Shown piece after piece: positions 1 to 64,000 of a stretch of DNA of 64,000 bases. Source of the stretch: Allostreptomyces psammosilenae (GTDB taxonomy: Bacteria > Actinomycetota > Actinomycetes > Streptomycetales > Streptomycetaceae). The notes beneath the pieces are model-generated. The model searched no databases and was not told where the DNA came from. It saw only the letters and a program-made list of their open reading frames with translations. Position 1 is the first letter of the stretch; each line of letters opens with the position of its first letter. The DNA lies in NCBI RefSeq assembly GCF_013407765.1, contig NZ_JACBZD010000002.1, forward strand, positions 568,001 through 632,000, written 5' to 3'. The translations under genes were made by a program, and so were the position numbers.

Positions 1-190
1 CCAGCAGGGTGTGGACGATGTCCTCCTTGCTCTTGAAGTGGTAGTACAGGGCGGCCTTGGTGATGCCCAGCCGCTCCGCGATCTCCCGGAGCGAGGTGGC
101 CTCGTAGCCCTTCTCCGTGAAGAGCGTCAGCGCGACTTCCTGGATCTCCGCCCGGGTGTCGCTGCCCCTGCGTCGCCTGGTGGCCTGCAT
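1..190 (-). CDS. TetR/AcrR family transcriptional repressor (N-terminal part, cut by the window edge)
   Basis: Reading leftward from an ATG at 190, 63 codons are visible. They form a TetR-type DNA-binding domain: [19 protein letters not shown], then [20 protein letters not shown] and [13 protein letters not shown], which is the canonical helix-turn-helix with the recognition helix around residues 40-55. The ligand-binding C-terminal part lies outside the window. The gene is divergent from the MFS exporter at 333, and two near-palindromes lie between them, so by family precedent it most likely represses that exporter and itself until a pump substrate binds. The regulated target is inferred from position; the family call is secure. 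Confidence 0.95.
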
Positions 191-254
191 GTCTCGCCCG
201 CTCCTGTCCTGACCGACAACCTTGATCGTCCCCAGTCAAGGCTCCGGTTGCCAA

Positions 255-296
255 CTTACCGGTCGGCAAGTAGCTTACTAACCTGCCGGTAGGTAG
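255..296. promoter_or_regulatory. Tandem TetR-type operators
   Basis: Two near-palindromes lie in the divergent TetR/MFS intergenic region: CTTACCGGTCGGCAAG (255-270, two mismatched pairs) and CTAACCTGCCGGTAGGTAG (278-296). Their TTACCGG/CCGGTAGG half-sites resemble each other, as expected for one repressor binding two sites. They overlap where the promoters of both genes should lie. Binding is inferred. Confidence 0.6.
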
Positions 297-332
297 ATAG
301 TCCTACCCTCAGATTTTCGAGAACGGGGCGCC

Positions 333-1946
333 ATGGCAACCAACACACCAGCGAGCACACCACAGGCTCCACCCGAACAGGCGGTGCTCACCCCCCGCGA
401 GATCCTCGTCGCGATGAGCGGCCTGGTCATCGCGATGCTGCTCGCCATGCTGGACAACATGATCGTGGCGCCGGCGCTGCCCACGATCGTCGGGGACCTC
501 GGCGGTCTGGACCGCCTCGCGTGGGTGACCACGGCCTACATCCTGGCCTCCACGGCGGCCACCCCGATCTGGGGCAAGCTCGGCGACCTCTACGGCCGCA
601 AGGGCGTCTTCATGTCCGCGGTGGTCATCTTCCTGGTCGGCTCCGCGCTGTGCGGCGTCGCACAGGACATGAACCAGCTCATCGCCTTCCGCGCCCTCCA
701 GGGCCTGGGGGCGGGCGGTCTGATGGTCGGCGTCATGGCGATCATCGGCGAGATGGTCCCGCCCCGGGAGCGCGGGCGCTACCAGGGCGTGATGGCGGCC
801 GTGATGCCCATCGCCATGATCGGCGGCCCGCTGGTCGGCGGCTTCATCACCGACAACCTCAACTGGCGCTGGGCCTTCTACGTCAACCTGCCGCTGGGCG
901 CCGTCGCGCTCGCCGTGATCTGGTTCACCCTCAAGCTGCCCCGCCGGACGCGCGCCGGCGGGCGGGCGAGCATCGACTGGTCCGGCGCCGCGCTGCTCAC
1001 CCTGTGGATCACCACGCTGGTGCTGATCACCAGCTGGGGCGGGACGGAGTACGCGTGGGGCTCGGGCCGGATCATCGGGCTGGGCGTGGTCACCGTGCTG
1101 GGCTTCGTCGCCTTCCTGATAGTGGAGCGGCGGGCGGTGGAGCCGGTCATGCCGCTGAGCGTGTTCCGCAACGCGAACTTCTCGCTCGCCGGCGCCCTCA
1201 GCTTCATCGTCGGCTTCGCGATGTTCGGCGGGGTGACCTTCCTGCCGCAGTTCCAGCAGTTCGTCCAGGGCTCCTCGGCCACCAACAGCGGCCTGCTGCT
1301 GATGCCGATGATGATCTCCGCGATGGCGGTCTCGGTGGCCGGCGGCCTGCTGATCACCCGCACCGGCCGCTACCGGGCCCTGCCGATCGCCGGCGGCGCC
1401 CTGCTGACCGCCGGGCTGGCGCTGATGTCCACGATGGAGCTCGACACCTCGCGGACCACCAGCGCCCTCTACATGATCGTGCTGGGCGCCGGCATGGGCT
1501 GCCTGATGCAGACCACCATGCTCATCGCGCAGAACAGCGTCGCGCTGCGGGACATGGGCGCCGCCACCGGCGCCTCCACCTTCCTGCGCAACATGGGCGG
1601 CTCGCTCGGCGTCTCCCTGCTGGGGTCGCTCTACACCAACCGCCTGCGGGACTCCCTGGAGGCCCAGGGCGGCGGCGCGGCGGCCGGCACGGAGGGGCTG
1701 GGGTCGATCGCGGAGGTCACCCCGGAGGTGCTGCGCCAGATGGCCGAGCCCGTCCGGCACGCCTTCCAGGTCGCGGTGACCGAGGGCATCCAGGTCGTCT
1801 TCGTCGGCAGCGCGGTGGTGGCGGCCGTGGGCTTCGTGCTGGCCTGGTTCATCCGCCACGTCCCGCTGCGCGGCTCGGGCCCGGCGCCCTCCGCGCCCCG
1901 GCAGGACGATCCGGTGCCGGTCGAGGCGGGCGCCGCGAAGGGCTGA
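333..1946 (+). CDS. MFS transporter, DHA2 family (14-TM EmrB/QacA type)
   Basis: A 537-residue drug:proton antiporter of the DHA2 family, expected in the cytoplasmic membrane. The first helix region ends in LDNMIVAPALPTIVGDLGG, the D1-type signature of this family, followed by WGKLGDLYGRKGVF (motif A) and a glycine-rich RALQGLGAGGLMVGV segment. Hydrophobic segments continue to about residue 505, in line with 14 helices, and the tail is short, polar and proline-rich. It is divergent from the TetR gene with putative operators in the gap, which fits a substrate-inducible efflux unit. The start at 333 has only a weak ribosome site, but the family-typical N-terminal tail begins here. The substrate cannot be deduced. 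Confidence 0.95.
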   Translation: MATNTPASTPQAPPEQAVLTPREILVAMSGLVIAMLLAMLDNMIVAPALPTIVGDLGGLDRLAWVTTAYILASTAATPIWGKLGDLYGRKGVFMSAVVIFLVGSALCGVAQDMNQLIAFRALQGLGAGGLMVGVMAIIGEMVPPRERGRYQGVMAAVMPIAMIGGPLVGGFITDNLNWRWAFYVNLPLGAVALAVIWFTLKLPRRTRAGGRASIDWSGAALLTLWITTLVLITSWGGTEYAWGSGRIIGLGVVTVLGFVAFLIVERRAVEPVMPLSVFRNANFSLAGALSFIVGFAMFGGVTFLPQFQQFVQGSSATNSGLLLMPMMISAMAVSVAGGLLITRTGRYRALPIAGGALLTAGLALMSTMELDTSRTTSALYMIVLGAGMGCLMQTTMLIAQNSVALRDMGAATGASTFLRNMGGSLGVSLLGSLYTNRLRDSLEAQGGGAAAGTEGLGSIAEVTPEVLRQMAEPVRHAFQVAVTEGIQVVFVGSAVVAAVGFVLAWFIRHVPLRGSGPAPSAPRQDDPVPVEAGAAKG

Positions 1947-1954
1947 CCCGGGCG

Positions 1955-1980
1955 GTCCGGACGGCCTGACCCGTCCGGAC
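1955..1980. terminator. Hairpin terminator between convergent genes
   Basis: A perfect 10-bp stem (GTCCGGACGG / CCGTCCGGAC) with a 6-nt loop just after the MFS stop codon. There is no U-tract, as is usual for GC-rich actinomycetes. It may serve the MFS gene and the opposing small membrane gene. Confidence 0.6.
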
Positions 1981-2158
1981 GGCCGAGCGGGGGAACCGCA
2001 CACGGGTGAAACGCCGCTGGGGCACCGCCCCGGCGGCGTCCACGGCCCCGGAGAGCAGCGGGGATCGGACGGGGGCGCGGGCCGGAGGCCGTGGGCAGGG
2101 GGCGCGGGCAGGGGGCGCGGGCAGGGGGACGCGGGCGGCGGGACGGCCGCCCGGAGCG

Positions 2159-2470
2159 TCAGGCGTGGGCCCCGCGCGCCCCACCGGACTCGCGGGACTC
2201 ACGGCCCCCGCGGGCCGCACGCGCCTCGCGGCGCAGCGCGAGCAGCCCGCGCAGGCCGAGGACGCCGATGGCCGTGCCGAGCAGGAAGGACACCACGGCC
2301 AGCGTGAGGTGGACCCAGAAGTAGGCCGTCGGGCTGCCGTCCTCGAAGGCCAGACCCGAGCCGTCGGCCCACAGGTTGCGGACGAAGGTCGTCCAGATGA
2401 ACCAGGACCACACGCCGAAGGCCAGCAGGAACCAGGACGCGGTACGGGAGAGCTTCACGGGGGATTCCAC
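2159..2470 (-). CDS. Small integral membrane protein, SCO4848 family
   Basis: A 103-residue protein with two predicted transmembrane segments, roughly residues 10-30 (TASWFLLAFGVWSWFIWTTF) and 48-75 (AYFWVHLTLAVVSFLLGTAI). A basic, low-complexity cytoplasmic tail follows. A short polar loop with WADGSGLAFEDGSP lies between the helices. Size, topology and position directly upstream of and divergent from a DD-carboxypeptidase match the streptomycete SCO4848 family as I remember it. Its molecular function is unknown; the neighbour hints at a cell-envelope role. A GGATTCCACC leader precedes the ATG at 2470. Confidence 0.85.
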   Translation of the reverse strand: MESPVKLSRTASWFLLAFGVWSWFIWTTFVRNLWADGSGLAFEDGSPTAYFWVHLTLAVVSFLLGTAIGVLGLRGLLALRREARAARGGRESRESGGARGAHA

Positions 2471-2558
2471 CTTGCCTAGCGGGACGCCGGACGGACCGGT
2501 CCTGTCCAGTATCCGCCGATCGGCGGGGGCGCGGGCGGCGGGGGTCGGCGGGTACGGG

Positions 2559-2564
2559 TACGGT
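2559..2564 (+). promoter_or_regulatory. -10 box of a leaderless promoter
   Basis: TACGGT lies exactly 6 nt before the GTG start at 2571. This places the transcription start at or beside the start codon, and no Shine-Dalgarno sequence is present. The pattern recurs at several genes in this window. Confidence 0.5.
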
Positions 2565-2570
2565 CACGGC

Positions 2571-3887
2571 GTGCTACGTCAACTCGCCCGCCGGATACTG
2601 CTCCGGGAACGCCGTCCCGCCCGGATCACCGTGGCCCTGCTCGGAGCCGCGCTGCTGGTCGTCCCACCGGCCGCCACCGCCCGCGCCGCCGGGGCCGACA
2701 CGCCCTCCCCCTCGCCCTCGGAGTCGGCGCCGCCGTCGCCCCCGGCGGTGATGTCGGCCGTCGGCGGGGAGCGGCTGGCCCAGCCGGGCGACCAGGTGGA
2801 GGCCGGCCCGGACACGCCGGAGCTGCCGGAGGACCTGACCGCGTACTCCTGGATGGTCTCCGACGCCACCACCGGCGAGGTGCTGGCCGCCCGCAACCCG
2901 CACTGGCAGCTGCCCCCGGCCTCCACGCTGAAGATGCTCTTCGCGGAGGTGCTGCTGCCCAGGTTCGAGCCCACCGGCACGCACACCGTCAGCGCGGAGG
3001 AGCTGGCCGGCGTCGGGGAGGGCAGCAGCCTGGTGGGCGTCAAGGAGGAGCTGACCTACACGGTCGAGGACCTCTGGCTCGGGGTCTTCCTGCGCTCCGG
3101 CAACGACGCCGTGCACGTGCTCTCCGCGATGGCCGGCGGGGTGCCGGAGGTGGTGCGGCAGATGCAGGAGCGCGCCATCGAGCTGAACGCCCTGGACACC
3201 CACGTGGTCACGCCGGACGGCTACGACGAGGACGGCCAGGTCTCCTCCGCCTACGACCTGACCCTGATCGCCCGCGCCGGCCTGCAGAACCCGGACTTCC
3301 GCCGCTACGCGAGCACCCGCACCGCCGAGTTCCCGGGGGAGGGGGACGAGACCTTCGAGATCCAGAACACCAACGACCTGCTCGGGGTGTACGAGGGCAT
3401 GATCGGCGTGAAGAACGGTTACACCAGCAACGCCGGCAACACCTTCGTCGGCGCGGCGGAGCGTGACGGGCGCACCCTGCTGGTGGCCGTGATGCACCCC
3501 GAGCGCGGTGACGGCCTGGTCTACGACGAGGCGGAGGCGCTGCTGGACTGGGGGTTCGCGGCGGCGGGCACGGTGACGCCGATCGGCCGGCTGGTGGAGC
3601 CCGGCCCGCAGGTGGGGGAGGCGGGCGTCCAGGTGCCGTCCACCGCGCCCCCGGCCTCGCTGGCGCCGTGGCTGCTGCCCGCCTCCCCCACGCCGGCCGC
3701 GGCCGGGGGCGCCCAGGCGGAGGCGGCCGATGCCGGGCCGGAGCACGTCTCCGCGCCGAGCGCCGGGGTGAGCGGCCTGGGCCCGGGATCCGGGGCCTCG
3801 GGCGGGCGCACCGCGCTGTCGGTGGCGCTGCTGGTCTTCGTGCTCGGCGCGTGGGTGGTGGTGGCGGTGCTCCGGCGCCAGCGGTGA
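2571..3887 (+). CDS. D-alanyl-D-alanine carboxypeptidase (serine-type, S11/PBP5-like)
   Basis: A 438-residue exported penicillin-binding protein that trims the terminal D-Ala of peptidoglycan stem peptides. A signal or membrane anchor covers residues 20-40, followed by a Ser/Pro-rich linker to about 60. The active-site motifs are in order: SxxK as PASTLK (S118, K121), SxN as RSGND (S176-N178), and KNG at 281-283 where the KTG box is expected ([12 protein letters not shown]). A Pro/Ala-rich linker leads to a C-terminal membrane helix near 410-432 and a basic end, the type I topology of this group. The reading frame is open further upstream, to 2376, but that stretch overlaps the opposing gene. 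The leaderless GTG at 2571 is the better start. Confidence 0.92.
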
Positions 3888-3991
3888 GCGCGGCGGGCGT
3901 CACCCGTCCGCCGCGGGGCGGCGCCGTGTGATCGCCGGTCGGCGTGGTAGTGGCGGCTGCGCCACTGGACGTCGACCGGATGAGGGAGAAC

Positions 3992-4585
3992 GTGACCGGA
4001 ACACTCGAGGACACTGGGAGCCGGCGCGCGGGCCTGGCGCGGTGGGCCCGTCTGGAGACGGTGACCACGCGCCTGACCGCCTCGGTGACCGTCAACCGTC
4101 CGCGCCGGGAGGTCTACGACTTCTGGCGCGACCTGCAGAACCTCCCGCGGTTCATGATCCACCTGAAGTCGGTGGAGCCGCGCCCGCAGGGGCGCACCCG
4201 CTGGACGGCGAAGGCGGCGCTGCGGGGGAGCGTGCACTGGGACGCCGAGATCGTCGAGGACACCCCGGGGGAGCTGATCTCCTGGCGTTCGCTGCCCGGC
4301 TCGGACGTGGACAACTCCGGCTCGGTGCGGTTCGCCGACGCCCCCGGCGGCCGGGGCACCGAGGTGCGGGTGGAGCTGGAGTACGGGCAGCCCGGGGGGC
4401 GGATGGGGGCCATGGTCGCCCGGTTCTTCGGAGAGCAGGCCGACCAGCAGGTGCGGGACGACCTGCGGCGCTTCAAGCAGGTGATGGAGACCGGCGAGGT
4501 GGTCCGCTCGGAGGGCAGCCCGGAGGGCACCCACGCGCGCCGGCAGCTCGCACAGCGGCCCGCCCGTCCCACCGCCGCGGCCTGA
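3992..4585 (+). CDS. SRPBCC family protein (polyketide cyclase/dehydrase-like)
   Basis: About 197 residues with a single START/Bet v1-type (SRPBCC) fold. It begins [21 protein letters not shown], then [12 protein letters not shown] and RTRWTAKA, and closes with the long C-terminal helix [17 protein letters not shown]. These proteins bind a hydrophobic ligand in a cavity, and many are not enzymes. The start is uncertain: the frame is open from GTG 3944 and ATG 3980. I chose GTG 3992 because AGGGAG lies 3 nt upstream; GTG 4061, with GGAG, would give the bare domain. It is followed 23 bp later by the alcohol dehydrogenase, so the two are probably co-transcribed. Confidence 0.8.
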
Positions 4586-4608
4586 ACCGACCACCCCCAG
4601 GAGGGCAG

Positions 4609-5781
4609 ATGAAGGCCAACTGCTGGATGGGCCGGAACACCGTGCAGGTGGAGGAGGTCCCGGAGCCGCGGATCCTGAACGCGCGGGACGCGATCGTCCG
4701 GGTCACCTCGACCGCGATCTGCGGCTCCGACCTGCACCTGTACGACGGCTACATCCCGACGATGGAGCGCGGGGACATCCTCGGCCACGAGTTCATGGGG
4801 GAGGTGGTGGAGGTCGGGCCGGGCGTGTCGAACCTCGCGGTGGGCGACCGGGTGGTGGTGCCGTTCCCGATCGCCTGCGGGGCCTGCAACTCCTGCGAGC
4901 TGGGCCTGTACTCGGTGTGCGAGAACTCCAACCCCAACGCCGGCATGGCCGAGAAGATCATGGGGCACTCGCCGGCGGGCATCTTCGGCTACTCGCACAT
5001 GCTCGGCGGCTACCCGGGCGGGCAGGCGGAGTACGCGCGGGTGCCGTTCGCCGACGTCGGGCCGGTGAAGATCGAGGACGACCTGCCGGACGAGCAGGTG
5101 CTCCTCCTCTCCGACGTCCTGCCCACCGGCTACATGGGCGCGGAGATGTGCGACATCCGGCCGGGGGACACCGTCGCGGTGTGGGGGGCCGGGCCGGTGG
5201 GCCAGTTCGCGGCGGTCAGCGCCCGGCTGCTCGGCGCTGAGCGGGTGATCGTCATCGACCGGGTGCCGGCCCGGCTGCGGATGGCCCGGGAGAAGGCCGG
5301 GGCGGAGACCGTCGACTACGAGGAGACGGACGTCCTGGACGCGCTGCGGGAGATGACCGCCGGGCGCGGACCGGACGCCTGCGTCGAGGCGGTGGGCATG
5401 GAGGCGCACCACCCCACCCCGGCGCTGCACGCCTACGACCGGGTCAAGCACGCCACCCGGCTGGAGAGCGACCGCCCGCACGCCCTCCGGGAGGCGGTGA
5501 TGGCCTGCCGCAGCGGCGGGACGGTCTCCGTGATCGGCGTCTACGGCGGGTTCGTGGACAAGTTCCCGATGGGCGCGGTGATGAACCGGTCGCTGACCAT
5601 CCGGGCGGGCCAGTGCCACGTCCAGCGGTACACCGCCCCGCTGCTGGAGCGGATCCGGGCCGGCGAGCTGGACCCGAGCTTCGTGATCACCCACCGGATG
5701 GGGCTGGACGAGGCCCCGGCGGCCTTCGAGATGTTCAAGAACAAGGAGCAGGACTGCGTGAAGGTGGTGCTGACGCCGTAG
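4609..5781 (+). CDS. Zinc-dependent alcohol dehydrogenase (formaldehyde-dehydrogenase-like MDR)
   Basis: A 390-residue medium-chain dehydrogenase. The catalytic zinc site is ICGSDLH with GHEFMGEV, and the structural-zinc cysteine cluster [15 protein letters not shown] lies around residues 85-105. The Rossmann fold carries [12 protein letters not shown] and the acidic NAD-binding VIVIDR. The insertion [19 protein letters not shown] is typical of the long 'glutathione-independent formaldehyde dehydrogenase-like' branch, which oxidises alcohols or aldehydes with NAD. The real substrate is unknown. GAGGG precedes the ATG, and spacing suggests an operon with the SRPBCC gene. Confidence 0.92.
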
Positions 5782-5824
5782 GCTCCGGCTCCGGCTGGTT
5801 CCGCGGGCGGCCCAGGCGGAGGGT

Positions 5825-5855
5825 TTGACCCTCCCGTTACGTGAGGCCGTAGCTT
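5825..5855 (+). promoter_or_regulatory. MerR-type promoter with 19-bp spacer and internal operator
   Basis: TTGACC (5825-5830) and TAGCTT (5850-5855) are separated by 19 bp, the over-long spacing that MerR-family activators correct by twisting DNA. Inside the spacer is a 17-bp near-perfect palindrome, CCTCCCGTTACGTGAGG (5830-5846, one mismatched pair around a central base). The regulated gene starts at 5877 after a GGAGG site at 5864-5868. This is strong sequence support for autoregulation. Confidence 0.8.
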
Positions 5856-5876
5856 CGGGTTCCGGAGGTCGAAGCC

Positions 5877-6656
5877 ATGAGCTACTCGGTCGGCAGGGTG
5901 GCCGCCGTCACCGGCGTCACCGTGCGCACCCTGCACCACTACGACGAGATCGGGCTGCTGTCGCCCAGCGGACGGACCGCCGCCGGCTACCGGCGCTACT
6001 CCGACGCCGACCTGGAGCGGCTGCAGCAGATCCTCGGGTACCGGGAGCTGGGCTTCGCCCTGGAGGAGATCGCGACCATCCTCGACGAGCCGTCCACCGG
6101 CGTGCTCGCGCACCTGCGGCGCCAGCACGCGCTGCTGACCGAGCGGATCGAGCGGCTGCGGCGGATGGTCGGCGCACTGGAGCTCACGATGGAGGCACAC
6201 ACGATGGGGATCCGGCTCACCCCGGAGGAGCGGTTCGAGGTCTTCGGCGACCACGACCCGGACCGGTACGCGGCGGAGGCCGAGGAGCGCTGGGGTGGCA
6301 CCGACGCCTGGGCGGAGTCGCGGCGCCGGACGGCCTCCTACACCAAGGAGGACTGGAAGCGGATGCTGGCCGAGGGCGAGGCGCTGAACGGGCGGTTCGC
6401 CGAGGCGATGCGGGCCGGTGTCCCGGCCGACGACGAGCGGGCGATGGACCTGGCCGAGGAGCACCGCCGGTACATCACCGGGTGGCACTACCGGTGCAGC
6501 TACGAGGTCCACCGGGGCCTGGGGGAGATGTACCTGGCCGACGAGCGGTTCACCGCGTACTACGAGAAGACCGCCCCGGGGCTCGCCGGGTACGTCAGCG
6601 CGGCCATCCTGGCCAACGCCGACCGTGCCGCGGCGGCGGGGGCCGGTGCGCGGTGA
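5877..6656 (+). CDS. MerR family regulator with TipAS antibiotic-recognition domain
   Basis: A 259-residue TipA-like activator. Residues 1-70 are a MerR winged helix (YSVGRVAAVTGVTVRTLHHY, GYRRYSDADLERLQ). A dimerisation coiled coil with LLTERIERLRRMVGALE follows at 80-110, and a TipAS-type all-helical domain ends in WHYRCSYEVHRGLGEMY and FTAYYEKTAPGLAGYV. The family's TipA protein binds thiopeptides through this domain; the Cys in YRCSY could play the covalent-attachment role, but I cannot align it with certainty. The 19-bp-spaced promoter with a palindrome directly upstream shows it is probably autoactivated. No efflux gene is adjacent. Confidence 0.93.
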   Translation: MSYSVGRVAAVTGVTVRTLHHYDEIGLLSPSGRTAAGYRRYSDADLERLQQILGYRELGFALEEIATILDEPSTGVLAHLRRQHALLTERIERLRRMVGALELTMEAHTMGIRLTPEERFEVFGDHDPDRYAAEAEERWGGTDAWAESRRRTASYTKEDWKRMLAEGEALNGRFAEAMRAGVPADDERAMDLAEEHRRYITGWHYRCSYEVHRGLGEMYLADERFTAYYEKTAPGLAGYVSAAILANADRAAAAGAGAR

Positions 6657-6689
6657 CCGCCCGGCGGGGGTGAGGACGGGGGAAACGGG

Positions 6690-6727
6690 CGGCGGCCCGC
6701 CGTCCCTGGTGGGACGACGGGCCGCCG
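6690..6727. terminator. Bidirectional hairpin terminator
   Basis: A 17-bp stem with one mismatch (CGGCGGCCCGCCGTCCC against GGGACGACGGGCCGCCG) and a TGGT loop, between the convergent MerR and M23 genes. It can terminate both. Confidence 0.8.
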
Positions 6728-6782
6728 TGTGGCCGTGGGCCGCCGTGGTGCCGGCGGTCCCCGCAGTGGTGCCGGCCGTCGG

Positions 6783-7538
6783 TCAGACGGTGACGCCGTG
6801 CGAGGCCAGGTAGGCCACCGGGTCGACGGCGGAGCCGTAGGTGGGGGTGGTGCGGACCTCGAAGTGCAGGTGGGGTCCGGTGGAGTTGCCGGTGGAACCG
6901 GACAGGCCGATCACGTCGCCCGCGGAGACCTGCTGGCCGACCGAGGCGCCGAGCGAGTTCAGGTGGCCGTACAGGATGTACTTGCCGTCCTCGCCCTGGA
7001 TGATCACGTTGTTGCCGTAGGAGTCGTCCCAGCCGGCGAAGACGACCTCACCGCTGGTGACGGTGTGGATCGGGGTGCCGGTGGGGACGGCGAAGTCCTG
7101 GCCGCTGTGGGTGTTGGCCCAGTTGCTGCCGGCCTGCGCGAAGCTGGCGGTCAGCGTGTAGGAGCCCTCGATGGGCAGGACGTAGTCGCTGCCGGCCGCC
7201 GTGGTGGCGGCGGTCGCGGTGGCGGCCGTCGTGGTGGTGGGCGCGGTGTTGCCCACGCCGGCGGCGGCCACGTCCTGGTTGGCGATGTGGTTCAGGTGGG
7301 CGACGTGGCGCAGGTGCTCCACGTGCCGCACGTGCTCGGTGTGGCGCACGTGCTCCAGGTGGGCGACGTGACGCTCGTGACGGCTGGGCGCGTCGGCGTT
7401 CGTGTGGGCCAGCGCGGTGCCGGCCAGACCCGCCGTCGCGGCGGCCACCATGGTCACGGCGGCCAGGCCACGGGCGGAGTTCCGCTTCAGGCTACCGAGG
7501 GACAGGCGGCCGGCGGTGGTGGTGCGGGTGTTCGACAC
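6783..7538 (-). CDS. Secreted M23 metallopeptidase with (His-x-x)11 tract
   Basis: A 251-residue exported LytM-type peptidoglycan endopeptidase. The signal segment is at residues 22-44 (GLAAVTMVAAATAGLAGTALA). The catalytic domain, about 120-251, has HSGQDFA (zinc His and Asp), a YGHLNS strand and GPHLHFEV (HxH). Between them, residues 54-84 carry histidine at every third position, eleven in a row. A Thr/Ala-rich linker joins this tract to the enzyme. The GTG at 7538 is chosen because it directly precedes the signal peptide; AGAGG lies 11 nt upstream, a long spacing. The frame remains open to 7730 but that stretch lacks signal-peptide character. It likely cleaves peptide cross-links in wall turnover. 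Confidence 0.93.
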   Translation of the reverse strand: MSNTRTTTAGRLSLGSLKRNSARGLAAVTMVAAATAGLAGTALAHTNADAPSRHERHVAHLEHVRHTEHVRHVEHLRHVAHLNHIANQDVAAAGVGNTAPTTTTAATATAATTAAGSDYVLPIEGSYTLTASFAQAGSNWANTHSGQDFAVPTGTPIHTVTSGEVVFAGWDDSYGNNVIIQGEDGKYILYGHLNSLGASVGQQVSAGDVIGLSGSTGNSTGPHLHFEVRTTPTYGSAVDPVAYLASHGVTV

Positions 7539-7570
7539 GGAATGCAAAACCTCTGTTCGACGACTCCGGC

Positions 7571-7604
7571 GGTGTGACACACCACGTGCTCGACACACCA
7601 CGTG
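7571..7604. repeat. Upstream palindrome and tandem 13-bp direct repeat
   Basis: In the leader of the M23 gene, GACACACCACGTG occurs twice (7576-7588 and 7592-7604), separated by CTC (period 16). It overlaps a perfect palindrome GGTGTG-A-CACACC (7571-7583). Tandem copies 33-66 bp upstream of the start codon suggest a cooperative regulator or a structured leader. Confidence 0.6.
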
Positions 7605-8083
7605 TGGGGAGCCTCCGCGAGGGGGGCGCCCGTCCGCCGGGGGACGGTGTCGGTCCGCCCGGTGGCGAACCACCGCGGACTGACGAGATCCAGTCGTAAC
7701 AGGGAACGAAATGACGGCAAAGAGCCCCATTTACTACCCCATGTCGTACATCGCCCCCGGTGGTCGGGGGGTGTGGGGGCGCCTCGGAGCGGGCGCCGAG
7801 GGGGGTGGCGCGAGCCCCGCCGGATCCCGGTTCCGGCCGTGCGCACCGCTCTGACCTGGGGTTCTGTCATCCGGTCAGGGTGGTGGGGCGCCTGGTCGCG
7901 GGCAGGGCGCGAAGAAGATTGAGATTTGTCCGTTTTGTGGGTTTAAACGGCTACTACGGTAGATAGTCCAGCTCTGATGGGTTGTGAGCGGCATCACCGG
8001 CGAAGTCGTGCTTCCCGGGAGGTTTACCGGGGTTCCGGACCGGAAAAACTGCCGCAGCCCACCGCCGAGGGCGCCGCCCCGGC
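7605..8083. other. Non-coding region between M23 and RNA-ligase-like genes
   Basis: No credible coding sequence. The right half is unusually AT-rich for this genome around 7915-7975, including TTTAAAC, and may hold the distal promoter of the M23 gene. On the plus strand TGTCCGTTTTGTGGGTTT (7927-7944) matches 17 of 18 bases of a motif upstream of rocD (10123-10140). No c-di-AMP (ydaO) riboswitch core was found, although that riboswitch often precedes wall-hydrolase genes in actinomycetes. Confidence 0.5.
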
Positions 8084-8707
8084 TCACGCGAAGGCGTAGT
8101 GGCGCACCGGGCGCCAGACCCCGTCCTCGCCGTGCCGGTACAGGCTGAACGCCTCCACCAGGAAGGCCCCGCGGTAGTCGGCCAGCTCCTCGAAGGCGCG
8201 GTCCATCGCCGCCTCGGCGATGTCGTGGGCCACGGTGACGTGCGGGTGGTACGGGAAGTGCAGTTCCCGCCGGAGCGGGCCGGACCGCACGGCCTCCTGC
8301 AGCCGGGAGCAGCCCTCGGCGCCCTCGGCGACCCGCACGAACACCACCGGGGAGACCGGCCGGAAGGTGCCGGTGCCCTCCAGGCGCAGGTCGAAGGGCT
8401 TGCCCTCCTCGGCCACCCGGCGCAGGTGCGCGTCGATGGCGGGCAGCGCGTCACCGGCCACCTCGGTGGGCGGCAGCAGGGTGATGTGGGTCGGGATGCA
8501 GCGGGCGAGGGGGTCGCCGAAGCCGGCGCGGGAGTCCTGCAGCAGACTGCCGTGCGGCTCCGGCACGGGGATCGAGACGCCGATCGTCACGGTGTCGGCG
8601 GCGCAGCCGGCGCGGTCCGCCGCCCGCTCGGGTTCGGCGGTCGGCCGATCCCCGTGGCGGTGCGTCCGAGGAGTGTGGGGAGAACCCGTCGACCCGCCGA
8701 TCCGCAT
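8084..8707 (-). CDS. 2'-5' RNA ligase / cyclic phosphodiesterase-like protein (2H superfamily)
   Basis: 207 residues with the two HxT/S motifs of the 2H phosphoesterase fold: PTHITLLPP and YHPHVTVAH, about 90 residues apart, as the superfamily requires. Members hydrolyse or ligate 2',5' or cyclic 2',3' phosphodiesters on RNA or nucleotides. The bacterial physiological role is unclear. A strong GGAGG, 10 nt before the ATG at 8707, supports this start, although the first 40 residues are low-complexity and the conserved part begins at TVTIGVSIPVPEPHG. It lies upstream of the M23 gene and downstream of trpS on the same strand. Confidence 0.85.
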   Translation of the reverse strand: MRIGGSTGSPHTPRTHRHGDRPTAEPERAADRAGCAADTVTIGVSIPVPEPHGSLLQDSRAGFGDPLARCIPTHITLLPPTEVAGDALPAIDAHLRRVAEEGKPFDLRLEGTGTFRPVSPVVFVRVAEGAEGCSRLQEAVRSGPLRRELHFPYHPHVTVAHDIAEAAMDRAFEELADYRGAFLVEAFSLYRHGEDGVWRPVRHYAFA

Positions 8708-8815
8708 GCGTCTCGTTCCTCCCGCCTGCCGCGCGTGTACTGATTGTCGCCGAACCGGCGCCGGTCGCCGGCGACGTCCAGCCAGACCCTACTGCCGCCC
8801 CGCCACCGCCGAGGC

Positions 8816-8854
8816 TCCGTGCGCCGGGCTCGCCGAAGCATCCCGGCGCACGGA
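8816..8854 (-). terminator. trpS terminator
   Basis: A perfect 13-bp stem (TCCGTGCGCCGGG / CCCGGCGCACGGA) with a 13-nt loop, 17 bp after the trpS stop codon. Confidence 0.75.
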
Positions 8855-8871
8855 ACGGAATTGACGGCGCA

Positions 8872-9918
<1,047 letters not shown>

Positions 9919-10122
9919 TCAGCCGCCGGGCGGTGCCTCCCGCCACCCCTGGCGTGGCGCGGACCGGTCGGCGTGGCGGAGCGGGCGGCGGCGGGCCGCC
10001 GCGGGGGTGCGGCGGCACTGTGACGGGCCCTCCGCCGGGGTCCCGCGCGGGCGGTTCCGGGCCGTTCCCGGGGCGTCGGAGGCGGTCTAGCCTGGCAGGG
10101 ACGGTACGTTTGAGCTGCTCAC

Positions 10123-10140
10123 TGTCCGTTTTGTCGGTTT
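10123..10140 (+). promoter_or_regulatory. Candidate regulatory motif upstream of rocD
   Basis: TGTCCGTTTTGTCGGTTT, 44 bp before the rocD start, is AT-rich against its surroundings. It matches 7927-7944 at 17 of 18 positions. The regulator is unknown; an amino-acid-responsive factor is only a guess. Confidence 0.4.
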
Positions 10141-10183
10141 CGGGCGCCGAGGGTGTCCGCCGCCACACGAGGAGGAGCCCGCC

Positions 10184-11458
10184 ATGGAGCCCGACGACGC
10201 GCCCGTGGACGCATCCCTGGACGTGCCCGTGGACGTGCCGCCGGTGTCCCGGAAACTGATCCGGGCCGCCGACGCGCACAGCGCCCACAACTACTCCCCG
10301 CTCCCCGTCGTCGTGGCCGGCGCCGAAGGGGCCTGGGTCACCGACGTCGAGGGCCGCCGCTACCTCGACCTGCTGGCCGGCTACTCGGCGCTCAACTTCG
10401 GCCACCGCAACCCCCGGCTGATCGCCGCCGCCACCGAGCAGCTCGGCCGGGTCACCCTCACCAGCCGCGCCTTCCACCACGACCGCTTCGCCGCCTTCTG
10501 CGAACAGCTCGCCGACCTGTGCGGCAAGGACGCCGTGCTGCCGATGAACACCGGCGCCGAGGCGGTGGAGACGGCGATCAAGACCGCCCGCAAGTGGGGG
10601 TACGAGGTCCGGGGCGTCCCGGACGGCCGGGCCAGGATCGTCGTCGCCGCCGGCAACTTCCACGGCCGCACCACCACCATCGTCGGCTTCTCCACGGACC
10701 CGGAGGCCCGGGAGCACTACGGGCCCTTCGCCCCCGGCTTCGACATCGTCCCCTTCGGCGACGCCGCCGCCCTGGCCGCGGCGGTCACCGGGGACACCGT
10801 CGCCGTGCTCCTGGAACCCATCCAGGGCGAGGCCGGCGTGCTGGTCCCGCCGGACGGCTACCTGCGCGAGGCCCGCCGGATCACCGCCGAGCGGGGCGTG
10901 CTGCTGGTGCTCGACGAGATCCAGTCCGGGCTCGGCCGCACCGGACGCACCTTCGCCTGCGAGCACGAGTCGGTCGTCCCCGACGTCTACGTGCTCGGCA
11001 AGGCGCTGGGCGGCGGCGTGGTGCCGGTCTCGGCGGTGGTCGCCGACCGCGACGTGCTGGGCGTGTACTCCCCGGGCACCCACGGCTCCACCTTCGGCGG
11101 CAACCCGCTCGCCTGCGCGGTCGCCCTGGAGGTGATCGCCATGCTGCGCACCGGCGAGTACCAGCGGCAGGCCGCGCTGCTCGGCGAGCGGCTGCACGCC
11201 GGCCTGGCCGCGCTGGCCGCCGCCCCCGGTTCCGCCGTGCGCGCGGTGCGCGGGCGCGGACTGTGGGCCGGCATCGACGTCGACCCGCGGCTGGGCGGCG
11301 GGCGGCGGGTGGCCGAGCGGCTGATGGGGGAGGGGGTGCTGGTGAAGGAGACCCACGGCTCCACGATCCGCGTCGCCCCGCCGCTGACCATCTCCGCCGA
11401 GGACCTCGACCTCGCGCTGGAGGCCCTGGCCCGGGTGCTGGTGCCACCGGCCGGCTGA
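10184..11458 (+). CDS. rocD: Ornithine--oxo-acid aminotransferase
   Basis: A 424-residue class III PLP aminotransferase converting ornithine plus 2-oxoglutarate to glutamate semialdehyde plus glutamate. It begins SAHNYSPLPVVVAGAEGAWVTDVEG and YLDLLAGYSALNFGHRNP, both typical of RocD. It contains LPMNTGAEAVETAIK (phosphate cup), the PLP-anchoring aspartate in LVLDEIQSGLGRTG and the Schiff-base lysine in DVYVLGKALGGGVVPVSA. The first 24 residues are a low-complexity D/V/P extension. GAGGAGGAG upstream of the ATG is a strong ribosome site. No dimethylarginine hydrolase partner gene is adjacent. Confidence 0.95.
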   Translation: MEPDDAPVDASLDVPVDVPPVSRKLIRAADAHSAHNYSPLPVVVAGAEGAWVTDVEGRRYLDLLAGYSALNFGHRNPRLIAAATEQLGRVTLTSRAFHHDRFAAFCEQLADLCGKDAVLPMNTGAEAVETAIKTARKWGYEVRGVPDGRARIVVAAGNFHGRTTTIVGFSTDPEAREHYGPFAPGFDIVPFGDAAALAAAVTGDTVAVLLEPIQGEAGVLVPPDGYLREARRITAERGVLLVLDEIQSGLGRTGRTFACEHESVVPDVYVLGKALGGGVVPVSAVVADRDVLGVYSPGTHGSTFGGNPLACAVALEVIAMLRTGEYQRQAALLGERLHAGLAALAAAPGSAVRAVRGRGLWAGIDVDPRLGGGRRVAERLMGEGVLVKETHGSTIRVAPPLTISAEDLDLALEALARVLVPPAG

Positions 11459-11508
11459 GCCCGACGGCGTGGCCACCTCCGGTCATGGCCCCGACGACCG
11501 GCCGCCCC

Positions 11509-11514
11509 TAGGCT
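11509..11514 (+). promoter_or_regulatory. -10 box of a leaderless promoter
   Basis: TAGGCT lies exactly 6 nt before the ATG at 11521, with no Shine-Dalgarno sequence between. Confidence 0.5.
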
Positions 11515-11520
11515 GCCCCC

Positions 11521-11988
11521 ATGGCACCGAGAATCGCGACGAACGAGCGGGTCGAGTCCGAGCGCCTGCGGGACTTCCTGCGGGACCGGCACCGCGCCAT
11601 CCTGCTGACCACCCGCTCCGACGGCCGCCCGCAGGGCTCACCGGTGACCTGCGGCCTGGACGACGCCGGGCGCATCGTGGTCTCCACCTACCCCGAGCGC
11701 GCCAAGGCCCGCAACGCCCGCCGGGACCCCCGGGCGTCCGTCATCGTGCTCTCCGACGACTTCGACGGCCCCTGGGTGCAGGTGGACGGCACGGCAGAGG
11801 TGCTCGACCTGCCCGAGGCCCTGGAACCGCTGGTCGACTACTACCGCTGCATCGCCGGGGAGCACCCGGACTGGGACGAGTACCGCGAGGCCATGCGCCG
11901 CCAGGGCAAGTCGCTGATCCGGATCACCCCCGAACGCTGGGGCCCCATCGCCACCGGAGGCTTCCCCGCCCGCCTCGCCACCGACTGA
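11521..11988 (+). CDS. PPOX-class F420-dependent oxidoreductase-like protein
   Basis: A 155-residue split beta-barrel flavin/F420-binding protein. Key segments are LRDFLRDRHRAILLTTRSDGRPQGSP-type N-terminal strands, then GRIVVSTYPERAKARNARRDPRASVIVL, where the Lys/Arg-rich stretch contacts the cofactor phosphate. WVQVDGTAEVLDLPEALEPLVDYY and a closing RITPERWG strand follow. Actinobacterial homologues reduce various substrates with F420H2. The substrate here is unknown. The start is supported by the leaderless -10 box. It converges with the XRE gene across a strong hairpin. Confidence 0.88.
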   Translation: MAPRIATNERVESERLRDFLRDRHRAILLTTRSDGRPQGSPVTCGLDDAGRIVVSTYPERAKARNARRDPRASVIVLSDDFDGPWVQVDGTAEVLDLPEALEPLVDYYRCIAGEHPDWDEYREAMRRQGKSLIRITPERWGPIATGGFPARLATD

Positions 11989-11994
11989 CCCACC

Positions 11995-12029
11995 CGCGCC
12001 CCGCGGCGGCCCGGCTGCCGCGGGGCGCG
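11995..12029. terminator. Bidirectional hairpin terminator
   Basis: A perfect 13-bp stem (CGCGCCCCGCGGC / GCCGCGGGGCGCG) with a 9-nt loop between the convergent F420-type and XRE genes. Confidence 0.75.
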
Positions 12030-12040
12030 GACGCCGTGCT

Positions 12041-12364
12041 TCAGCCCACCTCGCGCAGTTCACCGTCGCTGAAGACGGCCATCATCATCAGGTTGCCGCC
12101 AAGCGCTTCGACGTATCGCGCGATGACCTCGTGGCCGGACACCTGGCCCGCCTCGATCTGCGAGACGCGTCCCTTGGTCACCCCCATGCGGTCGGCCACC
12201 TCCTGCTGGGTGAGGCCGCGATCCTTGCGCATCTCCGCGAGCCGCCAGGCGCGTGCCTCGTCGGCGAGCCGCTGGACGCCCTGCTGGAAGGCCTCAGGAC
12301 CGCCGGCCCGCTCGATGGCGCGCTGCCGGTGCTCGGAGTCCCGCCAACGGGCCAAGCCCTTCAT
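12041..12364 (-). CDS. Solitary XRE-family HTH protein (HigA-like antitoxin type)
   Basis: A 107-residue helix-turn-helix protein. Residues 41-70 read WRLAEMRKDRGLTQQEVADRMGVTKGRVSQIEAG, a canonical XRE domain, followed by HEVIARYVEALGG. This is the architecture of antitoxins that follow a RelE/HigB-type toxin gene. GGAGCTGGGTGA precedes the ATG, which could be translational coupling to an upstream gene. However, no toxin gene is present in the 155 bp up to mdh, only the mdh terminator. It is therefore either an orphan regulator or the survivor of a lost toxin-antitoxin pair. Confidence 0.85.
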   Translation of the reverse strand: MKGLARWRDSEHRQRAIERAGGPEAFQQGVQRLADEARAWRLAEMRKDRGLTQQEVADRMGVTKGRVSQIEAGQVSGHEVIARYVEALGGNLMMMAVFSDGELREVG

Positions 12365-12453
12365 TCACCCAGCTCCTCTCGGCGTTCCTCTGGACGAGGT
12401 GGAGACGGGGAAGTCGCGGGGAAGATCCGGGTTTCGTCCGAACGGGTGACATC

Positions 12454-12502
12454 ACGCCGCCGGCCCGGCGCCCCCGTGAAGGGGGCGCCGGGCCGGCGGC
12501 GT
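12454..12502 (-). terminator. mdh terminator
   Basis: A perfect 22-bp G/C stem (arms 12454-12475 and 12481-12502) with a GTGAA loop, 17 bp after the mdh stop codon. It is one of the strongest hairpins in the window. Confidence 0.9.
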
Positions 12503-12519
12503 CAGGCGGTGGCGCGGGG

Positions 12520-13620
<1,101 letters not shown>

Positions 13621-13718
13621 CTACCCCTGCCCCCGGCGCGCCGGGCACGGGGCACGGCGGGGAGATTGGTCACTCCGCAGGACATTGACGGGTCCGGGCG
13701 GATCGCCGGGCGGAACGG

Positions 13719-13754
13719 GGCCGGATCCGGACCGGGTTCGATCCGGATCCGGCC
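13719..13754 (-). terminator. Probable native terminator of the 14.75-18.4 kb operon, now displaced by the IS
   Basis: A perfect 12-bp inverted repeat (GGCCGGATCCGG / CCGGATCCGGCC) with a 12-nt loop. Without the insertion sequence it would sit about 20 bp behind the stop codon of the gene at 14755-15687, on the right side to terminate that operon. The loop contains GGTTCGAT, which looks T-loop-like, but there is no tRNA here. Confidence 0.55.
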
Positions 13755-13779
13755 GTCCGCGCGGCACGCCGCCGGCTAG

Positions 13780-13797
13780 ATGATTGAGTCCGATGTT
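13780..13797 (+). repeat. IS left terminal inverted repeat
   Basis: ATGATTGAGTCCGATGTT, perfectly complementary to 14737-14754, preceded by CTAG. Confidence 0.9.
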
Positions 13798-13798
13798 C

Positions 13799-14692
13799 TC
13801 AGTGGTCGTAGGCGATCAGTGAGCGTTTGACTGGGGCGTTGGTGTTCCAGTTGTGCCAGATCGCGGCGGCGAGGGCGAGGAGTCGTTGGGCGGTGCGGGC
13901 GAACACCCCTTGGGGTGTTCGCCCGCCGTGTTGCTCGAGGCTGAGCTGGCCTTTGAGGGTGTCGAAGACGGCCTCGATCCACTGGCGGGAGCGGGCGAGC
14001 CTGCCGTGGCGGGCTGGTTCGTCCTTGCGGTCCGGGCGAACGAGGTGGATGCCGAGCCGGTCGGTGAGGAACGCCTCGAACTCCCGCCCGGCGAAGCCCT
14101 TGTCCGCGAGGATGACCTGGCCGGCTCGCACGAGGTGGTGGTCGCGTTCGAGCAGTGCGGTCATCACTTCCCGCTCACCGATCCCGGGGGTGGCCAGGCA
14201 CCAGGTGACGGGCATGCCTTCGGCGGTGGTGACGAGGTAGAGGCGTAGGCCCCAGAAGTAGCGGGAGTGGGAGCGGCAGTAGCCGTAGCCGGCCCATCCG
14301 GCCAGTTGGGAGCGTCTGACGGTCTCGCGTGAGGCGGCGCATGGGAGGGGTGTGGAGTCGATCAGCCGTAGGTTGTCCTCCCATGTGGGCACGGTGCGGG
14401 CCAGTGCCTCGATCACCTGGGAGATCAAAGGTCCGGCCGTGTTGAGGCGCTTGGTGTAGCCGGACTGCTGGGGCAGGTAGCGGAACAGGTGCCGCAGGCG
14501 GGCGTGGGCGAAGCGGAGCCAGTGGCGGGTCGAGGGGAAGCCGAGCAGGGCCTGTGCGACGGCCAGGCACAGCAGTTCCGCGTCCGAGAGTTTCGGGGGT
14601 CGCCCGATCCGGCGACGCGGGGCTGTTGGGGCCACGTGGTCGTCGATGAACACGTACAGTGCTGCCAGAAGGGCGTCTAGGTTTGTCGTCAC
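13799..14692 (-). CDS. IS982-family DDE transposase
   Basis: A 297-residue transposase. The N-terminal part begins LDALLAALYVFIDDHV and GRPPKLSDAELLCLAVAQALLG, typical of IS982 proteins. The catalytic triad candidates are D112 in RLIDSTPLP, D197 in ILADKGFAGREFEA and E240 in RQWIEAVFDTLKGQLSLEQHGG. It ends AIWHNWNTNAPVKRSLIAYDH, which also closes many actinomycete IS982 proteins I recall. No frameshift or internal stop is present. It starts with GTG at 14692, and its stop lies only 2 bp from the left terminal repeat. Confidence 0.93.
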   Translation of the reverse strand: MTTNLDALLAALYVFIDDHVAPTAPRRRIGRPPKLSDAELLCLAVAQALLGFPSTRHWLRFAHARLRHLFRYLPQQSGYTKRLNTAGPLISQVIEALARTVPTWEDNLRLIDSTPLPCAASRETVRRSQLAGWAGYGYCRSHSRYFWGLRLYLVTTAEGMPVTWCLATPGIGEREVMTALLERDHHLVRAGQVILADKGFAGREFEAFLTDRLGIHLVRPDRKDEPARHGRLARSRQWIEAVFDTLKGQLSLEQHGGRTPQGVFARTAQRLLALAAAIWHNWNTNAPVKRSLIAYDH

Positions 14693-14736
14693 ACACGAAC
14701 CAACGGACGCCCTTCGTCATGGTCGCGGCCAGCCCA

Positions 14737-14754
14737 AACATCGGACTCAATCAT
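14737..14754 (-). repeat. IS right terminal inverted repeat
   Basis: The complement of ATGATTGAGTCCGATGTT, followed by CTAG. The TAG of this CTAG, read on the minus strand, is the stop codon of the adjacent gene. Confidence 0.9.
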
Positions 14755-15687
14755 CTAGATCTCCTCGGGGCCGAGGGTGGTCAGCCCGTACTCCTCGGCG
14801 ATCGGGTTCCACAGCGCCAGCGCCTCGTCCTTGGCGGCCGCGGCCTCCTCGCTGTCGGCGGCGGCCGCCGCGGCGTCACCGCTCTCCTCCGCCGAGGTGG
14901 ACGGCGCGCAGTCGGAGGAGGCCCGGGAGTCGGCCCACAGGGCGTAGGAGTAGTCGGCGTCGCCGGAGCTGCTCCAGGCCCGGTACAGCGCGTCGGTCAG
15001 CTCCTGGTGGTCGGGCAGGGCGCTGAGGTCGAGGACGAGCAGCTCGTCGCGCAGCCGGTAGCGCTCCATCGCCGCGTCGTAGAGTTCGGCGGCGGCGGTC
15101 TCCACCTCGCCGACCGAGGGGCAGGAGCCCACCACGGCGACGGCGTCGATGACCGTCTGCCGGCTCTGGCCGCTGGCCAGCAGCAGTTCCTCCAGCGCGG
15201 CGGCCTGGGCGGCGGCGTCCACGGCGGGGTCGGTGGGGGTGTCCGTGGCCCAGCCCGAGCCGCCGTCGGCGCCCGTGTCCGCGCCCGCGTCGGTGCCGCC
15301 GTCCGCGCCGTCCCCGTCGACACCGCCGTCGTAGCCGTCGTAGCCGTCCGGGGGGCCGGCGCTGGGCGACGGCGCCGGCTCCGGTTCCGGCAGGTCGTGG
15401 CCGGTGGCCCACCAGGCGGTGAAGCCCGTGGTGGCCAGCAGCGCCGCGGCGGCGAGGGTGCCCCCGGCGGCGTTCCAGCGCCGCCGCGGCCAGGTCTCGA
15501 ACCAGCGCGGCTGGCGGCGCGGCGGCAGGGCGCCGCCGGCGTGTTCCCAGCGGGCCCGCTCGGGGTTCCAGCGGACCCGGATCGGGCCGGCGTCCCCGGT
15601 GTCCCCGGCCCGCGGCTCGCCGGGGCCGCCGGTGTGCTCCTGGATCCGCCAGTCGTCGCTGCCGGACGTGTTGCCTGCGGTGCTCAT
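14755..15687 (-). CDS. Membrane-anchored protein of unknown function, third gene of an accessory operon
   Basis: 310 residues, no family recognised. The cytoplasmic N-terminal part (1-70) contains RVRWNPERARWEHAGG and RWFETWPRRRWN. One transmembrane helix lies at about 73-93 (AAGGTLAAAALLATTGFTAW). An Asp/Gly-rich low-complexity linker (100-145, DGYDGYDGGVDGDGADGG-like) leads to an Ala/Glu-rich mainly helical external domain with two cysteines (GSCPSVGEVE and SSDCAPSTS) that could form a disulfide. It ends exactly at the CTAG bordering the IS, and the stop codon appears original. It lies 66 bp behind the motif-bearing gene at 15754, on the same strand. Confidence 0.75.
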   Translation of the reverse strand: MSTAGNTSGSDDWRIQEHTGGPGEPRAGDTGDAGPIRVRWNPERARWEHAGGALPPRRQPRWFETWPRRRWNAAGGTLAAAALLATTGFTAWWATGHDLPEPEPAPSPSAGPPDGYDGYDGGVDGDGADGGTDAGADTGADGGSGWATDTPTDPAVDAAAQAAALEELLLASGQSRQTVIDAVAVVGSCPSVGEVETAAAELYDAAMERYRLRDELLVLDLSALPDHQELTDALYRAWSSSGDADYSYALWADSRASSDCAPSTSAEESGDAAAAAADSEEAAAAKDEALALWNPIAEEYGLTTLGPEEI

Positions 15688-15753
15688 GATCCCCTTCCCC
15701 CGGTCGGTTGCCGCCGGCCGCGGGCCCGTGCGGCCGCGCGGCGGCCCGCGGGC

Positions 15754-16206
15754 CTACAGCCCGGCCAGCTCCCGTGCGGCGGTGACCAGCGTGGCCAGCG
15801 CCGCGACCTCGTGCAGTCGGCCGGTCGCCCGGTCCACCAGGGCGCGCAGCCGGCCGCGCTCCGTGGTGGGCCCGTCGGGCTCCTCGGCGCCCGGCGTCCC
15901 GCCGCCGGGCTCCCAGGCCGCTCCGCCGCCGGCGGCCCCGGGCGCGGCCCGGCCCGCCGTCCCGGCGGCGAGCTCGACCGCCTGGTCGAGCTCCAGCGCG
16001 GCGGCCAGCGCGCCCGGGGGCAGCTCCTCGGAGCCCTCCAGGGCCATCCGGCGCAACTCGTCACGGAGCCGCTCCAGCGCCTGGAGCAGCGTCGGGCCGC
16101 CGGAGGGCGCGGCGGGCACGCCCACGTTCTGGGTGATCACGGCGTCGGAGCCGGTCGAGACGATCCCGCTGTTGTCCCCGCCGATGTGGATGCCGCCCGC
16201 CGCCAT
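15754..16206 (-). CDS. Small protein with N-terminal Gly/Asn-rich (amyloid-signalling-like) motif
   Basis: 150 residues of unknown function. Residues 5-23 read GIHIGGDNSGIVSTGSDA, nearly the same pattern as the C-terminal end of the membrane protein encoded upstream (GVYLGGSNRGVISTGGGA). The rest is helical: LLQALERLRDELRRMAL, then after a Gly/Pro linker RGRLRALVDRATGRLHEVAALATLVTAARELAG, a possible coiled coil or helical bundle. The ATG at 16206 is preferred over GTG 16224 because GGAGG lies 8 nt ahead. A matched N-terminal/C-terminal motif pair in adjacent genes is the arrangement seen in prion-like signalling systems; that function is inference. Confidence 0.75.
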   Translation of the reverse strand: MAAGGIHIGGDNSGIVSTGSDAVITQNVGVPAAPSGGPTLLQALERLRDELRRMALEGSEELPPGALAAALELDQAVELAAGTAGRAAPGAAGGGAAWEPGGGTPGAEEPDGPTTERGRLRALVDRATGRLHEVAALATLVTAARELAGL

Positions 16207-16311
16207 GTCGCTCTCCTCCGTCACGTCCGTGTCCTCACCGGTGTCGTTCGCCCGGTCGACCGCTCAGCGGTCCGTTCAGTCGTCCGCCCGGTCGTCCGCC
16301 CGGTCGACCGG

Positions 16312-18375
16312 TCAGTCATCGTCGTCCCCGCGCTCCCCGGGGGGCGGGGCGGTCAGGTGCTGCTCGACGCGCGCACCACCGCCCGTGGAGATCACGCCCC
16401 TGTTGGAGCCGCCGAGGTACACGCCGCTGTTGTTGATCACCGTCTGGTGCATCTCCAGCTCGTCCGTGCGGTAGCCGGCCTCCCGCAGCGAGACCCGGAC
16501 CCCGTGGGTGATCCGGTCCTGCACCGTCTTGACGAAGCGTGTCACGTCGAGCTCCTGGAAGAGCGTCATCTCGCCCTCGGCCCCCAGCTCGCGGACCGAG
16601 ACCACCGGGCCGACGTCCAGCGAGCCGATCCGGGCCTGCTCCGCGTTGCTCCGGGCCCGCAGGTTCGAGGCGAGGTGGCGGCCGAGCACGGCCAGGGAGC
16701 GCAGGGCCGCCGACGGCGCGTCGAGGACCACGGCCGCGGCCTCCCGCCAGGCGCCGCCCAGCGGCAGGTGCTCGGCGGCGTCCACCAGCCGGAAGCGCCG
16801 CCGGACGGGCGGCAGCACGTGCGGCAGCACCTCCAGGACGAGCATCTCGCCCTGGGTGTGGGCGCGCACGAAGACGGTGGTGACGACCTCCTCCTCCCAG
16901 GCGCCCATCGTGACGCACAGGAAGTGGCGGGCGTACTCGTCGGAGACGCTGCGGGCGGCGGTCAGGGTGCGCGCGTAGAGCTCGTCGGTCCACTCCATGC
17001 GCCGGCCCACCAGCGGCGAGTCCGGGCGCTGCCAGGCCGGCAGGAACACGCAGTCGCTGACGGACAGCGCGCGCAGCCGGTCACCGTGGCCCACCACGGC
17101 CGCCTGTGGGCCGCCGGCGGCCAGGCGCTGGACGTGCCGGCGGATGTTCTCCACCAGCACCTCGTTGGTCATCGGCTTCGGCTCCGCCGCCGGCCGGTCC
17201 GCGGGCCCCTTCGCCTCCTTCGCGGCCCCGGGCCGGCGCACCAGCTCCTGCACGAACGACCAGGGCCGCCACTGCTCGCCGGCGCCGGCGAAGGGCTGCC
17301 GCTCGTGGTAGAGGATGGTCGCCGCGTGCTGCTCACGGGCGATCAGCCGCAGCAGCTCGTCGTGGCGCAGCAGGACCTCCCGGCCGCTGGTCGGCCAGCG
17401 CACGGCGCCGGGCATCTGCCGCCGCCGGAACGGCTCCTCCGCCAGCTCCTCGCGCAGCACCCGGCGCGTGCCGCGGCGGTGCAGGGCCAGCACCAGCCCC
17501 AGCGGCACCAGGGTGGCCAGCGACAGCCCGTGGGCCGCGGCGGGCAGCAGCGGCGAGCCGGACAGGTCGTCCTCGGCGTAGTAGGAGTGTTCGCCGTCCT
17601 CCCGGTAGGACGGGCCGGCGAACAGCTCGCCGGTCTCCTCGTTGTAGTACAGCCCCTCCACGACGACCTGCCGGCCGCTCTCGTCCACGTCGGTCACCCG
17701 CACCGCGTCCCGGTAGGCGCGCAGCCGCTCGACCTGGTCGCCGGTGACCGACACCGCGAGGAAGGCCCAGGCCAGCAGCGCGACCGCGGCGAGCAGGCGC
17801 AGCGCCGGGACGGCCCGGGCGGCGCGCACCCCGAGGGCCGCGCCCCCGAGGGCCGTACCGCCGAGGCCCGTGCCCCCGAGGCCCGTGCCCCCGAGGAAGG
17901 CGCGTTCCCGGCCGGGCTCCGGCACCGGGGCGTAGAGCGTCGAGGACCATCCGGACGCCCACTGGGCGAGCCAGCCCAGCAGCCCGGCCAGCAGCAGCGC
18001 GCCGGCGGCCGGCGCGGCCCCGGCGTACACCGCCAGCGCCAGGTGCAGCGCCAGCAGGGCGAGCAGCACCAGCGCCGTCCGGGTCTCGGCGGAACGCGCC
18101 CGCAGGGCGTGGGCGAGCACGGGCACCAGGTCCACCCCGAAGGACGGGGCGACCGCGCGCTCGGAGTGCTCCACCAGTTCCGCGATCACCGCGTCCCGGT
18201 AGCGGACGTCCAGGTAGGCGCCGGCGGCCAGGTAACGGGTGGCGCGGCTGCGGGAGGCCCGCCCACCGGCGGGGGCGACGGGCTCCGGGCGGGCGCCGTC
18301 CGGGGCGGGCGCCTGCTTGGGCACCGCCGGCGCCCCCGGGGCGGGCGCGGTCGGGCCGTGGTCGCCGTCGTGCAC
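16312..18375 (-). CDS. Large four-helix membrane protein with C-terminal Gly/Asn-rich motif
   Basis: 687 residues, first gene of the operon, no family recognised. A Pro/Ala-rich N-terminus is followed by hydrophobic segments near 101-120, 123-141, 189-211 and 284-300. A Leu-Gly-Gly-Thr repeat lies at 161-182. The segment 212-283, between helices three and four, is acidic and tyrosine-rich and is probably outside. The cytosolic part (300-687) includes PWSFVQELVRR, YARHFLCVTMGAWEEEVVTTVFVRAHTQGE and a helical region. It closes with NNSGVYLGGSNRGVISTG and GGARVEQ (648-672). This end matches the N-terminal motif of the next gene product. It could be a membrane effector or sensor. Confidence 0.75.
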   Translation of the reverse strand: MHDGDHGPTAPAPGAPAVPKQAPAPDGARPEPVAPAGGRASRSRATRYLAAGAYLDVRYRDAVIAELVEHSERAVAPSFGVDLVPVLAHALRARSAETRTALVLLALLALHLALAVYAGAAPAAGALLLAGLLGWLAQWASGWSSTLYAPVPEPGRERAFLGGTGLGGTGLGGTALGGAALGVRAARAVPALRLLAAVALLAWAFLAVSVTGDQVERLRAYRDAVRVTDVDESGRQVVVEGLYYNEETGELFAGPSYREDGEHSYYAEDDLSGSPLLPAAAHGLSLATLVPLGLVLALHRRGTRRVLREELAEEPFRRRQMPGAVRWPTSGREVLLRHDELLRLIAREQHAATILYHERQPFAGAGEQWRPWSFVQELVRRPGAAKEAKGPADRPAAEPKPMTNEVLVENIRRHVQRLAAGGPQAAVVGHGDRLRALSVSDCVFLPAWQRPDSPLVGRRMEWTDELYARTLTAARSVSDEYARHFLCVTMGAWEEEVVTTVFVRAHTQGEMLVLEVLPHVLPPVRRRFRLVDAAEHLPLGGAWREAAAVVLDAPSAALRSLAVLGRHLASNLRARSNAEQARIGSLDVGPVVSVRELGAEGEMTLFQELDVTRFVKTVQDRITHGVRVSLREAGYRTDELEMHQTVINNSGVYLGGSNRGVISTGGGARVEQHLTAPPPGERGDDDD

Positions 18376-18547
18376 GGTGGTCCTCCCCCGAGGAAACGCG
18401 GGCGGGGCCGGCTCCCGCGCCGTGTCCGGCCGGCCGCCCCCGTGATGAGCGTCACAGGTTAGCAGTGGTACGACCCGTTTCGTCCACTTGGTGCGGTGGT
18501 GCCCGGCGCATACCGGCGCACACCGGGGCGCGGCGGAGCGTCCACGG

Positions 18548-18590
18548 CACGAGGCCGCCCCCGGGACGGATCCCGGGGGCGGCCCTCGTG
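18548..18590 (-). terminator. sdh operon terminator
   Basis: A 19-bp stem with a single bulged base (CACGAGGCCGCCCCCGGGA against TCCCGGGGGCGGCCCTCGTG) and a CGGA loop, 46 bp after the sdhB stop codon. Confidence 0.85.
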
Positions 18591-18636
18591 GACGCCGCGG
18601 ACGCGTGGCGCCCGGCGGTCGCGGGTGTACGCGGGG

Positions 18637-19413
18637 TCAGAAGCGCCGGGTGATCAGCGCCCGCTTGACCTCCTGGATGGCCTTGGTGACCTCGATGCCG
18701 CGCGGGCACGCCTCCGAGCAGTTGAAGGTCGTGCGGCAGCGCCACACGCCCTCCTTCTCGTTGAGGATCTCCAGGCGCTGCTCGCCGCCCTCGTCACGCG
18801 AGTCGAAGATGAAGCGGTGCGCGTTGACGATCGCCGCCGGGCCGAAGTACTGGCCGTCGGTCCAGAACACCGGGCAGGAGGAGGTGCAGGCGGCGCACAG
18901 GATGCACTTGGTGGTGTCGTCGAAGCGCTCCCGGTCCTCCGAGGACTGCAGCCGCTCCCGGGTGGGCTCGTTCCCGGTGGTGATCAGGAACGGCATCACG
19001 TCGCGGTAGGACTGGAAGAACGGCTCCATGTCCACGACCAGGTCCTTCAGCAGCGGCAGGCCCTTTATCGCCTCCACCGTGATCGGCTTGGCCGGGTTGA
19101 CGTCCTTGATCAGCGTCTTGCAGGCCAGCCGGTTGCGCCCGTTGATCCGCATCGCGTCGGAGCCGCAGATGCCGTGCGCGCAGGAGCGGCGGAAGGTCAG
19201 GGTGCCGTCCTGCTCCCACTTGACCCGGTGCAGCACGTCCAGGACGCGCTCCTTCGGGTCGGTCTCCACCTGGTAGTCCACCCACTCCGGCTCCGGGTTG
19301 ACCTCCGGGTTGTACCGGCGGATGCGCAGGGTGACGGTGATCTTCTCGATCGCCGTCGCCCCGCCGTCCTGCGGAGCGCCGGCGGGGTCCTTCTCAAGGG
19401 TCGGGGTGCTCAT
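18637..19413 (-). CDS. sdhB: Succinate dehydrogenase iron-sulfur subunit
   Basis: 258 residues, electron-transfer subunit of complex II. The [2Fe-2S] ligands are in RRSCAHGICGSDAM and RLACK. The [4Fe-4S] and [3Fe-4S] ligands are in CILCAACTSSCPVFW and CSEACPRGIEV. It carries electrons from the SdhA flavin to menaquinone at the membrane subunits. Its ATG overlaps the sdhA stop by one base (TGATG), indicating translational coupling. It is the last gene of sdhCDAB, and a strong hairpin follows. Confidence 0.97.
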   Translation of the reverse strand: MSTPTLEKDPAGAPQDGGATAIEKITVTLRIRRYNPEVNPEPEWVDYQVETDPKERVLDVLHRVKWEQDGTLTFRRSCAHGICGSDAMRINGRNRLACKTLIKDVNPAKPITVEAIKGLPLLKDLVVDMEPFFQSYRDVMPFLITTGNEPTRERLQSSEDRERFDDTTKCILCAACTSSCPVFWTDGQYFGPAAIVNAHRFIFDSRDEGGEQRLEILNEKEGVWRCRTTFNCSEACPRGIEVTKAIQEVKRALITRRF

Positions 19414-21155
19414 CAGTACTTGCGCTCCATCGGCTGGTAGCGGGTCTGGACGACCGGCTTGTAGTCCAGGCGGATCGAGACCTCACCGTCGTCGCCGACC
19501 TCGCGGTACGCCATGGTGTGCCGCATGAAGTTGACGTCGTCGCGGGTGGGGTAGTCCTCGCGGTAGTGGCCGCCGCGGGACTCCTTGCGGGCCAGCGCGG
19601 AGACCGCCAGCACCTCCGCCAGGTCGAGCAGGTTGCCCAGCTCCACGGCCTCCAGCAGGTCGGTGTTGAACCGCTTGCCCTTGTCGGACACCGAGATGTT
19701 GGCGTAGCGCTGCTTGAGGTCGGCGATGTCCGCCACCGCCTGCTTCAGCGTGGCCTCGGTGCGGTAGACCATGGCGTTGGTGTCCATGGTCTCCTGGAGC
19801 GCGGTGCGGATGTCGGTCACCCGCTCGGTGCCCTCGGCGCTCAGCAGCTGCTCCAGCTGGGCGGCGACGTCACCGGCCGGGTTCTCCGGCAGCTCCACGA
19901 AGTCGTGGGCGGCCGCGTACTCGGCGGCGGCGATGCCGGCCCGACGCCCGAAGACGTTGATGTCCAGCAGCGAGTTGGTGCCCAGGCGGTTGGCGCCGTG
20001 CACCGAGACGCAGGCGACCTCGCCGGCCGCGTACAGGCCGGGCACCACGTCGGTGTTGTTGGCCAGCACCTCGCCCTCGACGTTGGTCGGGATGCCGCCC
20101 ATGGTGTAGTGCGCGGTGGGCTGGATCGGGATCGGGTCGGTGTACGGCTCGATGCCCAGGTAGGTGCGGGCGAACTCGGTGATGTCCGGCAGCTTGGCGT
20201 CGAGCTGCTCCGGCGGCAGGTGGGTCAGGTCCAGCAGCACGTGGTCGCCGTCCGGGCCGCAGCCGCGGCCCTCGCGGATCTCGGTGTAGATCGCGCGGGA
20301 GACCATGTCGCGCGGGGCGAGGTCCTTGATGGTCGGCGCGTAGCGCTCCATGAAGCGCTCGCCGTCCTTGTTGCGCAGGATGCCGCCCTCACCGCGGGCG
20401 CCCTCGGTGAGCAGGATGCCCATCCGCCAGATGCCGGTCGGGTGGAACTGGAAGAACTCCATGTCCTCCAGCGGGATGCCGCGCCGGTAGGCCACGGCCT
20501 GGCCGTCACCGGTCAGGGTGTGCGCGTTGGAGGTGACCTTGAAGAACTTGCCGCAGCCGCCGGAGGCGAAGACGACCGCCTTCGCCTGGAAGACGTGGAT
20601 CTCGCCGCTGGCCAGCTCGTAGGCGACCACGCCGGCCGTGCGGCCCTCGTTGAGCAGCAGGTCCAGGACGTAGAACTCGTTGAAGAACTCCACGCCCTCC
20701 TTGACGCAGTTCTGGTACAGCGTCTGGAGGATCATGTGGCCGGTGCGGTCCGCGGCGTAGCAGGAGCGGCGCACCGCGGCCTCGCCGTGGTTGCGGGTGT
20801 GGCCGCCGAAACGGCGCTGGTCGATGCGGCCCTCGGGGGTCCGGGAGAAGGGCAGGCCCATCTTCTCCAGGTCCAAGACGGCGTCGATGGCCTCCTTGCA
20901 CATCACCTCGGCGGCGTCCTGGTCGACCAGGTAGTCACCGCCCTTGACGGTGTCGAAGGTGTGCCACTCCCAGTTGTCCTCCTCGACGTTGGCCAGGGCG
21001 GCGCACATGCCGCCCTGGGCCGCGCCGGTGTGGGACCGGGTCGGGTAGAGCTTGGTGAGCACCGCGGTGCGGCTGCGCTTGGTGGACTCGATGGCGGCAC
21101 GCATGCCGGCGCCGCCGGCGCCGACGATCACGGTGTCGTACTTGTGGATCTGCAT
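19413..21155 (-). CDS. sdhA: Succinate dehydrogenase flavoprotein subunit
   Basis: 580 residues, catalytic subunit oxidising succinate to fumarate. The FAD-binding start is DTVIVGAGGAGMRAA. The covalent-flavin histidine segment is TRSHTGAAQGGM, and the active-site region has FQFHPTGIW, LLTEGARGEGG and TAHYTMGGIPTNVEGE. AANRLGTNSLLD-type segments and the C-terminal helical domain are complete. It is preceded by sdhD at 18 bp and coupled to sdhB. Length and motifs are those of the usual actinomycete enzyme. Confidence 0.97.
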   Translation of the reverse strand: MQIHKYDTVIVGAGGAGMRAAIESTKRSRTAVLTKLYPTRSHTGAAQGGMCAALANVEEDNWEWHTFDTVKGGDYLVDQDAAEVMCKEAIDAVLDLEKMGLPFSRTPEGRIDQRRFGGHTRNHGEAAVRRSCYAADRTGHMILQTLYQNCVKEGVEFFNEFYVLDLLLNEGRTAGVVAYELASGEIHVFQAKAVVFASGGCGKFFKVTSNAHTLTGDGQAVAYRRGIPLEDMEFFQFHPTGIWRMGILLTEGARGEGGILRNKDGERFMERYAPTIKDLAPRDMVSRAIYTEIREGRGCGPDGDHVLLDLTHLPPEQLDAKLPDITEFARTYLGIEPYTDPIPIQPTAHYTMGGIPTNVEGEVLANNTDVVPGLYAAGEVACVSVHGANRLGTNSLLDINVFGRRAGIAAAEYAAAHDFVELPENPAGDVAAQLEQLLSAEGTERVTDIRTALQETMDTNAMVYRTEATLKQAVADIADLKQRYANISVSDKGKRFNTDLLEAVELGNLLDLAEVLAVSALARKESRGGHYREDYPTRDDVNFMRHTMAYREVGDDGEVSIRLDYKPVVQTRYQPMERKY

Positions 21156-21173
21156 CGTCGATGTGTCCTCGAC

Positions 21174-21680
21174 TCAGATGTTGGGATCGAAGGTGAAGAT
21201 CACCAGGGTGCCGAGGAAGATGCTGAACACCGTGGCGGCGTAGAGCAGCATCTTCAGCCAGAGCCGGGTGGTGTCCTTCTCCGCGTAGTCGTTGATGACC
21301 GTGCGCAGGCCGTTGCAGCCGTGCAGCATGGCCAGCCACAGCATCAACAGGTCCCAGGTCTGCCAGAACGGCGAGGCCCAGCGGCCCGCCACGAAGGCGA
21401 AGCCGATCTTGGACACGCCGCCGTCGGCCACCATCTGGATGAAGAGGTGGCCGAGCACGAGGACGACGAGCACGATGCCGGACAGCCGCATGAACAGCCA
21501 GCCGTACAGCTCGAAGTTGCCGCGGGTGGAGCGCGGGGTGCGCCGGGTGCGGGTGCGCGGCATGGCGATCGAGGGCGCCAGCTCCGCGGGGGTGGCGAAG
21601 GGGTTGCCGTCGGCGTCGGCCGGGCGGACGGTGCCCACGGCGGCGTCGGCCGGCGTGCCGGTGTTGGCCGGAGTCGTCAT
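21174..21680 (-). CDS. sdhD: Succinate dehydrogenase membrane anchor subunit
   Basis: 168 residues. A hydrophilic, cytosolic N-terminal 55 residues with RTRRTPRSTRGNFE is followed by three hydrophobic helices: LYGWLFMRLSGIVLVVLVLGHLF, FWQTWDLLMLWLAMLHGCNG and LWLKMLLYAATVFSIFLGTLV. The histidines in GHLFIQ and LHGCNG are the likely heme b and quinone-site ligands by family precedent. It lies between sdhC (4 bp) and sdhA (18 bp) in one operon. Confidence 0.93.
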   Translation of the reverse strand: MTTPANTGTPADAAVGTVRPADADGNPFATPAELAPSIAMPRTRTRRTPRSTRGNFELYGWLFMRLSGIVLVVLVLGHLFIQMVADGGVSKIGFAFVAGRWASPFWQTWDLLMLWLAMLHGCNGLRTVINDYAEKDTTRLWLKMLLYAATVFSIFLGTLVIFTFDPNI

Positions 21681-21683
21681 GGA

Positions 21684-22067
21684 TCAGCCCTCCCCGAACA
21701 GGACGCGCCAGGAGTGCTCGGTCATCGGGTAGAGGAACCCGAGCATCAGGGCGGCCCAGACGACGACCACCGCCCACAGCATGAAGCGCTGCCGGCGCGG
21801 CCCCTGCGACCAGAAGTCGATGGCCACCACCCGCAGGCCGTTGAGCGCGTGGAACAGCACGGCGCCCACCAGGCCGACCTCCAGGAGGTTGACCACGGGG
21901 TTCTTGTAGGTGGCGATGACTTCGTCGTACGCCTCGGGGGACACGCGAACCAACGCGGTGTCCAGGACGTGTACGAACAGGAAGAAGAAGATGGCGACGC
22001 CGGTGACTCGATGAGCCACCCACGACCACATTCCCTCCCGCCCGCGGTACAGCGTTCCAGCCGGCAC
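21684..22067 (-). CDS. sdhC: Succinate dehydrogenase cytochrome b556 subunit
   Basis: 127 residues with three membrane helices: WVAHRVTGVAIFFFLFVHVLDTA, NLLEVGLVGAVLFHALNGLRVV and FMLWAVVVVWAALMLGFLY. The H in FVHVLD and the HALNGLR segment are the expected heme ligand and quinone-site residues. The frame is open far upstream, but the family-typical start PAGTLYRGREGMWSW and a GGAGGG site 6 nt ahead fix the GTG at 22067. It is the first gene of sdhCDAB. Confidence 0.93.
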   Translation of the reverse strand: MPAGTLYRGREGMWSWVAHRVTGVAIFFFLFVHVLDTALVRVSPEAYDEVIATYKNPVVNLLEVGLVGAVLFHALNGLRVVAIDFWSQGPRRQRFMLWAVVVVWAALMLGFLYPMTEHSWRVLFGEG

Positions 22068-22358
22068 GGAAACCCTCCGGAAACGGGGATGTAGGGCTCG
22101 GCCGGCGTTGGCTGGTGCCGGTCGTTCGGCCCGGCCGGGTACGGTCCACCGGCCGCGGGCCATGCTAGCGACGGCCCGGCTACCGAAACGGGGCGGGGTA
22201 CGCGGTGTGAGGAATTCCGCACCGCGGGCACGCGAACTTCCGACGCTACTGCGCCGGGCCCTCCGCTGAGGTCGGAAAGGGGCCACAGGGACGCGGAACG
22301 CCACCCGGGCGCGGCGCGCCCGGGGCCCGGTGGCCGGAGCCGGCCAGCGCCGTGGCGG
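22068..22358. other. sdh operon leader and promoter region
   Basis: No gene is seen. A TAGCAT box (complement of 22162-22167), about 95 bp upstream of sdhC, is a candidate -10 element for the sdh operon. The remaining sequence is GC-rich without a recognisable riboswitch. Confidence 0.4.
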
Positions 22359-22403
22359 CGCGACACGCCGCGCGAAGCCGGGTCGCCGCCCCGGCGTGTC
22401 GCG
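22359..22403 (-). terminator. Terminator of the ureidoimidazoline decarboxylase-like gene
   Basis: A perfect 12-bp inverted repeat (CGCGACACGCCG / CGGCGTGTCGCG) around a 21-nt loop, 48 bp beyond the stop codon at 22451. Confidence 0.65.
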
Positions 22404-22450
22404 GCGTCCGGACGGGTGGCGGACCGGTGGCGGGACGCCGGCGCGGGCGA

Positions 22451-23023
22451 TCAGCGCGCGTAGACCGTGCGCTGCCCGGCCGCGGACACCAGATGGGTCA
22501 GCCGGATCAGCGCGCAGCGGCGCAGTTCCTCGGCGGCGATCAGCCGCTCCTCCTCGGGGTCGTTGCCGAGCCGGGCGTGCAGCCGGTCCAGCAGGTGCGC
22601 GAGGCGCTCGTCCTCGGCGCGGTCCTCCCAGCAGATGACGAACGGGTGGCCGAACCGCTCCTGGTAGGCCGTGTGGGCGGCGCGCAGCGCGGTGAGCGCG
22701 CCGCCGGCGTTCCCGCCCGCGCCGGACTCGCCGAGCGGGTAGGGCGGGGCCTCGTCGGAGAACGCCTCGTGCAGGTCCTCCGGGGTGAGGTCCCAGGACG
22801 CCTCGTCGGCGGCGGCGAGCAGCGAGGCGAGATCCGGGTAGGGGCGGTGCCGGGCCAGCCGCCACGCCCAGCGGCGGGCGCCGCAGCAGGCCAGCAGGGC
22901 CTCCTCGGCCGCGCCGACCGTCGCCGCGTTGAGTCGGCGCAGACCTTCGGTGGCGCCCGGGACACCGCGCCGGTGACCCGGCATCACGGTGACCCGGGCG
23001 GGCGCTGCTTCGTGGGTCGGCAC
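22451..23023 (-). CDS. 2-oxo-4-hydroxy-4-carboxy-5-ureidoimidazoline (OHCU) decarboxylase-like protein
   Basis: 190 residues with the helical OHCU decarboxylase fold, the last step of urate breakdown to S-allantoin. It begins LRRLNAATVGAAEEALLACCGARRWAWRLARHRPYPDLASLL and ends RFGHPFVICWEDR, ARLGNDPEEERLIAAEELRR, ALIRLTHLVS, all typical. The usual HPRIG catalytic motif is not visible; instead the segment reads LHEAFSDEAPPYPLGE, as in the streptomycete branch I recall. GGAGG 6 nt ahead supports GTG 23023. No other urate genes are adjacent. Confidence 0.8.
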   Translation of the reverse strand: MPTHEAAPARVTVMPGHRRGVPGATEGLRRLNAATVGAAEEALLACCGARRWAWRLARHRPYPDLASLLAAADEASWDLTPEDLHEAFSDEAPPYPLGESGAGGNAGGALTALRAAHTAYQERFGHPFVICWEDRAEDERLAHLLDRLHARLGNDPEEERLIAAEELRRCALIRLTHLVSAAGQRTVYAR

Positions 23024-23231
23024 GGCAAGCCTCCGCCGGCTCGGCCAGCCTCCGGGCCGCACCGGACGGCGGGGCGGGAGGGTGGTCGCGATGAGTGGAC
23101 GAGTGATCGCGGTGATGGGGGCGGGCTGGAAGTGGCCCCCTCGTTCAATCTAACGGCCCTTCGGGCGAACCACTGGCGTTCCGTGCGAATTTCGTCCGTT
23201 CGAGCGAACCGATGGACGGCGATCGACGGCG

Positions 23232-23260
23232 GCGCCGGCGAAACGTTCGTCAGCCGGCGC
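23232..23260 (-). terminator. SDR gene terminator
   Basis: GCGCCGGC / GCCGGCGC, a perfect 8-bp stem with an inner CGAA-ACG-TTCG stem-loop, 20 bp after the SDR stop codon. Confidence 0.6.
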
Positions 23261-23279
23261 TCACACGCGACGAACGACC

Positions 23280-24095
23280 TCAACCGCGCTGGTCGGGGGA
23301 GACCCGGTGGACCTTGTGCTGCGCCGCCTGGGCGCGCGGGCGGAGCACCAGCAGGTCGACGTTGACGTGCGCCGGGCGGGTGACCGCCCACACCACGGTG
23401 TCGGCGACGTCCTCGGCGGTCAGCGGGTCCGGGACGCCCTCGTAGACCCGGGCGGCCGCGGCGGAGTCGCCCCGGAAGCGGTTCAGCGAGAACTCCTCGG
23501 TCTCCACCATGCCCGGGGCGATCTCCACCACCCGCACCGGCTGCCCGACCAGCTCCAGGCGGAGCGTGCCGGCCATCGCGTGCACCGCGTGCTTGGCGCC
23601 GGTGTAGCCGCCGCCGCCCTCGTAGGGGACCAGCCCGGCCGTGGAGCCCATCAGCACCAGCGTGCCGTTGCCGCTGGCCAGCAGCTTGGGCAGCAGCGCC
23701 TGGACGGTGTGCAGGGTGCCCAGCACGTTGAGCTCGTACATCGCCCGCCAGTCCGCCGGGTCCGCGTCGGCGACCGGGTCGACGCCCAGGGCGCCGCCGG
23801 CGTTGGCCACCACCACGTCCACCCGGTCGAGTGACTCCGCCAGGGCCCGCACGGCGTCCGGGTCGGTGACGTCCAGCGGGTGGGCGGTGCCGCCGGTCTC
23901 CCTGGCCAACTCGGCCAGCCGCTCCGCGCGCCGGGCGCAGGCCACCACCCGGTAGCCGGCCGCCGCGAGCAGGCGGGCGGTGGCCGCGCCGATGCCGCTG
24001 CTGGCGCCGGTCACCACGGCCACCGGCGGCTGGTGGGTGGAGGTCGACGGGGCGGTGTAGGAGGAGGGGGAGTGGGCGGGCGGGATGGCGGACAT
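23280..24095 (-). CDS. Short-chain dehydrogenase/reductase (classical SDR)
   Basis: 271 residues. The NADP-binding TGASSGIGAATARLL follows VAVVTG, and basic ARRAER after strand 2 suggests NADP(H). NAG is present as VVANAGGAL. The catalytic Ser and Tyr-x-x-x-Lys are in LMGSTAGL and GYTGAKHAVHAM. The C-terminal part VRVVEIAPGMVETEEFSLNRFRGD matches the YdfG/serine-dehydrogenase-like branch. A 25-residue Pro/Ser-rich N-terminal extension is probably unstructured. Substrate unknown. It is divergent from the GH20 gene, with about 200 bp between. Confidence 0.93.
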   Translation of the reverse strand: MSAIPPAHSPSSYTAPSTSTHQPPVAVVTGASSGIGAATARLLAAAGYRVVACARRAERLAELARETGGTAHPLDVTDPDAVRALAESLDRVDVVVANAGGALGVDPVADADPADWRAMYELNVLGTLHTVQALLPKLLASGNGTLVLMGSTAGLVPYEGGGGYTGAKHAVHAMAGTLRLELVGQPVRVVEIAPGMVETEEFSLNRFRGDSAAAARVYEGVPDPLTAEDVADTVVWAVTRPAHVNVDLLVLRPRAQAAQHKVHRVSPDQRG

Positions 24096-24284
24096 GATCC
24101 GGGCTCCTTCGCGGGTGGGACGGTGTGCTGGGGCGGGGCGCCGAACGTGAACGGACGTCAGTGGCGGGCAGCGGACGGACGGCGACTCGACCGGTGGTGG
24201 CCCGGACCATCATCCCTCGGACAAACGTCCGCTCACCGGACGGCGCGTACCGATCAGCGGACTTCGCCCGCGCACCGGAGCCCC

Positions 24285-24290
24285 TAAGCT
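24285..24290 (+). promoter_or_regulatory. -10 box of a leaderless promoter
   Basis: TAAGCT lies exactly 6 nt before the ATG at 24297, and no ribosome site is present. Confidence 0.5.
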
Positions 24291-24296
24291 CGGCGC

Positions 24297-26225
24297 ATGC
24301 GTCGCCGAACCGCAGCACCGGCGGCATCCCGCCGGCCACGCACCAGTTCCTCCCCCGCCCACCCCACCGGCCCCGTCCGTGCCGCCCGACCGTGGACCGC
24401 GCTGCTCGGCGCGGCCCTGGCCGCCGGCCTGCTGGCCGGCTGCTCGGACGCCGGCGGCCCCGCGGCGGCCCCCTCGCCGTCCGGCTCGACCAGCGAGAGC
24501 CCCTCCCCGGTGCCGACCGTGCCCCGGCCCGGCTTCGAGGCGCTCCCCGGCCCGCTGGCCGTGCCGCCGGCCGTGCCGGCGGTCCGCGAGTTCGAGCCGG
24601 CCGGCGGCGAGGGCTGGTGGATCCAGCCGCGCACCCGGGTGGTCGTGGACTCCCGGCGGGCCGCCGAACTCTCCGACGAGGCCGAATTGTTCGCCGCCGA
24701 GCTGGCCGCCCTCGCCGGGGACGGCCGCGAGGTCGAGGTGCTGCGGGGCACCCCCGACGACGTCCGCACCGGCGACGTGCTGCTCACCATCGGCCAGGTG
24801 CCGGCGCCGACCGCCCCGGCGGACGGCCCGGGCACCGCGCCGGCCCCCTCGGCCGCCCCAGAAGGCGCGGACGGCGCGGACGGCGCGGACGCCGCGGACG
24901 CCGCGGCCCCCCGGGCCACCGCCGACACCGGCCTGCCCACCACCGCGGACGAGGCGTACCTGCTGCGCGTCGACACCACCGCCCCCGCCCCGACCGGGAC
25001 GGGCGCCGAGATCGCCCGCGCCGACGCCGGAGCCGGCCGCCTGGTGGTGGCCGGCGCCACCGACACCGGCGTGCTGCGCGGTACCCGCACCGTGCTGCAG
25101 TCCCTCCAGGCCGTGCGCCACCTGCCGTCCGGAACGGTGGTGGACCGCCCGGACCGGCCGCAGCGCGGCCTGAGCATCGACCTCGCCCGCAAGTTCTTCG
25201 ACAAGGAGTGGATCGCCGACCGCATCCGCGAGGCCGCCTGGCTCAAGCTCAACCAGGTGCACCTGCACCTCTCCGACGACCAGGGCTTCCGCCTCGCCAG
25301 CGACAGCCACCCCGAGGTGGTCTCCGAGCAGCACCTCAGCAAGGAGGACGTCCGCGAGCTGGTCGCCCTCGCCGAGCGCTACCACGTCACCCTCGTCCCG
25401 GAGATCGACAGCCCGGGCCACCTCGGCCAGGTCGTCCGCGCCCACCCCGACCTGGCCCTGGTCGACTACGCCGGCGACCCCTCCGAGACGGCCCTGGACA
25501 TCGCCGACCCGGCCGCCCGGGAGCTGCTGCTCGACCTCGTCCTGGAGACCGCCGAGCTCTTCCCCGGCCCGTGGTTCCACATCGGCGGCGACGAGTACAT
25601 CGCCCTGATGGCCCGCGACCCCGAGGCCACCTACCCGGCGCTGGCCGACTACGCCCGCCGCACCCACGGCCCGGACGCCACCATCGAGGACGCGGCGACC
25701 GGCTGGCTGAACACCGTGGCCGCCGCCCTGCACGAGCGGGGCAAGACCGTCAAGGCGTGGAACGACGGCCGCCACCACGGCGGGGTGGTCGAGCCGGATC
25801 CGCGGATCGAGGTGGAGTACTGGACCGGCAAGGAGTACGGCGCCACCGAGCCGGAGGTCTACCTCGACGCCGGGGACACCCTGGTCAACCTCAACGACGA
25901 GTACCTGTACTACGTGCTCGGCGAGCCGAACGACTTCGCCTACCCCACCGGGCAGCGGATCCTCGAGGAGTGGCAGCCCTCGGTGTTGCGCGGCAGCACG
26001 CCGTCCGCGGCCGAACTGACCGGACCGGACCGGGTCACCGGCGGCCGGCTCGCCCTGTGGTGCGACCTCGCCGACGCCCAGACCGCCGACCAGGTGGCCG
26101 CCGGCCTGCGGATGCCGCTGCGCGCCGTGGCGGAGAAGCTCTGGGTGCCGGGCCCCGCGCGGGTCGACTGGAAGACCTTCGACGTGCTCACCGACCGGGT
26201 GGGCGACCCGGTCGAGGTCCTCTGA
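24297..26225 (+). CDS. Beta-N-acetylhexosaminidase lipoprotein (GH20)
   Basis: 642 residues, exported and lipid-anchored. The signal is [15 protein letters not shown] with a lipobox Cys near residue 50. A GH20b-like N-terminal domain (95-260) contains an Ala/Asp-rich low-complexity insert ([18 protein letters not shown]). The catalytic TIM barrel starts [12 protein letters not shown], with [30 protein letters not shown] and the catalytic pair D432-E433 in WFHIGGDEY. It removes terminal GlcNAc/GalNAc from chitin or wall fragments by substrate-assisted catalysis. Transcription is probably leaderless. Confidence 0.94.
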
Positions 26226-26451
26226 TCCGGAATCGGCCGGCGGAAGGGCCGCACTCGCGGTTGGTTGTGGGCCAGGGAGGCAAGAAGCCGGGTGGGACAC
26301 CGTTGTCTAACCGATCTTGGCGTGGTCCACTGTGCGCCATACCTGATGCGGTCACCGTGCGCTGACCGCCAGTGACCAGTCGGCCGACCGTCGACGCCCG
26401 CTGGCGGCCGGCGGCACGGCCACGGACCACGAGTTGCGGAGGACTGCTGCC

Positions 26452-28032
26452 ATGGCGCGCGCGTCGGAATCGGGTTTCGCCATCGAACCGGTCTACGGCC
26501 CCGGCCAACCCGAGGGCTTCGATCCCGCCCGGGCGCTCGGCGAGCCGGGCGCCTACCCCTACACCCGGGGCGTCTACCCGACCATGTACACCGGCCGGCC
26601 GTGGACCATGCGGCAGTACGCCGGCTTCGGCACCGCCGCCGAGTCCAACGCCCGCTACCGGCAGCTCATCGCGCACGGCGGCAGCGGCCTGTCCGTGGCC
26701 TTCGACCTGCCCACCCAGATGGGCCACGACTCCGACGCGCCGCTGGCGCACGGCGAGGTCGGCAAGGTGGGCGTCGCCATCGACTCGATCGACGACATGC
26801 GGCTGCTCTTCGACGGCATCCCGCTGGAGTCCGTCTCCACCTCGATGACCATCAACGCCCCGGCCGCCCTGCTGCTCCTGCTGTACCAGCTGGTCGCCGA
26901 GGAGCAGGGCGCCGACCCGGCGCGGCTGACCGGCACCGTGCAGAACGACGTGCTCAAGGAGTACATCGCCCGCGGCACCTACATCTTCCCGCCCGGGCCC
27001 TCGCTGCGGCTGACCGCGGACATCTTCCGCTACTGCCGCGCCGAGCTGCCCCGCTGGAACACCATCTCCATCTCCGGCTACCACATGGCCGAGGCCGGGG
27101 CGACGCCCGCGCAGGAGGTCGCCTTCACCCTGGCCAACGGCCTGGCGTACGTGCGCGCCGCGCTGGACGCCGGCATGGCGGTGGACGAGTTCGCCCCGCG
27201 GCTGTCGTTCTTCTTCGTGGCCCGCACCACCCTGCTGGAGGAGGTGGCGAAGTTCCGCGCCGCCCGCCGGATCTGGGCCCGGACGATGCGGGAACGATTC
27301 GGTGCCCGGGATCCGAAGTCGATGACGCTGCGCTTCCACACCCAGACGGCCGGGGTCCAGCTCACCGCCCAGCAGCCGGAGGTGAACCTGGTCCGGGTGA
27401 CCGTGCAGGCGCTCGCCGCCGTGCTGGGCGGCACCCAGTCGCTGCACACCAACGCCTTCGACGAGGCGATCGCCCTGCCGACGGAGAAGTCCGCCCGGCT
27501 GGCCCTGCGCACCCAGCAGGTGCTGGCCCACGAGACCGACGTCACCGCCACGGTGGACCCGTTCGCCGGCTCCTACGCCGTGGAGAGCCTGACCGACAAG
27601 ATGGAGCGGGCGGTCCTCGCCCTGATGGACAAGGTGGAGGAGGCCGGCGGAGCCGTCGCGGCGATCGAGCGGGGGCTGCAGAAGCGGATGATCGAGGAGT
27701 CCGCCTACCGGATCGCCCAGGAGACGGACTCCGGCGAGCGGGTGGTCGTCGGGGTGAACCGCTTCCAGCTGGACGAGGAGGAGCCGTACGAGCCGCTGCG
27801 GGTGGATCCGGCGATCGAGGCCGCGCAGGCCGAGCGGCTCGCCCGGCTGCGCGCCGAGCGGGACGGCGCCGAGGTGGACGCCGCCCTGGACGAGCTGCGG
27901 CGCGCCGCGGCGGGCAGCGACAACGTGCTGTACCCGATGAAGCGGGCGCTGGCGGCGCGGGCCACCGTCGGCGAGGTCTGCGACGCGCTGCGCGAGGTGT
28001 GGGGGCGGTACGTCCCCGCCGAGACGCTCTAG
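26452..28032 (+). CDS. Acyl-CoA mutase large subunit (methylmalonyl-CoA mutase family), without B12 domain
   Basis: 526 residues forming the substrate-binding TIM barrel of a coenzyme-B12 mutase: [76 protein letters not shown] and [18 protein letters not shown]. The cobalamin-binding domain (DxHxxG) of full-length mutases is absent, so a separate small subunit encoded elsewhere is needed, as in IcmA/IcmB-type enzymes. TMYTGRPWT rather than TMYAFRPWT argues for the acyl-CoA mutase branch, so the substrate could be methylmalonyl-, isobutyryl- or another acyl-CoA. GGAGGA precedes the ATG at 26452. Confidence 0.92.
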
Positions 28033-28283
28033 GCCCGCGGCGGGGTCCGCCGCCCGCCGGGCGGGCGCTGACGGCCGGTCGGAAGTTGGCCGGGAGACGC
28101 CGGTGCGGTTTGCCGCCACGCTGCCGCCGTGTGGCGGTAGTCTTGCCGGCACATTGCGGGCGGGTTGCACCTGAGGCGGAGTCATACCCGCTGACTTGTG
28201 GTCCATGCCGGTGATGAGAGGATTTTCGGTCACTCGTTGGGGGGTTTTCCGGCGTTCGGCGCGGCAGGCGGCGCCGGTGGCCG

Positions 28284-28289
28284 TAGCCT
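28284..28289 (+). promoter_or_regulatory. -10 box of a leaderless promoter
   Basis: TAGCCT lies 7 nt before the GTG at 28297, with no Shine-Dalgarno sequence. Confidence 0.5.
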
Positions 28290-28296
28290 GTGATAG

Positions 28297-29571
28297 GTGA
28301 ACCAGTCCCAGCCTTCCCCCCAGCCCCAGGGCGTCGGCACGGCCGGCCCTCCCATCGAGCCCGCCGCGGTGGACCTCGCCGCCCGCGCCGGGGCCTACCG
28401 CGACGAACTCATCGCCTTCCGCCGCGACGTCCACGCGCACCCCGAGCTCGGGCGCGCCGAGTTCCGCACCAGCGGCCTGGTCAAGGCGCGCCTGGAGCGG
28501 GCCGGCCTGGCGCCCCGCACGATCGCCGGCGGCACCGGCCTGGTCTGCGACATCCTCCCCGGCGGCGCCGCGTCGGCGCCGGCCGAGGGCGCCGACGCGG
28601 GCATCGCGATCGCGCTGCGCGCCGACATGGACGCCCTGCCGATCGCGGACACCAAGAACGTCCCCTACCGCTCGACGGTGGAGGGCCGGGCGCACGCCTG
28701 CGGGCACGACGTGCACACCACCGTGGTGCTCGGCGCGGGTCTGGTGCTGGCCGAGCTGGCCCGGGCCGGGCGGCTGGCCCGCCCGGTGCGGCTGCTGTTC
28801 CAGCCGGCGGAGGAGATCATGCCGGGCGGGGCGCTGGACATGGTGGCCGGCGGCGCCCTGGACGGCGTGGAGCGGATCATCGCGGTCCACTGCGACCCGC
28901 GGGTGGAGGTCGGCCGGATCGGGCTGCGCACCGGCCCGATCACCTCGGCCTGCGACCGCCTGCAGGTGCGGCTGGACGGCTCCGGCGGGCACACCGCCCG
29001 CCCGCACCTGACCACCGACATGGTCACCGCGGTCGCCCGGATGGCCGCCGACCTGCCCTTCGCGCTCGCCCGCCGGGTCGACCCGCGGGCCGGGCTGAGC
29101 CTGGTGTGGGGCCGGATCGCCAGTGGCTCCGCGGCCAACGTCATCCCGCAGACCGGCGAGTTGGAGGGCACGGTGCGCTGCCTGCACCTGTCGGCCTGGC
29201 GCGAGGCCCCGGACCTGGTGCACGAGCTGGTCGACCACATCGCCGCCACCCACGGCGCCAAGGTGCAGCTCACCTACCACCGCGGCGTGCCGCCGGTGGT
29301 GAACGAGGCCACCGTCACCCAGCTGCTGCACGACGCCATGGCGGACCGTTTCGGCCCGCACGCGGTGGAGGACACCGAGCAGTCGCTCGGCGGCGAGGAC
29401 TTCTCCTGGTACCTGGAGCGGGTGCCGGGCGCGCTGGCCCGGCTCGGGGTGCGCGGCCCGACCGAGTCCGTCCCCCGCGACCTGCACCGGGGCGACTTCG
29501 ACGTGGACGAGCGGGCCATCGGCATCGGCGTGGAGCTGATGGTCTCCACCGCGCTGCTGGCCGCCGGCTGA
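28297..29571 (+). CDS. M20 family metallo-amidohydrolase / peptidase
   Basis: A 424-residue member of the amidohydrolase branch of M20 (hippurate hydrolase / aminoacylase-like). RRDVHAHPELG starts the domain. Metal-site motifs are LRADMDALPI, HACGHDVHTT and QPAEE, and the C-terminal LGGEDFSWYLERVPGALARLGV carries the last ligand region. It hydrolyses amide bonds of N-acyl amino acids or similar. The lid domain, SACDRLQVRLDGSGGHTARPH, is intact. GTG 28297 is supported by the leaderless -10 box. Confidence 0.92.
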   Translation: MNQSQPSPQPQGVGTAGPPIEPAAVDLAARAGAYRDELIAFRRDVHAHPELGRAEFRTSGLVKARLERAGLAPRTIAGGTGLVCDILPGGAASAPAEGADAGIAIALRADMDALPIADTKNVPYRSTVEGRAHACGHDVHTTVVLGAGLVLAELARAGRLARPVRLLFQPAEEIMPGGALDMVAGGALDGVERIIAVHCDPRVEVGRIGLRTGPITSACDRLQVRLDGSGGHTARPHLTTDMVTAVARMAADLPFALARRVDPRAGLSLVWGRIASGSAANVIPQTGELEGTVRCLHLSAWREAPDLVHELVDHIAATHGAKVQLTYHRGVPPVVNEATVTQLLHDAMADRFGPHAVEDTEQSLGGEDFSWYLERVPGALARLGVRGPTESVPRDLHRGDFDVDERAIGIGVELMVSTALLAAG

Positions 29572-29637
29572 GCGCTCCGGCGGCGCGTCCTCCGGGTCCG
29601 CCCGGTGACGCCGCGGGGAGGAGCGCGGGGCGGTCGA

Positions 29638-29682
29638 GGGGCCGCGGAACCTGACCGGGGGCCGGTCGGGTACCGCGGCCCC
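29638..29682 (+). terminator. Terminator of the M20 gene
   Basis: A compound hairpin: outer GGGGCCGCGG / CCGCGGCCCC (perfect 10 bp) and inner TGACCGG / CCGGTC, 66 bp after the stop codon. Confidence 0.75.
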
Positions 29683-29687
29683 TTGAC

Positions 29688-29752
29688 GTGTCCGGCGGAC
29701 GTGCCCGGCCGACGTGCCCGGCGGAGGCGTCCGGCGGGCGCGTCCGGTCGGC
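29688..29752. repeat. Five tandem 13-bp repeats
   Basis: Five contiguous, slightly diverged 13-bp units of the form GTGCCCGGCGGAC, between the M20 terminator and the nucleoside-transporter promoter region. No function is evident. Confidence 0.6.
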
Positions 29753-29932
29753 GGACCCGGGTGGGCGGCTTCACCCCGGGCCGGCGATTCTGGTATGGCT
29801 GGGTAGTGCGGATCCGGCCGACGCCGCGGCTCGCCCGCGGCGTCCCGCCCGTGTTACCCAGCAGTCGCGCGGCGCATGCGTCAATCCGATAACACGTTCG
29901 TCCGCGTAACAGTCTTGTAGCACTTGACCGGT

Positions 29933-29944
29933 CTACGCGCGTTA
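29933..29944. promoter_or_regulatory. Putative nucleoside-regulon operator (transporter operon)
   Basis: CTACGCGCGTTA, 10 of 12 positions identical to the perfect palindrome CTACGCGCGTAG upstream of add. It lies 56 bp before the BMP start and just after a TTGACC box (29924-29929), a good place for repression. See also 44186-44197 and 59200-59211. Confidence 0.6.
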
Positions 29945-29999
29945 AGCTCACGCTCGGCCAGCGCCTCATCGGGCGCGCGTCGGAAAAGGAGATCCTCTC

Positions 30000-31079
30000 T
30001 TGCGCCGCGTATCAAAGCTCGCAGCGGTCACCCTCGCCGGGGCACTCGCCCTCACCGGCTGTGCGACCAGCTCGTCGGACGGCTCCTCCAGCAACGCGTC
30101 GAGCGGCAGCTCCGACTGCGGGGGCGGGGAGTTCGGCAAGCAGGTCGGCCTCGCCTACGACGTCGGCGGCCGGGGTGACCAGTCCTTCAACGACGCCGCC
30201 GCCCGAGGCATGGACCAGGCCGTCGCCGAGTTCGACCTCGTCCCCAAGGAGCAGGAGCCGCGCGACGGCGAGTCCGACGAGGACAAGGTCGAGCGCATGC
30301 GGCAGCTCGCCGAGGACGGCTTCAACCCGATCTTCGGTGTCGGCTACGCCTACGCCGCGCCGATCAAGACGATCGCCGCGCAGTGCGCGGACGTGAACTT
30401 CGCGATCATCGACGAGGTCGTCGAGGACGTGCCGAACGTCACCAGCCTGGTCTTCGCCGAGGAGCAGGGCTCCTACCTCGCCGGTGTCGCCGCCGCCCTG
30501 AAGACCGAGACCGACCGGGTCGCCTTCATAGGTGGCGTGAACACCCCGCTGATCCAGAAGTTCGAGGCGGGCTTCGTCCAGGGCGTCACCGACACCAACC
30601 CGGACGTCCAGGTGGACGTGCAGTACATCAGCCAGCCGCCGGAGATGTCGGGCTTCAACGACCCGGCCGCCGGCAAGTCCGTCGCCAACGGCCTGATGGA
30701 CGCCGGCGCGGACGTCATCTTCACCGCGGCCGGCGGCTCCGGCGCCGGCGCCATCGAGGCGATCGCCGCCAAGAACACCGAGGACTCCCCGCGCTGGGCC
30801 ATCGGCGTGGACTCCGACCAGTACAACCAGGAGACCCTGGCCCAGTACAAGGACGTCATCTTGACCTCCATGGTCAAGAACGTCGACGGCGCGGTCTACG
30901 AGTACATCAAGAGCACCGTCGAGGGTGAGCCGCAGACCGGCGTGCAGCGGCACGACCTGTCCACCGACGGTGTCTACCTGGCCACCTCCGGCGGCTACAT
31001 CGACGACATCGCCGAGCAGCTCGAAGAGGCCAAGCAGAAGATCATCAGCGGCGAGATCGAGGTCGCGACCACCCCGTAA
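30000..31079 (+). CDS. BMP family substrate-binding lipoprotein (nucleoside ABC transporter)
   Basis: A 359-residue lipid-anchored binding protein. The signal ends in GALALTGC (lipobox Cys near residue 21), followed by a Ser-rich linker. The mature BmpA-like domain has VGLAYDVGGRGDQSFNDAA, FGVGYAYAAPIKTIA, FAIIDEVVEDVPNVTSLVFAEEQGSYLAGVAAA, FIGGVNTPLIQKFEAGFVQG, DVIFTAAGGSGAGAIEA and WAIGVDSDQYN. These are the nucleoside-contact regions in PnrA-type proteins. It starts with TTG, supported by AAAGGAG 8 nt ahead. First gene of the operon with ATPase, two permeases, cdd and deoA, so nucleosides are the likely cargo. Confidence 0.93.
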   Translation: MRRVSKLAAVTLAGALALTGCATSSSDGSSSNASSGSSDCGGGEFGKQVGLAYDVGGRGDQSFNDAAARGMDQAVAEFDLVPKEQEPRDGESDEDKVERMRQLAEDGFNPIFGVGYAYAAPIKTIAAQCADVNFAIIDEVVEDVPNVTSLVFAEEQGSYLAGVAAALKTETDRVAFIGGVNTPLIQKFEAGFVQGVTDTNPDVQVDVQYISQPPEMSGFNDPAAGKSVANGLMDAGADVIFTAAGGSGAGAIEAIAAKNTEDSPRWAIGVDSDQYNQETLAQYKDVILTSMVKNVDGAVYEYIKSTVEGEPQTGVQRHDLSTDGVYLATSGGYIDDIAEQLEEAKQKIISGEIEVATTP

Positions 31080-31203
31080 GGGGTCGCCGGGGGCCGACGG
31101 CGCGTCCGCCGCCGGCCCCTCCTCCCGGACCGGCCCATCGCCCTCCCCCCGGGGCGGTGGGCCGGTCCGGCGCCGACGTCCGGAACCCAACCAGGAGTGC
31201 GCC

Positions 31204-32967
31204 ATTCCCACCGCCAGCGCCCCCGCGGGGCCTCCTCCTGCCGACGGCGGAACGCCTCCTGCCGTCGAGCTCCGCGGCATCACCAAACGCTTCCCCGGCG
31301 TCGTCGCCAACTCCGACATCGGCCTGACCGTGCGCCGCGGCACCGTCCACGCCATCGTCGGAGAGAACGGCGCCGGCAAGTCCACCCTGATGAAGATCCT
31401 CTACGGCATGCAGAAGCCGGACGAGGGCACCATCTCGGTGGACGGCCGCGTGGTGGACTTCGACACCCCGGCCGACGCCATCGCCTGCGGCATCGGCATG
31501 GTGCACCAGCACTTCATGCTGGCGGACAACCTCACCGTGCTGGAGAACGTCGTCCTCGGCGGCGAGCGGCTGCACGGCATCGGCTCCCGCGCCCGGGCCC
31601 GGGTGCGCGAGATCTCCGACGCCTACGGCCTCGGCGTCCGCCCCGACGTGCTCGTGGAGGACCTCGGCGTGGCCGAGCGGCAGCGCCTGGAGATCCTCAA
31701 GGTGCTCTACCGCGGCGCCCGCACCATCATTCTCGACGAGCCGACCGCCGTCCTGGTTCCCCAGGAGGTCGACGCGCTCTTCGACAACCTGCGGGAGCTG
31801 AAGTCCGAGGGCCTGACGGTCATCTTCATCTCGCACAAGCTGGGCGAGGTGCTCTCCGTCGCCGACGAGATCAGCGTGATCCGCCGCGGCACCACCGTCG
31901 CCACCGGCATCCTGCCGGACCGGACCACCCCCCGGGACCTCGCCGAGCTCATGGTCGGCAGCGAACTGCCGGCCCCGCCGCCGCGCGAGAACACCATCAC
32001 CGACCGGGTGGTCCTGGAGGTCACCGACCTCACCCTCTCCGCCGCCGGCCCCTCCGCCGAGGCCGCCGACACCACCGGCATGGTCACCGAGGGCGCCGTC
32101 GCCCACGACACCTCCCGGCTGCTGCTCGACGGCGTGTCCCTCACCATCCGCGCCGGCGAGGTGCTGGGCATCGCCGGCGTCGAGGGCAACGGCCAGTCCG
32201 AACTGGTCGAGGCGCTGATGGGGATCCGCCGCCCGGACCGGGGAACCGTCCGGCTGGACGGCGAGGACGTCACCGAGGCGCCGACCCGCCGCCGCCGCGA
32301 GGCCGGTGTCGGCTACATCCCCGAGGACCGGCACCGGCAGGGCCTGCTGCTGGAGTCCCCGCTGTGGGAGAACCGCATCCTCGGCCACGTCAGCGAGCGG
32401 CCCAACAGCCGCGGCGCGCTGCTCACCCCCGGCGCCGCCCGGGCCGACACCGAGCGGATCGTGCGCGAGTACGACGTGCGCACGCCCGGCATCGAGGTGA
32501 CCGCCGCCTCGCTGTCCGGCGGCAACCAGCAGAAGCTGATCTTCGGCCGGGAGATGAGCTCCTCGCCGAAGCTCCTGATCGCCGCCCACCCCACCCGGGG
32601 CGTGGACGTCGGCGCCCAGGCGGCGATCTGGGACCAGCTGCGGCAGGCGCGCCGGGAGGGGCTGGCGGTGCTGCTGATCTCCGCCGACCTCGACGAGCTG
32701 ATCGGCCTGTCCGACACCCTGAAGGTGATGTACGGCGGGCGGATCGTCGCCGACGCCGACCCGACCACCGTCACCCCGGAGCAGCTCGGCAGCGCGATGA
32801 CCGGCGCCGCCGGCGCCACCGGCGGGACCGGGGACGCGACGACGGACCAGCCCGAGGCGCCCGGCGGGGCCGGGACCACCGAGCCCGCGGGGGAGCCGGC
32901 CGACCCGGCCGACCCCGCGCAGGAGCCGGCGACCGGGACGAGCGAGGCCGACGATGCCGGGAAGTGA
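31204..32967 (+). CDS. Nucleoside ABC transporter ATP-binding protein (two ATPase domains), AUU start
   Basis: 587 residues with two fused ABC ATPases, as in RbsA/YufO-type importers. Domain 1 starts VELRGITKRFPGVVAN, with Walker A GENGAGKST, the degenerate signature GVAERQRLEI and Walker B TIILDEPTAVL. Domain 2 starts near LLLDGVSLTIRAGE, with a degenerate Walker A GVEGNGQSE and signature LSGGNQQKLIFGRE; its Walker B region reads LLIAAHPTRGVDVG. An acidic Pro-rich tail follows. There is no ATG, GTG or TTG in this frame between the BMP gene and the Walker region. AGGAG lies 6 nt before an ATT at 31204, so AUU is the most plausible initiator. Confidence 0.9.
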   Translation: MPTASAPAGPPPADGGTPPAVELRGITKRFPGVVANSDIGLTVRRGTVHAIVGENGAGKSTLMKILYGMQKPDEGTISVDGRVVDFDTPADAIACGIGMVHQHFMLADNLTVLENVVLGGERLHGIGSRARARVREISDAYGLGVRPDVLVEDLGVAERQRLEILKVLYRGARTIILDEPTAVLVPQEVDALFDNLRELKSEGLTVIFISHKLGEVLSVADEISVIRRGTTVATGILPDRTTPRDLAELMVGSELPAPPPRENTITDRVVLEVTDLTLSAAGPSAEAADTTGMVTEGAVAHDTSRLLLDGVSLTIRAGEVLGIAGVEGNGQSELVEALMGIRRPDRGTVRLDGEDVTEAPTRRRREAGVGYIPEDRHRQGLLLESPLWENRILGHVSERPNSRGALLTPGAARADTERIVREYDVRTPGIEVTAASLSGGNQQKLIFGREMSSSPKLLIAAHPTRGVDVGAQAAIWDQLRQARREGLAVLLISADLDELIGLSDTLKVMYGGRIVADADPTTVTPEQLGSAMTGAAGATGGTGDATTDQPEAPGGAGTTEPAGEPADPADPAQEPATGTSEADDAGK

Positions 32968-34384
32968 CATGACCAACCTCGACAACCGCCCGGCCGCCGC
33001 CGCGGCGCGCCCCCGGCCGCGGCTGGACCTCGGCCGGCTCGGCCTGGCCCTGGCCGCCCCGGTGCTGGCGATCGTCTTCGCCGTGCTGCTGACCTCGGTG
33101 GTGCTGCTCGTCTCCGGGGAGCCGGCCTTCTCGGCCTACCCGCTGATGGTGAGCTACGGCTTCGAGCCGGACAGCATCGTCTACATCCTCAACCGGGGCA
33201 CCACCTACTACCTGGCGGCCCTGGCGGTGGCCCTCGGCTTCCGGATGAACCTGTTCAACATCGGCGTGGACGGGCAGTACCGGCTGGCCGCCATGCTGGC
33301 CGCCTCGGTCGGTGGGGCGCTGGCCCTGCCGATGGCCCTGCACCTGATCGTGATCATCGTGGTCGCGGTGCTGGTCGGCGCGGCCTGGGCGGGCATCGCC
33401 GGCCTGCTGAAGGTGACCCGCGGCGTGAGCGAGGTCATCTCCTCGATCATGCTCAACACCATCGCCACCGGCCTGATCGCCTACCTGCTCACCCCGGAGC
33501 TGCTCGGCGTGCGCCCGGAGGGCAGCAACAACATCACCACCCAGCCGCTGCCCGGCTCCGCCTGGTTCCCGTGGTTCCCGACGCCCGGCGGCGACGTGTG
33601 GGGCTTCATCGTGGTGGCCGCCCTGGCCGGCGTCGCCTACCACCTGGTCCTGAACCGGACCCGCTTCGGCTTCGACCTGCGCGCCGCCGGGCACTCGGAG
33701 AGCGCGGCCGTCGCCAGCGGCGTGAACGTCAAGCGCATGGTGATGACCAGCATGCTGGTCTCCGGCGGCATCGCCGGCCTGATCGGCATGCCGCAGCTGC
33801 TCAACGGCTCCCACCAGTACGGCCTGGACTTCCCCACCGGGATCGGCTTCACCGGCATCGCCATCGCGCTGCTCGGCCGCAACCACCCGCTGGGCATCGC
33901 CTTCGGCGCGCTGCTGTGGGCCTTCCTGGACCGCAGCGGCTCGGTGCTGGACTCCGAGGGCTACCCCAACGAGATCACCACGATCATGCAGGGCACCATC
34001 GTGGTCGCCGTGGTGATCGCCTACGAGCTGGTGCGCCGCTACGGCCTGGCCCGGCAGCAGCGCATCGTCGGCGCCCAGCTGCGGGCGGACGCCCGCGCGG
34101 CCGGCAGCGCGCCGGCCGGGGCCGACGACCCCGGCAAGGCAGACAACCCCGGCAAGGCCGAGGAACCCGCGAAGGCGGACGAGCCGATCAAGGCCGAGGA
34201 GCCCGCCAAGCCCGCCGAGGCCGAGGAGCCCGCGAAGGCGGACGGGACCGAGAAGCCCGCCGAGGCCGACGAGGCCGCCGAGCCGGCCACGGCCCAGAAG
34301 CCGGCGAAGACCGAGAAGCCGAGCGGCGACGACTCCGCCGCCCCGACCGAGGACGACTCCAGCGACGGGGAGGGCACCCGATGA
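32954..34384 (+). CDS. Nucleoside ABC transporter permease 1
   Basis: A 476-residue inner-membrane permease of the branched-chain/BMP type, about 9-10 helices within residues 25-370. Characteristic segments are GFRMNLFNIGVDGQYRLAA, GVSEVISSIMLNTIA and the cytosolic FGFDLRAAGHSESAAVASGVN (EAA-like loop), then GIGFTGIAIALLGRNHPLG. The C-terminal 100 residues are an unusual Lys/Ala/Glu/Pro repeat tail (units like AEEPAKADEP), absent from most homologues. It overlaps the ATPase gene by 14 bp from ATG 32954; ATG 32969, just past that stop, is an alternative start. Confidence 0.93.
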   Translation: MPGSDMTNLDNRPAAAAARPRPRLDLGRLGLALAAPVLAIVFAVLLTSVVLLVSGEPAFSAYPLMVSYGFEPDSIVYILNRGTTYYLAALAVALGFRMNLFNIGVDGQYRLAAMLAASVGGALALPMALHLIVIIVVAVLVGAAWAGIAGLLKVTRGVSEVISSIMLNTIATGLIAYLLTPELLGVRPEGSNNITTQPLPGSAWFPWFPTPGGDVWGFIVVAALAGVAYHLVLNRTRFGFDLRAAGHSESAAVASGVNVKRMVMTSMLVSGGIAGLIGMPQLLNGSHQYGLDFPTGIGFTGIAIALLGRNHPLGIAFGALLWAFLDRSGSVLDSEGYPNEITTIMQGTIVVAVVIAYELVRRYGLARQQRIVGAQLRADARAAGSAPAGADDPGKADNPGKAEEPAKADEPIKAEEPAKPAEAEEPAKADGTEKPAEADEAAEPATAQKPAKTEKPSGDDSAAPTEDDSSDGEGTR

Positions 34385-34421
34385 TCCCCGACCACCACGG
34401 CCGAAACGAGGGGTGGACGCT

Positions 34422-35708
34422 GTGACGACCGCCGTCAAGACCGCGCCGCGGACCCCGGGCGGCGGGGGCCCCGCCGGCGCCACCCGGCTGGCCCGCACCG
34501 CCCGCCGGCTCACCCTCGGCCGGGCGCTGCTCATCGCCGCCGGCGGCCTGCTCCTGGTCTCCCTGGTGCGGGTGATCACCGGCGTCGACGACCTCACCTC
34601 CCCCGGTCAGGTCGCCGGAACGCTCGCCCTCGCCGTGCCGATCGGCATGGCCGCCCTCGGCGGCCTGTGGTCCGAACGCGCCGGGGTCGTCAACATCGGC
34701 CTCGAAGGCATGATGATCCTCGGCACCTGGTTCGGCGCCTGGGCCGGCTACCAGTGGGGCCCTTGGGTGGGCCTGCTGGTCGGCGTGCTCGGCGGCGCCC
34801 TCGGCGGCCTGCTGCACGCCGTGATCACGGTCGGCTTCGGCGTCGACCACATCGTCTCCGGTGTGGCGATCAACATCCTCGCGGCCGGCGTGACCCGCTA
34901 CCTGTCCACGCTGATCTTCGACGAGGCGGAGGGCGGCAGCGCCACCCAGTCCCCGACGGTCGACGCGCCGGCGACGATCACCGTCCCCGGGCTCTCCGAC
35001 GGCCTGGCCTCGCTCGCCGACCGGGGCTGGTTCTTCGTCTCCGACCTCGCCGGCGTGCTCGCCGGCTTCGTCACCGGCCTGTCCACCTTCACCCTGCTGG
35101 CCATCCTCCTGGTGGTCGGGTCCTACCTGGTGCTGTGGCGGACGTCGTTCGGCCTGCGGCTGCGCTCCTGCGGTGAGAACCCGATCGCCGCGGAGTCCCT
35201 GGGCGTCAACGTCTACCGCTACAAGTACGCCGCGGTGATCATCTCCGGTGGACTCGCCGGACTCGGCGGTGTCTTCCTGGTCGAGGTCGCCTCCAACATC
35301 TACCGTGAGGGGCAGACCGGCGGGCGCGGCTTCATCGGCCTGGCCGCGATGATCTTCGGCAACTGGCGTCCCGGCGGCCTGGCCGCCGGCGCGGGCCTGT
35401 TCGGCTACGTGGACAGCCTCTCGCTGCGCTCCGGCAGTTCGGTGCTGGCGCTGGTGCTGCTGGTCGCCATCCTGCTGGTCGGCCTGGCGGCGTGGAGCGC
35501 CTGGCGCCGGCGCTGGATCAGCGCCGCGGTCAGCGCCGTGGTCGCGGTGGCGGCCTTCTACTGGTGGCTGGCCGGTGACGAGGTGCCGAGCCAGTTCGTC
35601 TCCTTCGCCCCGCACCTGACCACGCTGCTGGTGCTGGCACTGGCCTCGCAGCGGCTGCGTCCGCCCAAGGCCGCGGGCGCGTCGTACCGGAAGGGGCAGG
35701 GCAAGTGA
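34422..35708 (+). CDS. Nucleoside ABC transporter permease 2
   Basis: A 428-residue second permease. The N-terminal core has GTLALAVPIGMAALGGLWSERAGVVNIGLEGMMI and GFGVDHIVSGVAINILAAG. The coupling loop is FGLRLRSCGENPIAAESLGVNVYRYKY, followed by GRGFIGLAAMIFGNWRPGG. It forms the membrane channel with permease 1. GTG 34413 is in frame, but GAGGGG is better placed for GTG 34422. Its stop overlaps the cdd start (GTGA), so transport and deamination are translationally coupled. Confidence 0.93.
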   Translation: MTTAVKTAPRTPGGGGPAGATRLARTARRLTLGRALLIAAGGLLLVSLVRVITGVDDLTSPGQVAGTLALAVPIGMAALGGLWSERAGVVNIGLEGMMILGTWFGAWAGYQWGPWVGLLVGVLGGALGGLLHAVITVGFGVDHIVSGVAINILAAGVTRYLSTLIFDEAEGGSATQSPTVDAPATITVPGLSDGLASLADRGWFFVSDLAGVLAGFVTGLSTFTLLAILLVVGSYLVLWRTSFGLRLRSCGENPIAAESLGVNVYRYKYAAVIISGGLAGLGGVFLVEVASNIYREGQTGGRGFIGLAAMIFGNWRPGGLAAGAGLFGYVDSLSLRSGSSVLALVLLVAILLVGLAAWSAWRRRWISAAVSAVVAVAAFYWWLAGDEVPSQFVSFAPHLTTLLVLALASQRLRPPKAAGASYRKGQGK

Positions 35709-36157
35709 GCGCGGAGCCGGCCGAGCGGCCTGGTGGCGAGGGGACGGCGGCCACGCCGGTCGGCGCGGACACCGTGGACTGGGAGCGGCTGCGCGAGCAC
35801 GCCCGGACCATGATGAGCCGCGCCTACGCCCCCTACTCGAAGTACCCGGTGGGCGCGGCGGCGCTGGTCGACGACGGCCGGGTGGTCGGCGGCTGCAACG
35901 TGGAGAACGCCGCCTACGGCGTCGCGCTGTGCGCGGAGTGCGGGCTGGTCTCCGAGCTGGTGGCCAGTGGCGGCGGCCGGCTGGTGGCCTTCGCCTGCGT
36001 GGACGGCGCGGGCCGGGTGCTGATGCCCTGCGGCCGGTGCCGACAGCTGCTGTGGGAGCACGGCGGCCCGGAGCTGCTGGTGGACACCGCCTCCGGGGTG
36101 CGTCCGATGAGCGCGGTGCTGCCCGACGCCTTCGGCGTGGAGGACCTGTCCCGCTGA
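35705..36157 (+). CDS. cdd: Cytidine deaminase
   Basis: 150 residues, small tetrameric-type enzyme turning cytidine and deoxycytidine into uridine and deoxyuridine. AYAPYSKYPVGAAALV and GCNVENAAYGVALCAECG (catalytic Glu in CAEC) are present, and PCGRCRQLLWE supplies the remaining zinc cysteines. A 22-residue low-complexity N-terminal extension is present. The start overlaps the permease stop by 4 bp. A perfect 19-bp hairpin follows within the operon. Confidence 0.96.
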   Translation: MSAEPAERPGGEGTAATPVGADTVDWERLREHARTMMSRAYAPYSKYPVGAAALVDDGRVVGGCNVENAAYGVALCAECGLVSELVASGGGRLVAFACVDGAGRVLMPCGRCRQLLWEHGGPELLVDTASGVRPMSAVLPDAFGVEDLSR

Positions 36158-36164
36158 GCGGAGC

Positions 36165-36208
36165 GACGGGGGGTGCGGGGACCACCGACGGTCCCCGCAC
36201 CCCCCGTC
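36165..36208 (+). terminator. Hairpin between cdd and deoA
   Basis: A perfect 19-bp stem (arms 36165-36183 and 36190-36208) with a 6-nt loop, 7 bp after cdd. It should end or attenuate transcription, so deoA probably has its own promoter or is expressed at a lower level. Confidence 0.8.
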
Positions 36209-36307
36209 GTCGTCCCGCCGGTGGTGGCCCGCGTCGGCCGCCCGGAACAGATCCGGGCTCTCGGTCCGTTACATGATCACGACCCCCCGTGAGCAAGGAG
36301 GCTCCCA

Positions 36308-37588
36308 GTGGACGTCATCTCGGTCATCCGCACCAAGCGGGACCACGGCGAGCTGAGCGACGAGCAGATCGACTGGGTGGTCGACGCCTACACCCGCGGC
36401 GCGGTGGCCGACGAGCAGATGTCCGCCCTGGCCATGGCGATCCTGCTGAACGGGATGACGGAACGGGAGATCTCCCGGTGGACCGCCGCCATGATCGGCT
36501 CCGGGGAGCGCCTGGACTTCAGCGCCCTGAGCCGGCCGACCGTGGACAAGCACTCCACCGGCGGCGTCGGCGACAAGATCACCCTGCCGCTGGCCCCGCT
36601 GGTCGCCGCCTGCGGCGCCGCCGTGCCGCAGCTGTCCGGCCGCGGCCTCGGCCACACCGGCGGCACCCTGGACAAGCTGGAGTCCATCCCGGGCTGGCGC
36701 GCCCGACTCAGTGGCGAGGAGGTGCTGCGCGTCCTGGAGGAGGTCGGCGCCGTCATCTGCGCGGCCGGTGAGGGCCTGGCCCCGGCCGACCGCAAGCTCT
36801 ACGCCCTGCGCGACGTCACCGGCACGGTGGAGTCCATCCCGCTGATCGCCAGCTCGATCATGAGCAAGAAGATCGCCGAGGGCACCGGCTCGCTGGTGCT
36901 CGACGTCAAGGTCGGCACCGGGGCCTTCATGAAGACCCTGGACGACGCCCGGGAGCTCGCCCGCACCATGGTCGCCCTCGGCGGCGACGCCGGCGTGCGG
37001 ACGGTGGCCCTGCTCACCGACATGTCCACGCCGCTCGGCCGGACCGCCGGCAACGCCCTGGAGGTCCGCGAGTCGGTGGAGGTGCTCGCCGGCGGCGGCC
37101 CGTCCGACGTCGTCGACCTGACCGTCGCGCTGGCCCGGGAGATGCTGGCCGGCGCCGGCATCGACGGCGTCGACCCGGCCGACGCGCTGCGCGACGGGCG
37201 GGCCATGGACGTCTGGCGGCGGATGATCACCGCCCAGGGCGGCGACCCGGACGCGCCGCTGCCCACCGCCCGGGAGACCCACACCGTCACCGCCCCGCGC
37301 GACGGCGTGCTCACCCGGCTGGACGCCTACGCCGTCGGCCTGGCCGCCTGGCGGCTCGGCGCCGGACGCGCCCGCAAGGAGGACGCCGTGCAGGCCGGCG
37401 CCGGCGTCGAACTGCACGCCAAGCCGGGGGAGTCGGTCCGCGCCGGACAGCCCCTGCTGACCCTGCACACCGACACGCCCGAGGTGTTCCAGTACGCGCT
37501 GGGCGCCCTGGACGCCGACGCCCTCACCATCTCCCCGCCCGGAACGCCACACGCGGCCCGGCCGGTCGTGCTGGAGCGCATCGCCTGA
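36308..37588 (+). CDS. deoA: Thymidine phosphorylase
   Basis: 426 residues; phosphorolysis of thymidine or deoxyuridine to base plus deoxyribose-1-phosphate. It opens VDVISVIRTKRDHGELSDEQI. The phosphate-site motif is DKHSTGGVGDKITLPLAP, then SGRGLGHTGGTLDKLESIPG (family signature), the substrate-pocket region ALRDVTGTVESIPLIASSIMSKKIAEG and DVKVGTGAFMK. The C-terminal domain RKEDAVQAGAGVELHAKPGESV is complete. AAGGAGG precedes GTG 36308. Its product feeds DeoC, encoded near 58 kb, through a phosphopentomutase step. Confidence 0.97.
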   Translation: MDVISVIRTKRDHGELSDEQIDWVVDAYTRGAVADEQMSALAMAILLNGMTEREISRWTAAMIGSGERLDFSALSRPTVDKHSTGGVGDKITLPLAPLVAACGAAVPQLSGRGLGHTGGTLDKLESIPGWRARLSGEEVLRVLEEVGAVICAAGEGLAPADRKLYALRDVTGTVESIPLIASSIMSKKIAEGTGSLVLDVKVGTGAFMKTLDDARELARTMVALGGDAGVRTVALLTDMSTPLGRTAGNALEVRESVEVLAGGGPSDVVDLTVALAREMLAGAGIDGVDPADALRDGRAMDVWRRMITAQGGDPDAPLPTARETHTVTAPRDGVLTRLDAYAVGLAAWRLGAGRARKEDAVQAGAGVELHAKPGESVRAGQPLLTLHTDTPEVFQYALGALDADALTISPPGTPHAARPVVLERIA

Positions 37589-37602
37589 CCCGCCGTCCGC
37601 CG

Positions 37603-37624
37603 CCGGCCGGCCAGCCCCGGCCGG
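37603..37624 (+). terminator. deoA terminator
   Basis: CCGGCCGG / CCGGCCGG with a 6-nt loop, 15 bp after the deoA stop codon. Confidence 0.5.
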
Positions 37625-37820
37625 GCGGGCGTCCGGGCCGCCGCCCGTCAACCACGCGGGAGGCGGAACCGGCCGGCGCGGCGCAGTCGAATCGTCCCTT
37701 TTTCAGACCCGGCGTTCCCACACGGTCGCGCCCCGGTGTAGCGTCCCGACATCGGCCCACGCGCGCCACGCCATGCCGCGCACCCGCCCACGGGGCAGAA
37801 ATACGGGGAGGAACACGGGG

Positions 37821-38294
37821 ATGACTGGGCATTTCCTGGTCCACGTCGAGCGACTCGACCGCATGTTGACGCAGCTCCGGGACGGGGCGGACCGCATGTC
37901 CGACGCCCTGCGGGCCATGGAGGACGTCGGCCCGAAGTCGACCGGATCCCGACGGTTGGACGGGGCCTGCGACGACTTCAGCGACGAGTGGCACTACGCG
38001 ATCGACAAGATCCGCGAGGGCACCAGCGAGATCGCCGGCAAGCTCGAACAGACCCGGAACGGCTACCAGCAGACCGAGGAAGCCATCCGCCAGGTGTTCC
38101 AGCCGCCGGACGGCTCCGCCCCCTCCCCCTCCCCCTCGCCCACGCCGGCCCCGACGGCCCCCACCCCGCCGGACGGATCCTCCCCCGCGCCCGCCCCGTC
38201 GCCGCAGGGACCGCCGGTGTCCACGCAGCCGTACCCCGCCGAGCCGGGCACCGTCCCGACCCCTCCGGTGACGACCCAGCCGGCGCCGGCGTAG
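37821..38294 (+). CDS. ESX/WXG-like small helical protein with Pro-rich tail
   Basis: 157 residues. Residues 1-95 are two amphipathic helices (HVERLDRMLTQLRDGADRMSDAL and WHYAIDKIREGTSEIAGKLEQTRNGYQQTEEAIRQVF) in the size and style of type VII secretion partners, with DEWHYA in place of a clear WxG turn. Residues 96-157 are a Pro/Ser/Thr-rich tail. GGGGAGGAA before the ATG fixes the start. It is first in a four-gene same-strand cluster lying between deoA and add; no EccC ATPase is nearby. Function is inferred from shape only. Confidence 0.75.
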   Translation: MTGHFLVHVERLDRMLTQLRDGADRMSDALRAMEDVGPKSTGSRRLDGACDDFSDEWHYAIDKIREGTSEIAGKLEQTRNGYQQTEEAIRQVFQPPDGSAPSPSPSPTPAPTAPTPPDGSSPAPAPSPQGPPVSTQPYPAEPGTVPTPPVTTQPAPA

Positions 38295-38396
38295 TCCCCC
38301 GCGCCCGCACGACGGCCGCCAACCGCGCCACAGGCACCATCCGCACCACCCGCACCACCCGCGACAGGGATCAGCACAGGGGGAGCTACCCACACC

Positions 38397-39755
38397 ATGA
38401 GCGAGACCGACCCGAACTTCCCGGCGCTCGGCTACAACCCGGCGCCCGGCAGCATCGAATCCATCACCCAGCTCTCCGAGAGCCTGGGCAGGGCCGCCAG
38501 CACGCTGGGGGAGGCCCACACCATCCTCACCGACATCGCCGGCAGCTCCTCGGAGGACTGGCAGGGCGAGGCCCGCGACGCCTTCGCCCAGAAGGTCGGT
38601 GAGCTGCCCCGCTACCTCGACCAGAGCCAGGAGGCGCTCGGCGAGGCGTCCGTGCAGCTGTCCAACTGGAAGGACAGGCTCGCCCAGTTCCAGGACACCG
38701 CCCGCCGCTACGAGGAGGAGGCGGCCGAGGCCACCCGGCAGTACCAGACCGCGCAGGAGGACCCGGCCTTCGCCCTCGTCGGCCAGTACTTCGAGACCGC
38801 CGAGCAGCTGCAGCAGGCCCAGGACCAGATCGACGCCGCCAACGCCACCCTGGCGCGCAGGCAGGCCGAGCTCCAGGACGTCATCGACCGCGCCCGGCAG
38901 CTCTTCGAGGACCACCAGGAGGAGGCCGGACGCGTCGCCGACGTCCTGCGCGAGTACGCCGACCGGGCACCCGACGCCGGCTTCTGGGAGGGCGTCGGCG
39001 ACTTCTTCGGCAACATGGGCGAGGCCATCAAGGACTGGGCCACCGAGAACGCCGGCCTGCTCCAGGCCATTGGCGACTGGGCGTCCCTCGGCTCCACCAT
39101 CCTCGGCATCGCCTCCCTGGCCACCCTGTGGTTCCCGCCGCTCTCCGGCGCCCTCGCCCTCGCCAGCGCCGGCCTCGCCCTCACCGCCGTCGGCACCAAG
39201 TCCCTGGCCAAGCTCGGCGGCGCCAACATCGGCTGGGGTCAGATCGGCCTCGACGCCCTGGGCGCCGTCCCCTTCGCCAAGTTCGCCACCCCGCTCATCA
39301 CCGGCTCCGTCCGGATCGGCAGCCGCGCCACGGCCACCGGCATCGAGGCCGGCCAGGCCGGCAACCTGCTGCGTCAGGGCCACAACGTCAGCCAGGGCGG
39401 CACCAGCCTGCTGCAACGCGGCATGAACATCTTCACCCGGGGCAACCCCACGGTCTCCAGCTACGTGGTCACCCCCGGAGCCGGTTCCAGCCGGTTCGGC
39501 CTGGCCTTCGACAACATGGTCACCAGCACGATCATCCCCAACGGCATCGGCCAGACGCTGGTCGCCCAGCCCACCGCCCGCGGCGTGCAGGCCCTGTTCG
39601 GGGCGTCCGGCGCGGCCCGCGTCACCCTGGAGAACGGCTCCACCATCGTCGACCCGATGTCCTGGTGGTACCGCGGCTCCAACATGGCCCGCCTCGGCCA
39701 GGGCCTGTTCGGCAAGAGCGACCGCGCCTTCACCGAGGAGGTCCCGGTCGTATGA
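38397..39755 (+). CDS. WXG-domain type VII secretion-associated protein
   Basis: 452 residues. The N-terminal WXG-type hairpin has SSEDWQGEARDAFAQKVGELPRYLDQ (WQG turn near 60). A long coiled coil runs from 95 to 190 (ARRYEEEAAEATRQYQTAQ through DDV-like helices to FEDHQEEAGRVADVLREYA). A hydrophobic stretch at 220-270 (GLLQAIGDWASLGSTILGIASL, LALASAGLALTAVG) follows, then a Gly-rich C-terminal part with no recognised toxin motif. This fits LXG/WXG polymorphic-toxin-like or T7SS substrates. The C-terminal activity is unknown and no immunity gene is obvious. Its stop overlaps the next gene by 4 bp. Confidence 0.8.
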   Translation: MSETDPNFPALGYNPAPGSIESITQLSESLGRAASTLGEAHTILTDIAGSSSEDWQGEARDAFAQKVGELPRYLDQSQEALGEASVQLSNWKDRLAQFQDTARRYEEEAAEATRQYQTAQEDPAFALVGQYFETAEQLQQAQDQIDAANATLARRQAELQDVIDRARQLFEDHQEEAGRVADVLREYADRAPDAGFWEGVGDFFGNMGEAIKDWATENAGLLQAIGDWASLGSTILGIASLATLWFPPLSGALALASAGLALTAVGTKSLAKLGGANIGWGQIGLDALGAVPFAKFATPLITGSVRIGSRATATGIEAGQAGNLLRQGHNVSQGGTSLLQRGMNIFTRGNPTVSSYVVTPGAGSSRFGLAFDNMVTSTIIPNGIGQTLVAQPTARGVQALFGASGAARVTLENGSTIVDPMSWWYRGSNMARLGQGLFGKSDRAFTEEVPVV

Positions 39756-40768
39756 GTCAGGGGCAGCAGCCGGGCACCGCCAACGCACACGGCCGCCCGC
39801 CGTCGAACGGTCGGCGCGTGCTGCTCTGCCTCTACTTCGTCGGGCAGGTGGTGCTGCTGCCGCTGGCCTGGGTGTGGAACCTGCTCTACCTGGTGGTCGC
39901 CGTACTGGCGGGCGTCTTCGCGGCGCCGGGCGGCGACCTCAGCGGCGCCGGCATGCTGGCCGCCCGCCCGATCGGCCCGGCGCAGCTGCGCCGCCTGCTC
40001 AGCCGGGACCCCGAGGTCTGGAACCGGCACCTGCGGGAATGGCTGCCGCCGCGGCTGCGCCGGGCCGAGGAGCGGACCCGCGAGCGCGGGCAGCGTGTCG
40101 CGGTGTTCCACGTGCCCCGCCACCACCACGCCGGACTGCCGCCCGTGGCGGTCGCCCGGCTGGCCGCCGAGCACGGGTGGACCACCGGCACCGACGGCAC
40201 CGCCCCCGCCCCCAGGGACGTCCTGCCGCTCCGCCGCGAGCTGGCGCCGGAACCCACCGCCGGCCGCGCCCACCCCGGGGCCCCCGACCACGCCGCCCCC
40301 GGCACCCCGTGGGGACCGCACCCGCTGCCCAGCCCCGGGCTGCGCCCGCTGCTGCTCCTGCCCAGCCTGCTCTACGTCCCGGTGCTGCTGGTGCTGCGGC
40401 TGGTCTGCGGCGCGCTGTACGGCCTCGTCGAGGGCGTCGCCGGCACCACCGGTGGTCAGCCCAGGCGGCTGCTGAACGCCCTGGACACCGCCGGCCGCAC
40501 GCCCTCCTGGTTCGTCGCCCCCTGGCGCGTCGTCCGCAACTCCATGGACGACCCCCAGTGGTGGCGCGACCGCGTCACCGGAGCGCTCAGTCGGGCGGAG
40601 ACGGCCCGGGGCTCGGCGTCGATCCGCACCCAGCTGGATTTCGGCACCTACCGCGGCATCGGGGCCCTCCAGGCCCTGCGCATCGCCGAGGAGCGGGGCT
40701 GGCGGCCGGACCCGGACGTGCCGTACGCCGTCGAGCCGACCCACCGCATCCGGCTGCGGCGCGCCTGA
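39752..40768 (+). CDS. Membrane protein of unknown function in the T7SS-like cluster
   Basis: 338 residues, not recognised. Hydrophobic segments are at about 25-60 (LLCLYFVGQVVLLPLAWVWNLLYLVVAVLAGVF) and 195-225 (LLLLPSLLYVPVLLVLRLVCGALYG), giving two or three membrane passes. The loop between them is basic and Pro-rich with FHVPRHHHAGLPPVAVARLAAEHGW, and the C-terminal domain has IRTQLDFGTYRGIGALQALRIAEERGW. The RLAAEHGW and RIAEERGW stretches look like two versions of the same short 'row-finding' helix often seen in cluster proteins of this type. ATGA overlap with the previous gene indicates coupling. Confidence 0.7.
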   Translation: MSQGQQPGTANAHGRPPSNGRRVLLCLYFVGQVVLLPLAWVWNLLYLVVAVLAGVFAAPGGDLSGAGMLAARPIGPAQLRRLLSRDPEVWNRHLREWLPPRLRRAEERTRERGQRVAVFHVPRHHHAGLPPVAVARLAAEHGWTTGTDGTAPAPRDVLPLRRELAPEPTAGRAHPGAPDHAAPGTPWGPHPLPSPGLRPLLLLPSLLYVPVLLVLRLVCGALYGLVEGVAGTTGGQPRRLLNALDTAGRTPSWFVAPWRVVRNSMDDPQWWRDRVTGALSRAETARGSASIRTQLDFGTYRGIGALQALRIAEERGWRPDPDVPYAVEPTHRIRLRRA

Positions 40769-40831
40769 CACGCCCGTGCGGCGCGCCGCCCGTCCGTTCA
40801 CCACCCTCCCCGAACCGCAGGAGCCCCAGCC

Positions 40832-41686
40832 ATGGCAACCGAGACCGTGGAGACCGCAGCCCCCGAGACGGCAGCCCCCGAGACGGCAACCCCCGCGGAG
40901 GAGGCGCACAGATCCGACGCGCCCGACGTCACCTTCCGGGTCCCCGAGGGGTTCTTCTCCCTGCCGCTGGAGGGCACCGAGGACGAGCGGGCCGAGGCAC
41001 TCGTCCGGCTCGCCGACCAGCTGCTGCCCGGCGGCGACGTCTACCAGCGCGCCCTGACCCTCGCCCACATGGCGACCGCCGCCGAGCAGGAGAGCGCCGT
41101 CGGCACCCTCTACTCGGGCTTCGCCCTGCTGCGCACCGAGGCCGACGAGGTGGCGCTGATGACCCTCCGCGCGGCCGTCGCGCGGATGCGCAACCCCGCC
41201 CCGTCCGTCGCCGTCTCGCTGATCGCCGACGCCCTGGAGACGGAGCGCCCGGTGCGGACCGTGCAGATCGTGGACCTGCCGTGCGGGCCGGCCGTCGTCT
41301 CGATGGAACTGCTCGGCTACGAGCTGCGCCAGGACGTCGAGGTCCCGGAGGAACTGGTGGCGCCGGCCCCCGAGCGCGACCCGGAGGACGTCCCGGAGGA
41401 CGGCCCGGGCGACGGCCGGTTCTGGCTGGGGGTCGCCGAGGTCCGGGTGCCGTTCCCGAGCGGCGACAAGGTGCTGGTGCTCTCCATGAGCACACCGACC
41501 CTGCCCGAGTACGGCGAGTTCGTCACCAAGCTGGCGGAGATAGCCGAGACCATCTCCTTCACCGGCCGCGACTACATCGACGACATCGAGGACGGCGTCA
41601 CCCCCGCCGCGCCCCCCGCCCCGGCGGCGCCCGCCGAGAGCCCCGCCACCAGCCGCCTGCTCAACCGCATGCGCGGCCTGGGCTGA
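40832..41686 (+). CDS. Soluble protein of unknown function, last gene of the T7SS-like cluster
   Basis: 284 residues, no signal or membrane segment. The Ala/Thr/Glu-rich start (ETAAPETAAPETATPAEE, three short repeats) is followed by one compact domain: VTFRVPEGFFSLPLEG, ERAEALVRLADQLLPGG, LYSGFALLRTEADEVALMTLR, WLGVAEVRVPFPSGDKVLVLSMSTPTLPEY and FVTKLAEIAETISFTG. Proteins of this kind sit in streptomycete secretion clusters, where I suspect a chaperone-like role. That is inference. It converges with the MFS gene at 41735. Confidence 0.7.
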   Translation: MATETVETAAPETAAPETATPAEEAHRSDAPDVTFRVPEGFFSLPLEGTEDERAEALVRLADQLLPGGDVYQRALTLAHMATAAEQESAVGTLYSGFALLRTEADEVALMTLRAAVARMRNPAPSVAVSLIADALETERPVRTVQIVDLPCGPAVVSMELLGYELRQDVEVPEELVAPAPERDPEDVPEDGPGDGRFWLGVAEVRVPFPSGDKVLVLSMSTPTLPEYGEFVTKLAEIAETISFTGRDYIDDIEDGVTPAAPPAPAAPAESPATSRLLNRMRGLG

Positions 41687-41734
41687 CGATCCGGCGGCCG
41701 GGCGGGCCGAGGTGCGGGTGCGGGCCCGGGCGGT

Positions 41735-43012
41735 TCACCGGCCCGGGCGCAGGGCGGCCCGGGGGACCAGCGCGGCGGTGGCGGCCAGGGCCAGCAGCGC
41801 GAAGACCACGACGGCCGGCCAGCCGAACGTCTGGAACGGGACGCCGGCGACCGGGCCGCCCAGGCTGCTGCCCAGGTAGTAGGCGCCGAGGTAGAGCGCG
41901 GTCGCCTGGGCACGGCCCGTCGCCGCACGGCCGCTGACGGCGGCTGAGGCCGTGGAGTGGCCGGCGAAGAAGCCCGCCGTGACCAGCACCAGGCCCAGCA
42001 GGACCACCGGCAGCAGGTCGGACAGCGTGGCCAGGATGCCCACCGCGGCCAGCGCGACACCGCCGTGCAGCACACCGGCGCGGCCGAAGCGGGCGGTCAG
42101 CGCGCCGGTCCGGGCCGAGGTGACGGTGCCGGCGAGGTACACCAGGAACACCAGCCCCACCGCCGTCTCCGGGAGCGAGAACGGCGCGGCGGCCAGGCGG
42201 TAGCCGACCAGGTTGTAGACCGCGCCGAACACCGCCATCAGCAGCAGGCCGGCCGCGTAGAGCCGGCGCATCGCCGGGTCGCCGAGGTGCCCGCCGAGGG
42301 TGCGCAGCAGCGCCCGGGGACTGACCGGGCTGGGACGGAAGTTGCGGGCCCGGGGGAGCAGCAGCCGGAAGGCGACGGCGGCGAGCAGCGCGACGGCGCC
42401 GACGGCGGCCAGCGCCCAGCGCCAGCCCCAGGCGTCCGACACCGCCCCGGTGAGCAGGCGGGAGGACATTCCGCCGATGCTGTTGCCGGCCACGTACAGC
42501 CCCATGGCGCCGGCCAGCGAGCCGGGGTGCACCTCCTCGGCGAGGTAGGCCATGGCGGTGGCGGGCAGGCCGGCCAGGGCGACGCCCTGGAGGGCGCGCA
42601 GGGCGAGCAGCGTCTCCGCGTTCGGGGCGACGGCGACGAGCAGCCCCAGCACGGCGGCGGCGAACACCGACACCGTCATGACCGTGGTGCGCCCGTACCG
42701 CTCGGAGAGCGCGCTGACCGGGATGACCGCCAGGGCGAGGGCGCCGGTGGCGAAGGAGACGGTGAGGCTGGCGCGCGCCGGGCTCAGCCCGAGTCCGTCG
42801 GAGATCGCCGGCAGCAGCGCCTGCGTGGAGTACAGCAGGGCGAAGGTGGCGATCCCGGCGGCCAGCAGGGCGAAGTTGACGCGGCGGAAGGCCGGGCTGC
42901 CCGCGCGGTGGCGCGGATCGCGGCACGGGGCCTGGGCGGACGTGGTCGGCGCGGTGGCCGGCCGGGGGTGCGGGGGAGTGGTGGGGGAGGGAGCGAGCGT
43001 GGCGGTGGTCAT
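41735..43012 (-). CDS. MFS transporter, DHA1-like (YnfM/AraJ type)
   Basis: 425 residues with 12 predicted helices. A 45-residue Pro/Thr-rich start is followed by FALLAAGIATFALLYSTQALLPAIS, VSALSERYGRTTVM (motif A), RALQGVALAGLPATAMAYLAEEV and a second half with LTARFGRAGVLHGGVAL. The paired arrangement with a divergent LysR gene and a T-N11-A box between them implies regulation by that LysR protein. The transported compound is unknown; relatives export sugars, arabinose-like compounds or drugs. Confidence 0.92.
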   Translation of the reverse strand: MTTATLAPSPTTPPHPRPATAPTTSAQAPCRDPRHRAGSPAFRRVNFALLAAGIATFALLYSTQALLPAISDGLGLSPARASLTVSFATGALALAVIPVSALSERYGRTTVMTVSVFAAAVLGLLVAVAPNAETLLALRALQGVALAGLPATAMAYLAEEVHPGSLAGAMGLYVAGNSIGGMSSRLLTGAVSDAWGWRWALAAVGAVALLAAVAFRLLLPRARNFRPSPVSPRALLRTLGGHLGDPAMRRLYAAGLLLMAVFGAVYNLVGYRLAAAPFSLPETAVGLVFLVYLAGTVTSARTGALTARFGRAGVLHGGVALAAVGILATLSDLLPVVLLGLVLVTAGFFAGHSTASAAVSGRAATGRAQATALYLGAYYLGSSLGGPVAGVPFQTFGWPAVVVFALLALAATAALVPRAALRPGR

Positions 43013-43067
43013 CGTCCTCTATCCGCGGAATGCGTTCGTGCCATCGAACGTAGGAGCGCCGCGCTTG

Positions 43068-43082
43068 ATGCGTCCAATGCAT
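43068..43082. promoter_or_regulatory. LysR-type T-N11-A operator candidate
   Basis: ATGCGTCCAATGCAT, an ATGC/GCAT inverted repeat with T-N11-A geometry, lies in the 122-bp divergent region, 53 bp before the LysR start and 56 bp before the MFS start. Confidence 0.55.
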
Positions 43083-43134
43083 GGAAATGGCAGGATCGAT
43101 GCCGAGAGGTATGTAGCGAGGTCAGGGGGGATCA

Positions 43135-44124
43135 ATGCCGGGTCTTGACAAACCGGTGTCATCCGCGTCACAGGGCATGCCGCCGGGTTCGGAGGAGCTG
43201 CTGCTGTCGCTGGCGCCGCGCCTGGCGCAGTTCGTCGCCGTCGCCCGCCACCAGCACGTGACCCGCGCCGCGGCCGAGACCGGCGTGCCGCAGCCGACGC
43301 TCTCCCGCGCCGTGGCCCGGTTGGAGCAGGAGCTGGGCGTGGACCTGCTGGCCCGCTCCGGCCGCTCCGTCCGGCTCACCCGGGCCGGGCGGGAGCTCTT
43401 CGAGGTGGCCGAGCGGGTCCTCGGCGAGCTGGCCACCGGCGTGGAACGGGTGCGCTCCGGCGCCGACCCGACCGCCGGCCGGGTCGCCTTCGGCTTCCTG
43501 CACACCCTGGGCACGGAGGCCGTCCCCGGGCTGCTCAGCGAGTTCCGGGCGAAGCACCCGGGGATCCGGTTCCAGCTCGTGCAGGACCACGACATGGCCG
43601 TGCAGGCCCGGCTGCGCGCCGGCCAGCTCGACCTGTGCCTGACCTCACCAGTGCCGGACGCCCCCGACATCACCGCCCGGAAGCTCGGCGAACAGCGCCT
43701 GCACCTGGTGGTGCCGCCGGGCCACCGGCTGGCCGGCCGGCGCCGGATCCGGCTCGCCGAGGCCGCCGGCGACGACTTCGTGACCCTGGAGTCCGGCTAC
43801 GGCCTGCGGCGGATCACCGACGAGCTGTGCGCGCGGGCCGGCTTCACCCCGCGCGTCGCCTTCGAGGGCGAGGAGGTCGCCACGCTGCGCGGACTGGTGG
43901 CGGCCGGGCTGGGCGTCGCGCTGCTGCCGTCCTCGGTGGCCCGCCGCCCGGACGTGGTCGAACTGGACGTCACCGCGCCGCGCGCGGTGCGGCAGATCGG
44001 GCTGGCCTGGCTCACCGGACACGAGGCGCCGCCACCGGTGGTGGCCTTCCGGCAGTTCGTGCTGGCCCGCCGGGCCAAGCTGCTGCGCGGGGAGGAGGGC
44101 GAGTGGCGGCCGGACACCCCGTGA
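43135..44124 (+). CDS. LysR family transcriptional regulator
   Basis: 329 residues. The N-terminal winged helix is LAQFVAVARHQHVTRAAAETGVPQPTLSRAVARLEQELGVDLLARSGRSVRLTRAG, a textbook LysR reader. The effector domain follows from about 105 (GRVAFGFLHTLGTEAVPGLLSEFRAKHPGI) with LRAGQLDLCLTSPVPD and VAAGLGVALLPSSVARRP. The first 20 residues before PGSEELL are extra; ATG 43135 has a G-run upstream. It is divergent from the MFS gene, which it probably activates. Confidence 0.93.
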   Translation: MPGLDKPVSSASQGMPPGSEELLLSLAPRLAQFVAVARHQHVTRAAAETGVPQPTLSRAVARLEQELGVDLLARSGRSVRLTRAGRELFEVAERVLGELATGVERVRSGADPTAGRVAFGFLHTLGTEAVPGLLSEFRAKHPGIRFQLVQDHDMAVQARLRAGQLDLCLTSPVPDAPDITARKLGEQRLHLVVPPGHRLAGRRRIRLAEAAGDDFVTLESGYGLRRITDELCARAGFTPRVAFEGEEVATLRGLVAAGLGVALLPSSVARRPDVVELDVTAPRAVRQIGLAWLTGHEAPPPVVAFRQFVLARRAKLLRGEEGEWRPDTP

Positions 44125-44185
44125 GCGCCCGGCCCGCCGCCGTCGCCTGACGCGGACCCACTCCCCCTCGGCTCCCGCTGTGTCT

Positions 44186-44197
44186 CTACGCGCGTAG
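44186..44197. promoter_or_regulatory. Putative nucleoside-regulon operator (add)
   Basis: CTACGCGCGTAG, a perfect 12-bp palindrome, 36 bp before the add start codon and just upstream of its -35 region. Variants occur upstream of the BMP operon and deoC. Confidence 0.65.
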
Positions 44198-44220
44198 TCG
44201 AAGCGGGCGGCCCGGGCCGA

Positions 44221-44226
44221 TACCGT
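44221..44226 (+). promoter_or_regulatory. -10 box of a leaderless promoter (add)
   Basis: TACCGT lies exactly 6 nt before the ATG at 44233. Confidence 0.5.
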
Positions 44227-44232
44227 GTCCGC

Positions 44233-45483
44233 ATGCAGACGAACGCCTCCCCGAACGCCTCCGCGGACAGCGCCGCGCCCGCTGCCTCCGCCAACGCGAC
44301 CGGCACCCCCGGCGCCACCGACACCATCGCCAACGCCGCGCCGCCGGTCGGCGGCCAGATCGTGCGCCCGGCCGCCCGTGCCGCCGGCGCCCCCGCCGCG
44401 CCCGAGCAGGTCCGCCGTGCCCCCAAGGTCTCCCTCCACGACCACCTGGACGGCGGCCTGCGCCCCGGCACCGTCGCCGAACTCGCCGCCGAGATCGGCT
44501 ACGCCGACCGCCTGCCCACCACCGACCCCGAGGAACTCGGCCGCTGGTTCCGCGACGCCGCCGACTCCGGCTCGCTGGAGCGCTACCTGGAGGGCTTCGC
44601 CCACACCTGCGCGGTGATGCAGACCCGCGAGGGCCTGATCCGGGTCGCCGCCGAGGCGGTGGAGGACCTGGCCGCCGACGGGGTCGTCTACGGCGAGCTG
44701 CGCTACGCCCCCGAGCAGCACCTGGAGCGCGGCCTCAGCCTCACCGAGGTCATCGAGGCGGTCAACGAGGGCTGCCGGCTCGGCGAGCGCCGCGCCGCCG
44801 AGGCCGGCCGGCGCATCCGGGTCGGCGTGCTGGCCAGCGCCATGCGCCAGGCCAAGCGCTCCCGGGAGATCGCCGAACTGGCCGACGCCTACCGGGAGCG
44901 CGGCGTGGTGGGCTTCGACATCGCCGGACCGGAGAACGGCTTCCCGCCGGCGCTCCACCAGGAGGCGTTCGACTTCCTGCGCTTCAACGGCGACCACATC
45001 ACCATCCACGCCGGCGAGGCGTACGGGCTGCCGTCCATCCGCGAGGCCCTGCACCGCTGCCACGCCGAGCGGATCGGCCACGGCGCCGCCATCGTCGAGG
45101 ACATCACGCCGATCGGCGAGGGCGGGGCGGAGGGCTACCGGCTCGGCCGGGTGGCCTCCTGGGTGCGCGACAGCCGCACCTGCCTGGAGCTGTGCCCCAC
45201 CTCCAACCTGCAGACGGGCGTCTGCTCCAGCTACGCGGAGCACCCGCTGGGGCTGCTGGCCTCGCTGGGGTTCCGGGTGACGGTCAACACCGACAACCGG
45301 CTGATGAGCGGCACCTCGCTGAGCGAGGAGTTCATCCACATGGTGGCGGCCTTCGGCTGGTCGCTGGCCGACATCGAGCGGATGACGGTGGACGCCGCGG
45401 AGAGCGCCTTCCTGCCGCTCGACGAGCGCCGCGAGCTGATCGAGGAGGTCATCCGCCCGGGCTTCGCCGCCCTGGCCGACTGA
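44233..45483 (+). CDS. add: Adenosine deaminase
   Basis: 416 residues; hydrolyses adenosine and deoxyadenosine to inosine and deoxyinosine. Zinc-site motifs are in order: VSLHDHLDGGLRP (HxH), ITIHAGEAYGLPSIREAL (catalytic Glu in HAGE), RIGHGAAI (catalytic His) and VNTDNRLMSGTSLSEEF (Asp ligand). The first 60 residues are an Ala/Asn/Pro-rich extension typical of streptomycete copies. Transcription appears leaderless, with the palindromic operator upstream. Functionally it belongs with cdd, deoA and deoC. Confidence 0.96.
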   Translation: MQTNASPNASADSAAPAASANATGTPGATDTIANAAPPVGGQIVRPAARAAGAPAAPEQVRRAPKVSLHDHLDGGLRPGTVAELAAEIGYADRLPTTDPEELGRWFRDAADSGSLERYLEGFAHTCAVMQTREGLIRVAAEAVEDLAADGVVYGELRYAPEQHLERGLSLTEVIEAVNEGCRLGERRAAEAGRRIRVGVLASAMRQAKRSREIAELADAYRERGVVGFDIAGPENGFPPALHQEAFDFLRFNGDHITIHAGEAYGLPSIREALHRCHAERIGHGAAIVEDITPIGEGGAEGYRLGRVASWVRDSRTCLELCPTSNLQTGVCSSYAEHPLGLLASLGFRVTVNTDNRLMSGTSLSEEFIHMVAAFGWSLADIERMTVDAAESAFLPLDERRELIEEVIRPGFAALAD

Positions 45484-45488
45484 CCCAC

Positions 45489-45739
45489 GCCCCGGCGGCC
45501 CCGGGGCCTGGGCCTCGGGCCTCGGCTCTCGGGCCCTGGCCGTGGCCCCGGGCCCGACCCGCCGCCCCGACCCCTGGGCCCGGGGCCGGCCCTCGGGCCT
45601 GGCTGACTGACCAGCGCCCCGGTGGCCCCGGGGCTTGGACCTCGGGCCTCGGCTCTCGGGCCCTGGCCGTGGCCCCGGGCCCGACCCGCCGCCCCGACCC
45701 CTGGGCCCGGGGCCGGCCCTCGCGCCTGGCTGACTGGCC
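45489..45739. repeat. Tandem duplication, period 127 bp
   Basis: Segments 45489-45612 and 45616-45739 are nearly identical, differing at a handful of bases, directly behind add. Confidence 0.85.
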
Positions 45740-46143
45740 CGGCCCCCGGGCCTGGCCGACTGGCTCGCAGCTCAGGCGGCTTCGGGGCTTGGGCCTCGGC
45801 TCTCGCCGAGGCCCCGGGCACTCGGGCCCTGGCCCTGGAGCCGCCGGGCCCTGGCCCTGGCAGCCGGGCCCGGGCGCCCCGCCGCCCCGGCTCGCTGGGC
45901 GCCGGGCTCCCGCCCCCGAGCCTCTGCTCCCAGCTCTCGGCCCCGGCCCTTGGGTCCTGGCCCTCGGCCCTGGCCCCAGTTCTCGCCCCCCGGCTGTCGC
46001 CGCCCGGCCCTCGGCCCTCGGCCGCAGTTCTCGCCGCCCGGCCCCGGCCACGCCCGCCCCGCTCCTGCTCCCACCCCGCCCCGCTCCTGCCCCCACCCCG
46101 CCCCGCCCGCCCCGGCCAGCGGCGGGGGCGGGCGGGGCGGCTT

Positions 46144-46236
46144 GGAAGTTATCCACAGGCTGCAAGAGAGGGCTTCCGTGTCTCTGACGCTGTCTGGGAT
46201 CCTGGAAGTAAGGGGGCCCCACCCAGAGGTCAACCC
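46144..46236 (+). repeat. Dispersed repeat element, copy 1 (DnaA-box-bearing)
   Basis: Starts GGAAGTTATCCACAGGC, which contains a perfect TTATCCACA (46149-46157). Box B, ATCCTGGAAGTAAGG, begins exactly 55 bp from the element start and is followed by a G-run and CCACCCAG-like box C. It is nearly identical to copy 2 over 93 bp. Confidence 0.85.
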
Positions 46237-46319
46237 GCTCCTCAGCGTGCCCGGCCTCGGCCTTCGCCCTTTCCCTGGCCCAACAGCACTTTCCCTGACC
46301 CATTCGGCCTTTCCCGGCC

Positions 46320-46382
46320 CAGCGGTGCAGCTTTCCTGGCCAGCGGTGCAGCTTTCCTGGCCAGTGGTGCAGCTCTGCCTGA
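46320..46382. repeat. Three tandem 21-bp units
   Basis: CAGCGGTGCAGCTTTCCTGG-type units at 46320-46340, 46341-46361 and 46362-46382; the first two are identical, the third diverged. They lie between element copies 1 and 2. Confidence 0.85.
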
Positions 46383-46457
46383 GCCTGGCGCAGTCGTGCT
46401 GCGCGATCCAGGCCCGCCCAAGTGACAAGGCTCTGACCGGTTGGCATATCCGACCGC

Positions 46458-46551
46458 GGAAGTTATCCACAGGCTGGAGAAGGGGACTTCCGTGTCTCTG
46501 ACGCTGTCTGGGATCCTGGAAGTAAGGGGGTCCCCACCCAGAGGTCAACCC
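46458..46551 (+). repeat. Dispersed repeat element, copy 2 (DnaA-box-bearing)
   Basis: Same boxes as copy 1: TTATCCACA at 46463-46471, box B 55 bp from the start. It lies 314 bp downstream of copy 1, same orientation. Confidence 0.85.
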
Positions 46552-47272
46552 GGTCTTCGGTGTGCCCGGGCCATCTCTTCAGCCTGCCAGGGGCCGTCTC
46601 TTCAGCTCGCCAGGGGCCGTCTTTTCGGCGTGCCCCGGGCTTCCTCTTCGGTGTGTGCCCCGGGCCTCCTCTTCGGTGTCCCCGGGCTCCCTGTCAGGCC
46701 CGCCTGGGTCACCTCTCCGGCCCGCCCGGGTCACCTCTCCGGCCCGCCCGGGTGATCTCTTCGGCGCGCTGCCCGCCCTCCTCTCGCAGATGCTCCGGTG
46801 CCGCCCGTTCCTCGGTTCCCCGGGTTCCGCTCCCTCGCCTCCTCGGGGTCCGCTTCCTCGGCGCGCGGGTGACGCTCCGGCACGGACGGGTGGTGGACCG
46901 GGGTTGACCGGTGTCGCGCCTTCGAGTGAATCCCAGGGCCCGGGCCGCCCGCCACGGACGGCCGGGCCGCCCCCTCGATCGGGGTCCCGTCCGTCCCGGC
47001 CACCTTCCCGGCGCCTGCCCCGCCGAGGCGTCAAAGTCGCTGCTCCCGGGGGGAACGACCGGTCGCGGTGGGCGCCCGCAGCCCATGCCGGCCCGGCGCG
47101 CGGGCGGGGGGAGCGCGTCCCGCGCGCGCCTCGCGGGCGGCCACGCCGGCCCTCGGGGGAGCTTTGCGGGCCGCTGCTCGGCCTCGCTACGTTTCGCGGC
47201 ATTCCAGTGGCGCGCCGTGACCTGATCGGTGCGTCGCGTCCGGAACACCCGATGGAACGCGAGGACACCCCC

Positions 47273-47989
47273 ATGAAGAGCACGAAGATCAAGGCCGCCG
47301 GTGTCGTGGCGCTCGGCGCGGCGATCGCCGCCACGGCGGCGGGAGCGGCCCACGCCGCGCCGGGCCTCCAGCTGCCGCAGGTCGCCGAGGGCAACAGCGG
47401 CGACGTGAACGGCATGCCGGTGGAGCAGCTCAACCTGAGCCGCGTGCTGCCGGGCACCGAGGCTGCCACCAACACGACCTCCACCACCCTCGGCGAGACC
47501 ACCGCCCTGCTGCCGGCCACCCTGGACGCCGCCACCCCGATGCGGCACTACGACCCGAACTCCCCGGCCAGCGCCCCGGAGCAGGCTCAGCAGATCGCGG
47601 ACATGACCAGCGCCGCGATCGCCGAGAACCAGCAGCGTTCCGTGCCGGGCGACGCCCCGGCGGCCCCGTCCGCGCCGAGCGGTTCCGCCTCCTCCGTGGT
47701 GCCGAACCTGTCCGCGGTGCCTGGCGCCAACGCGGTCGGCCCGGCCACCGGCGCGGTGACCGGCGCCGTTCCCGGCGCCGGCGACCTGACCGGTGCGGCC
47801 GGCGCGGTGACCTCGGCCGGCGCCCAGGAGCGGGTCCTGCCGGGCCTGCCGGGTGCCGACCTGCTGGGCGGCATGCTCGGTGGGGCGTCGGCGAGCGGCC
47901 AGGCCGAGCAGGGCGGCCAGAGCAGCGCCGTCCCCGGCCTCGGCGGGCTGTCCGGCCTGTCCGGCCTGACGGGCGGCCTGGGGCTCTGA
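47273..47989 (+). CDS. Secreted Ala/Gly/Pro-rich protein of unknown function
   Basis: 238 residues with a clear signal peptide (KSTKIKAAGVVALGAAIAATAAGAAHAAPG, cleavage near residue 30). The mature part is low in charge: LPQVAEGNSGDVNGMPVEQLNLSRVLPG, then a Gly/Ala/Val repetitive region and a terminal Leu-Gly-Gly stretch (LPGLPGADLLGGMLGG, GLSGLSGL). No enzyme motif is visible; it could be a wall- or spore-surface-associated structural protein. GAGGA 8 nt before ATG 47273 fixes the start. The small secreted protein at 55094 has a similar style. Confidence 0.8.
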   Translation: MKSTKIKAAGVVALGAAIAATAAGAAHAAPGLQLPQVAEGNSGDVNGMPVEQLNLSRVLPGTEAATNTTSTTLGETTALLPATLDAATPMRHYDPNSPASAPEQAQQIADMTSAAIAENQQRSVPGDAPAAPSAPSGSASSVVPNLSAVPGANAVGPATGAVTGAVPGAGDLTGAAGAVTSAGAQERVLPGLPGADLLGGMLGGASASGQAEQGGQSSAVPGLGGLSGLSGLTGGLGL

Positions 47990-48003
47990 CCTGACCTGCC
48001 GGG

Positions 48004-48051
48004 CCCGACGACGGCCGCCGCGTGCCTCGCGGCGCGGCACCGTCCGTCGGG
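48004..48051 (+). terminator. Terminator of the secreted-protein gene
   Basis: Hairpin with outer CCCGACG / CGTCGGG and inner GCCGCCGCG / CGCGGCG pairing with small bulges, 15 bp after the stop codon. Confidence 0.6.
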
Positions 48052-48238
48052 TGGCGTGCGGCGGGCCATGCCCGCCAGGGCTCCTGGTGCTGCCGGAGGA
48101 CGCCCGAGCACACCGGGACCGCACGCGCCACGCGTCAGCGCCCCCACGCGCCAGGCCCGCGACGCCGCGTCGGGATTCGACGCCCGCGCCAGGCCTCGAC
48201 GCGGGTCGGCGCCCCGACGCGTCCACGTCCCAACACGC

Positions 48239-48286
48239 GCCGCGGGGCGCCGGGCACCCATCGAGGGTGGCCCGGCGCCCCGCGGC
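48239..48286 (-). terminator. Terminator of the PspC-like gene
   Basis: A perfect 17-bp stem (arms 48239-48255 and 48270-48286) with an inner ACCC/GGGT extension, 80 bp beyond the stop codon at 48366. Confidence 0.75.
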
Positions 48287-48365
48287 CTCGTGTTTCGCTC
48301 TTCAGCTCTTCCGCTCCCCGCCCCGTACCGGGGCCCGGCGCCGGACGGGCCGGGCGCCGCCTCCG

Positions 48366-48572
48366 TCACCGCTGCGGCATCAGCAGCCACAGCGCCAGGT
48401 AGAGCAGGACCTGCGGCCCGGGCAGCAGGCACGAGGCCACGAAGATCACCCGCATCGTGGTGCGGCTGATCCCGAACCGGTCGGCGAGCCCCGCGCAGAC
48501 GCCCGCGATGACCCGGCCCTGGCGGGGCCGGCTGAGCCCGGTGTAACTGCTGAACGTGCTGGACATCGACAT
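48366..48572 (-). CDS. PspC domain-containing small membrane protein
   Basis: 68 residues, one PspC domain: LSRPRQGRVIAGVCAGLADRFGISRTTMRVIFVASCLLPGPQVLLYLALWLLMPQ. The N-terminal half is a predicted cytosolic helix, followed by an amphipathic or membrane helix pair. PspC proteins take part in envelope-stress responses. No PspA gene or other psp partner is adjacent. GGGGAG 8 nt ahead favours ATG 48572 over the in-frame GTG 48581. Confidence 0.92.
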   Translation of the reverse strand: MSMSSTFSSYTGLSRPRQGRVIAGVCAGLADRFGISRTTMRVIFVASCLLPGPQVLLYLALWLLMPQR

Positions 48573-48860
48573 CGTCGTCACTCCCCATGTGTGTCCCGAA
48601 GACGTCTTCCACGCTAGGCGCGCCCATGCACACGAGCGTCGGCCCTCGGGTTGACCGGGCCCGGGAAGTGGCGTCGGGGCCGGATCGGGGAGTATTTCGG
48701 GGGCCGGCGGGGCGGTCGCCGACGCACCCCGGTGTCCCCCTAGGGGGCGGCTCGGCGGACCGCCGCCCCGGGGTGGAGGGACGCGGCGGCCGGGAGTCGA
48801 CGGCCAGGGAGTCCGCGGCCGGGGAGCCGGCGGCCGGGCAGTCCGCGGCGGGGTGCGGCC

Positions 48861-49430
48861 TCAGCGCGCCAGTCGGCGCAGCAGCGGGGTGGCGGCCAGG
48901 TAGCCGAGCAGCGCCGCGAGCAGCGCCAGCACGATGTCGTCGACGTTGAACGTCCGCCCGGTCACCTGGCTCTGCGCCAGCTCCAGGCAGACCGACGCCA
49001 CCAGCGACCAGCCGAGCACCCGCACCGCGCCCGCCGACCAGCGGGCGCCCGGGCGCACCCCGCGCACCAGCGGCTGCAGTGCGCCCAGGGGGGCGAACCA
49101 GAGCCATTCCGATCCCCAGCGGAACACGGTCCGCCAGGAGTCACCCACCGGCAGCAGGGTCGCCAGCGGCTCGAAGTTGGCGTCCGGCACCCAGGGCACG
49201 GTCAGCGGCCGCAGGTGCGCGACGAACAGCACCACCAGGTCGGCCACCAGGAGCAGCACGGCCCAGCGGCGCAGGCGCGCGCCGTGGGAACGCCCGGGCC
49301 CCGGCGGAGGGACGGGAGCACCATCCGGCCGCTCGGTGGGGCCGTACGGGGAGGCTGTGGGGACGTCGCGGGTCGCGACGTCCCCGGAAGCCGCCGGGAC
49401 ATGTGGCTGCACGGCATCGAGGACGCGCAC
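48861..49430 (-). CDS. VanZ family membrane protein
   Basis: 189 residues. A 50-residue Pro-rich start is followed by VanZ-like helices: WAVLLLVADLVVLFVAHLRPL, LWFAPLGALQPLV and GWSLVASVCLELAQSQVTGRTFNVDDIVLALLAALLGYLAATPLL. The E-x-x-Q and NVDDIVLN-like motif is the VanZ hallmark. VanZ proteins give low-level teicoplanin tolerance in some hosts; in streptomycetes the role is unknown. The start (GTG 49430) is uncertain. It is on the same strand and 78 bp behind the AfsQ-linked lipoprotein. Confidence 0.88.
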   Translation of the reverse strand: MRVLDAVQPHVPAASGDVATRDVPTASPYGPTERPDGAPVPPPGPGRSHGARLRRWAVLLLVADLVVLFVAHLRPLTVPWVPDANFEPLATLLPVGDSWRTVFRWGSEWLWFAPLGALQPLVRGVRPGARWSAGAVRVLGWSLVASVCLELAQSQVTGRTFNVDDIVLALLAALLGYLAATPLLRRLAR

Positions 49431-49508
49431 CCCGGGCGGTTGGTTCCCGGATCCGTGCGAATCCCCCCGGACGGGGGACGGCTCAGCGCCGGACGATCCC
49501 CCCAGTCG

Positions 49509-50507
49509 TCACTGGTTGTACTGGTCCCAGAGCTCTTCGAGTTCGCCGAGCTCGTCGATCTCGGCGATGTCCTCCAGGGGCAGCACCTCGCCGGTGCTCG
49601 CGTCGTCCGGCTGCGCGGTCGCCTCGCCCGGTTGCTCGCCAGGCTGCTCGGTCGGCGCCGTCACGCTGGGCTCGGGGCGCGGCTCGGCCTTGCCCGGAGG
49701 GGTCGGGGTGACGACGGGCCGTTCCGCGCTCGGGTCGCTCCAGGCCGCGTTGATCCGCTCGGCGCACCGGTACGGCTGCACGGGCGTCGTCCCCGGGCCG
49801 CCGAGCAGCACCGGGTCCATCGGCGCCTCGTACTCCAGGGTGCAGACGAGCTGCGCCAGCGCGCCGGCGGTCAGCGTGTTGGGGTCGCGGTCCAGCCGCA
49901 GGCTGCCGGGGGCGTCGTCCGGGCGGACGTCCAGCACGGTCAGCCCCTCCGGCACGTCGGACCGGTAGCCGAGGGCGGTCTCCTGCGTGGTGGTGCCGGA
50001 GGCGAGCGCCTTCACCAGGGCGATGGTGCGGCCGCGCAGGTCGGAGGGGTCCTCCGGGGCCTCGATGTCGCGGTTCACCGAGTCCACCCGGTCGTCGCAG
50101 ATCAGGAACACCGAGTCGACCACGGGAGCCTGCGCGTCGGCCTCGGCCTGCGCGTCGGCCTCGGCCTGGGCCTCCGTGCCGGCCCGGGCCTGCGCCCCGA
50201 CGCCCGCCGCGGCCTCCGCCTCCCCGACGGTGGACGAGGGCGAGGGGGTCGGGGTGGCCCGGGTTCCCGCCTCGGCCTCGGCCGAGGAGCCGCAGGCGTC
50301 CCCGGTCGCGGGGTGCCCGGCGTCCACCGGCACCGGAGTCGACCGGATGCCGCAGCCGGCCAGCAGCAGCGCGGCGCCGATGCCGCAGGCGGTGCGCAGC
50401 ACCGTCCGGCCGGGGCCGGCGGGTCTCGCGCGTCCGGCGGCCCCGCCACCCGCGGCGGCCCCGCCACCCGCGAGGGCTCTGTCACCCGCGACCGGCTCGT
50501 CAGCCAT
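49509..50507 (-). CDS. Lipoprotein of unknown function linked to AfsQ1/AfsQ2
   Basis: 332 residues. The signal and lipobox are RTACGIGAALLLAGC (Cys near 52). A long Ala/Glu-rich linker (AQARAGTEAQAEADAQAEADAQ) follows. The folded domain at 130-260 contains VFLICDDRVDSVNRDIEAPED and LVCTLEYEAPMDPVLLGG, with PYRCAERINAAW. An acidic Pro-rich tail ends the protein. GerMN-like features are not clear. Its start overlaps the sensor-kinase stop by 8 bp, so it is translated with afsQ2. A role in presenting the signal to the kinase is a reasonable guess. The position matches the lipoprotein gene next to afsQ2 in S. coelicolor as I recall it. Confidence 0.82.
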   Translation of the reverse strand: MADEPVAGDRALAGGGAAAGGGAAGRARPAGPGRTVLRTACGIGAALLLAGCGIRSTPVPVDAGHPATGDACGSSAEAEAGTRATPTPSPSSTVGEAEAAAGVGAQARAGTEAQAEADAQAEADAQAPVVDSVFLICDDRVDSVNRDIEAPEDPSDLRGRTIALVKALASGTTTQETALGYRSDVPEGLTVLDVRPDDAPGSLRLDRDPNTLTAGALAQLVCTLEYEAPMDPVLLGGPGTTPVQPYRCAERINAAWSDPSAERPVVTPTPPGKAEPRPEPSVTAPTEQPGEQPGEATAQPDDASTGEVLPLEDIAEIDELGELEELWDQYNQ

Positions 50508-52410
50508 GTTCGTTCCCCCGCTCCTCGCCGCCGTCCTCGTCCTCCGCCGGGTCCGGGTCGGGCTGCCGGGACAGCGGCATCCGGAGCGTGAAGACCGCGC
50601 CGCGGCCCCCGGGGGCGTTGCCGGCGGTGATCGTGCCGCCGTGGATGCGCGCGTTCTCCGCGGCGATGGACAGGCCCAGCCCGCTGCCCTCCGAGCGCTT
50701 CCGCGAGGAGTCCGCCTTGAAGAACCGGTCGAAGACGTGCGGCAGCACCTCCGGCGGGATGCCCGGGCCGCCGTCCTCCACCTCCACCACCAAGGTGGCC
50801 TCCCGGCGGTCGGCCGGACGCGGATCCGGCTCGGTGCGCAGCCGCACCCGCACCGGCGGGCCGCCGTGCTTGAGCGCGTTGCCGATCAGATTGGCCATCA
50901 CCACGTCGAAGCGGTGCGGGTCCAGGTGGGCGATGACGCCGCGCGGCGTGTCCAGCTCCACCGAGTCCAGCCACGCCCGGGCCTCCAGGCAGGCGGTGAT
51001 CAGGTCGGCGACGTCGAAGTCGTCGAGCTGGATGCGGGCGGTGCCGGCGTCGATCCGGGTGACCTCCATCAGGTTGTCCACCAGCTCGTTCAGCCGCCGG
51101 GTCTCGGTCACGACCAGCTTCACGGCCGGGGCCACCATCGGGTCGAGGTTGTCCACCTCCTCGTCCAGCACCTCGGTCACCGCCACCATCGCGGTCAGCG
51201 GGGTGCGCAGCTCGTGCGACATGTCCCCGACGAACCGCCGGCTCTGCGCCTCCATGGCGCGCAGTTCCTCGATGCGCGCCTCCACCGCCGCCGCGGCGTC
51301 GTTGAAGGTGCGGGAGAGCTCCGCGAGCTCCGCGGGACCGGTCGTCGCCAGACGGGTGTCCAGCCGGCCCTCGCCGAGCTGGCGGGCGGCGTTGGCCAAC
51401 CGGCGCACCGGCCGCAGCACCATCCCGGCGGCGGCCTGGGCCAGCAGCGCGGCCGCTATCAGCGCCAGCAGCGAGGCGACCGCCAGGGACCAGGCGAGCG
51501 ACTCCAGGTCGCGCCGCTCCGGCTCCAGCGAGGTGATCATGTACCCGGTGGGGCCGTCCGGCAGGGTGCGGGTGCCGGCCACCAGGTAGGGGCGGCCGGA
51601 GCGCTCGACGCGCTGCCAGTACAGGTGGTACTCCCAGTCGTTCTCCGCGGTGCGCGGGCGCGGGTCGTTGACGGCGGAGATCAGGCTCTCCGGCAGCGAC
51701 TCGTAGGTGAACCAGTCGGGGGCGGAGGAGCCCACGCACTGGCTGCCGTCGGCGAGGTCGTCGACCAACAGCACCTGGTACGAACCGGCCGTGTTCTCCG
51801 TCATGGTCTGGGCCATGGTGGACAGCCGGGAGCAGTCGACGGACTCCTCCGGGAGGTAGTCGGCGGTCCGCCCGAGGTTGGCCCGGAAGTCGTTGACCAC
51901 GGAGTCCTGGGCCCGCTTCAGCACGGCGTTGCGGTTCAGCCAGTAGGCGATGCCGGACGCCGAGACGGCGCTGACCAGCGCCACCAGGGCGATCAGCGCG
52001 ATCAGCCGGACCCGCAGGCTGGACACCCGCACGGCCCGCCACAGCGCCCGCGGGCCGAAGCGGCCGCGTCGGCGCGGGCGCCCGCCGGGGGAGCCGCCGG
52101 ACGCCTCCGCCCCGCCCCCGCGCCCTCCGGGCCCGGCCTGGCCACCGTCCGCGCCGCCGCCCGTGGAGGCCGCGCCGCCCGTGGACGTGCCCGTGGAGGC
52201 CCCACCGGTGGATGCCGTGCTCACCGAGCCGGCGCCCGCCGCGGCGGGGCGCGGCACGGTGGTGGCCGCGCTGGTGGTGACGGTCGCGCGGGCGCCGGCG
52301 GTGACGGTGCCCGGCGCGGTGGTCGAGGGCGGGACGGAACCCTGCGCGCCGGACCGCCGGCCGTCCCCCTCCGCGTCGCCCCGCACGGCGGGGCCGGTGT
52401 GTGTCGTCAT
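50500..52410 (-). CDS. afsQ2: AfsQ2-like sensor histidine kinase
   Basis: 636 residues. Residues 1-110 are an unusual Thr/Gly/Ala-rich cytosolic extension. TM1 lies near 135-155, an external sensor domain at 157-305 contains two cysteines (ESVDCSRL and GSQCVGS), and TM2 near 307-330 leads into HAMP (LRPVRRLANAARQLGEGRLDTRL). The HisKA domain has H399 in FVGDMSHELRTPL, and the ATPase has VVMANLIGNALKHG, VEDGGPGIPP and GSGLGLSIA. The start overlaps the afsQ1 stop by 4 bp. Together with a divergent sigQ this matches the nitrogen- and antibiotic-related AfsQ module of S. coelicolor. Confidence 0.93.
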   Translation of the reverse strand: MTTHTGPAVRGDAEGDGRRSGAQGSVPPSTTAPGTVTAGARATVTTSAATTVPRPAAAGAGSVSTASTGGASTGTSTGGAASTGGGADGGQAGPGGRGGGAEASGGSPGGRPRRRGRFGPRALWRAVRVSSLRVRLIALIALVALVSAVSASGIAYWLNRNAVLKRAQDSVVNDFRANLGRTADYLPEESVDCSRLSTMAQTMTENTAGSYQVLLVDDLADGSQCVGSSAPDWFTYESLPESLISAVNDPRPRTAENDWEYHLYWQRVERSGRPYLVAGTRTLPDGPTGYMITSLEPERRDLESLAWSLAVASLLALIAAALLAQAAAGMVLRPVRRLANAARQLGEGRLDTRLATTGPAELAELSRTFNDAAAAVEARIEELRAMEAQSRRFVGDMSHELRTPLTAMVAVTEVLDEEVDNLDPMVAPAVKLVVTETRRLNELVDNLMEVTRIDAGTARIQLDDFDVADLITACLEARAWLDSVELDTPRGVIAHLDPHRFDVVMANLIGNALKHGGPPVRVRLRTEPDPRPADRREATLVVEVEDGGPGIPPEVLPHVFDRFFKADSSRKRSEGSGLGLSIAAENARIHGGTITAGNAPGGRGAVFTLRMPLSRQPDPDPAEDEDGGEERGNEHG

Positions 52411-53081
52411 GCCGGCGGGTCCAGCCGGTAGCCCACACCGCGCACGGTGCGGATCAGCGTCGGCCGGGAGGGCACGTCCTCCACCTTGGCGCGCAGCCGC
52501 TGCACACAGGCGTCCACCAGCCGGGAGTCGCCCAGGTAGTCGTGCTCCCACACCAGCTGGAGCAGCTGCTGGCGGGAGAGCGCCTGGCCGCGACGGTTGC
52601 TCAGTTCCAGCAGCAGCCGCAGCTCGGTCGGGGTCAGCTGGAGCTCCCGGCCGTTCTTGGTGACCACCATCGCCGAACGGTCGATGACCACGTTGCCCAG
52701 GGTCACCATGTCCGAGGCGGGGATCGAGCGGCGCAGCACCGTGCGGATGCGGGCGTCCAGCACCCGCGGCTGGATCGGCTTGACCACGTAGTCGTCGGCG
52801 CCGGACTCCAGTCCGACCACCACGTCGATGTCGTCGCTGCGCGCCGTCAGCAGGATGATCGGCAGCGAGTCGTTGCGGCGGATCCGCCGGCACACCTCGA
52901 AGCCGTCGATGCCCGGCAGCATCACGTCCAGCACCACCAGGTCGGGACGCTGCTCGCGCAGTCGCTCCAGCCCGTCCTCACCGGTGGCGGCGGACACCAC
53001 GCGGTGTCCCTGCCGGCCGAGCGCGAACTCGAGACCGGTACGGATCGCATCGTCGTCCTCGATCAGCAACAGGAAGGCCAC
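52407..53081 (-). CDS. afsQ1: AfsQ1-like response regulator (OmpR family)
   Basis: 224 residues. Receiver domain: LLLIEDDDAIRTGLE, phosphoacceptor D52 in LVVLDVMLPGIDGFEVCRRIRR, ILLTARSDDIDVVVGLESGADDYVVKP. Winged-helix domain: ELQLTPTELRLLLELSNRRGQALSRQQLLQLVWEHDYLGDSRLVDACVQRLRAKVEDVP. The match to S. coelicolor AfsQ1 as I remember it is very close, and the start GTG 53081 gives the same N-terminus. An exact GTGAC-N6-GTGAC site lies 65 bp upstream, between it and divergent sigQ. It probably controls sigQ and secondary-metabolism genes. Confidence 0.95.
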   Translation of the reverse strand: MAFLLLIEDDDAIRTGLEFALGRQGHRVVSAATGEDGLERLREQRPDLVVLDVMLPGIDGFEVCRRIRRNDSLPIILLTARSDDIDVVVGLESGADDYVVKPIQPRVLDARIRTVLRRSIPASDMVTLGNVVIDRSAMVVTKNGRELQLTPTELRLLLELSNRRGQALSRQQLLQLVWEHDYLGDSRLVDACVQRLRAKVEDVPSRPTLIRTVRGVGYRLDPPA

Positions 53082-53145
53082 CCCGACATTCTGGCCCACC
53101 CACCTGACGGGGCACGACCCGCGGGTGCCGGACCCGCCTCGCCCT

Positions 53146-53161
53146 GTGACGAGGCTGTGAC
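53146..53161. promoter_or_regulatory. AfsQ1 binding site
   Basis: GTGACGAGGCTGTGAC, two GTGAC half-sites with 6-bp spacing. It fits the GTnAC-N6-GTnAC consensus published for AfsQ1, in the afsQ1/sigQ divergent region, 81 bp before sigQ. Confidence 0.8.
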
Positions 53162-53241
53162 AGTCGACAGACAGCGCCATGACGACGCTACGGAAGGCTA
53201 TTGCCCTGTAGGAAGCCACGGCAGACCGAAGGGGGCATACC

Positions 53242-54003
53242 ATGAGCGCACTGAAGACCTGCGACACGACGGCGGTGCGGCAGGTGCGGCACGTCCGGCA
53301 GGTACGCCCCGGCAGTACCGGGACCGTGGTGCACCTGCCGCTGACCACCGCCGGCCGGCCGGTCCGCCCCGCTCCCGCGGTGGCTCCCACCACCCAGGAC
53401 GTGGCGGGCGCCCCGGCGGTTCCGGCGCCCGCCGCCGTGCCGGCCCAGCGCGCCGAGTCCCGCCCCGTCGAGGCCGGCGACAGCCAGGCCGAGCGGGACT
53501 TCACCGCCTACGTCCAGGAGCGCCGCTCCGCCCTCTACGCCACCGCCTACCACCTCACCGGTGACCGCCACGAGGCCGAGGACCTGCTGCAGAGCGCCCT
53601 GCTCAGCACCTATCGGGCCTGGGGCCGGATCGCCGACAAGGGCGCGCTGAGCGGCTACGTGCGCCGCACCATGACCAACCTGCACATCTCGGCCTGGCGC
53701 CGCCGCAAGGTGAACGAGTACCCGACCGAGGACATGCCCGAGGTCGTCGGCGACACCGACACCATGGGCGGCACCGAGCTGCGCGCCGTGCTCTGGCAGG
53801 CACTGGCCCGGCTCCCCGAGAACCAGCGCACCATGCTGGTGCTGCGCTACTACGAGGGCCGCACCGACCCGGAGATCGCCCAGATCCTCGGCATCAGCGT
53901 GGGCACCGTCAAGAGCAGCATCTGGCGCGCGCTGCGCCGGCTGCGCGACGACGAGGCCCTCTCCTACAGCGACGCGTGCTCCTTCGAGGAGCTCGTCGCC
54001 TGA
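53242..54003 (+). CDS. sigQ: SigQ-like ECF sigma factor (SigE family)
   Basis: 253 residues. An 80-residue Val/Ala/Pro-rich N-terminal extension precedes region 2 (FTAYVQERRSALYATAYHLTGDRHEAEDLLQSALLSTYRAWGRI, then YVRRTMTNLHISAWRRRKVNE). Region 4 is LPENQRTMLVLRYYEGRTDPEIAQILGISVGTVKSSIWRALRRLR. It is divergent from afsQ1, as sigQ is in S. coelicolor, and has the AfsQ1 box in its promoter region. GAAGGGGG upstream of ATG 53242 fixes the start. Its last 40 bp overlap the end of the opposing kinase gene. Confidence 0.93.
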   Translation: MSALKTCDTTAVRQVRHVRQVRPGSTGTVVHLPLTTAGRPVRPAPAVAPTTQDVAGAPAVPAPAAVPAQRAESRPVEAGDSQAERDFTAYVQERRSALYATAYHLTGDRHEAEDLLQSALLSTYRAWGRIADKGALSGYVRRTMTNLHISAWRRRKVNEYPTEDMPEVVGDTDTMGGTELRAVLWQALARLPENQRTMLVLRYYEGRTDPEIAQILGISVGTVKSSIWRALRRLRDDEALSYSDACSFEELVA

Positions 54004-54830
54004 GCCCTCGGGGGCACCTGGGGCAGGCCGGGCGCGGGGGGCGCCCCGGACGTGGATGTGGAAGACGCCGGGACCAGGTCCCGGTGGGGGGCAACGGGCG
54101 TCGTGGTCGCCGTACGGGGGTCGGCGGCCGCGGCGCCCGCCGTGCGCAGCCCAACGACCCGCCGGTGCGCCTCCTCCGGCCCGCACGGCCGGGCGCCCAG
54201 CCCGGTGTGCCGGGCCACGATGGCGCCCTCGGCGCGCATCAGCGTCCAGCCGCGCCGCAGCAGGAACGGCAGCGGCTTGCGCGCCTCGCGGACGTCCCGG
54301 CGCAGCCGCCGCCAGGCGGTGACCGCCGGCCGCACCCGCAGGCAGACGGCGTCGGCGAGCAGCCCCTCGGCGCGGCAGGAGTCGATCAGGTCGGCGGCGA
54401 AGATGCCCTCGGCGATGAACAGGTCCGCGCCGTCCAGGCGCAGGGTCCGCGTGCCGACGCGCCCGTTGCGGGCGATGTCGTAGACCGGCACCTCGCTGGT
54501 GCCGCGGGTGGCCAGGGCGCGGATCGCGGCCAGGGCGTCGCCGGCGTGCCAGGACTCGGGGGCGTCCCAGTCCGTGCCGGAGCCGTCGGGCAGTGACGGC
54601 AGGGTGGGGTCGTCGCCGTCCTTGTAGAAGTCGTCGAGCCGCAGCACGGGCAGGCCGCACCGCTCGGCGAGGGAGGACTTGCCGGAGCCGGAGGGCCCGG
54701 AGAGCAGCACCACGCGCGCGCCGGTGGTGGGGGCGGGGGCGGGGTGGTTCGGGCCGTCGGTGGACGGGCCCGCCTGCGCGGGGATGCCCGTGCCCACAGG
54801 CCGCCGGGGACTGGGTGGTGTGGGAGTCAC
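53964..54830 (-). CDS. Uridine kinase-like P-loop NTPase
   Basis: 288 residues from GTG 54830; the frame stays open to 54902. Walker A GPSGSGKSSLAERCG is followed by LPVLRLDDFYKDGDDPTLP, the uridine/phosphoribulokinase substrate region, then DIARNGRVGTRTLRLDG, FIAEGIFAADLI (Walker B-like) and AVCLRVRPAVTAWRRLRRDVREARKPLPFLLRRGW. It probably phosphorylates a nucleoside, which would suit the salvage theme, but this actinobacterial branch is uncharacterised to my knowledge. The last 50 residues are Ala/Thr/Pro-rich and run 40 bp into the 3' end of sigQ on the other strand. Confidence 0.85.
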   Translation of the reverse strand: MTPTPPSPRRPVGTGIPAQAGPSTDGPNHPAPAPTTGARVVLLSGPSGSGKSSLAERCGLPVLRLDDFYKDGDDPTLPSLPDGSGTDWDAPESWHAGDALAAIRALATRGTSEVPVYDIARNGRVGTRTLRLDGADLFIAEGIFAADLIDSCRAEGLLADAVCLRVRPAVTAWRRLRRDVREARKPLPFLLRRGWTLMRAEGAIVARHTGLGARPCGPEEAHRRVVGLRTAGAAAADPRTATTTPVAPHRDLVPASSTSTSGAPPAPGLPQVPPRAQATSSSKEHASL

Positions 54831-54991
54831 GGGATACCAGTCTGACGCATGCGGGCCGCCGCGTCTTCCCCGGGTGGCCATCGGGCCGCAACCGGACGGC
54901 AACCCGCCGGTGCTAGCGGCGCTCGACGGCCGGTCCGCACGGGAGTGTGACGCACGCCCTGTCGAAGGGTGCCCTCCGGTGCGCTGGTCCG

Positions 54992-55031
54992 GGTGAATTC
55001 ACCGTGTCCGGTTTGAACGAGGTGTCACACC
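54992..55031. promoter_or_regulatory. Two palindromes upstream of a small secreted-protein gene
   Basis: GGTGAATTCACC (54992-55003, perfect 12 bp) and GGTGT-C-ACACC (55021-55031, perfect arms) lie 63-102 bp before ATG 55094. The second resembles GGTGTG-A-CACACC upstream of the M23 gene at 7571. Confidence 0.45.
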
Positions 55032-55093
55032 GTCAGTACGGTCCGTTGTCGCGCGCTGCCGCGCACCGTGATCCCTCCGTGAAGGAAGAACCG

Positions 55094-55483
55094 ATGCACC
55101 GCACTCTCCGTTCCGCCGCCCTGTCCACCTCGATGGGGGCGGCACTGGCCATCGGCACGGCCGGGGTCGCGGCGGCGGCACCCGGCCAGTCCAGCCCGCT
55201 CGCGCTCACGCCGCTGGCGGACCAGGCGCACGAGCTCGTCGCCGACCAGGACGTGGAGAGCGGCCTGGACGCGGCCACCACCTACGGCCTGGCGCCGCTC
55301 GGCGACCTCGCGCTGTACCCGCTGGCGCCGACCCCGGTCGACCCGCTGGAGAACAGCCTGGGCACGCAGGTGGCCGACTTCCAGCCGGTGTCCACCGAGG
55401 CCGTCACCGCCCCGGTGAGCGACGGGCTGTCGCTCGGCGAACTGCCGCTGCTCGGCGCGCTGCTCGGCGGTCCCGCCGCCTGA
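55094..55483 (+). CDS. Small secreted protein of unknown function
   Basis: 129 residues. Signal peptide RTLRSAALSTSMGAALAIGTAGVAAAAPG, cleavage near residue 30. The mature 99 residues are Leu/Ala/Pro/Asp-rich with no cysteine and a repeated PLA/PLGDL-type pattern (LALTPLADQ, GLAPLGDLALYPLAPTPVDPLEN), ending LGELPLLGALLGG. The composition resembles the secreted protein at 47273. GAAGGAAG precedes ATG 55094, and a hairpin follows directly. Possibly a surface or morphogenesis-related peptide; no direct evidence. Confidence 0.75.
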   Translation: MHRTLRSAALSTSMGAALAIGTAGVAAAAPGQSSPLALTPLADQAHELVADQDVESGLDAATTYGLAPLGDLALYPLAPTPVDPLENSLGTQVADFQPVSTEAVTAPVSDGLSLGELPLLGALLGGPAA

Positions 55484-55487
55484 CGCC

Positions 55488-55522
55488 CGTCGGCCCGACC
55501 CGGTGTCCGGGCCGGGCCGACG
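55488..55522 (+). terminator. Terminator of the small secreted-protein gene
   Basis: CGTCGGCCCG / CGGGCCGACG, a perfect 10-bp stem extended by CCGG/CCGG, 5 bp after the stop codon. Confidence 0.75.
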
Positions 55523-55672
55523 GGGGCGCCGCCGCGGCGTCACGCGGGTGCGACGCGCGTGACCCGACGGCCGTCTCGGGCGACGTGGCGCCGCGTCACC
55601 CGGCAGGCGCCACCCGGCAGGCGTGACGCGGCAGGTGGGGTGCTGTCGCCCGGCCGGCGGCGCCGAGCCGGC

Positions 55673-56686
55673 TCACACGCCGGCGGACTGCCACAGCGAG
55701 CGCAGCCGCAGCCGCTCGGCGAGCCGCTCCAGGGCCGGCTCCGCCGTCCAGTCCACGGCGGCCGTGCCGTCCGCGGCGGCGTCCGCGGTGCCGTCCGGAC
55801 CGGCGCCGCGGCGCGGCGGCAGCAGCACCTCCTTGAGGCTTCCGGCCGCGGCCTCGACCAGCTCCACGCCGGCCGATCCGGCGCCGTCGGGACCACCGAG
55901 GGCGCCGGGACGGTCGAGGCCGCCGAGGCCGCTGAGGTCCAGCACCTCCACGTCGCCGTGGCCGGCCAGCGTGGGCAGCAGATCGGCCGGCCGGCCGCTC
56001 AGCACGTTCACCACGCCGCCCGGCACGTCCGAGACGGCCAGCACCTCGCCGAGCGACAGCACCGGCAGCGGGTCCCGCTCGGCGGCCACCAGCACCACCG
56101 TGTTCCCGGCCGCCAGCGCCGCCCCCAGCAACGTCACCGCGCCCAGCAGCGACCAGCCCCGGCCGGCCGACGGGGCCGCCACGGCGACCACGCCGTACGG
56201 CTCCGGCAGACCGACCGCCAGCCGCCCGCCGCCCACCGGACGCACCGTGCCCAGCACCGCGCCGAGCTTGTCCGTCCAGCCGGCGTACCAGACCAGCCGG
56301 TCCACGGTCGCCTCGACCAGCTCGCCGGCCCGTCCGACGGACAGCCCCTCCGCGGCGGCCACCAGACCGGCGAACTCGCCGGTGCGCCCCTGGAGCATCT
56401 CGGCCACCCGGTAGAGCACCTGGCCGCGGTTGTAGGCCGTCGCCCCGGACCAGCCGCCGAACGCCTTGCGGGCGGCGGAGACCGCGTCCCGGGCGTCCTT
56501 GCGGGTCGCCAGCGGGGCGTTCGCCCGAGCCGTGCCGTCGCCGTCGGTCACCTCGTACACCCGCCCACTCTCGGAGCGCGGGAAGGCGCCCCCGACGAAC
56601 AGCTTGTAGGTCTTCGCCACGGCGAGACGGGGCGGCGCGGCCGTCTCGCCGCCGGCGTTCGCGGTGGTGTCAGTCGTCTCAGACAT
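55673..56686 (-). CDS. Truncated, non-catalytic aldehyde dehydrogenase-like protein
   Basis: 337 residues covering only the N-terminal cofactor-domain part of an ALDH: YKLFVGGAFPRSESGRVYEV, DARDAVSAARKAFGGWSGATAYNRGQVLYRVAEML, EPYGVVAVAAPS and AAGNTVVLVAAERDPLPV. The usual NAD-site Lys (KPxE) is replaced by VAAE. The C-terminal half with the catalytic Cys is missing and there is no cysteine at all. A conserved two-ALDH arrangement behind deoC exists in streptomycetes as I recall, so this may be a structural partner rather than decay. It overlaps the preceding ALDH gene by 8 bp. Confidence 0.82.
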   Translation of the reverse strand: MSETTDTTANAGGETAAPPRLAVAKTYKLFVGGAFPRSESGRVYEVTDGDGTARANAPLATRKDARDAVSAARKAFGGWSGATAYNRGQVLYRVAEMLQGRTGEFAGLVAAAEGLSVGRAGELVEATVDRLVWYAGWTDKLGAVLGTVRPVGGGRLAVGLPEPYGVVAVAAPSAGRGWSLLGAVTLLGAALAAGNTVVLVAAERDPLPVLSLGEVLAVSDVPGGVVNVLSGRPADLLPTLAGHGDVEVLDLSGLGGLDRPGALGGPDGAGSAGVELVEAAAGSLKEVLLPPRRGAGPDGTADAAADGTAAVDWTAEPALERLAERLRLRSLWQSAGV

Positions 56687-58196
56687 CGAGGTAGGCCTCC
56701 AGACCGTGGTGGCCGCCGGCGCGACCGGAACCCGACTGGCGGCCGACGTGGTGCGGCGCCGCCGCGTCCACCGCGTCGGCCTCGTTCACCCACACGGTGC
56801 CGGCGCGCAGCCGGCGCGCCGCCCACAGCGCCTGCGCGCCCTTCGCCGACCAGACCGCCGCCGCCCCGCCGAACGGGGTGTTGTTCGCCTTCTCCACGCC
56901 CTCCGCGGGGGTGCGGAAGGTCAGCACCGGCAGCACCGGCGCCCGCAGCTCGGTCGCGGCCACCGCGTGCGCCTGGGTCACCCCGGTGACCAGCACCGGG
57001 GCCTGCCAGAAGCCACCGGCGTACTCGCCGCCCTCGGCGCGCAGCTCGGCGAGGCGCTCCCCGTGCTCCGGCGCGGTCCACACCTCGGCGCCCTCGGCCC
57101 CGGCGGTGGCGACCAGCTCGGCCACCCGCGCGGCCTGCGCGGCGGAGTGCAGCGGGCCGAGGTCCGCGTTGCGGTCCAGCGGCGCGCCGAGGCGCAGCCG
57201 GGCGATCCGCGCCCGCAGCCGCTCCACCACCTCGTCCAGGACCGGCTCCTGGACCAGCAGCCGGCCGATCGCGCCGCGCGGCCGGCCCCGTCCGGTGAAG
57301 GCCGCGCCGACGACCGCCTCGACCGCCTCGTCCAGCGGGGCGTCGTCGAACAGCAGGTGCGGCGCCTGGTCGCCGAGGTCCAGCACGGTGCGCGCGCCGG
57401 TGCGCGCGGCCAGGGCGGCGACCGTGCGGCCGACGGCCGTGGAACCGGTGAAGGAGACCACGTCCACCCCGGCGTGGCCGGCGAGGTCGGGGCCGACCCC
57501 CTCGGGGGCGCCGTCGGTGAGCACGTTCAGCACGCCGTCCGGCAGCCCGGCCCGGCGGGCGATCTCGGCCAGCCGCAGCACGCTCAGCGGGGTCGTCGCC
57601 GCCGGCTTGGCCACCACCGTGTTGCCGGCGGCCAGCGCCGGACCGGCGGTGCGGGCGAAGGTGAGCAGCGGAGCGTCCCACGGCAGCAGCAGTGCGGCGA
57701 CGCCGCGCGCGGCCGGCTCCGCGACCCGGGCCCCGGGCACGGCGTGCCGCAGCTTGTCGGCCCAGCCGGCGTAGTGGAACAGCAGCTGGGCCGCGCCGGC
57801 CACGTCGTTCGCCTTGACGTCGGCCGCCGGCCGGCCGGTGTTCGCCGCCTCCAGCAGGGTCAGCTCACGCGCGTGCTCCTGCACCAGGCGGGCCAGCCGG
57901 AACAGGTGCTTGGCGCGCTCCGCGCCGGCCAGCCCGGCCCAGCCGGGCTGGGCCGCGCGGGCGGCGGCCACGGCGGCGTCGACCTGCGCCGCCGTGGCCG
58001 CCGCGACCTCGGTGAGCGGGGCGCCGGTGGCCGGGTCCAGGACGGGGCGCGAGCCGGCGCCGCCGTCCACCCACCGGCCGCCGATCAGCAGCCGGTGCCG
58101 GTCGGCGAGGCGGGCGTCGGCGAGGGAGTCCAGCGCCGGGCGGGGGGCGAAGGGGGAGGCGGGTGCCACCGGGGTGGCGGGGGTGTTGTCGGGCAC
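56679..58196 (-). CDS. Aldehyde dehydrogenase-family protein lacking the catalytic cysteine
   Basis: 505 residues with the full ALDH fold: RLLIGGRWVDGGAGSRPVLDP, AAGNTVVAKPAATTPLSVLRLAE and VVSFTGSTAVGRTVA, through to EKANNTPFGGAAAVWSAKG and TVWVNEADAVD. Catalytic positions are changed: PWNFP-type Asn is Asp (LPWDAPL, near 174), the general-base ELGG is DLGD (near 273), and the expected GQxCCA stretch reads GRGRPRG (303-308). No cysteine exists in the whole protein. It starts 3 bp after deoC in the same operon. Classical acetaldehyde oxidation is therefore unlikely unless chemistry differs. Confidence 0.88.
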   Translation of the reverse strand: MPDNTPATPVAPASPFAPRPALDSLADARLADRHRLLIGGRWVDGGAGSRPVLDPATGAPLTEVAAATAAQVDAAVAAARAAQPGWAGLAGAERAKHLFRLARLVQEHARELTLLEAANTGRPAADVKANDVAGAAQLLFHYAGWADKLRHAVPGARVAEPAARGVAALLLPWDAPLLTFARTAGPALAAGNTVVAKPAATTPLSVLRLAEIARRAGLPDGVLNVLTDGAPEGVGPDLAGHAGVDVVSFTGSTAVGRTVAALAARTGARTVLDLGDQAPHLLFDDAPLDEAVEAVVGAAFTGRGRPRGAIGRLLVQEPVLDEVVERLRARIARLRLGAPLDRNADLGPLHSAAQAARVAELVATAGAEGAEVWTAPEHGERLAELRAEGGEYAGGFWQAPVLVTGVTQAHAVAATELRAPVLPVLTFRTPAEGVEKANNTPFGGAAAVWSAKGAQALWAARRLRAGTVWVNEADAVDAAAPHHVGRQSGSGRAGGHHGLEAYLDV

Positions 58197-58199
58197 GGG

Positions 58200-59186
58200 T
58201 CAGTCCACCGTCACGTCGTCGGAGCCGGCGTACCGGCCGGTGGTCAGCTTCTGGCGCTGCATCAGCAGGTCGCCCAGCAGGCTGGAGGCGCCGAACCGGA
58301 ACAGCTCGGGGGTCAGCCAGGCGTCGCCCAGGGCGGTGTGCACCAGCAGCAGGTAGCGCAGCGCGTCCTTGGTGGTGCGGATCCCCCCGGCCGGCTTGAC
58401 CCCGACCCGGATGCCGGTGGCCGCTTCGAAGTCGCGTACCGCCTCCAGCATCAGCAGGGTGACCGGTGGGGTGGCGTTGACCCCGACCTTGCCGGTGGAC
58501 GTCTTGATGAAGTCGGCACCGGCCAGCATCGCCAGCCAGGAGGCGCGCCGCACGTTGTCGTAGGTGGCGAGCTCGCCGGTCTCCAGGATCACCTTCAGGT
58601 GGGCGTCGCCGCAGGCCCGCTTCACCTCGACGATGTCCTGGAAGACCTTCAGGTAGCGCCCGGACAGGAAGGCGCCGCGGTCGATCACCATGTCGATCTC
58701 GTCGGCGCCCGCCTCGACCGCCTCCCGGGTGTCCGCCAGCCGGACCGCCAGGCTCGCCCGTCCGCTGGGGAAGGCGGTGGCCACCGAGGCGACGTGCACG
58801 CCGCTGCCGGCGACCGCCTCACGGGCGGTGGCGACCATGTCCGGGTACACGCACACGGCGGCCACCTGGGGCGCGGACCGGTCGGTGGGGTCGGGCAGGC
58901 GCGCCTTGGTGGCCAGCGCCCGCACCTTGGCGGGGGTGTCGGCGCCCTCCAGCGTGGTCAGGTCGATCAGGCGGATGGCCAGGTCGATCGCCGCCGCCTT
59001 GGCCGGCCCCTTCACGGCGCGGGCCGAGCCCAGCGCGGCCGTGCGGGCCACCAGGCCGGCGGGATCGACGGCGGGAAGGCCGTGCAGGAAGCGGCGCAGC
59101 GAGCCGTCGGAGGCCGTGACGTCGGCGAGTCCTGCCGCGTGCGCGGGGGTGGGGGCGGCGTCGGCCGCCGGGTCGGGCATGCTCAC
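58200..59186 (-). CDS. deoC: Deoxyribose-phosphate aldolase
   Basis: 328 residues; cleaves 2-deoxyribose-5-phosphate into glyceraldehyde-3-phosphate and acetaldehyde. The Schiff-base lysine is in ADFIKTSTGKVGVNATPP, and VGVKPAGGIRTTKDALRYLLLV supplies the second conserved lysine. VCVYPDMVATAREAV and EAGADEIDMVIDRGAFLSGRY complete the TIM barrel. This is the long actinobacterial form with about 80 extra N-terminal residues. GTG 59186 is preferred because TATGCT lies exactly 6 nt upstream; ATG two codons later is possible. It heads the deoC-ALDH-ALDH operon and has the nucleoside operator upstream. Confidence 0.95.
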   Translation of the reverse strand: MSMPDPAADAAPTPAHAAGLADVTASDGSLRRFLHGLPAVDPAGLVARTAALGSARAVKGPAKAAAIDLAIRLIDLTTLEGADTPAKVRALATKARLPDPTDRSAPQVAAVCVYPDMVATAREAVAGSGVHVASVATAFPSGRASLAVRLADTREAVEAGADEIDMVIDRGAFLSGRYLKVFQDIVEVKRACGDAHLKVILETGELATYDNVRRASWLAMLAGADFIKTSTGKVGVNATPPVTLLMLEAVRDFEAATGIRVGVKPAGGIRTTKDALRYLLLVHTALGDAWLTPELFRFGASSLLGDLLMQRQKLTTGRYAGSDDVTVD

Positions 59187-59191
59187 CGTTC

Positions 59192-59197
59192 GAGCAT
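59192..59197 (-). promoter_or_regulatory. -10 box of the deoC promoter (leaderless)
   Basis: TATGCT on the minus strand, exactly 5 nt plus the adjoining base (59187-59191) before GTG 59186, so transcription starts at or beside the start codon. Confidence 0.5.
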
Positions 59198-59199
59198 AT

Positions 59200-59211
59200 C
59201 TATGCGCGTAG
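59200..59211. promoter_or_regulatory. Putative nucleoside-regulon operator (deoC)
   Basis: CTATGCGCGTAG, 11 of 12 positions identical to the palindrome upstream of add. It sits immediately upstream of the deoC -10 box, where binding would block RNA polymerase. Confidence 0.65.
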
Positions 59212-59561
59212 CATCCGGAAACTCCCACTCCGCCGCCCGCCCCTGCTACCCCCCGCGCCGGCGGTCACTCCATCGGGCTGGGGCACTCCCTGGGCCCGTG
59301 GGCGCTGCCCCCTTGGGGGTGCTGCTCCGCCCTTTGGGGGCGCTGCCCCCTTCTTGGGAGCGCCGCTCCATCCGGGCGGGCACCCTCTCCCTCCCCGTGG
59401 AGCGCCCTCATGATCCCGCGACCGCTGCTCCGCCCTTGGGCGCGCCGCTCCGTCCTTTGTAGGCGCCGCTCCGTTCCGGCGGGCCACCGCTGCTCGTCCT
59501 CTCCGGTCTCCTCGGATCACCCAGCGCACCCACCGGTCGCACCTGGAGTTCACACCTGCCA

Positions 59562-59680
59562 CACCAGCCCCGGGCGCAACGCCCCTCAGGGGAGCCTGGG
59601 TGGCCCCCCCTGATTCCAGGATTTCATGGGTGGCGTGGTCGGCGGCAGTCCCTTTCTGCGGCCTGTGGATAACTTCCCGG
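59562..59680 (-). repeat. Dispersed repeat element, copy 3 (DnaA-box-bearing, reverse)
   Basis: On the minus strand it starts GGAAGTTATCCACAGGC (59677 leftward; TTATCCACA complement at 59664-59672). Box B, ATCCTGGAA, begins exactly 55 bp away, followed by G-run and CCACCCAGG. Homology to copy 4 extends over about 119 bp. Confidence 0.85.
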
Positions 59681-59882
59681 CCGGCCCATCGGTGGCATCC
59701 CCTTGGAGTCGCCGGCGCTCCGCCGGTCACACCTGGAGCCGCCCACACCTCACCGATCGCGCGTGGAGGGACTGCACCTCACTTGCCGCACGTGGAGTGG
59801 CCTTTCATCGATCACGCGTGGAGGCTCTGTATCTCTGAGGCCGCACCTGGAACCTCCCAAAGCTCAGTGGTCGCACTCTCCC

Positions 59883-60000
59883 CACCAGCCCCGGGCGCAA
59901 CGCCTGCCAGGGGAGCCTGGGTGGCCCCCCTGATTCCAGGATTTCATGAGGGTGGTGGCGGGGGACAGTCCCTTTCTGCGGCCTGTGGATAACTTCCCGG
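59883..60000 (-). repeat. Dispersed repeat element, copy 4 (DnaA-box-bearing, reverse)
   Basis: Same boxes as copy 3: TTATCCACA complement at 59984-59992 and box B 55 bp away. It lies 320 bp from copy 3, same orientation, opposite to copies 1 and 2. Confidence 0.85.
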
Positions 60001-60267
60001 TCGGCATTTGGGGGCATTCAGCATTCACTCGGAGCCGTCTTTTCGGAGCCGTCTCATCGGAGCCGAGCCGGCTTCCCGGTGTCGTCCTCGTCGGAGCCGA
60101 GCCGTCCTCCCGTTGTCGTCGCCATCGGAGCCGTCCCATCGGAGAGCCGCTCTCTCGAAGCCGCCCTATCAGATGCCGCTCTCTCGGATCCGCCCTCGCC
60201 GGGGCCGGCACGGGCGGGGCGGGGTGGGTGTGGCCGGTGCGACTCGGGCGGCGGCAGAATCGGACGC

Positions 60268-60969
60268 ATGAACCCTCCCAGCGACCACCGCACGCCCCCG
60301 CCCGGCGAACCGGAGCGGCCAGGCCAGCCCGGGCAGCCCGGCCAGTCCGGTGGGTCCGGTCAGCCCGACGAGCCGCGCTACGCCGACCGCACCTACCGAT
60401 CCGTCCCCTCGGTGGTGACCGGGGTGGCCGTGCTGGTCATCGGCGGCGCCCTGGTGGTGGACGCGGCGCTGCGCACGGACGGCCGGGAGCTCGGCGCCGT
60501 CCTCGCGGCCACGCTGCTGGTGGTGCCGCTGGTGGTGGCCTACACGCTCCGGCCGATGGTCGCCGCCGGCCATGACCGGCTGCTGGTGCGCAACCCGTTC
60601 CGGACGGTGGTGGCGCCGTGGTCCACCGTGGAGCACGTGCGCGCCGGGATGTCCAGCGAGGTGGTGGTCTCCGGACGGACGTACCAGCTGTGGGCCGTTC
60701 CGGTGTCGCTGCGGCAGCGCAAGAAGGCCCAGCGGGACAACGCCCGCGCCGCCGCCGAGGGGCGTCGGGACGCCCGCAGCCTGGCGGGGGTGGAGGCACC
60801 CGGGCAGGCGTGGGCCGACCACGTCGTGACGGAGCTGCGGGAACTGGCCGAGGCGGGGCGGGAGCGGCCCGGTGCGCGGGGCGAGCCGCGGGTCCGTTGG
60901 TGCTGGTGGATCATCGCGCCGGCGGTGGCCGGCCTCGTCGCGCTGGTGGGCGTGCTGATGGGGGGTTGA
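60268..60969 (+). CDS. PH domain-containing membrane protein
   Basis: 233 residues. A 45-residue Pro/Gly-rich start is followed by two hydrophobic helices (SVVTGVAVLVIGGALVVDAAL and GAVLAATLLVVPLVVAYTL). A bacterial PH-like domain follows, HDRLLVRNPFRTVVAPWSTVEHVRAGMSSEVVVSGRTYQLWAVP, with a charged region with RQRKKAQRDNARAAAEGRRD and a final helix (WCWWIIAPAVAGLVALVGVLM). Function unknown. The ATG at 60268 lies 7 nt after CAGAAT, so it may be leaderless. The segment after deoC carries such a gene in streptomycetes as I recall. Confidence 0.85.
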   Translation: MNPPSDHRTPPPGEPERPGQPGQPGQSGGSGQPDEPRYADRTYRSVPSVVTGVAVLVIGGALVVDAALRTDGRELGAVLAATLLVVPLVVAYTLRPMVAAGHDRLLVRNPFRTVVAPWSTVEHVRAGMSSEVVVSGRTYQLWAVPVSLRQRKKAQRDNARAAAEGRRDARSLAGVEAPGQAWADHVVTELRELAEAGRERPGARGEPRVRWCWWIIAPAVAGLVALVGVLMGG

Positions 60970-61090
60970 TCGGCGCGCCAGGGGCGGCTCCCCGTCCGGC
61001 GCGCGGTCGGTCCACAGGCGGTTCACCGGCGGCCGTGACCGCGGGCCCACGCCAGCCGCCGACGGCCCCACCGCCGGCTGGCCGGCAGTA

Positions 61091-61119
61091 TTGACATGAG
61101 CCTGACATGGTCCATCATG
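61091..61119 (+). promoter_or_regulatory. Candidate promoter of the GH16 gene
   Basis: TTGACA (61091-61096) is a perfect -35 box; ATCATG follows after a 17-bp spacer. TGACATG is repeated within it (61092 and 61103). The leader to ATG 61176 is about 50 nt, with GGAGG 6 nt before the start. Confidence 0.45.
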
Positions 61120-61175
61120 AGGTCCCCACCTGTGACATCGCGTTCGAATCTGTTCGTTTCAGTCGGAGGCAGCAG

Positions 61176-62012
61176 ATGGACGGAAGCACCGGCCGTTCCC
61201 GCGCGGAACTCGGTCGCAGATCGTTGCTGACCGGCGCCGCGGCCCTGGCCGCCACCACGGCGGTGACCACGGGGACGGCACGCCCGGCCCGGGCCGCCGC
61301 CTGGGAGACCGTGCTCGGCACCGACACCTTCTCCAGCTACCAGGCCCTGGAGGCGAACTGGAACTACCTGTATCCCTGGGGCTCCGACCACAACGGCACG
61401 GCCCGGATGTACGCGAGCCCCACCGACCACAACCACGTGTACCTCTCCGGCGACGTGCTCACGCTGAAGGCGTCCCGCATCTCCTGGAACGAGGGCAACA
61501 GCTCTTCCTCGCCCTACCTGCCGATCCGCTACCACTCCGGCGCCGTGCACGCCAAGCACCAGATCCGGATCACCAGCGAGTTCCCCGACTACGAGGTCAA
61601 GGGCGAGTTCCAGGCCCCGAGCGCCCCCGGCACCTGGCCGGCGTTCTGGCTGACCGGGGTCAACAGCTGGCCGCCGGAGAGCGACATCCTGGAGTTCAAG
61701 GGCGACGCGCGGAACTGGTTCAACACCTTCCGCACCTCCTCCGACGTCTCCAGCACGATCGTCCCGGTCTCCTCGCCGGGCGGCTGGCACGCCTACCGGG
61801 CCTGGATCACCATGGTCAACTCCACCGACGTGGAGATCCACTACTACCTGGACGACACCTGGAGGGCGGTGCACCGGGGTGCCGGATTCGTCGGCAAGCC
61901 GCTCTGGGTCATCTGCAACCTCCAGATGGAGGGCTCCTCCGGCGGCTCCGGCCCCTCCGGCGACACCTACTACCGGGCCAGGAACGTGTACATCGGCCGC
62001 AGCCGCGTCTAG
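61176..62012 (+). CDS. Tat-exported family 16 glycoside hydrolase-like protein
   Basis: 278 residues. The N-terminus has a twin-arginine signal (ELGRRSLLTGAAALAATTAV, cleavage after ARA near 41). The mature part is a GH16-type jelly roll: WNYLYPWGSDHNGTARMY, YHSGAVHAKHQIRITSEFPDYEVKGEFQAPSAPGTWPAFWLTG, then the catalytic E-x-D-x-x-E as PPESDILEFKG, and WHAYRAWITMVNSTDVEIHYYLDD. GH16 enzymes cut beta-glucans, agar, or related polysaccharides; the substrate here is not deducible. GGAGG 6 nt ahead supports ATG 61176 rather than ATG 61107. Confidence 0.9.
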   Translation: MDGSTGRSRAELGRRSLLTGAAALAATTAVTTGTARPARAAAWETVLGTDTFSSYQALEANWNYLYPWGSDHNGTARMYASPTDHNHVYLSGDVLTLKASRISWNEGNSSSSPYLPIRYHSGAVHAKHQIRITSEFPDYEVKGEFQAPSAPGTWPAFWLTGVNSWPPESDILEFKGDARNWFNTFRTSSDVSSTIVPVSSPGGWHAYRAWITMVNSTDVEIHYYLDDTWRAVHRGAGFVGKPLWVICNLQMEGSSGGSGPSGDTYYRARNVYIGRSRV

Positions 62013-62037
62013 CTGGGTGGACGGGCGGGTCCCCGCG

Positions 62038-62073
62038 CGGCCCGCGTCCCGGACGCCGCCGGGACGCGGGCCG
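62038..62073. terminator. Bidirectional hairpin terminator
   Basis: A perfect 15-bp stem (CGGCCCGCGTCCCGG / CCGGGACGCGGGCCG) with a 6-nt loop, between the convergent GH16 and phosphosugar mutase genes. Confidence 0.85.
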
Positions 62074-62129
62074 CCGTCATGCCGTGGGGCGCGGGCCCCC
62101 GGGCCCGCCCCGCCTACAGCCCGCCCCGC

Positions 62130-63902
62130 CTACAGCCCGGCCGCGGCGGCCAGGTCGCGCTTGAGCGCATCCAGGGTCTCGGCGGCCAGCAGCCGGGCGG
62201 AGGGCAGCGAGGAGGAGTCGGCCACCGGCACCACGACCTCCAGGTAGCACTTCAGCTTCGGCTCGGTGCCGGACGGCCGCACCACGACGCGGGCCTCGCG
62301 CACCGCCGGTGCTCCGGCGGCGGACCCCTCCGCCCCGGCCATCCGGTAGCGCAGCCCGTCCGTCGGCGGCAGGCCCTCCACGCCCTTGGCCAGGTCGTCG
62401 GTGACGATCACGTCCAGGCCGCCGAGCGCCGTCGGCGGCGTGTCGCGCAGCCGCTCCATCGCCGCCTGGATGATCCCGAGGTCGGTGACCCGCACGGAGA
62501 GCTGGTCGGTGGCGTGCAGGCCGTACTCCAGCGCTATGTCGTCCAGCAGGTCCAGCAGGGTCCGGCCGGACCGCTTCAGCTCGGCCGCCAGCTCGGCGAC
62601 CAGCAGCGCGGCGCTGATGCCGTCCTTGTCCTGCACCCCCTCCGGGTCGACGCAGTAGCCCAGCGCCTCCTCGTAGCCGTAGCGCAGCCCGGGCACCCGG
62701 GCGATCCACTTGAAGCCGGTCAGGGTCTCCCCGTACGGCAGTCCGGCCGCCTCGGCGATCCGGGCCAGCAGGGAGGAGGAGACGATGGTGGTGGCGAAGG
62801 CGCCCTCGGCCCGCTTGCCGACCAGGTGCACGCCGAGCAGCGCGCCCACCTCGTCGCCCCGCAGCATCCGCCAGCCACCGCCGCCGTCGGCCTCCGGCAC
62901 GGCCACCGCGCAGCGGTCGGCGTCCGGGTCGTTGGCGATGATCAGGTCGGGACCGACCTGCTCGGCGGTGCGGAAGGCCAGGTCCATGGCGCCGGGCTCC
63001 TCCGGGTTGGGGAAGGCCACGGTCGGGAAGTCCGGGTCGGGCTCGGCCTGCTCAGCGACGACGGTGGGCGTCGGGAAGCCGGCGCGGGCGAAGGCGGCGG
63101 CCAGCACCGAGCGGCCCACGCCGTGCAGCGGGGTGTAGACGACGGAGACGTCGCGCGGGGAGCCGGGATCCACCACGGCCGCGGTCCGCTCCAGATAGGC
63201 GTCGACGATGCCCGGCGCGGCGTCGGCGACTCCCGGCCCGGCGGCGGAGGAGGTGGCGGCGGAGGCGGAGGAGGTGGCGGGGAGCACCTGCCAGCCGTCG
63301 GCGGCCAGCGGGACCGCGGCCAGCGGGCCGACGGCGGCGATCCGCTCGGCGATGGCGGCGTCGGCCGGCGGGACGATCTGCGAGCCGTCGCCCAGGTACA
63401 CCTTGTAGCCGTTGTCCTGCGGCGGGTTGTGACTCGCCGTCACCGCCACGCCGGCGACCGCGCCGAGGTGGCGCACGGCGAAGGCCAGCACGGGCGTGGG
63501 CAGCGGGTGCGGGAGCAGTGCGGCGCGCAGGCCGGCGCCGACCATCACGGCGGCGGTCGCCTCGGCGAAGTCGCGGGACTTGTGGCGGGCGTCGTAGCCG
63601 ATCACCACCAGTCCGGGCTCGTCGCCGGGGCGCTCGGCCACGTCCTTGAGGTAGGCGGCCAGGCCGGCGGCGGCCCGGATCACCACGGCGCGGTTCATCC
63701 GGTTCGGACCGGCGCCGAGGGCGCCGCGCAGTCCGGCGGTGCCGAAGCGGAGGGGCGCCGAGAAACGGTCGGCGAGCTCGGCGCGCGCCGCCGTGTCGCC
63801 GGCGGTGACGGCCGCCAGCAGGGCGTCCAGTTCCGCGCGGGTGTCGGGGTCCGGGTCCTCGGCCAGCCACGCTCGGGCCTGCCGGACGACGTCGTCCTGC
63901 AC
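62130..63902 (-). CDS. Phosphohexomutase (phosphomannomutase/phosphoglucomutase or phosphopentomutase-like)
   Basis: 590 residues of the alpha-D-phosphohexomutase superfamily. APLRFGTAGLRGALGAGPNRMN is the N-terminal signature. The phosphoserine loop is VTASHNPPQDNGYKVY, the metal loop IANDPDADRCAVAV, the sugar-binding loop YGYEEALGYCVDPEG and the phosphate-binding loop VRPSGTEPKLKCYLE. An Ala/Ser low-complexity insert sits near 208-232. The length and KDGISAALLVAELAAEL fit the group containing fungal/mammalian PGM2-type phosphopentomutases, which would link DeoA to DeoC. GAGGAG 7 nt ahead supports GTG 63902. Confidence 0.93.
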   Translation of the reverse strand: MQDDVVRQARAWLAEDPDPDTRAELDALLAAVTAGDTAARAELADRFSAPLRFGTAGLRGALGAGPNRMNRAVVIRAAAGLAAYLKDVAERPGDEPGLVVIGYDARHKSRDFAEATAAVMVGAGLRAALLPHPLPTPVLAFAVRHLGAVAGVAVTASHNPPQDNGYKVYLGDGSQIVPPADAAIAERIAAVGPLAAVPLAADGWQVLPATSSASAATSSAAGPGVADAAPGIVDAYLERTAAVVDPGSPRDVSVVYTPLHGVGRSVLAAAFARAGFPTPTVVAEQAEPDPDFPTVAFPNPEEPGAMDLAFRTAEQVGPDLIIANDPDADRCAVAVPEADGGGGWRMLRGDEVGALLGVHLVGKRAEGAFATTIVSSSLLARIAEAAGLPYGETLTGFKWIARVPGLRYGYEEALGYCVDPEGVQDKDGISAALLVAELAAELKRSGRTLLDLLDDIALEYGLHATDQLSVRVTDLGIIQAAMERLRDTPPTALGGLDVIVTDDLAKGVEGLPPTDGLRYRMAGAEGSAAGAPAVREARVVVRPSGTEPKLKCYLEVVVPVADSSSLPSARLLAAETLDALKRDLAAAAGL

Positions 63903-64000
63903 TCGGTCACTCCTCGGTTGGTCGGGAACGGGCGGCGGCCGCGCGCCGGGTGGCGGGGCCGACCGCCCGGGGATTGTGGCAGAGGGCCCCGGGCGGTGCG

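Follow-up and report, generated by a model that had tools for sequence, protein, structure and literature searches.

A modular histidine tract at three-residue spacing on two families of secreted peptidoglycan hydrolases in a few Streptomycetaceae genera, with a possible metal- and pH-dependent role in the wall

Why should a secreted M23 endopeptidase carry eleven histidines at every third residue ahead of its catalytic domain? The question was raised by the gene at 6783-7538 on the minus strand of the window, the 64-kb stretch of DNA that was analysed. This gene has a GTG start codon at 7538 and a stop codon at 6783-6785, and it encodes 251 amino acids. The ORF list also contains a 315-aa frame that begins at an in-frame ATG at 7730, and this start was judged by eye to be less likely because the signal-like stretch begins only after 7538. 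The original prediction of eleven consecutive His at exact three-residue spacing was confirmed in the translation, in which the tract occupies residues 54-84 (7287-7379, minus strand). Its placement of the tract between signal peptide and catalytic domain was also right: the signal-peptide-like N-terminus, residues 1-44 (7407-7538, minus strand), which ends in GTALA before HTN, was recognised by eye and aligned with paralogues L002 and L003, and the M23 catalytic domain was assigned to residues 143-240 (6819-7112, minus strand) from Pfam, the alignment and Foldseek. The His residues of the whole protein are at positions 45, 54, 57, 60, 63, 66, 69, 72, 75, 78, 81, 84, 144, 158, 192, 223, 225 and 247. 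When residues 45-115 (71 residues) were shuffled 200,000 times, the longest run of His at spacing 3 was 7 and was reached 6 times, and such runs did not exceed 4 in the remaining five frames of the window.

The enzymes that bear the tract are ordinary, and the tract is the new part. The window protein matched Pfam PF01551 with an E value of 3.9e-32 (110.7 bits, compared to a cut-off of 28.7), and residues H144, D148, H192, H223 and H225 were invariant in a 40-row alignment; we take these to be the zinc ligands of the M23 motifs HxxxD and HxH, plus the catalytic His. The M23 peptidases StM23, lysostaphin and LytM were among the best Foldseek matches of the window model. The top match was 9gy1, which was also the best PDB sequence match of the protein (5.4e-27). 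None of the 37 PDB sequence matches covers the tract, with 36 of them starting at residue 103 or later and 6rk4_A starting at residue 80. The tract alone gave no PDB sequence match at E values up to 10, and residues 53-92 had no above-cut-off match to a curated family in the Pfam and NCBIfam scans.

A search of the own genome with the whole window protein gave 13 matches. The nearest M23 paralogues, L002 and L003 (69% and 68% over the domain), have the same signal-like N-terminus and catalytic domain and are tractless, with a gap in the alignment opposite window residues 49-97. These two genes (G000:C1:1886248 and 1147912) are nearly identical and lie 0.74 Mb apart on a different contig from the window, and their start regions, upstream sequence plus 60 coding bases, are 87% alike across 571 bases. 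The same genome encodes L009, a secreted-looking protein that aligned with the window protein over residues 20-120 only (47% identity, E 1.8e-15). L009 has both domains of the SLT/APF family (PF01464, NF052397), namely an SLT domain (Pfam, E 7.5e-9) and an aggregation-promoting-factor C-terminal domain (NCBIfam, E 9.3e-37), and no M23 match was found in the domain scans. Its tract, SAHEKHVRHLEHIRHLEHVRHVQHLNH, is identical to that of the window protein at 23 of 36 residues with no gap and at 75 of 108 bases. A two-row profile made from these two tracts found these two proteins alone at low E values in the own genome. The third match (E 8.1) was a 159-aa open frame that is not hydrolase-like, and it was rejected.

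The occurrence of the tract on L009 bears directly on what it could be for. SLT enzymes need no metal and are not metalloenzymes. A proposed connection between the tract and the zinc of M23 enzymes is therefore not supported, as the same kind of tract occurs on SLT/APF-type hydrolases, and the supply of catalytic zinc is unlikely as its general role. It could still be proposed that the tract supplies zinc to the M23 active site or protects that site, for example by buffering an inhibitory second zinc of the kind known from LytU (PMC5519744), and the corresponding family His are present in the window protein. Given the SLT proteins with the same kind of tract and the M23 paralogues L002 and L003 without one, we regard this as improbable.

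The tract recurs among relatives. A 12-row tract profile at E values up to 0.002 matched 24 of 394 family (Streptomycetaceae) genomes, and in 6 of the 394 (G000, G003, G010, G011, G024 and G033) the tract is in secreted-looking SLT or M23 genes. These six genomes belong to four genera, of which g1, g4 and g11 are represented by one genome each in the sample and g12, Peterkaempfera, by three that all match. Peterkaempfera has tracts on both SLT and M23 proteins; G033 is Peterkaempfera griseoplana, whose gene is also found in NZ_LIQR01000149.1. The M23 tract proteins are the window protein, L271 (G024), L272 (G011) and L308 (G033), the last of which ends at a contig end before any catalytic domain and was classed as M23 since its N-terminus matches L271 and L272. 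The SLT tract proteins are L009, L075, L076, L089, L077, L093 (the same gene as L224), L109 and L116, and three further SLT proteins (L110, L112 and L118) have short or irregular tracts. Ten tract proteins of relatives matched L009 across the domain, with no M23 match in those scanned; when the Pfam SLT model was run on two of the ten, L077 was above the cut-off and L076 was just below it (20.5 compared to 21.3 bits). In the relatives the tracts sit between signal peptide and catalytic domain in SLT and M23 proteins alike, and they open with the consensus S-A-H-[QE]-x-H-V-x-H, to which exceptions exist. An orthologue comparison had been proposed as a check of the periodicity; it was borne out by M23 and SLT proteins of other genera, and it failed for the nearest M23 paralogues, L002 and L003.

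Other searches defined the limits of this distribution. An earlier two-row profile at E values up to 0.01 matched 69 of the 394 family genomes, and 29 of its loci were read, with most weaker ones left out. The 12-row profile matches in the other 18 family genomes, including two second matches, were simple repeats or unrelated frames, none of which resembled a secreted wall hydrolase by eye; one was a ribokinase-like frame with an HTA repeat. Two overlapping samples, of 394 genomes from the class and 396 from the phylum, were searched with profiles and yielded no tract genes outside the own genome; matches in 14 other genomes of the class search and in 2 others of the phylum search were read and rejected. 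In the tract-based search of named genomes, 24 stretches were matched and none was confirmed by tblastn. A DNA pattern scan gave at least 119 loci (L145-L263), and among the matches listed six (L148, L179, L180, L224, L232 and L241) had at least five His at spacing 3 in some frame, with one tract gene, L224 of P. griseoplana, among them.

These searches also bear on whether the tract is a reading artefact or a simple DNA repeat like the (HLR)n and (HVR)n arrays of streptomycetes, since such arrays occur in several genomes and match the tract profile. The tract, however, lies in frame within intact secreted hydrolase genes, and in relatives its codons have diverged while the His are conserved. 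We hold this explanation to be refuted by the tract genes of relatives and give it hardly any credence. The arrays themselves have 9-base units that read as (HLR)n, (HVR)n or (HLP)n in one frame (L050, L052, L053, L055, L057, L073 and others, in several genomes of the streptomycete family), and they mimic the tract in profile searches. L398 (G247:C109) is a ribokinase-like frame that opens with an HTA repeat, which gives a non-wall protein a three-residue His period in phase with a simple DNA repeat. L054 (G193:C1:165112-165210) is a membrane-protein-like frame with MGHAAHAQHMGHIGHISHMGHISHMGHMGH, rich in Met and His at spacing 3, which looks copper-related by eye and has no sign of a wall hydrolase. 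Within the window, a 127-bp tandem repeat (2.2 copies, 93% matches) is present at 45471-45746 amid dense short GC-rich repeats.

In the open-licence PMC literature, covering also the topics of APF-type enzymes of Streptomyces, zinc control of LytU and His-rich metal helices, no description of a His tract on wall hydrolases was found, and a word search of the retrieved text of an M23 review (PMC9662197) did not return 'histidine-rich'. In summary, the tract is real, conserved within a small clade and modular, and as far as these searches of the open-licence PMC literature show it is undescribed.

The trees imply more than one gain or loss of the tract. Among 44 M23 domains placed in a tree, the window protein grouped with the tractless L002 and L003 (support 100/97), while L271 and L272 formed a separate clade (100/100). 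This tree requires the tract label to have changed at least twice, and none of 200 bootstrap trees had only one change. At least three changes were forced in an SLT tree of 46 rows, nine of them labelled tract-bearing after L089 and L112 were dropped as duplicates over the compared part. The rows of both trees were picked from search matches, so that these counts are not frequencies; the branch of L009 is long, and gain and loss look alike in such trees. The M23 changes fit repeated acquisition of the tract. Because the tract closest to that of the window protein, among six compared, is the L009 tract from the same genome, we read the tract as a module that probably moved between enzymes. This modularity is further supported by its presence with two unrelated catalytic domains in one genome, and again in Peterkaempfera.

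The tract could alternatively be a passive helical spacer that holds the catalytic domain off the membrane or wall, with the His arising only incidentally as the repeat grew. At the place where the tract would be, an Ala/Lys/Glu-rich stretch is present in many other SLT paralogues, the Peterkaempfera M23 tracts shade into Ala-rich repeats, and the DNA under the window tract is a loose repeat with an 18-bp period and 76-78% matches. The His columns, however, are more conserved across species than the residues between them. In five pairs (window protein and L009; L271 and L272; three Peterkaempfera SLT genes compared mutually), identical His columns numbered 9 of 11, 7 of 7, 9 of 9, 9 of 9 and 9 of 9, and identical non-His columns 14 of 25, 13 of 25, 16 of 23, 17 of 23 and 16 of 23; these are not independent comparisons, and an indel led to the exclusion of L308. 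Several His codons in these pairs differ by silent CAC/CAT changes at the third position. We therefore think it unlikely that the tract is only a spacer.

The spacing is kept in a similar way. Neighbouring His were three residues apart in 104 of the 120 cases counted, which came from 13 of the 15 tracts, with L112 (a duplicate of L110) and the irregular L118 omitted. The other 16 cases are phase breaks with spacings of 1, 2, 6, 7 or 15, and the M23 tract of L308 is one triplet shorter than those of its relatives with the phase kept. Within the H-x-x-H steps, Val or Leu filled the first x in 62 of 111 and Ala or Asn the second in 63 of 111. The periodicity is a conserved feature and no accident, so that this part of the earlier proposal was supported: from one relative to the next the His columns, and for the most part the three-residue step, are retained, and variation is greater at the remaining positions, as would suit a response to metal or pH. 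A recent expansion of the DNA repeat had also been suggested, and this is at most partly right. Hexapeptide units may be local additions, but the tract looks old because it is present in four genera with diverged codons. As judged from the aligned sequences, the conservation of the His and of their spacing speaks against a chance origin, as it does against a DNA expansion of purely recent date.

AlphaFold2 (40 rows) predicted one helix at residues 53-92 (7263-7382, minus strand), followed by an unstructured linker and a confident M23 domain. Mean pLDDT along the helix was 86 (residues 51-60), 73 (61-70), 66 (71-80) and 62 (81-90), values to which few alignment rows reaching the tract contributed. 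The linker, residues 93-116 (7191-7262, minus strand), is rich in Ala and Thr and has no predicted structure, with pLDDT below 50 at 94-106 and 108-116. For L224, the SLT protein of P. griseoplana, a single-sequence model gave helix pLDDT values of 84, 94 and 89 over residues 41-70, with an overall value of 51.7 and a poor remainder. The tract is thus predicted to be one alpha-helix in both architectures, about 40 residues long in the window protein. In ideal alpha-helix geometry the Cbeta distance is 5.6 A from i to i+3 and 6.4 A from i to i+4, and the His step round the rod by -60 degrees. The hydrophobic moment of the tract was 0.15 at 100 degrees per residue and 0.59 at 120 degrees, so a 3-10 helix would render it amphipathic; both predictions are alpha-helical.

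The computed charge of residues 53-92, with assumed pKa values, rose from +0.2 at pH 8 to +7.4 at pH 6 and +11.1 at pH 5, and a similar rise was obtained for three other tracts. This raises the possibility of a pure pH switch with no metal, in which the tract would be nearly neutral above pH 7 and a cationic rod below pH 6, and would bind teichoic or teichuronic acids and so hold the hydrolase at an acidified wall. Such a switch would be useful with either catalytic type. Acidic and basic residues are balanced within one in 11 of the 12 tracts counted, which means that His dominates the charge change. A pH switch, however, needs His content and not placement at every third residue, which is what the spacing count shows, and the L076 tract has five acidic and no basic residues and a charge of -4.7 at pH 8. 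We consider the pure pH switch possible but doubtful.

The explanation that we prefer, tentatively and with somewhat less than even confidence, is that the tract forms an N-terminal His-ladder helix, a module found on secreted peptidoglycan hydrolases in a few genera of the Streptomycetaceae, and that metal and pH act through it to set the retention of the hydrolase. The exact His spacing favours metal, while the balanced fixed charges in 11 of 12 tracts fit a pH switch equally. His at i and i+3 on an alpha-helix would be near enough to share one divalent metal ion, and within the wall, at neutral pH, the ladder may load several Zn or Cu ions. The metal-loaded ladder could then cross-link the enzyme with itself or with wall ligands. 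If the pH drops, the His would be protonated and the metal let go, and the helix would become a cationic rod drawn to anionic wall polymers. Local metal and pH would in this way govern where the hydrolase is located and how strongly it is held, whatever its active-site chemistry. From this we infer that the tract functions in divalent-metal-dependent, pH-tuned retention or gating of hydrolases in the wall. The phase breaks in some tracts count against a strict metal geometry. The tractless closest paralogues and the restriction to six of 394 family genomes also count against this explanation, since wall hydrolases generally manage without the tract.

The surroundings of the gene gave few indications. 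No Zur-like site was found in the window within 3 mismatches of the consensus, and an Rfam search for an upstream riboswitch was empty for the window stretch and ten related loci. The nearest neighbours, named by eye as a MerR-type regulator, a dehydrogenase, an RNA-ligase-like protein and TrpS, include no recognised metal gene and offer no clue; like the lack of a Zur-like match, this counts against the preferred explanation.

A CRP-like palindrome, GTGATGCCGCTCACA, is located at 7983-7997 on the minus strand, 459 bp upstream of the start codon. It is an exact GTGAN6TCACA palindrome, which we take to be a CRP-type motif. The window contains two such exact palindromes compared to 0.12 expected, and 2 of 100 shuffles reached that number. 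The second (18442-18456) precedes a 687-aa ORF on the minus strand by about 66 bases and lies beside an sdhB-like gene (names by eye). Upstream stretches were compared for 14 M23/SLT genes, comprising 11 tract genes and the tractless L002, L003 and L108. The exact palindrome was present in nine, seven with the tract and two without, and a palindrome within one mismatch was present in all 14, compared to 51 of 1400 first-order Markov shuffles; several of the stretches are homologous, so that these are not independent counts. L009 and L108 have weaker palindrome matches only, at other distances. From sequence, the putative CRP-like site goes with the hydrolases as such, whether or not they carry the tract. 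In addition, ACCGAT[TA]GAGG occurs just before the start codon of L109, L116, L093, L075, L089, L076, L077, L271 and L272, in three genera, and a second shared block further up, of the TGTTACGACTGG or GCTAAGA types, was seen by eye in some of those genes, in the window and in L003.

According to a review (PMC5693915), the S. coelicolor Crp regulon includes the germination-active wall hydrolases SCO5466 and RpfA; the present genes have putative CRP-like palindromes upstream. A study ties germination to copper export (PMC6414726); a link of the tract to copper is speculation. It is conceivable, though we think it rather unlikely, that we are dealing with a sensor-tether of an undescribed, swappable kind: a helical Cu- or Zn-loading His ladder that links metal and pH in the wall to where and when the wall is cut, for example during germination, in which streptomycete spores export copper and Crp turns on wall hydrolases. 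If this is true, the transfer of one such helix from one enzyme to another with different chemistry would bring several hydrolases under one environmental control.

How actinomycetes restrain their secreted wall hydrolases once these have left the cell is an open question. The conserved His ladder on two unrelated hydrolase families points to a common metal or pH control that is independent of catalysis, and if the preferred reading of metal- and pH-set retention holds, the tract would also serve as a genetically encoded anchor to the wall whose hold depends on metal and pH. The tract is short, and this makes it testable by deletion, His replacement and transplantation.

Several known systems resemble the tract in part. 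The His-rich membrane helices of the clavanin/LAH4 type are amphipathic alpha-helices. A pH-triggered membrane-active helix of this kind, directed against other cells or the own membrane, would fit the richness of the tract in His and Leu/Val/Ala and its charge switch near pH 6. The tract is, however, not amphipathic as an alpha-helix, with its moment of 0.15 at 100 degrees per residue, and every accepted tract is followed by a wall-hydrolase domain, except that of L308, where the contig ends first; we judge this explanation very improbable. A precedent for control of M23 enzymes by zinc and pH through His is LytU, in which a second, inhibitory zinc is reported to be bound through the catalytic His in a pH-dependent manner (PMC5519744). 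The streptococcal Pht proteins are similar to the tract proteins in that they are surface proteins with repeated His motifs, and these histidine-triad motifs bind zinc (PMC3842936). The HxxHxH motif given there is absent from the window tract, in which the His are at spacing 3 only, and residues 53-92 are predicted to be helical and not a three-stranded beta unit. Pht proteins carry HxxHxH in a beta-strand unit and pass their zinc to AdcAII (PMC3842936), whereas the window protein is a hydrolase whose HxxHxx tract is predicted to be helical.
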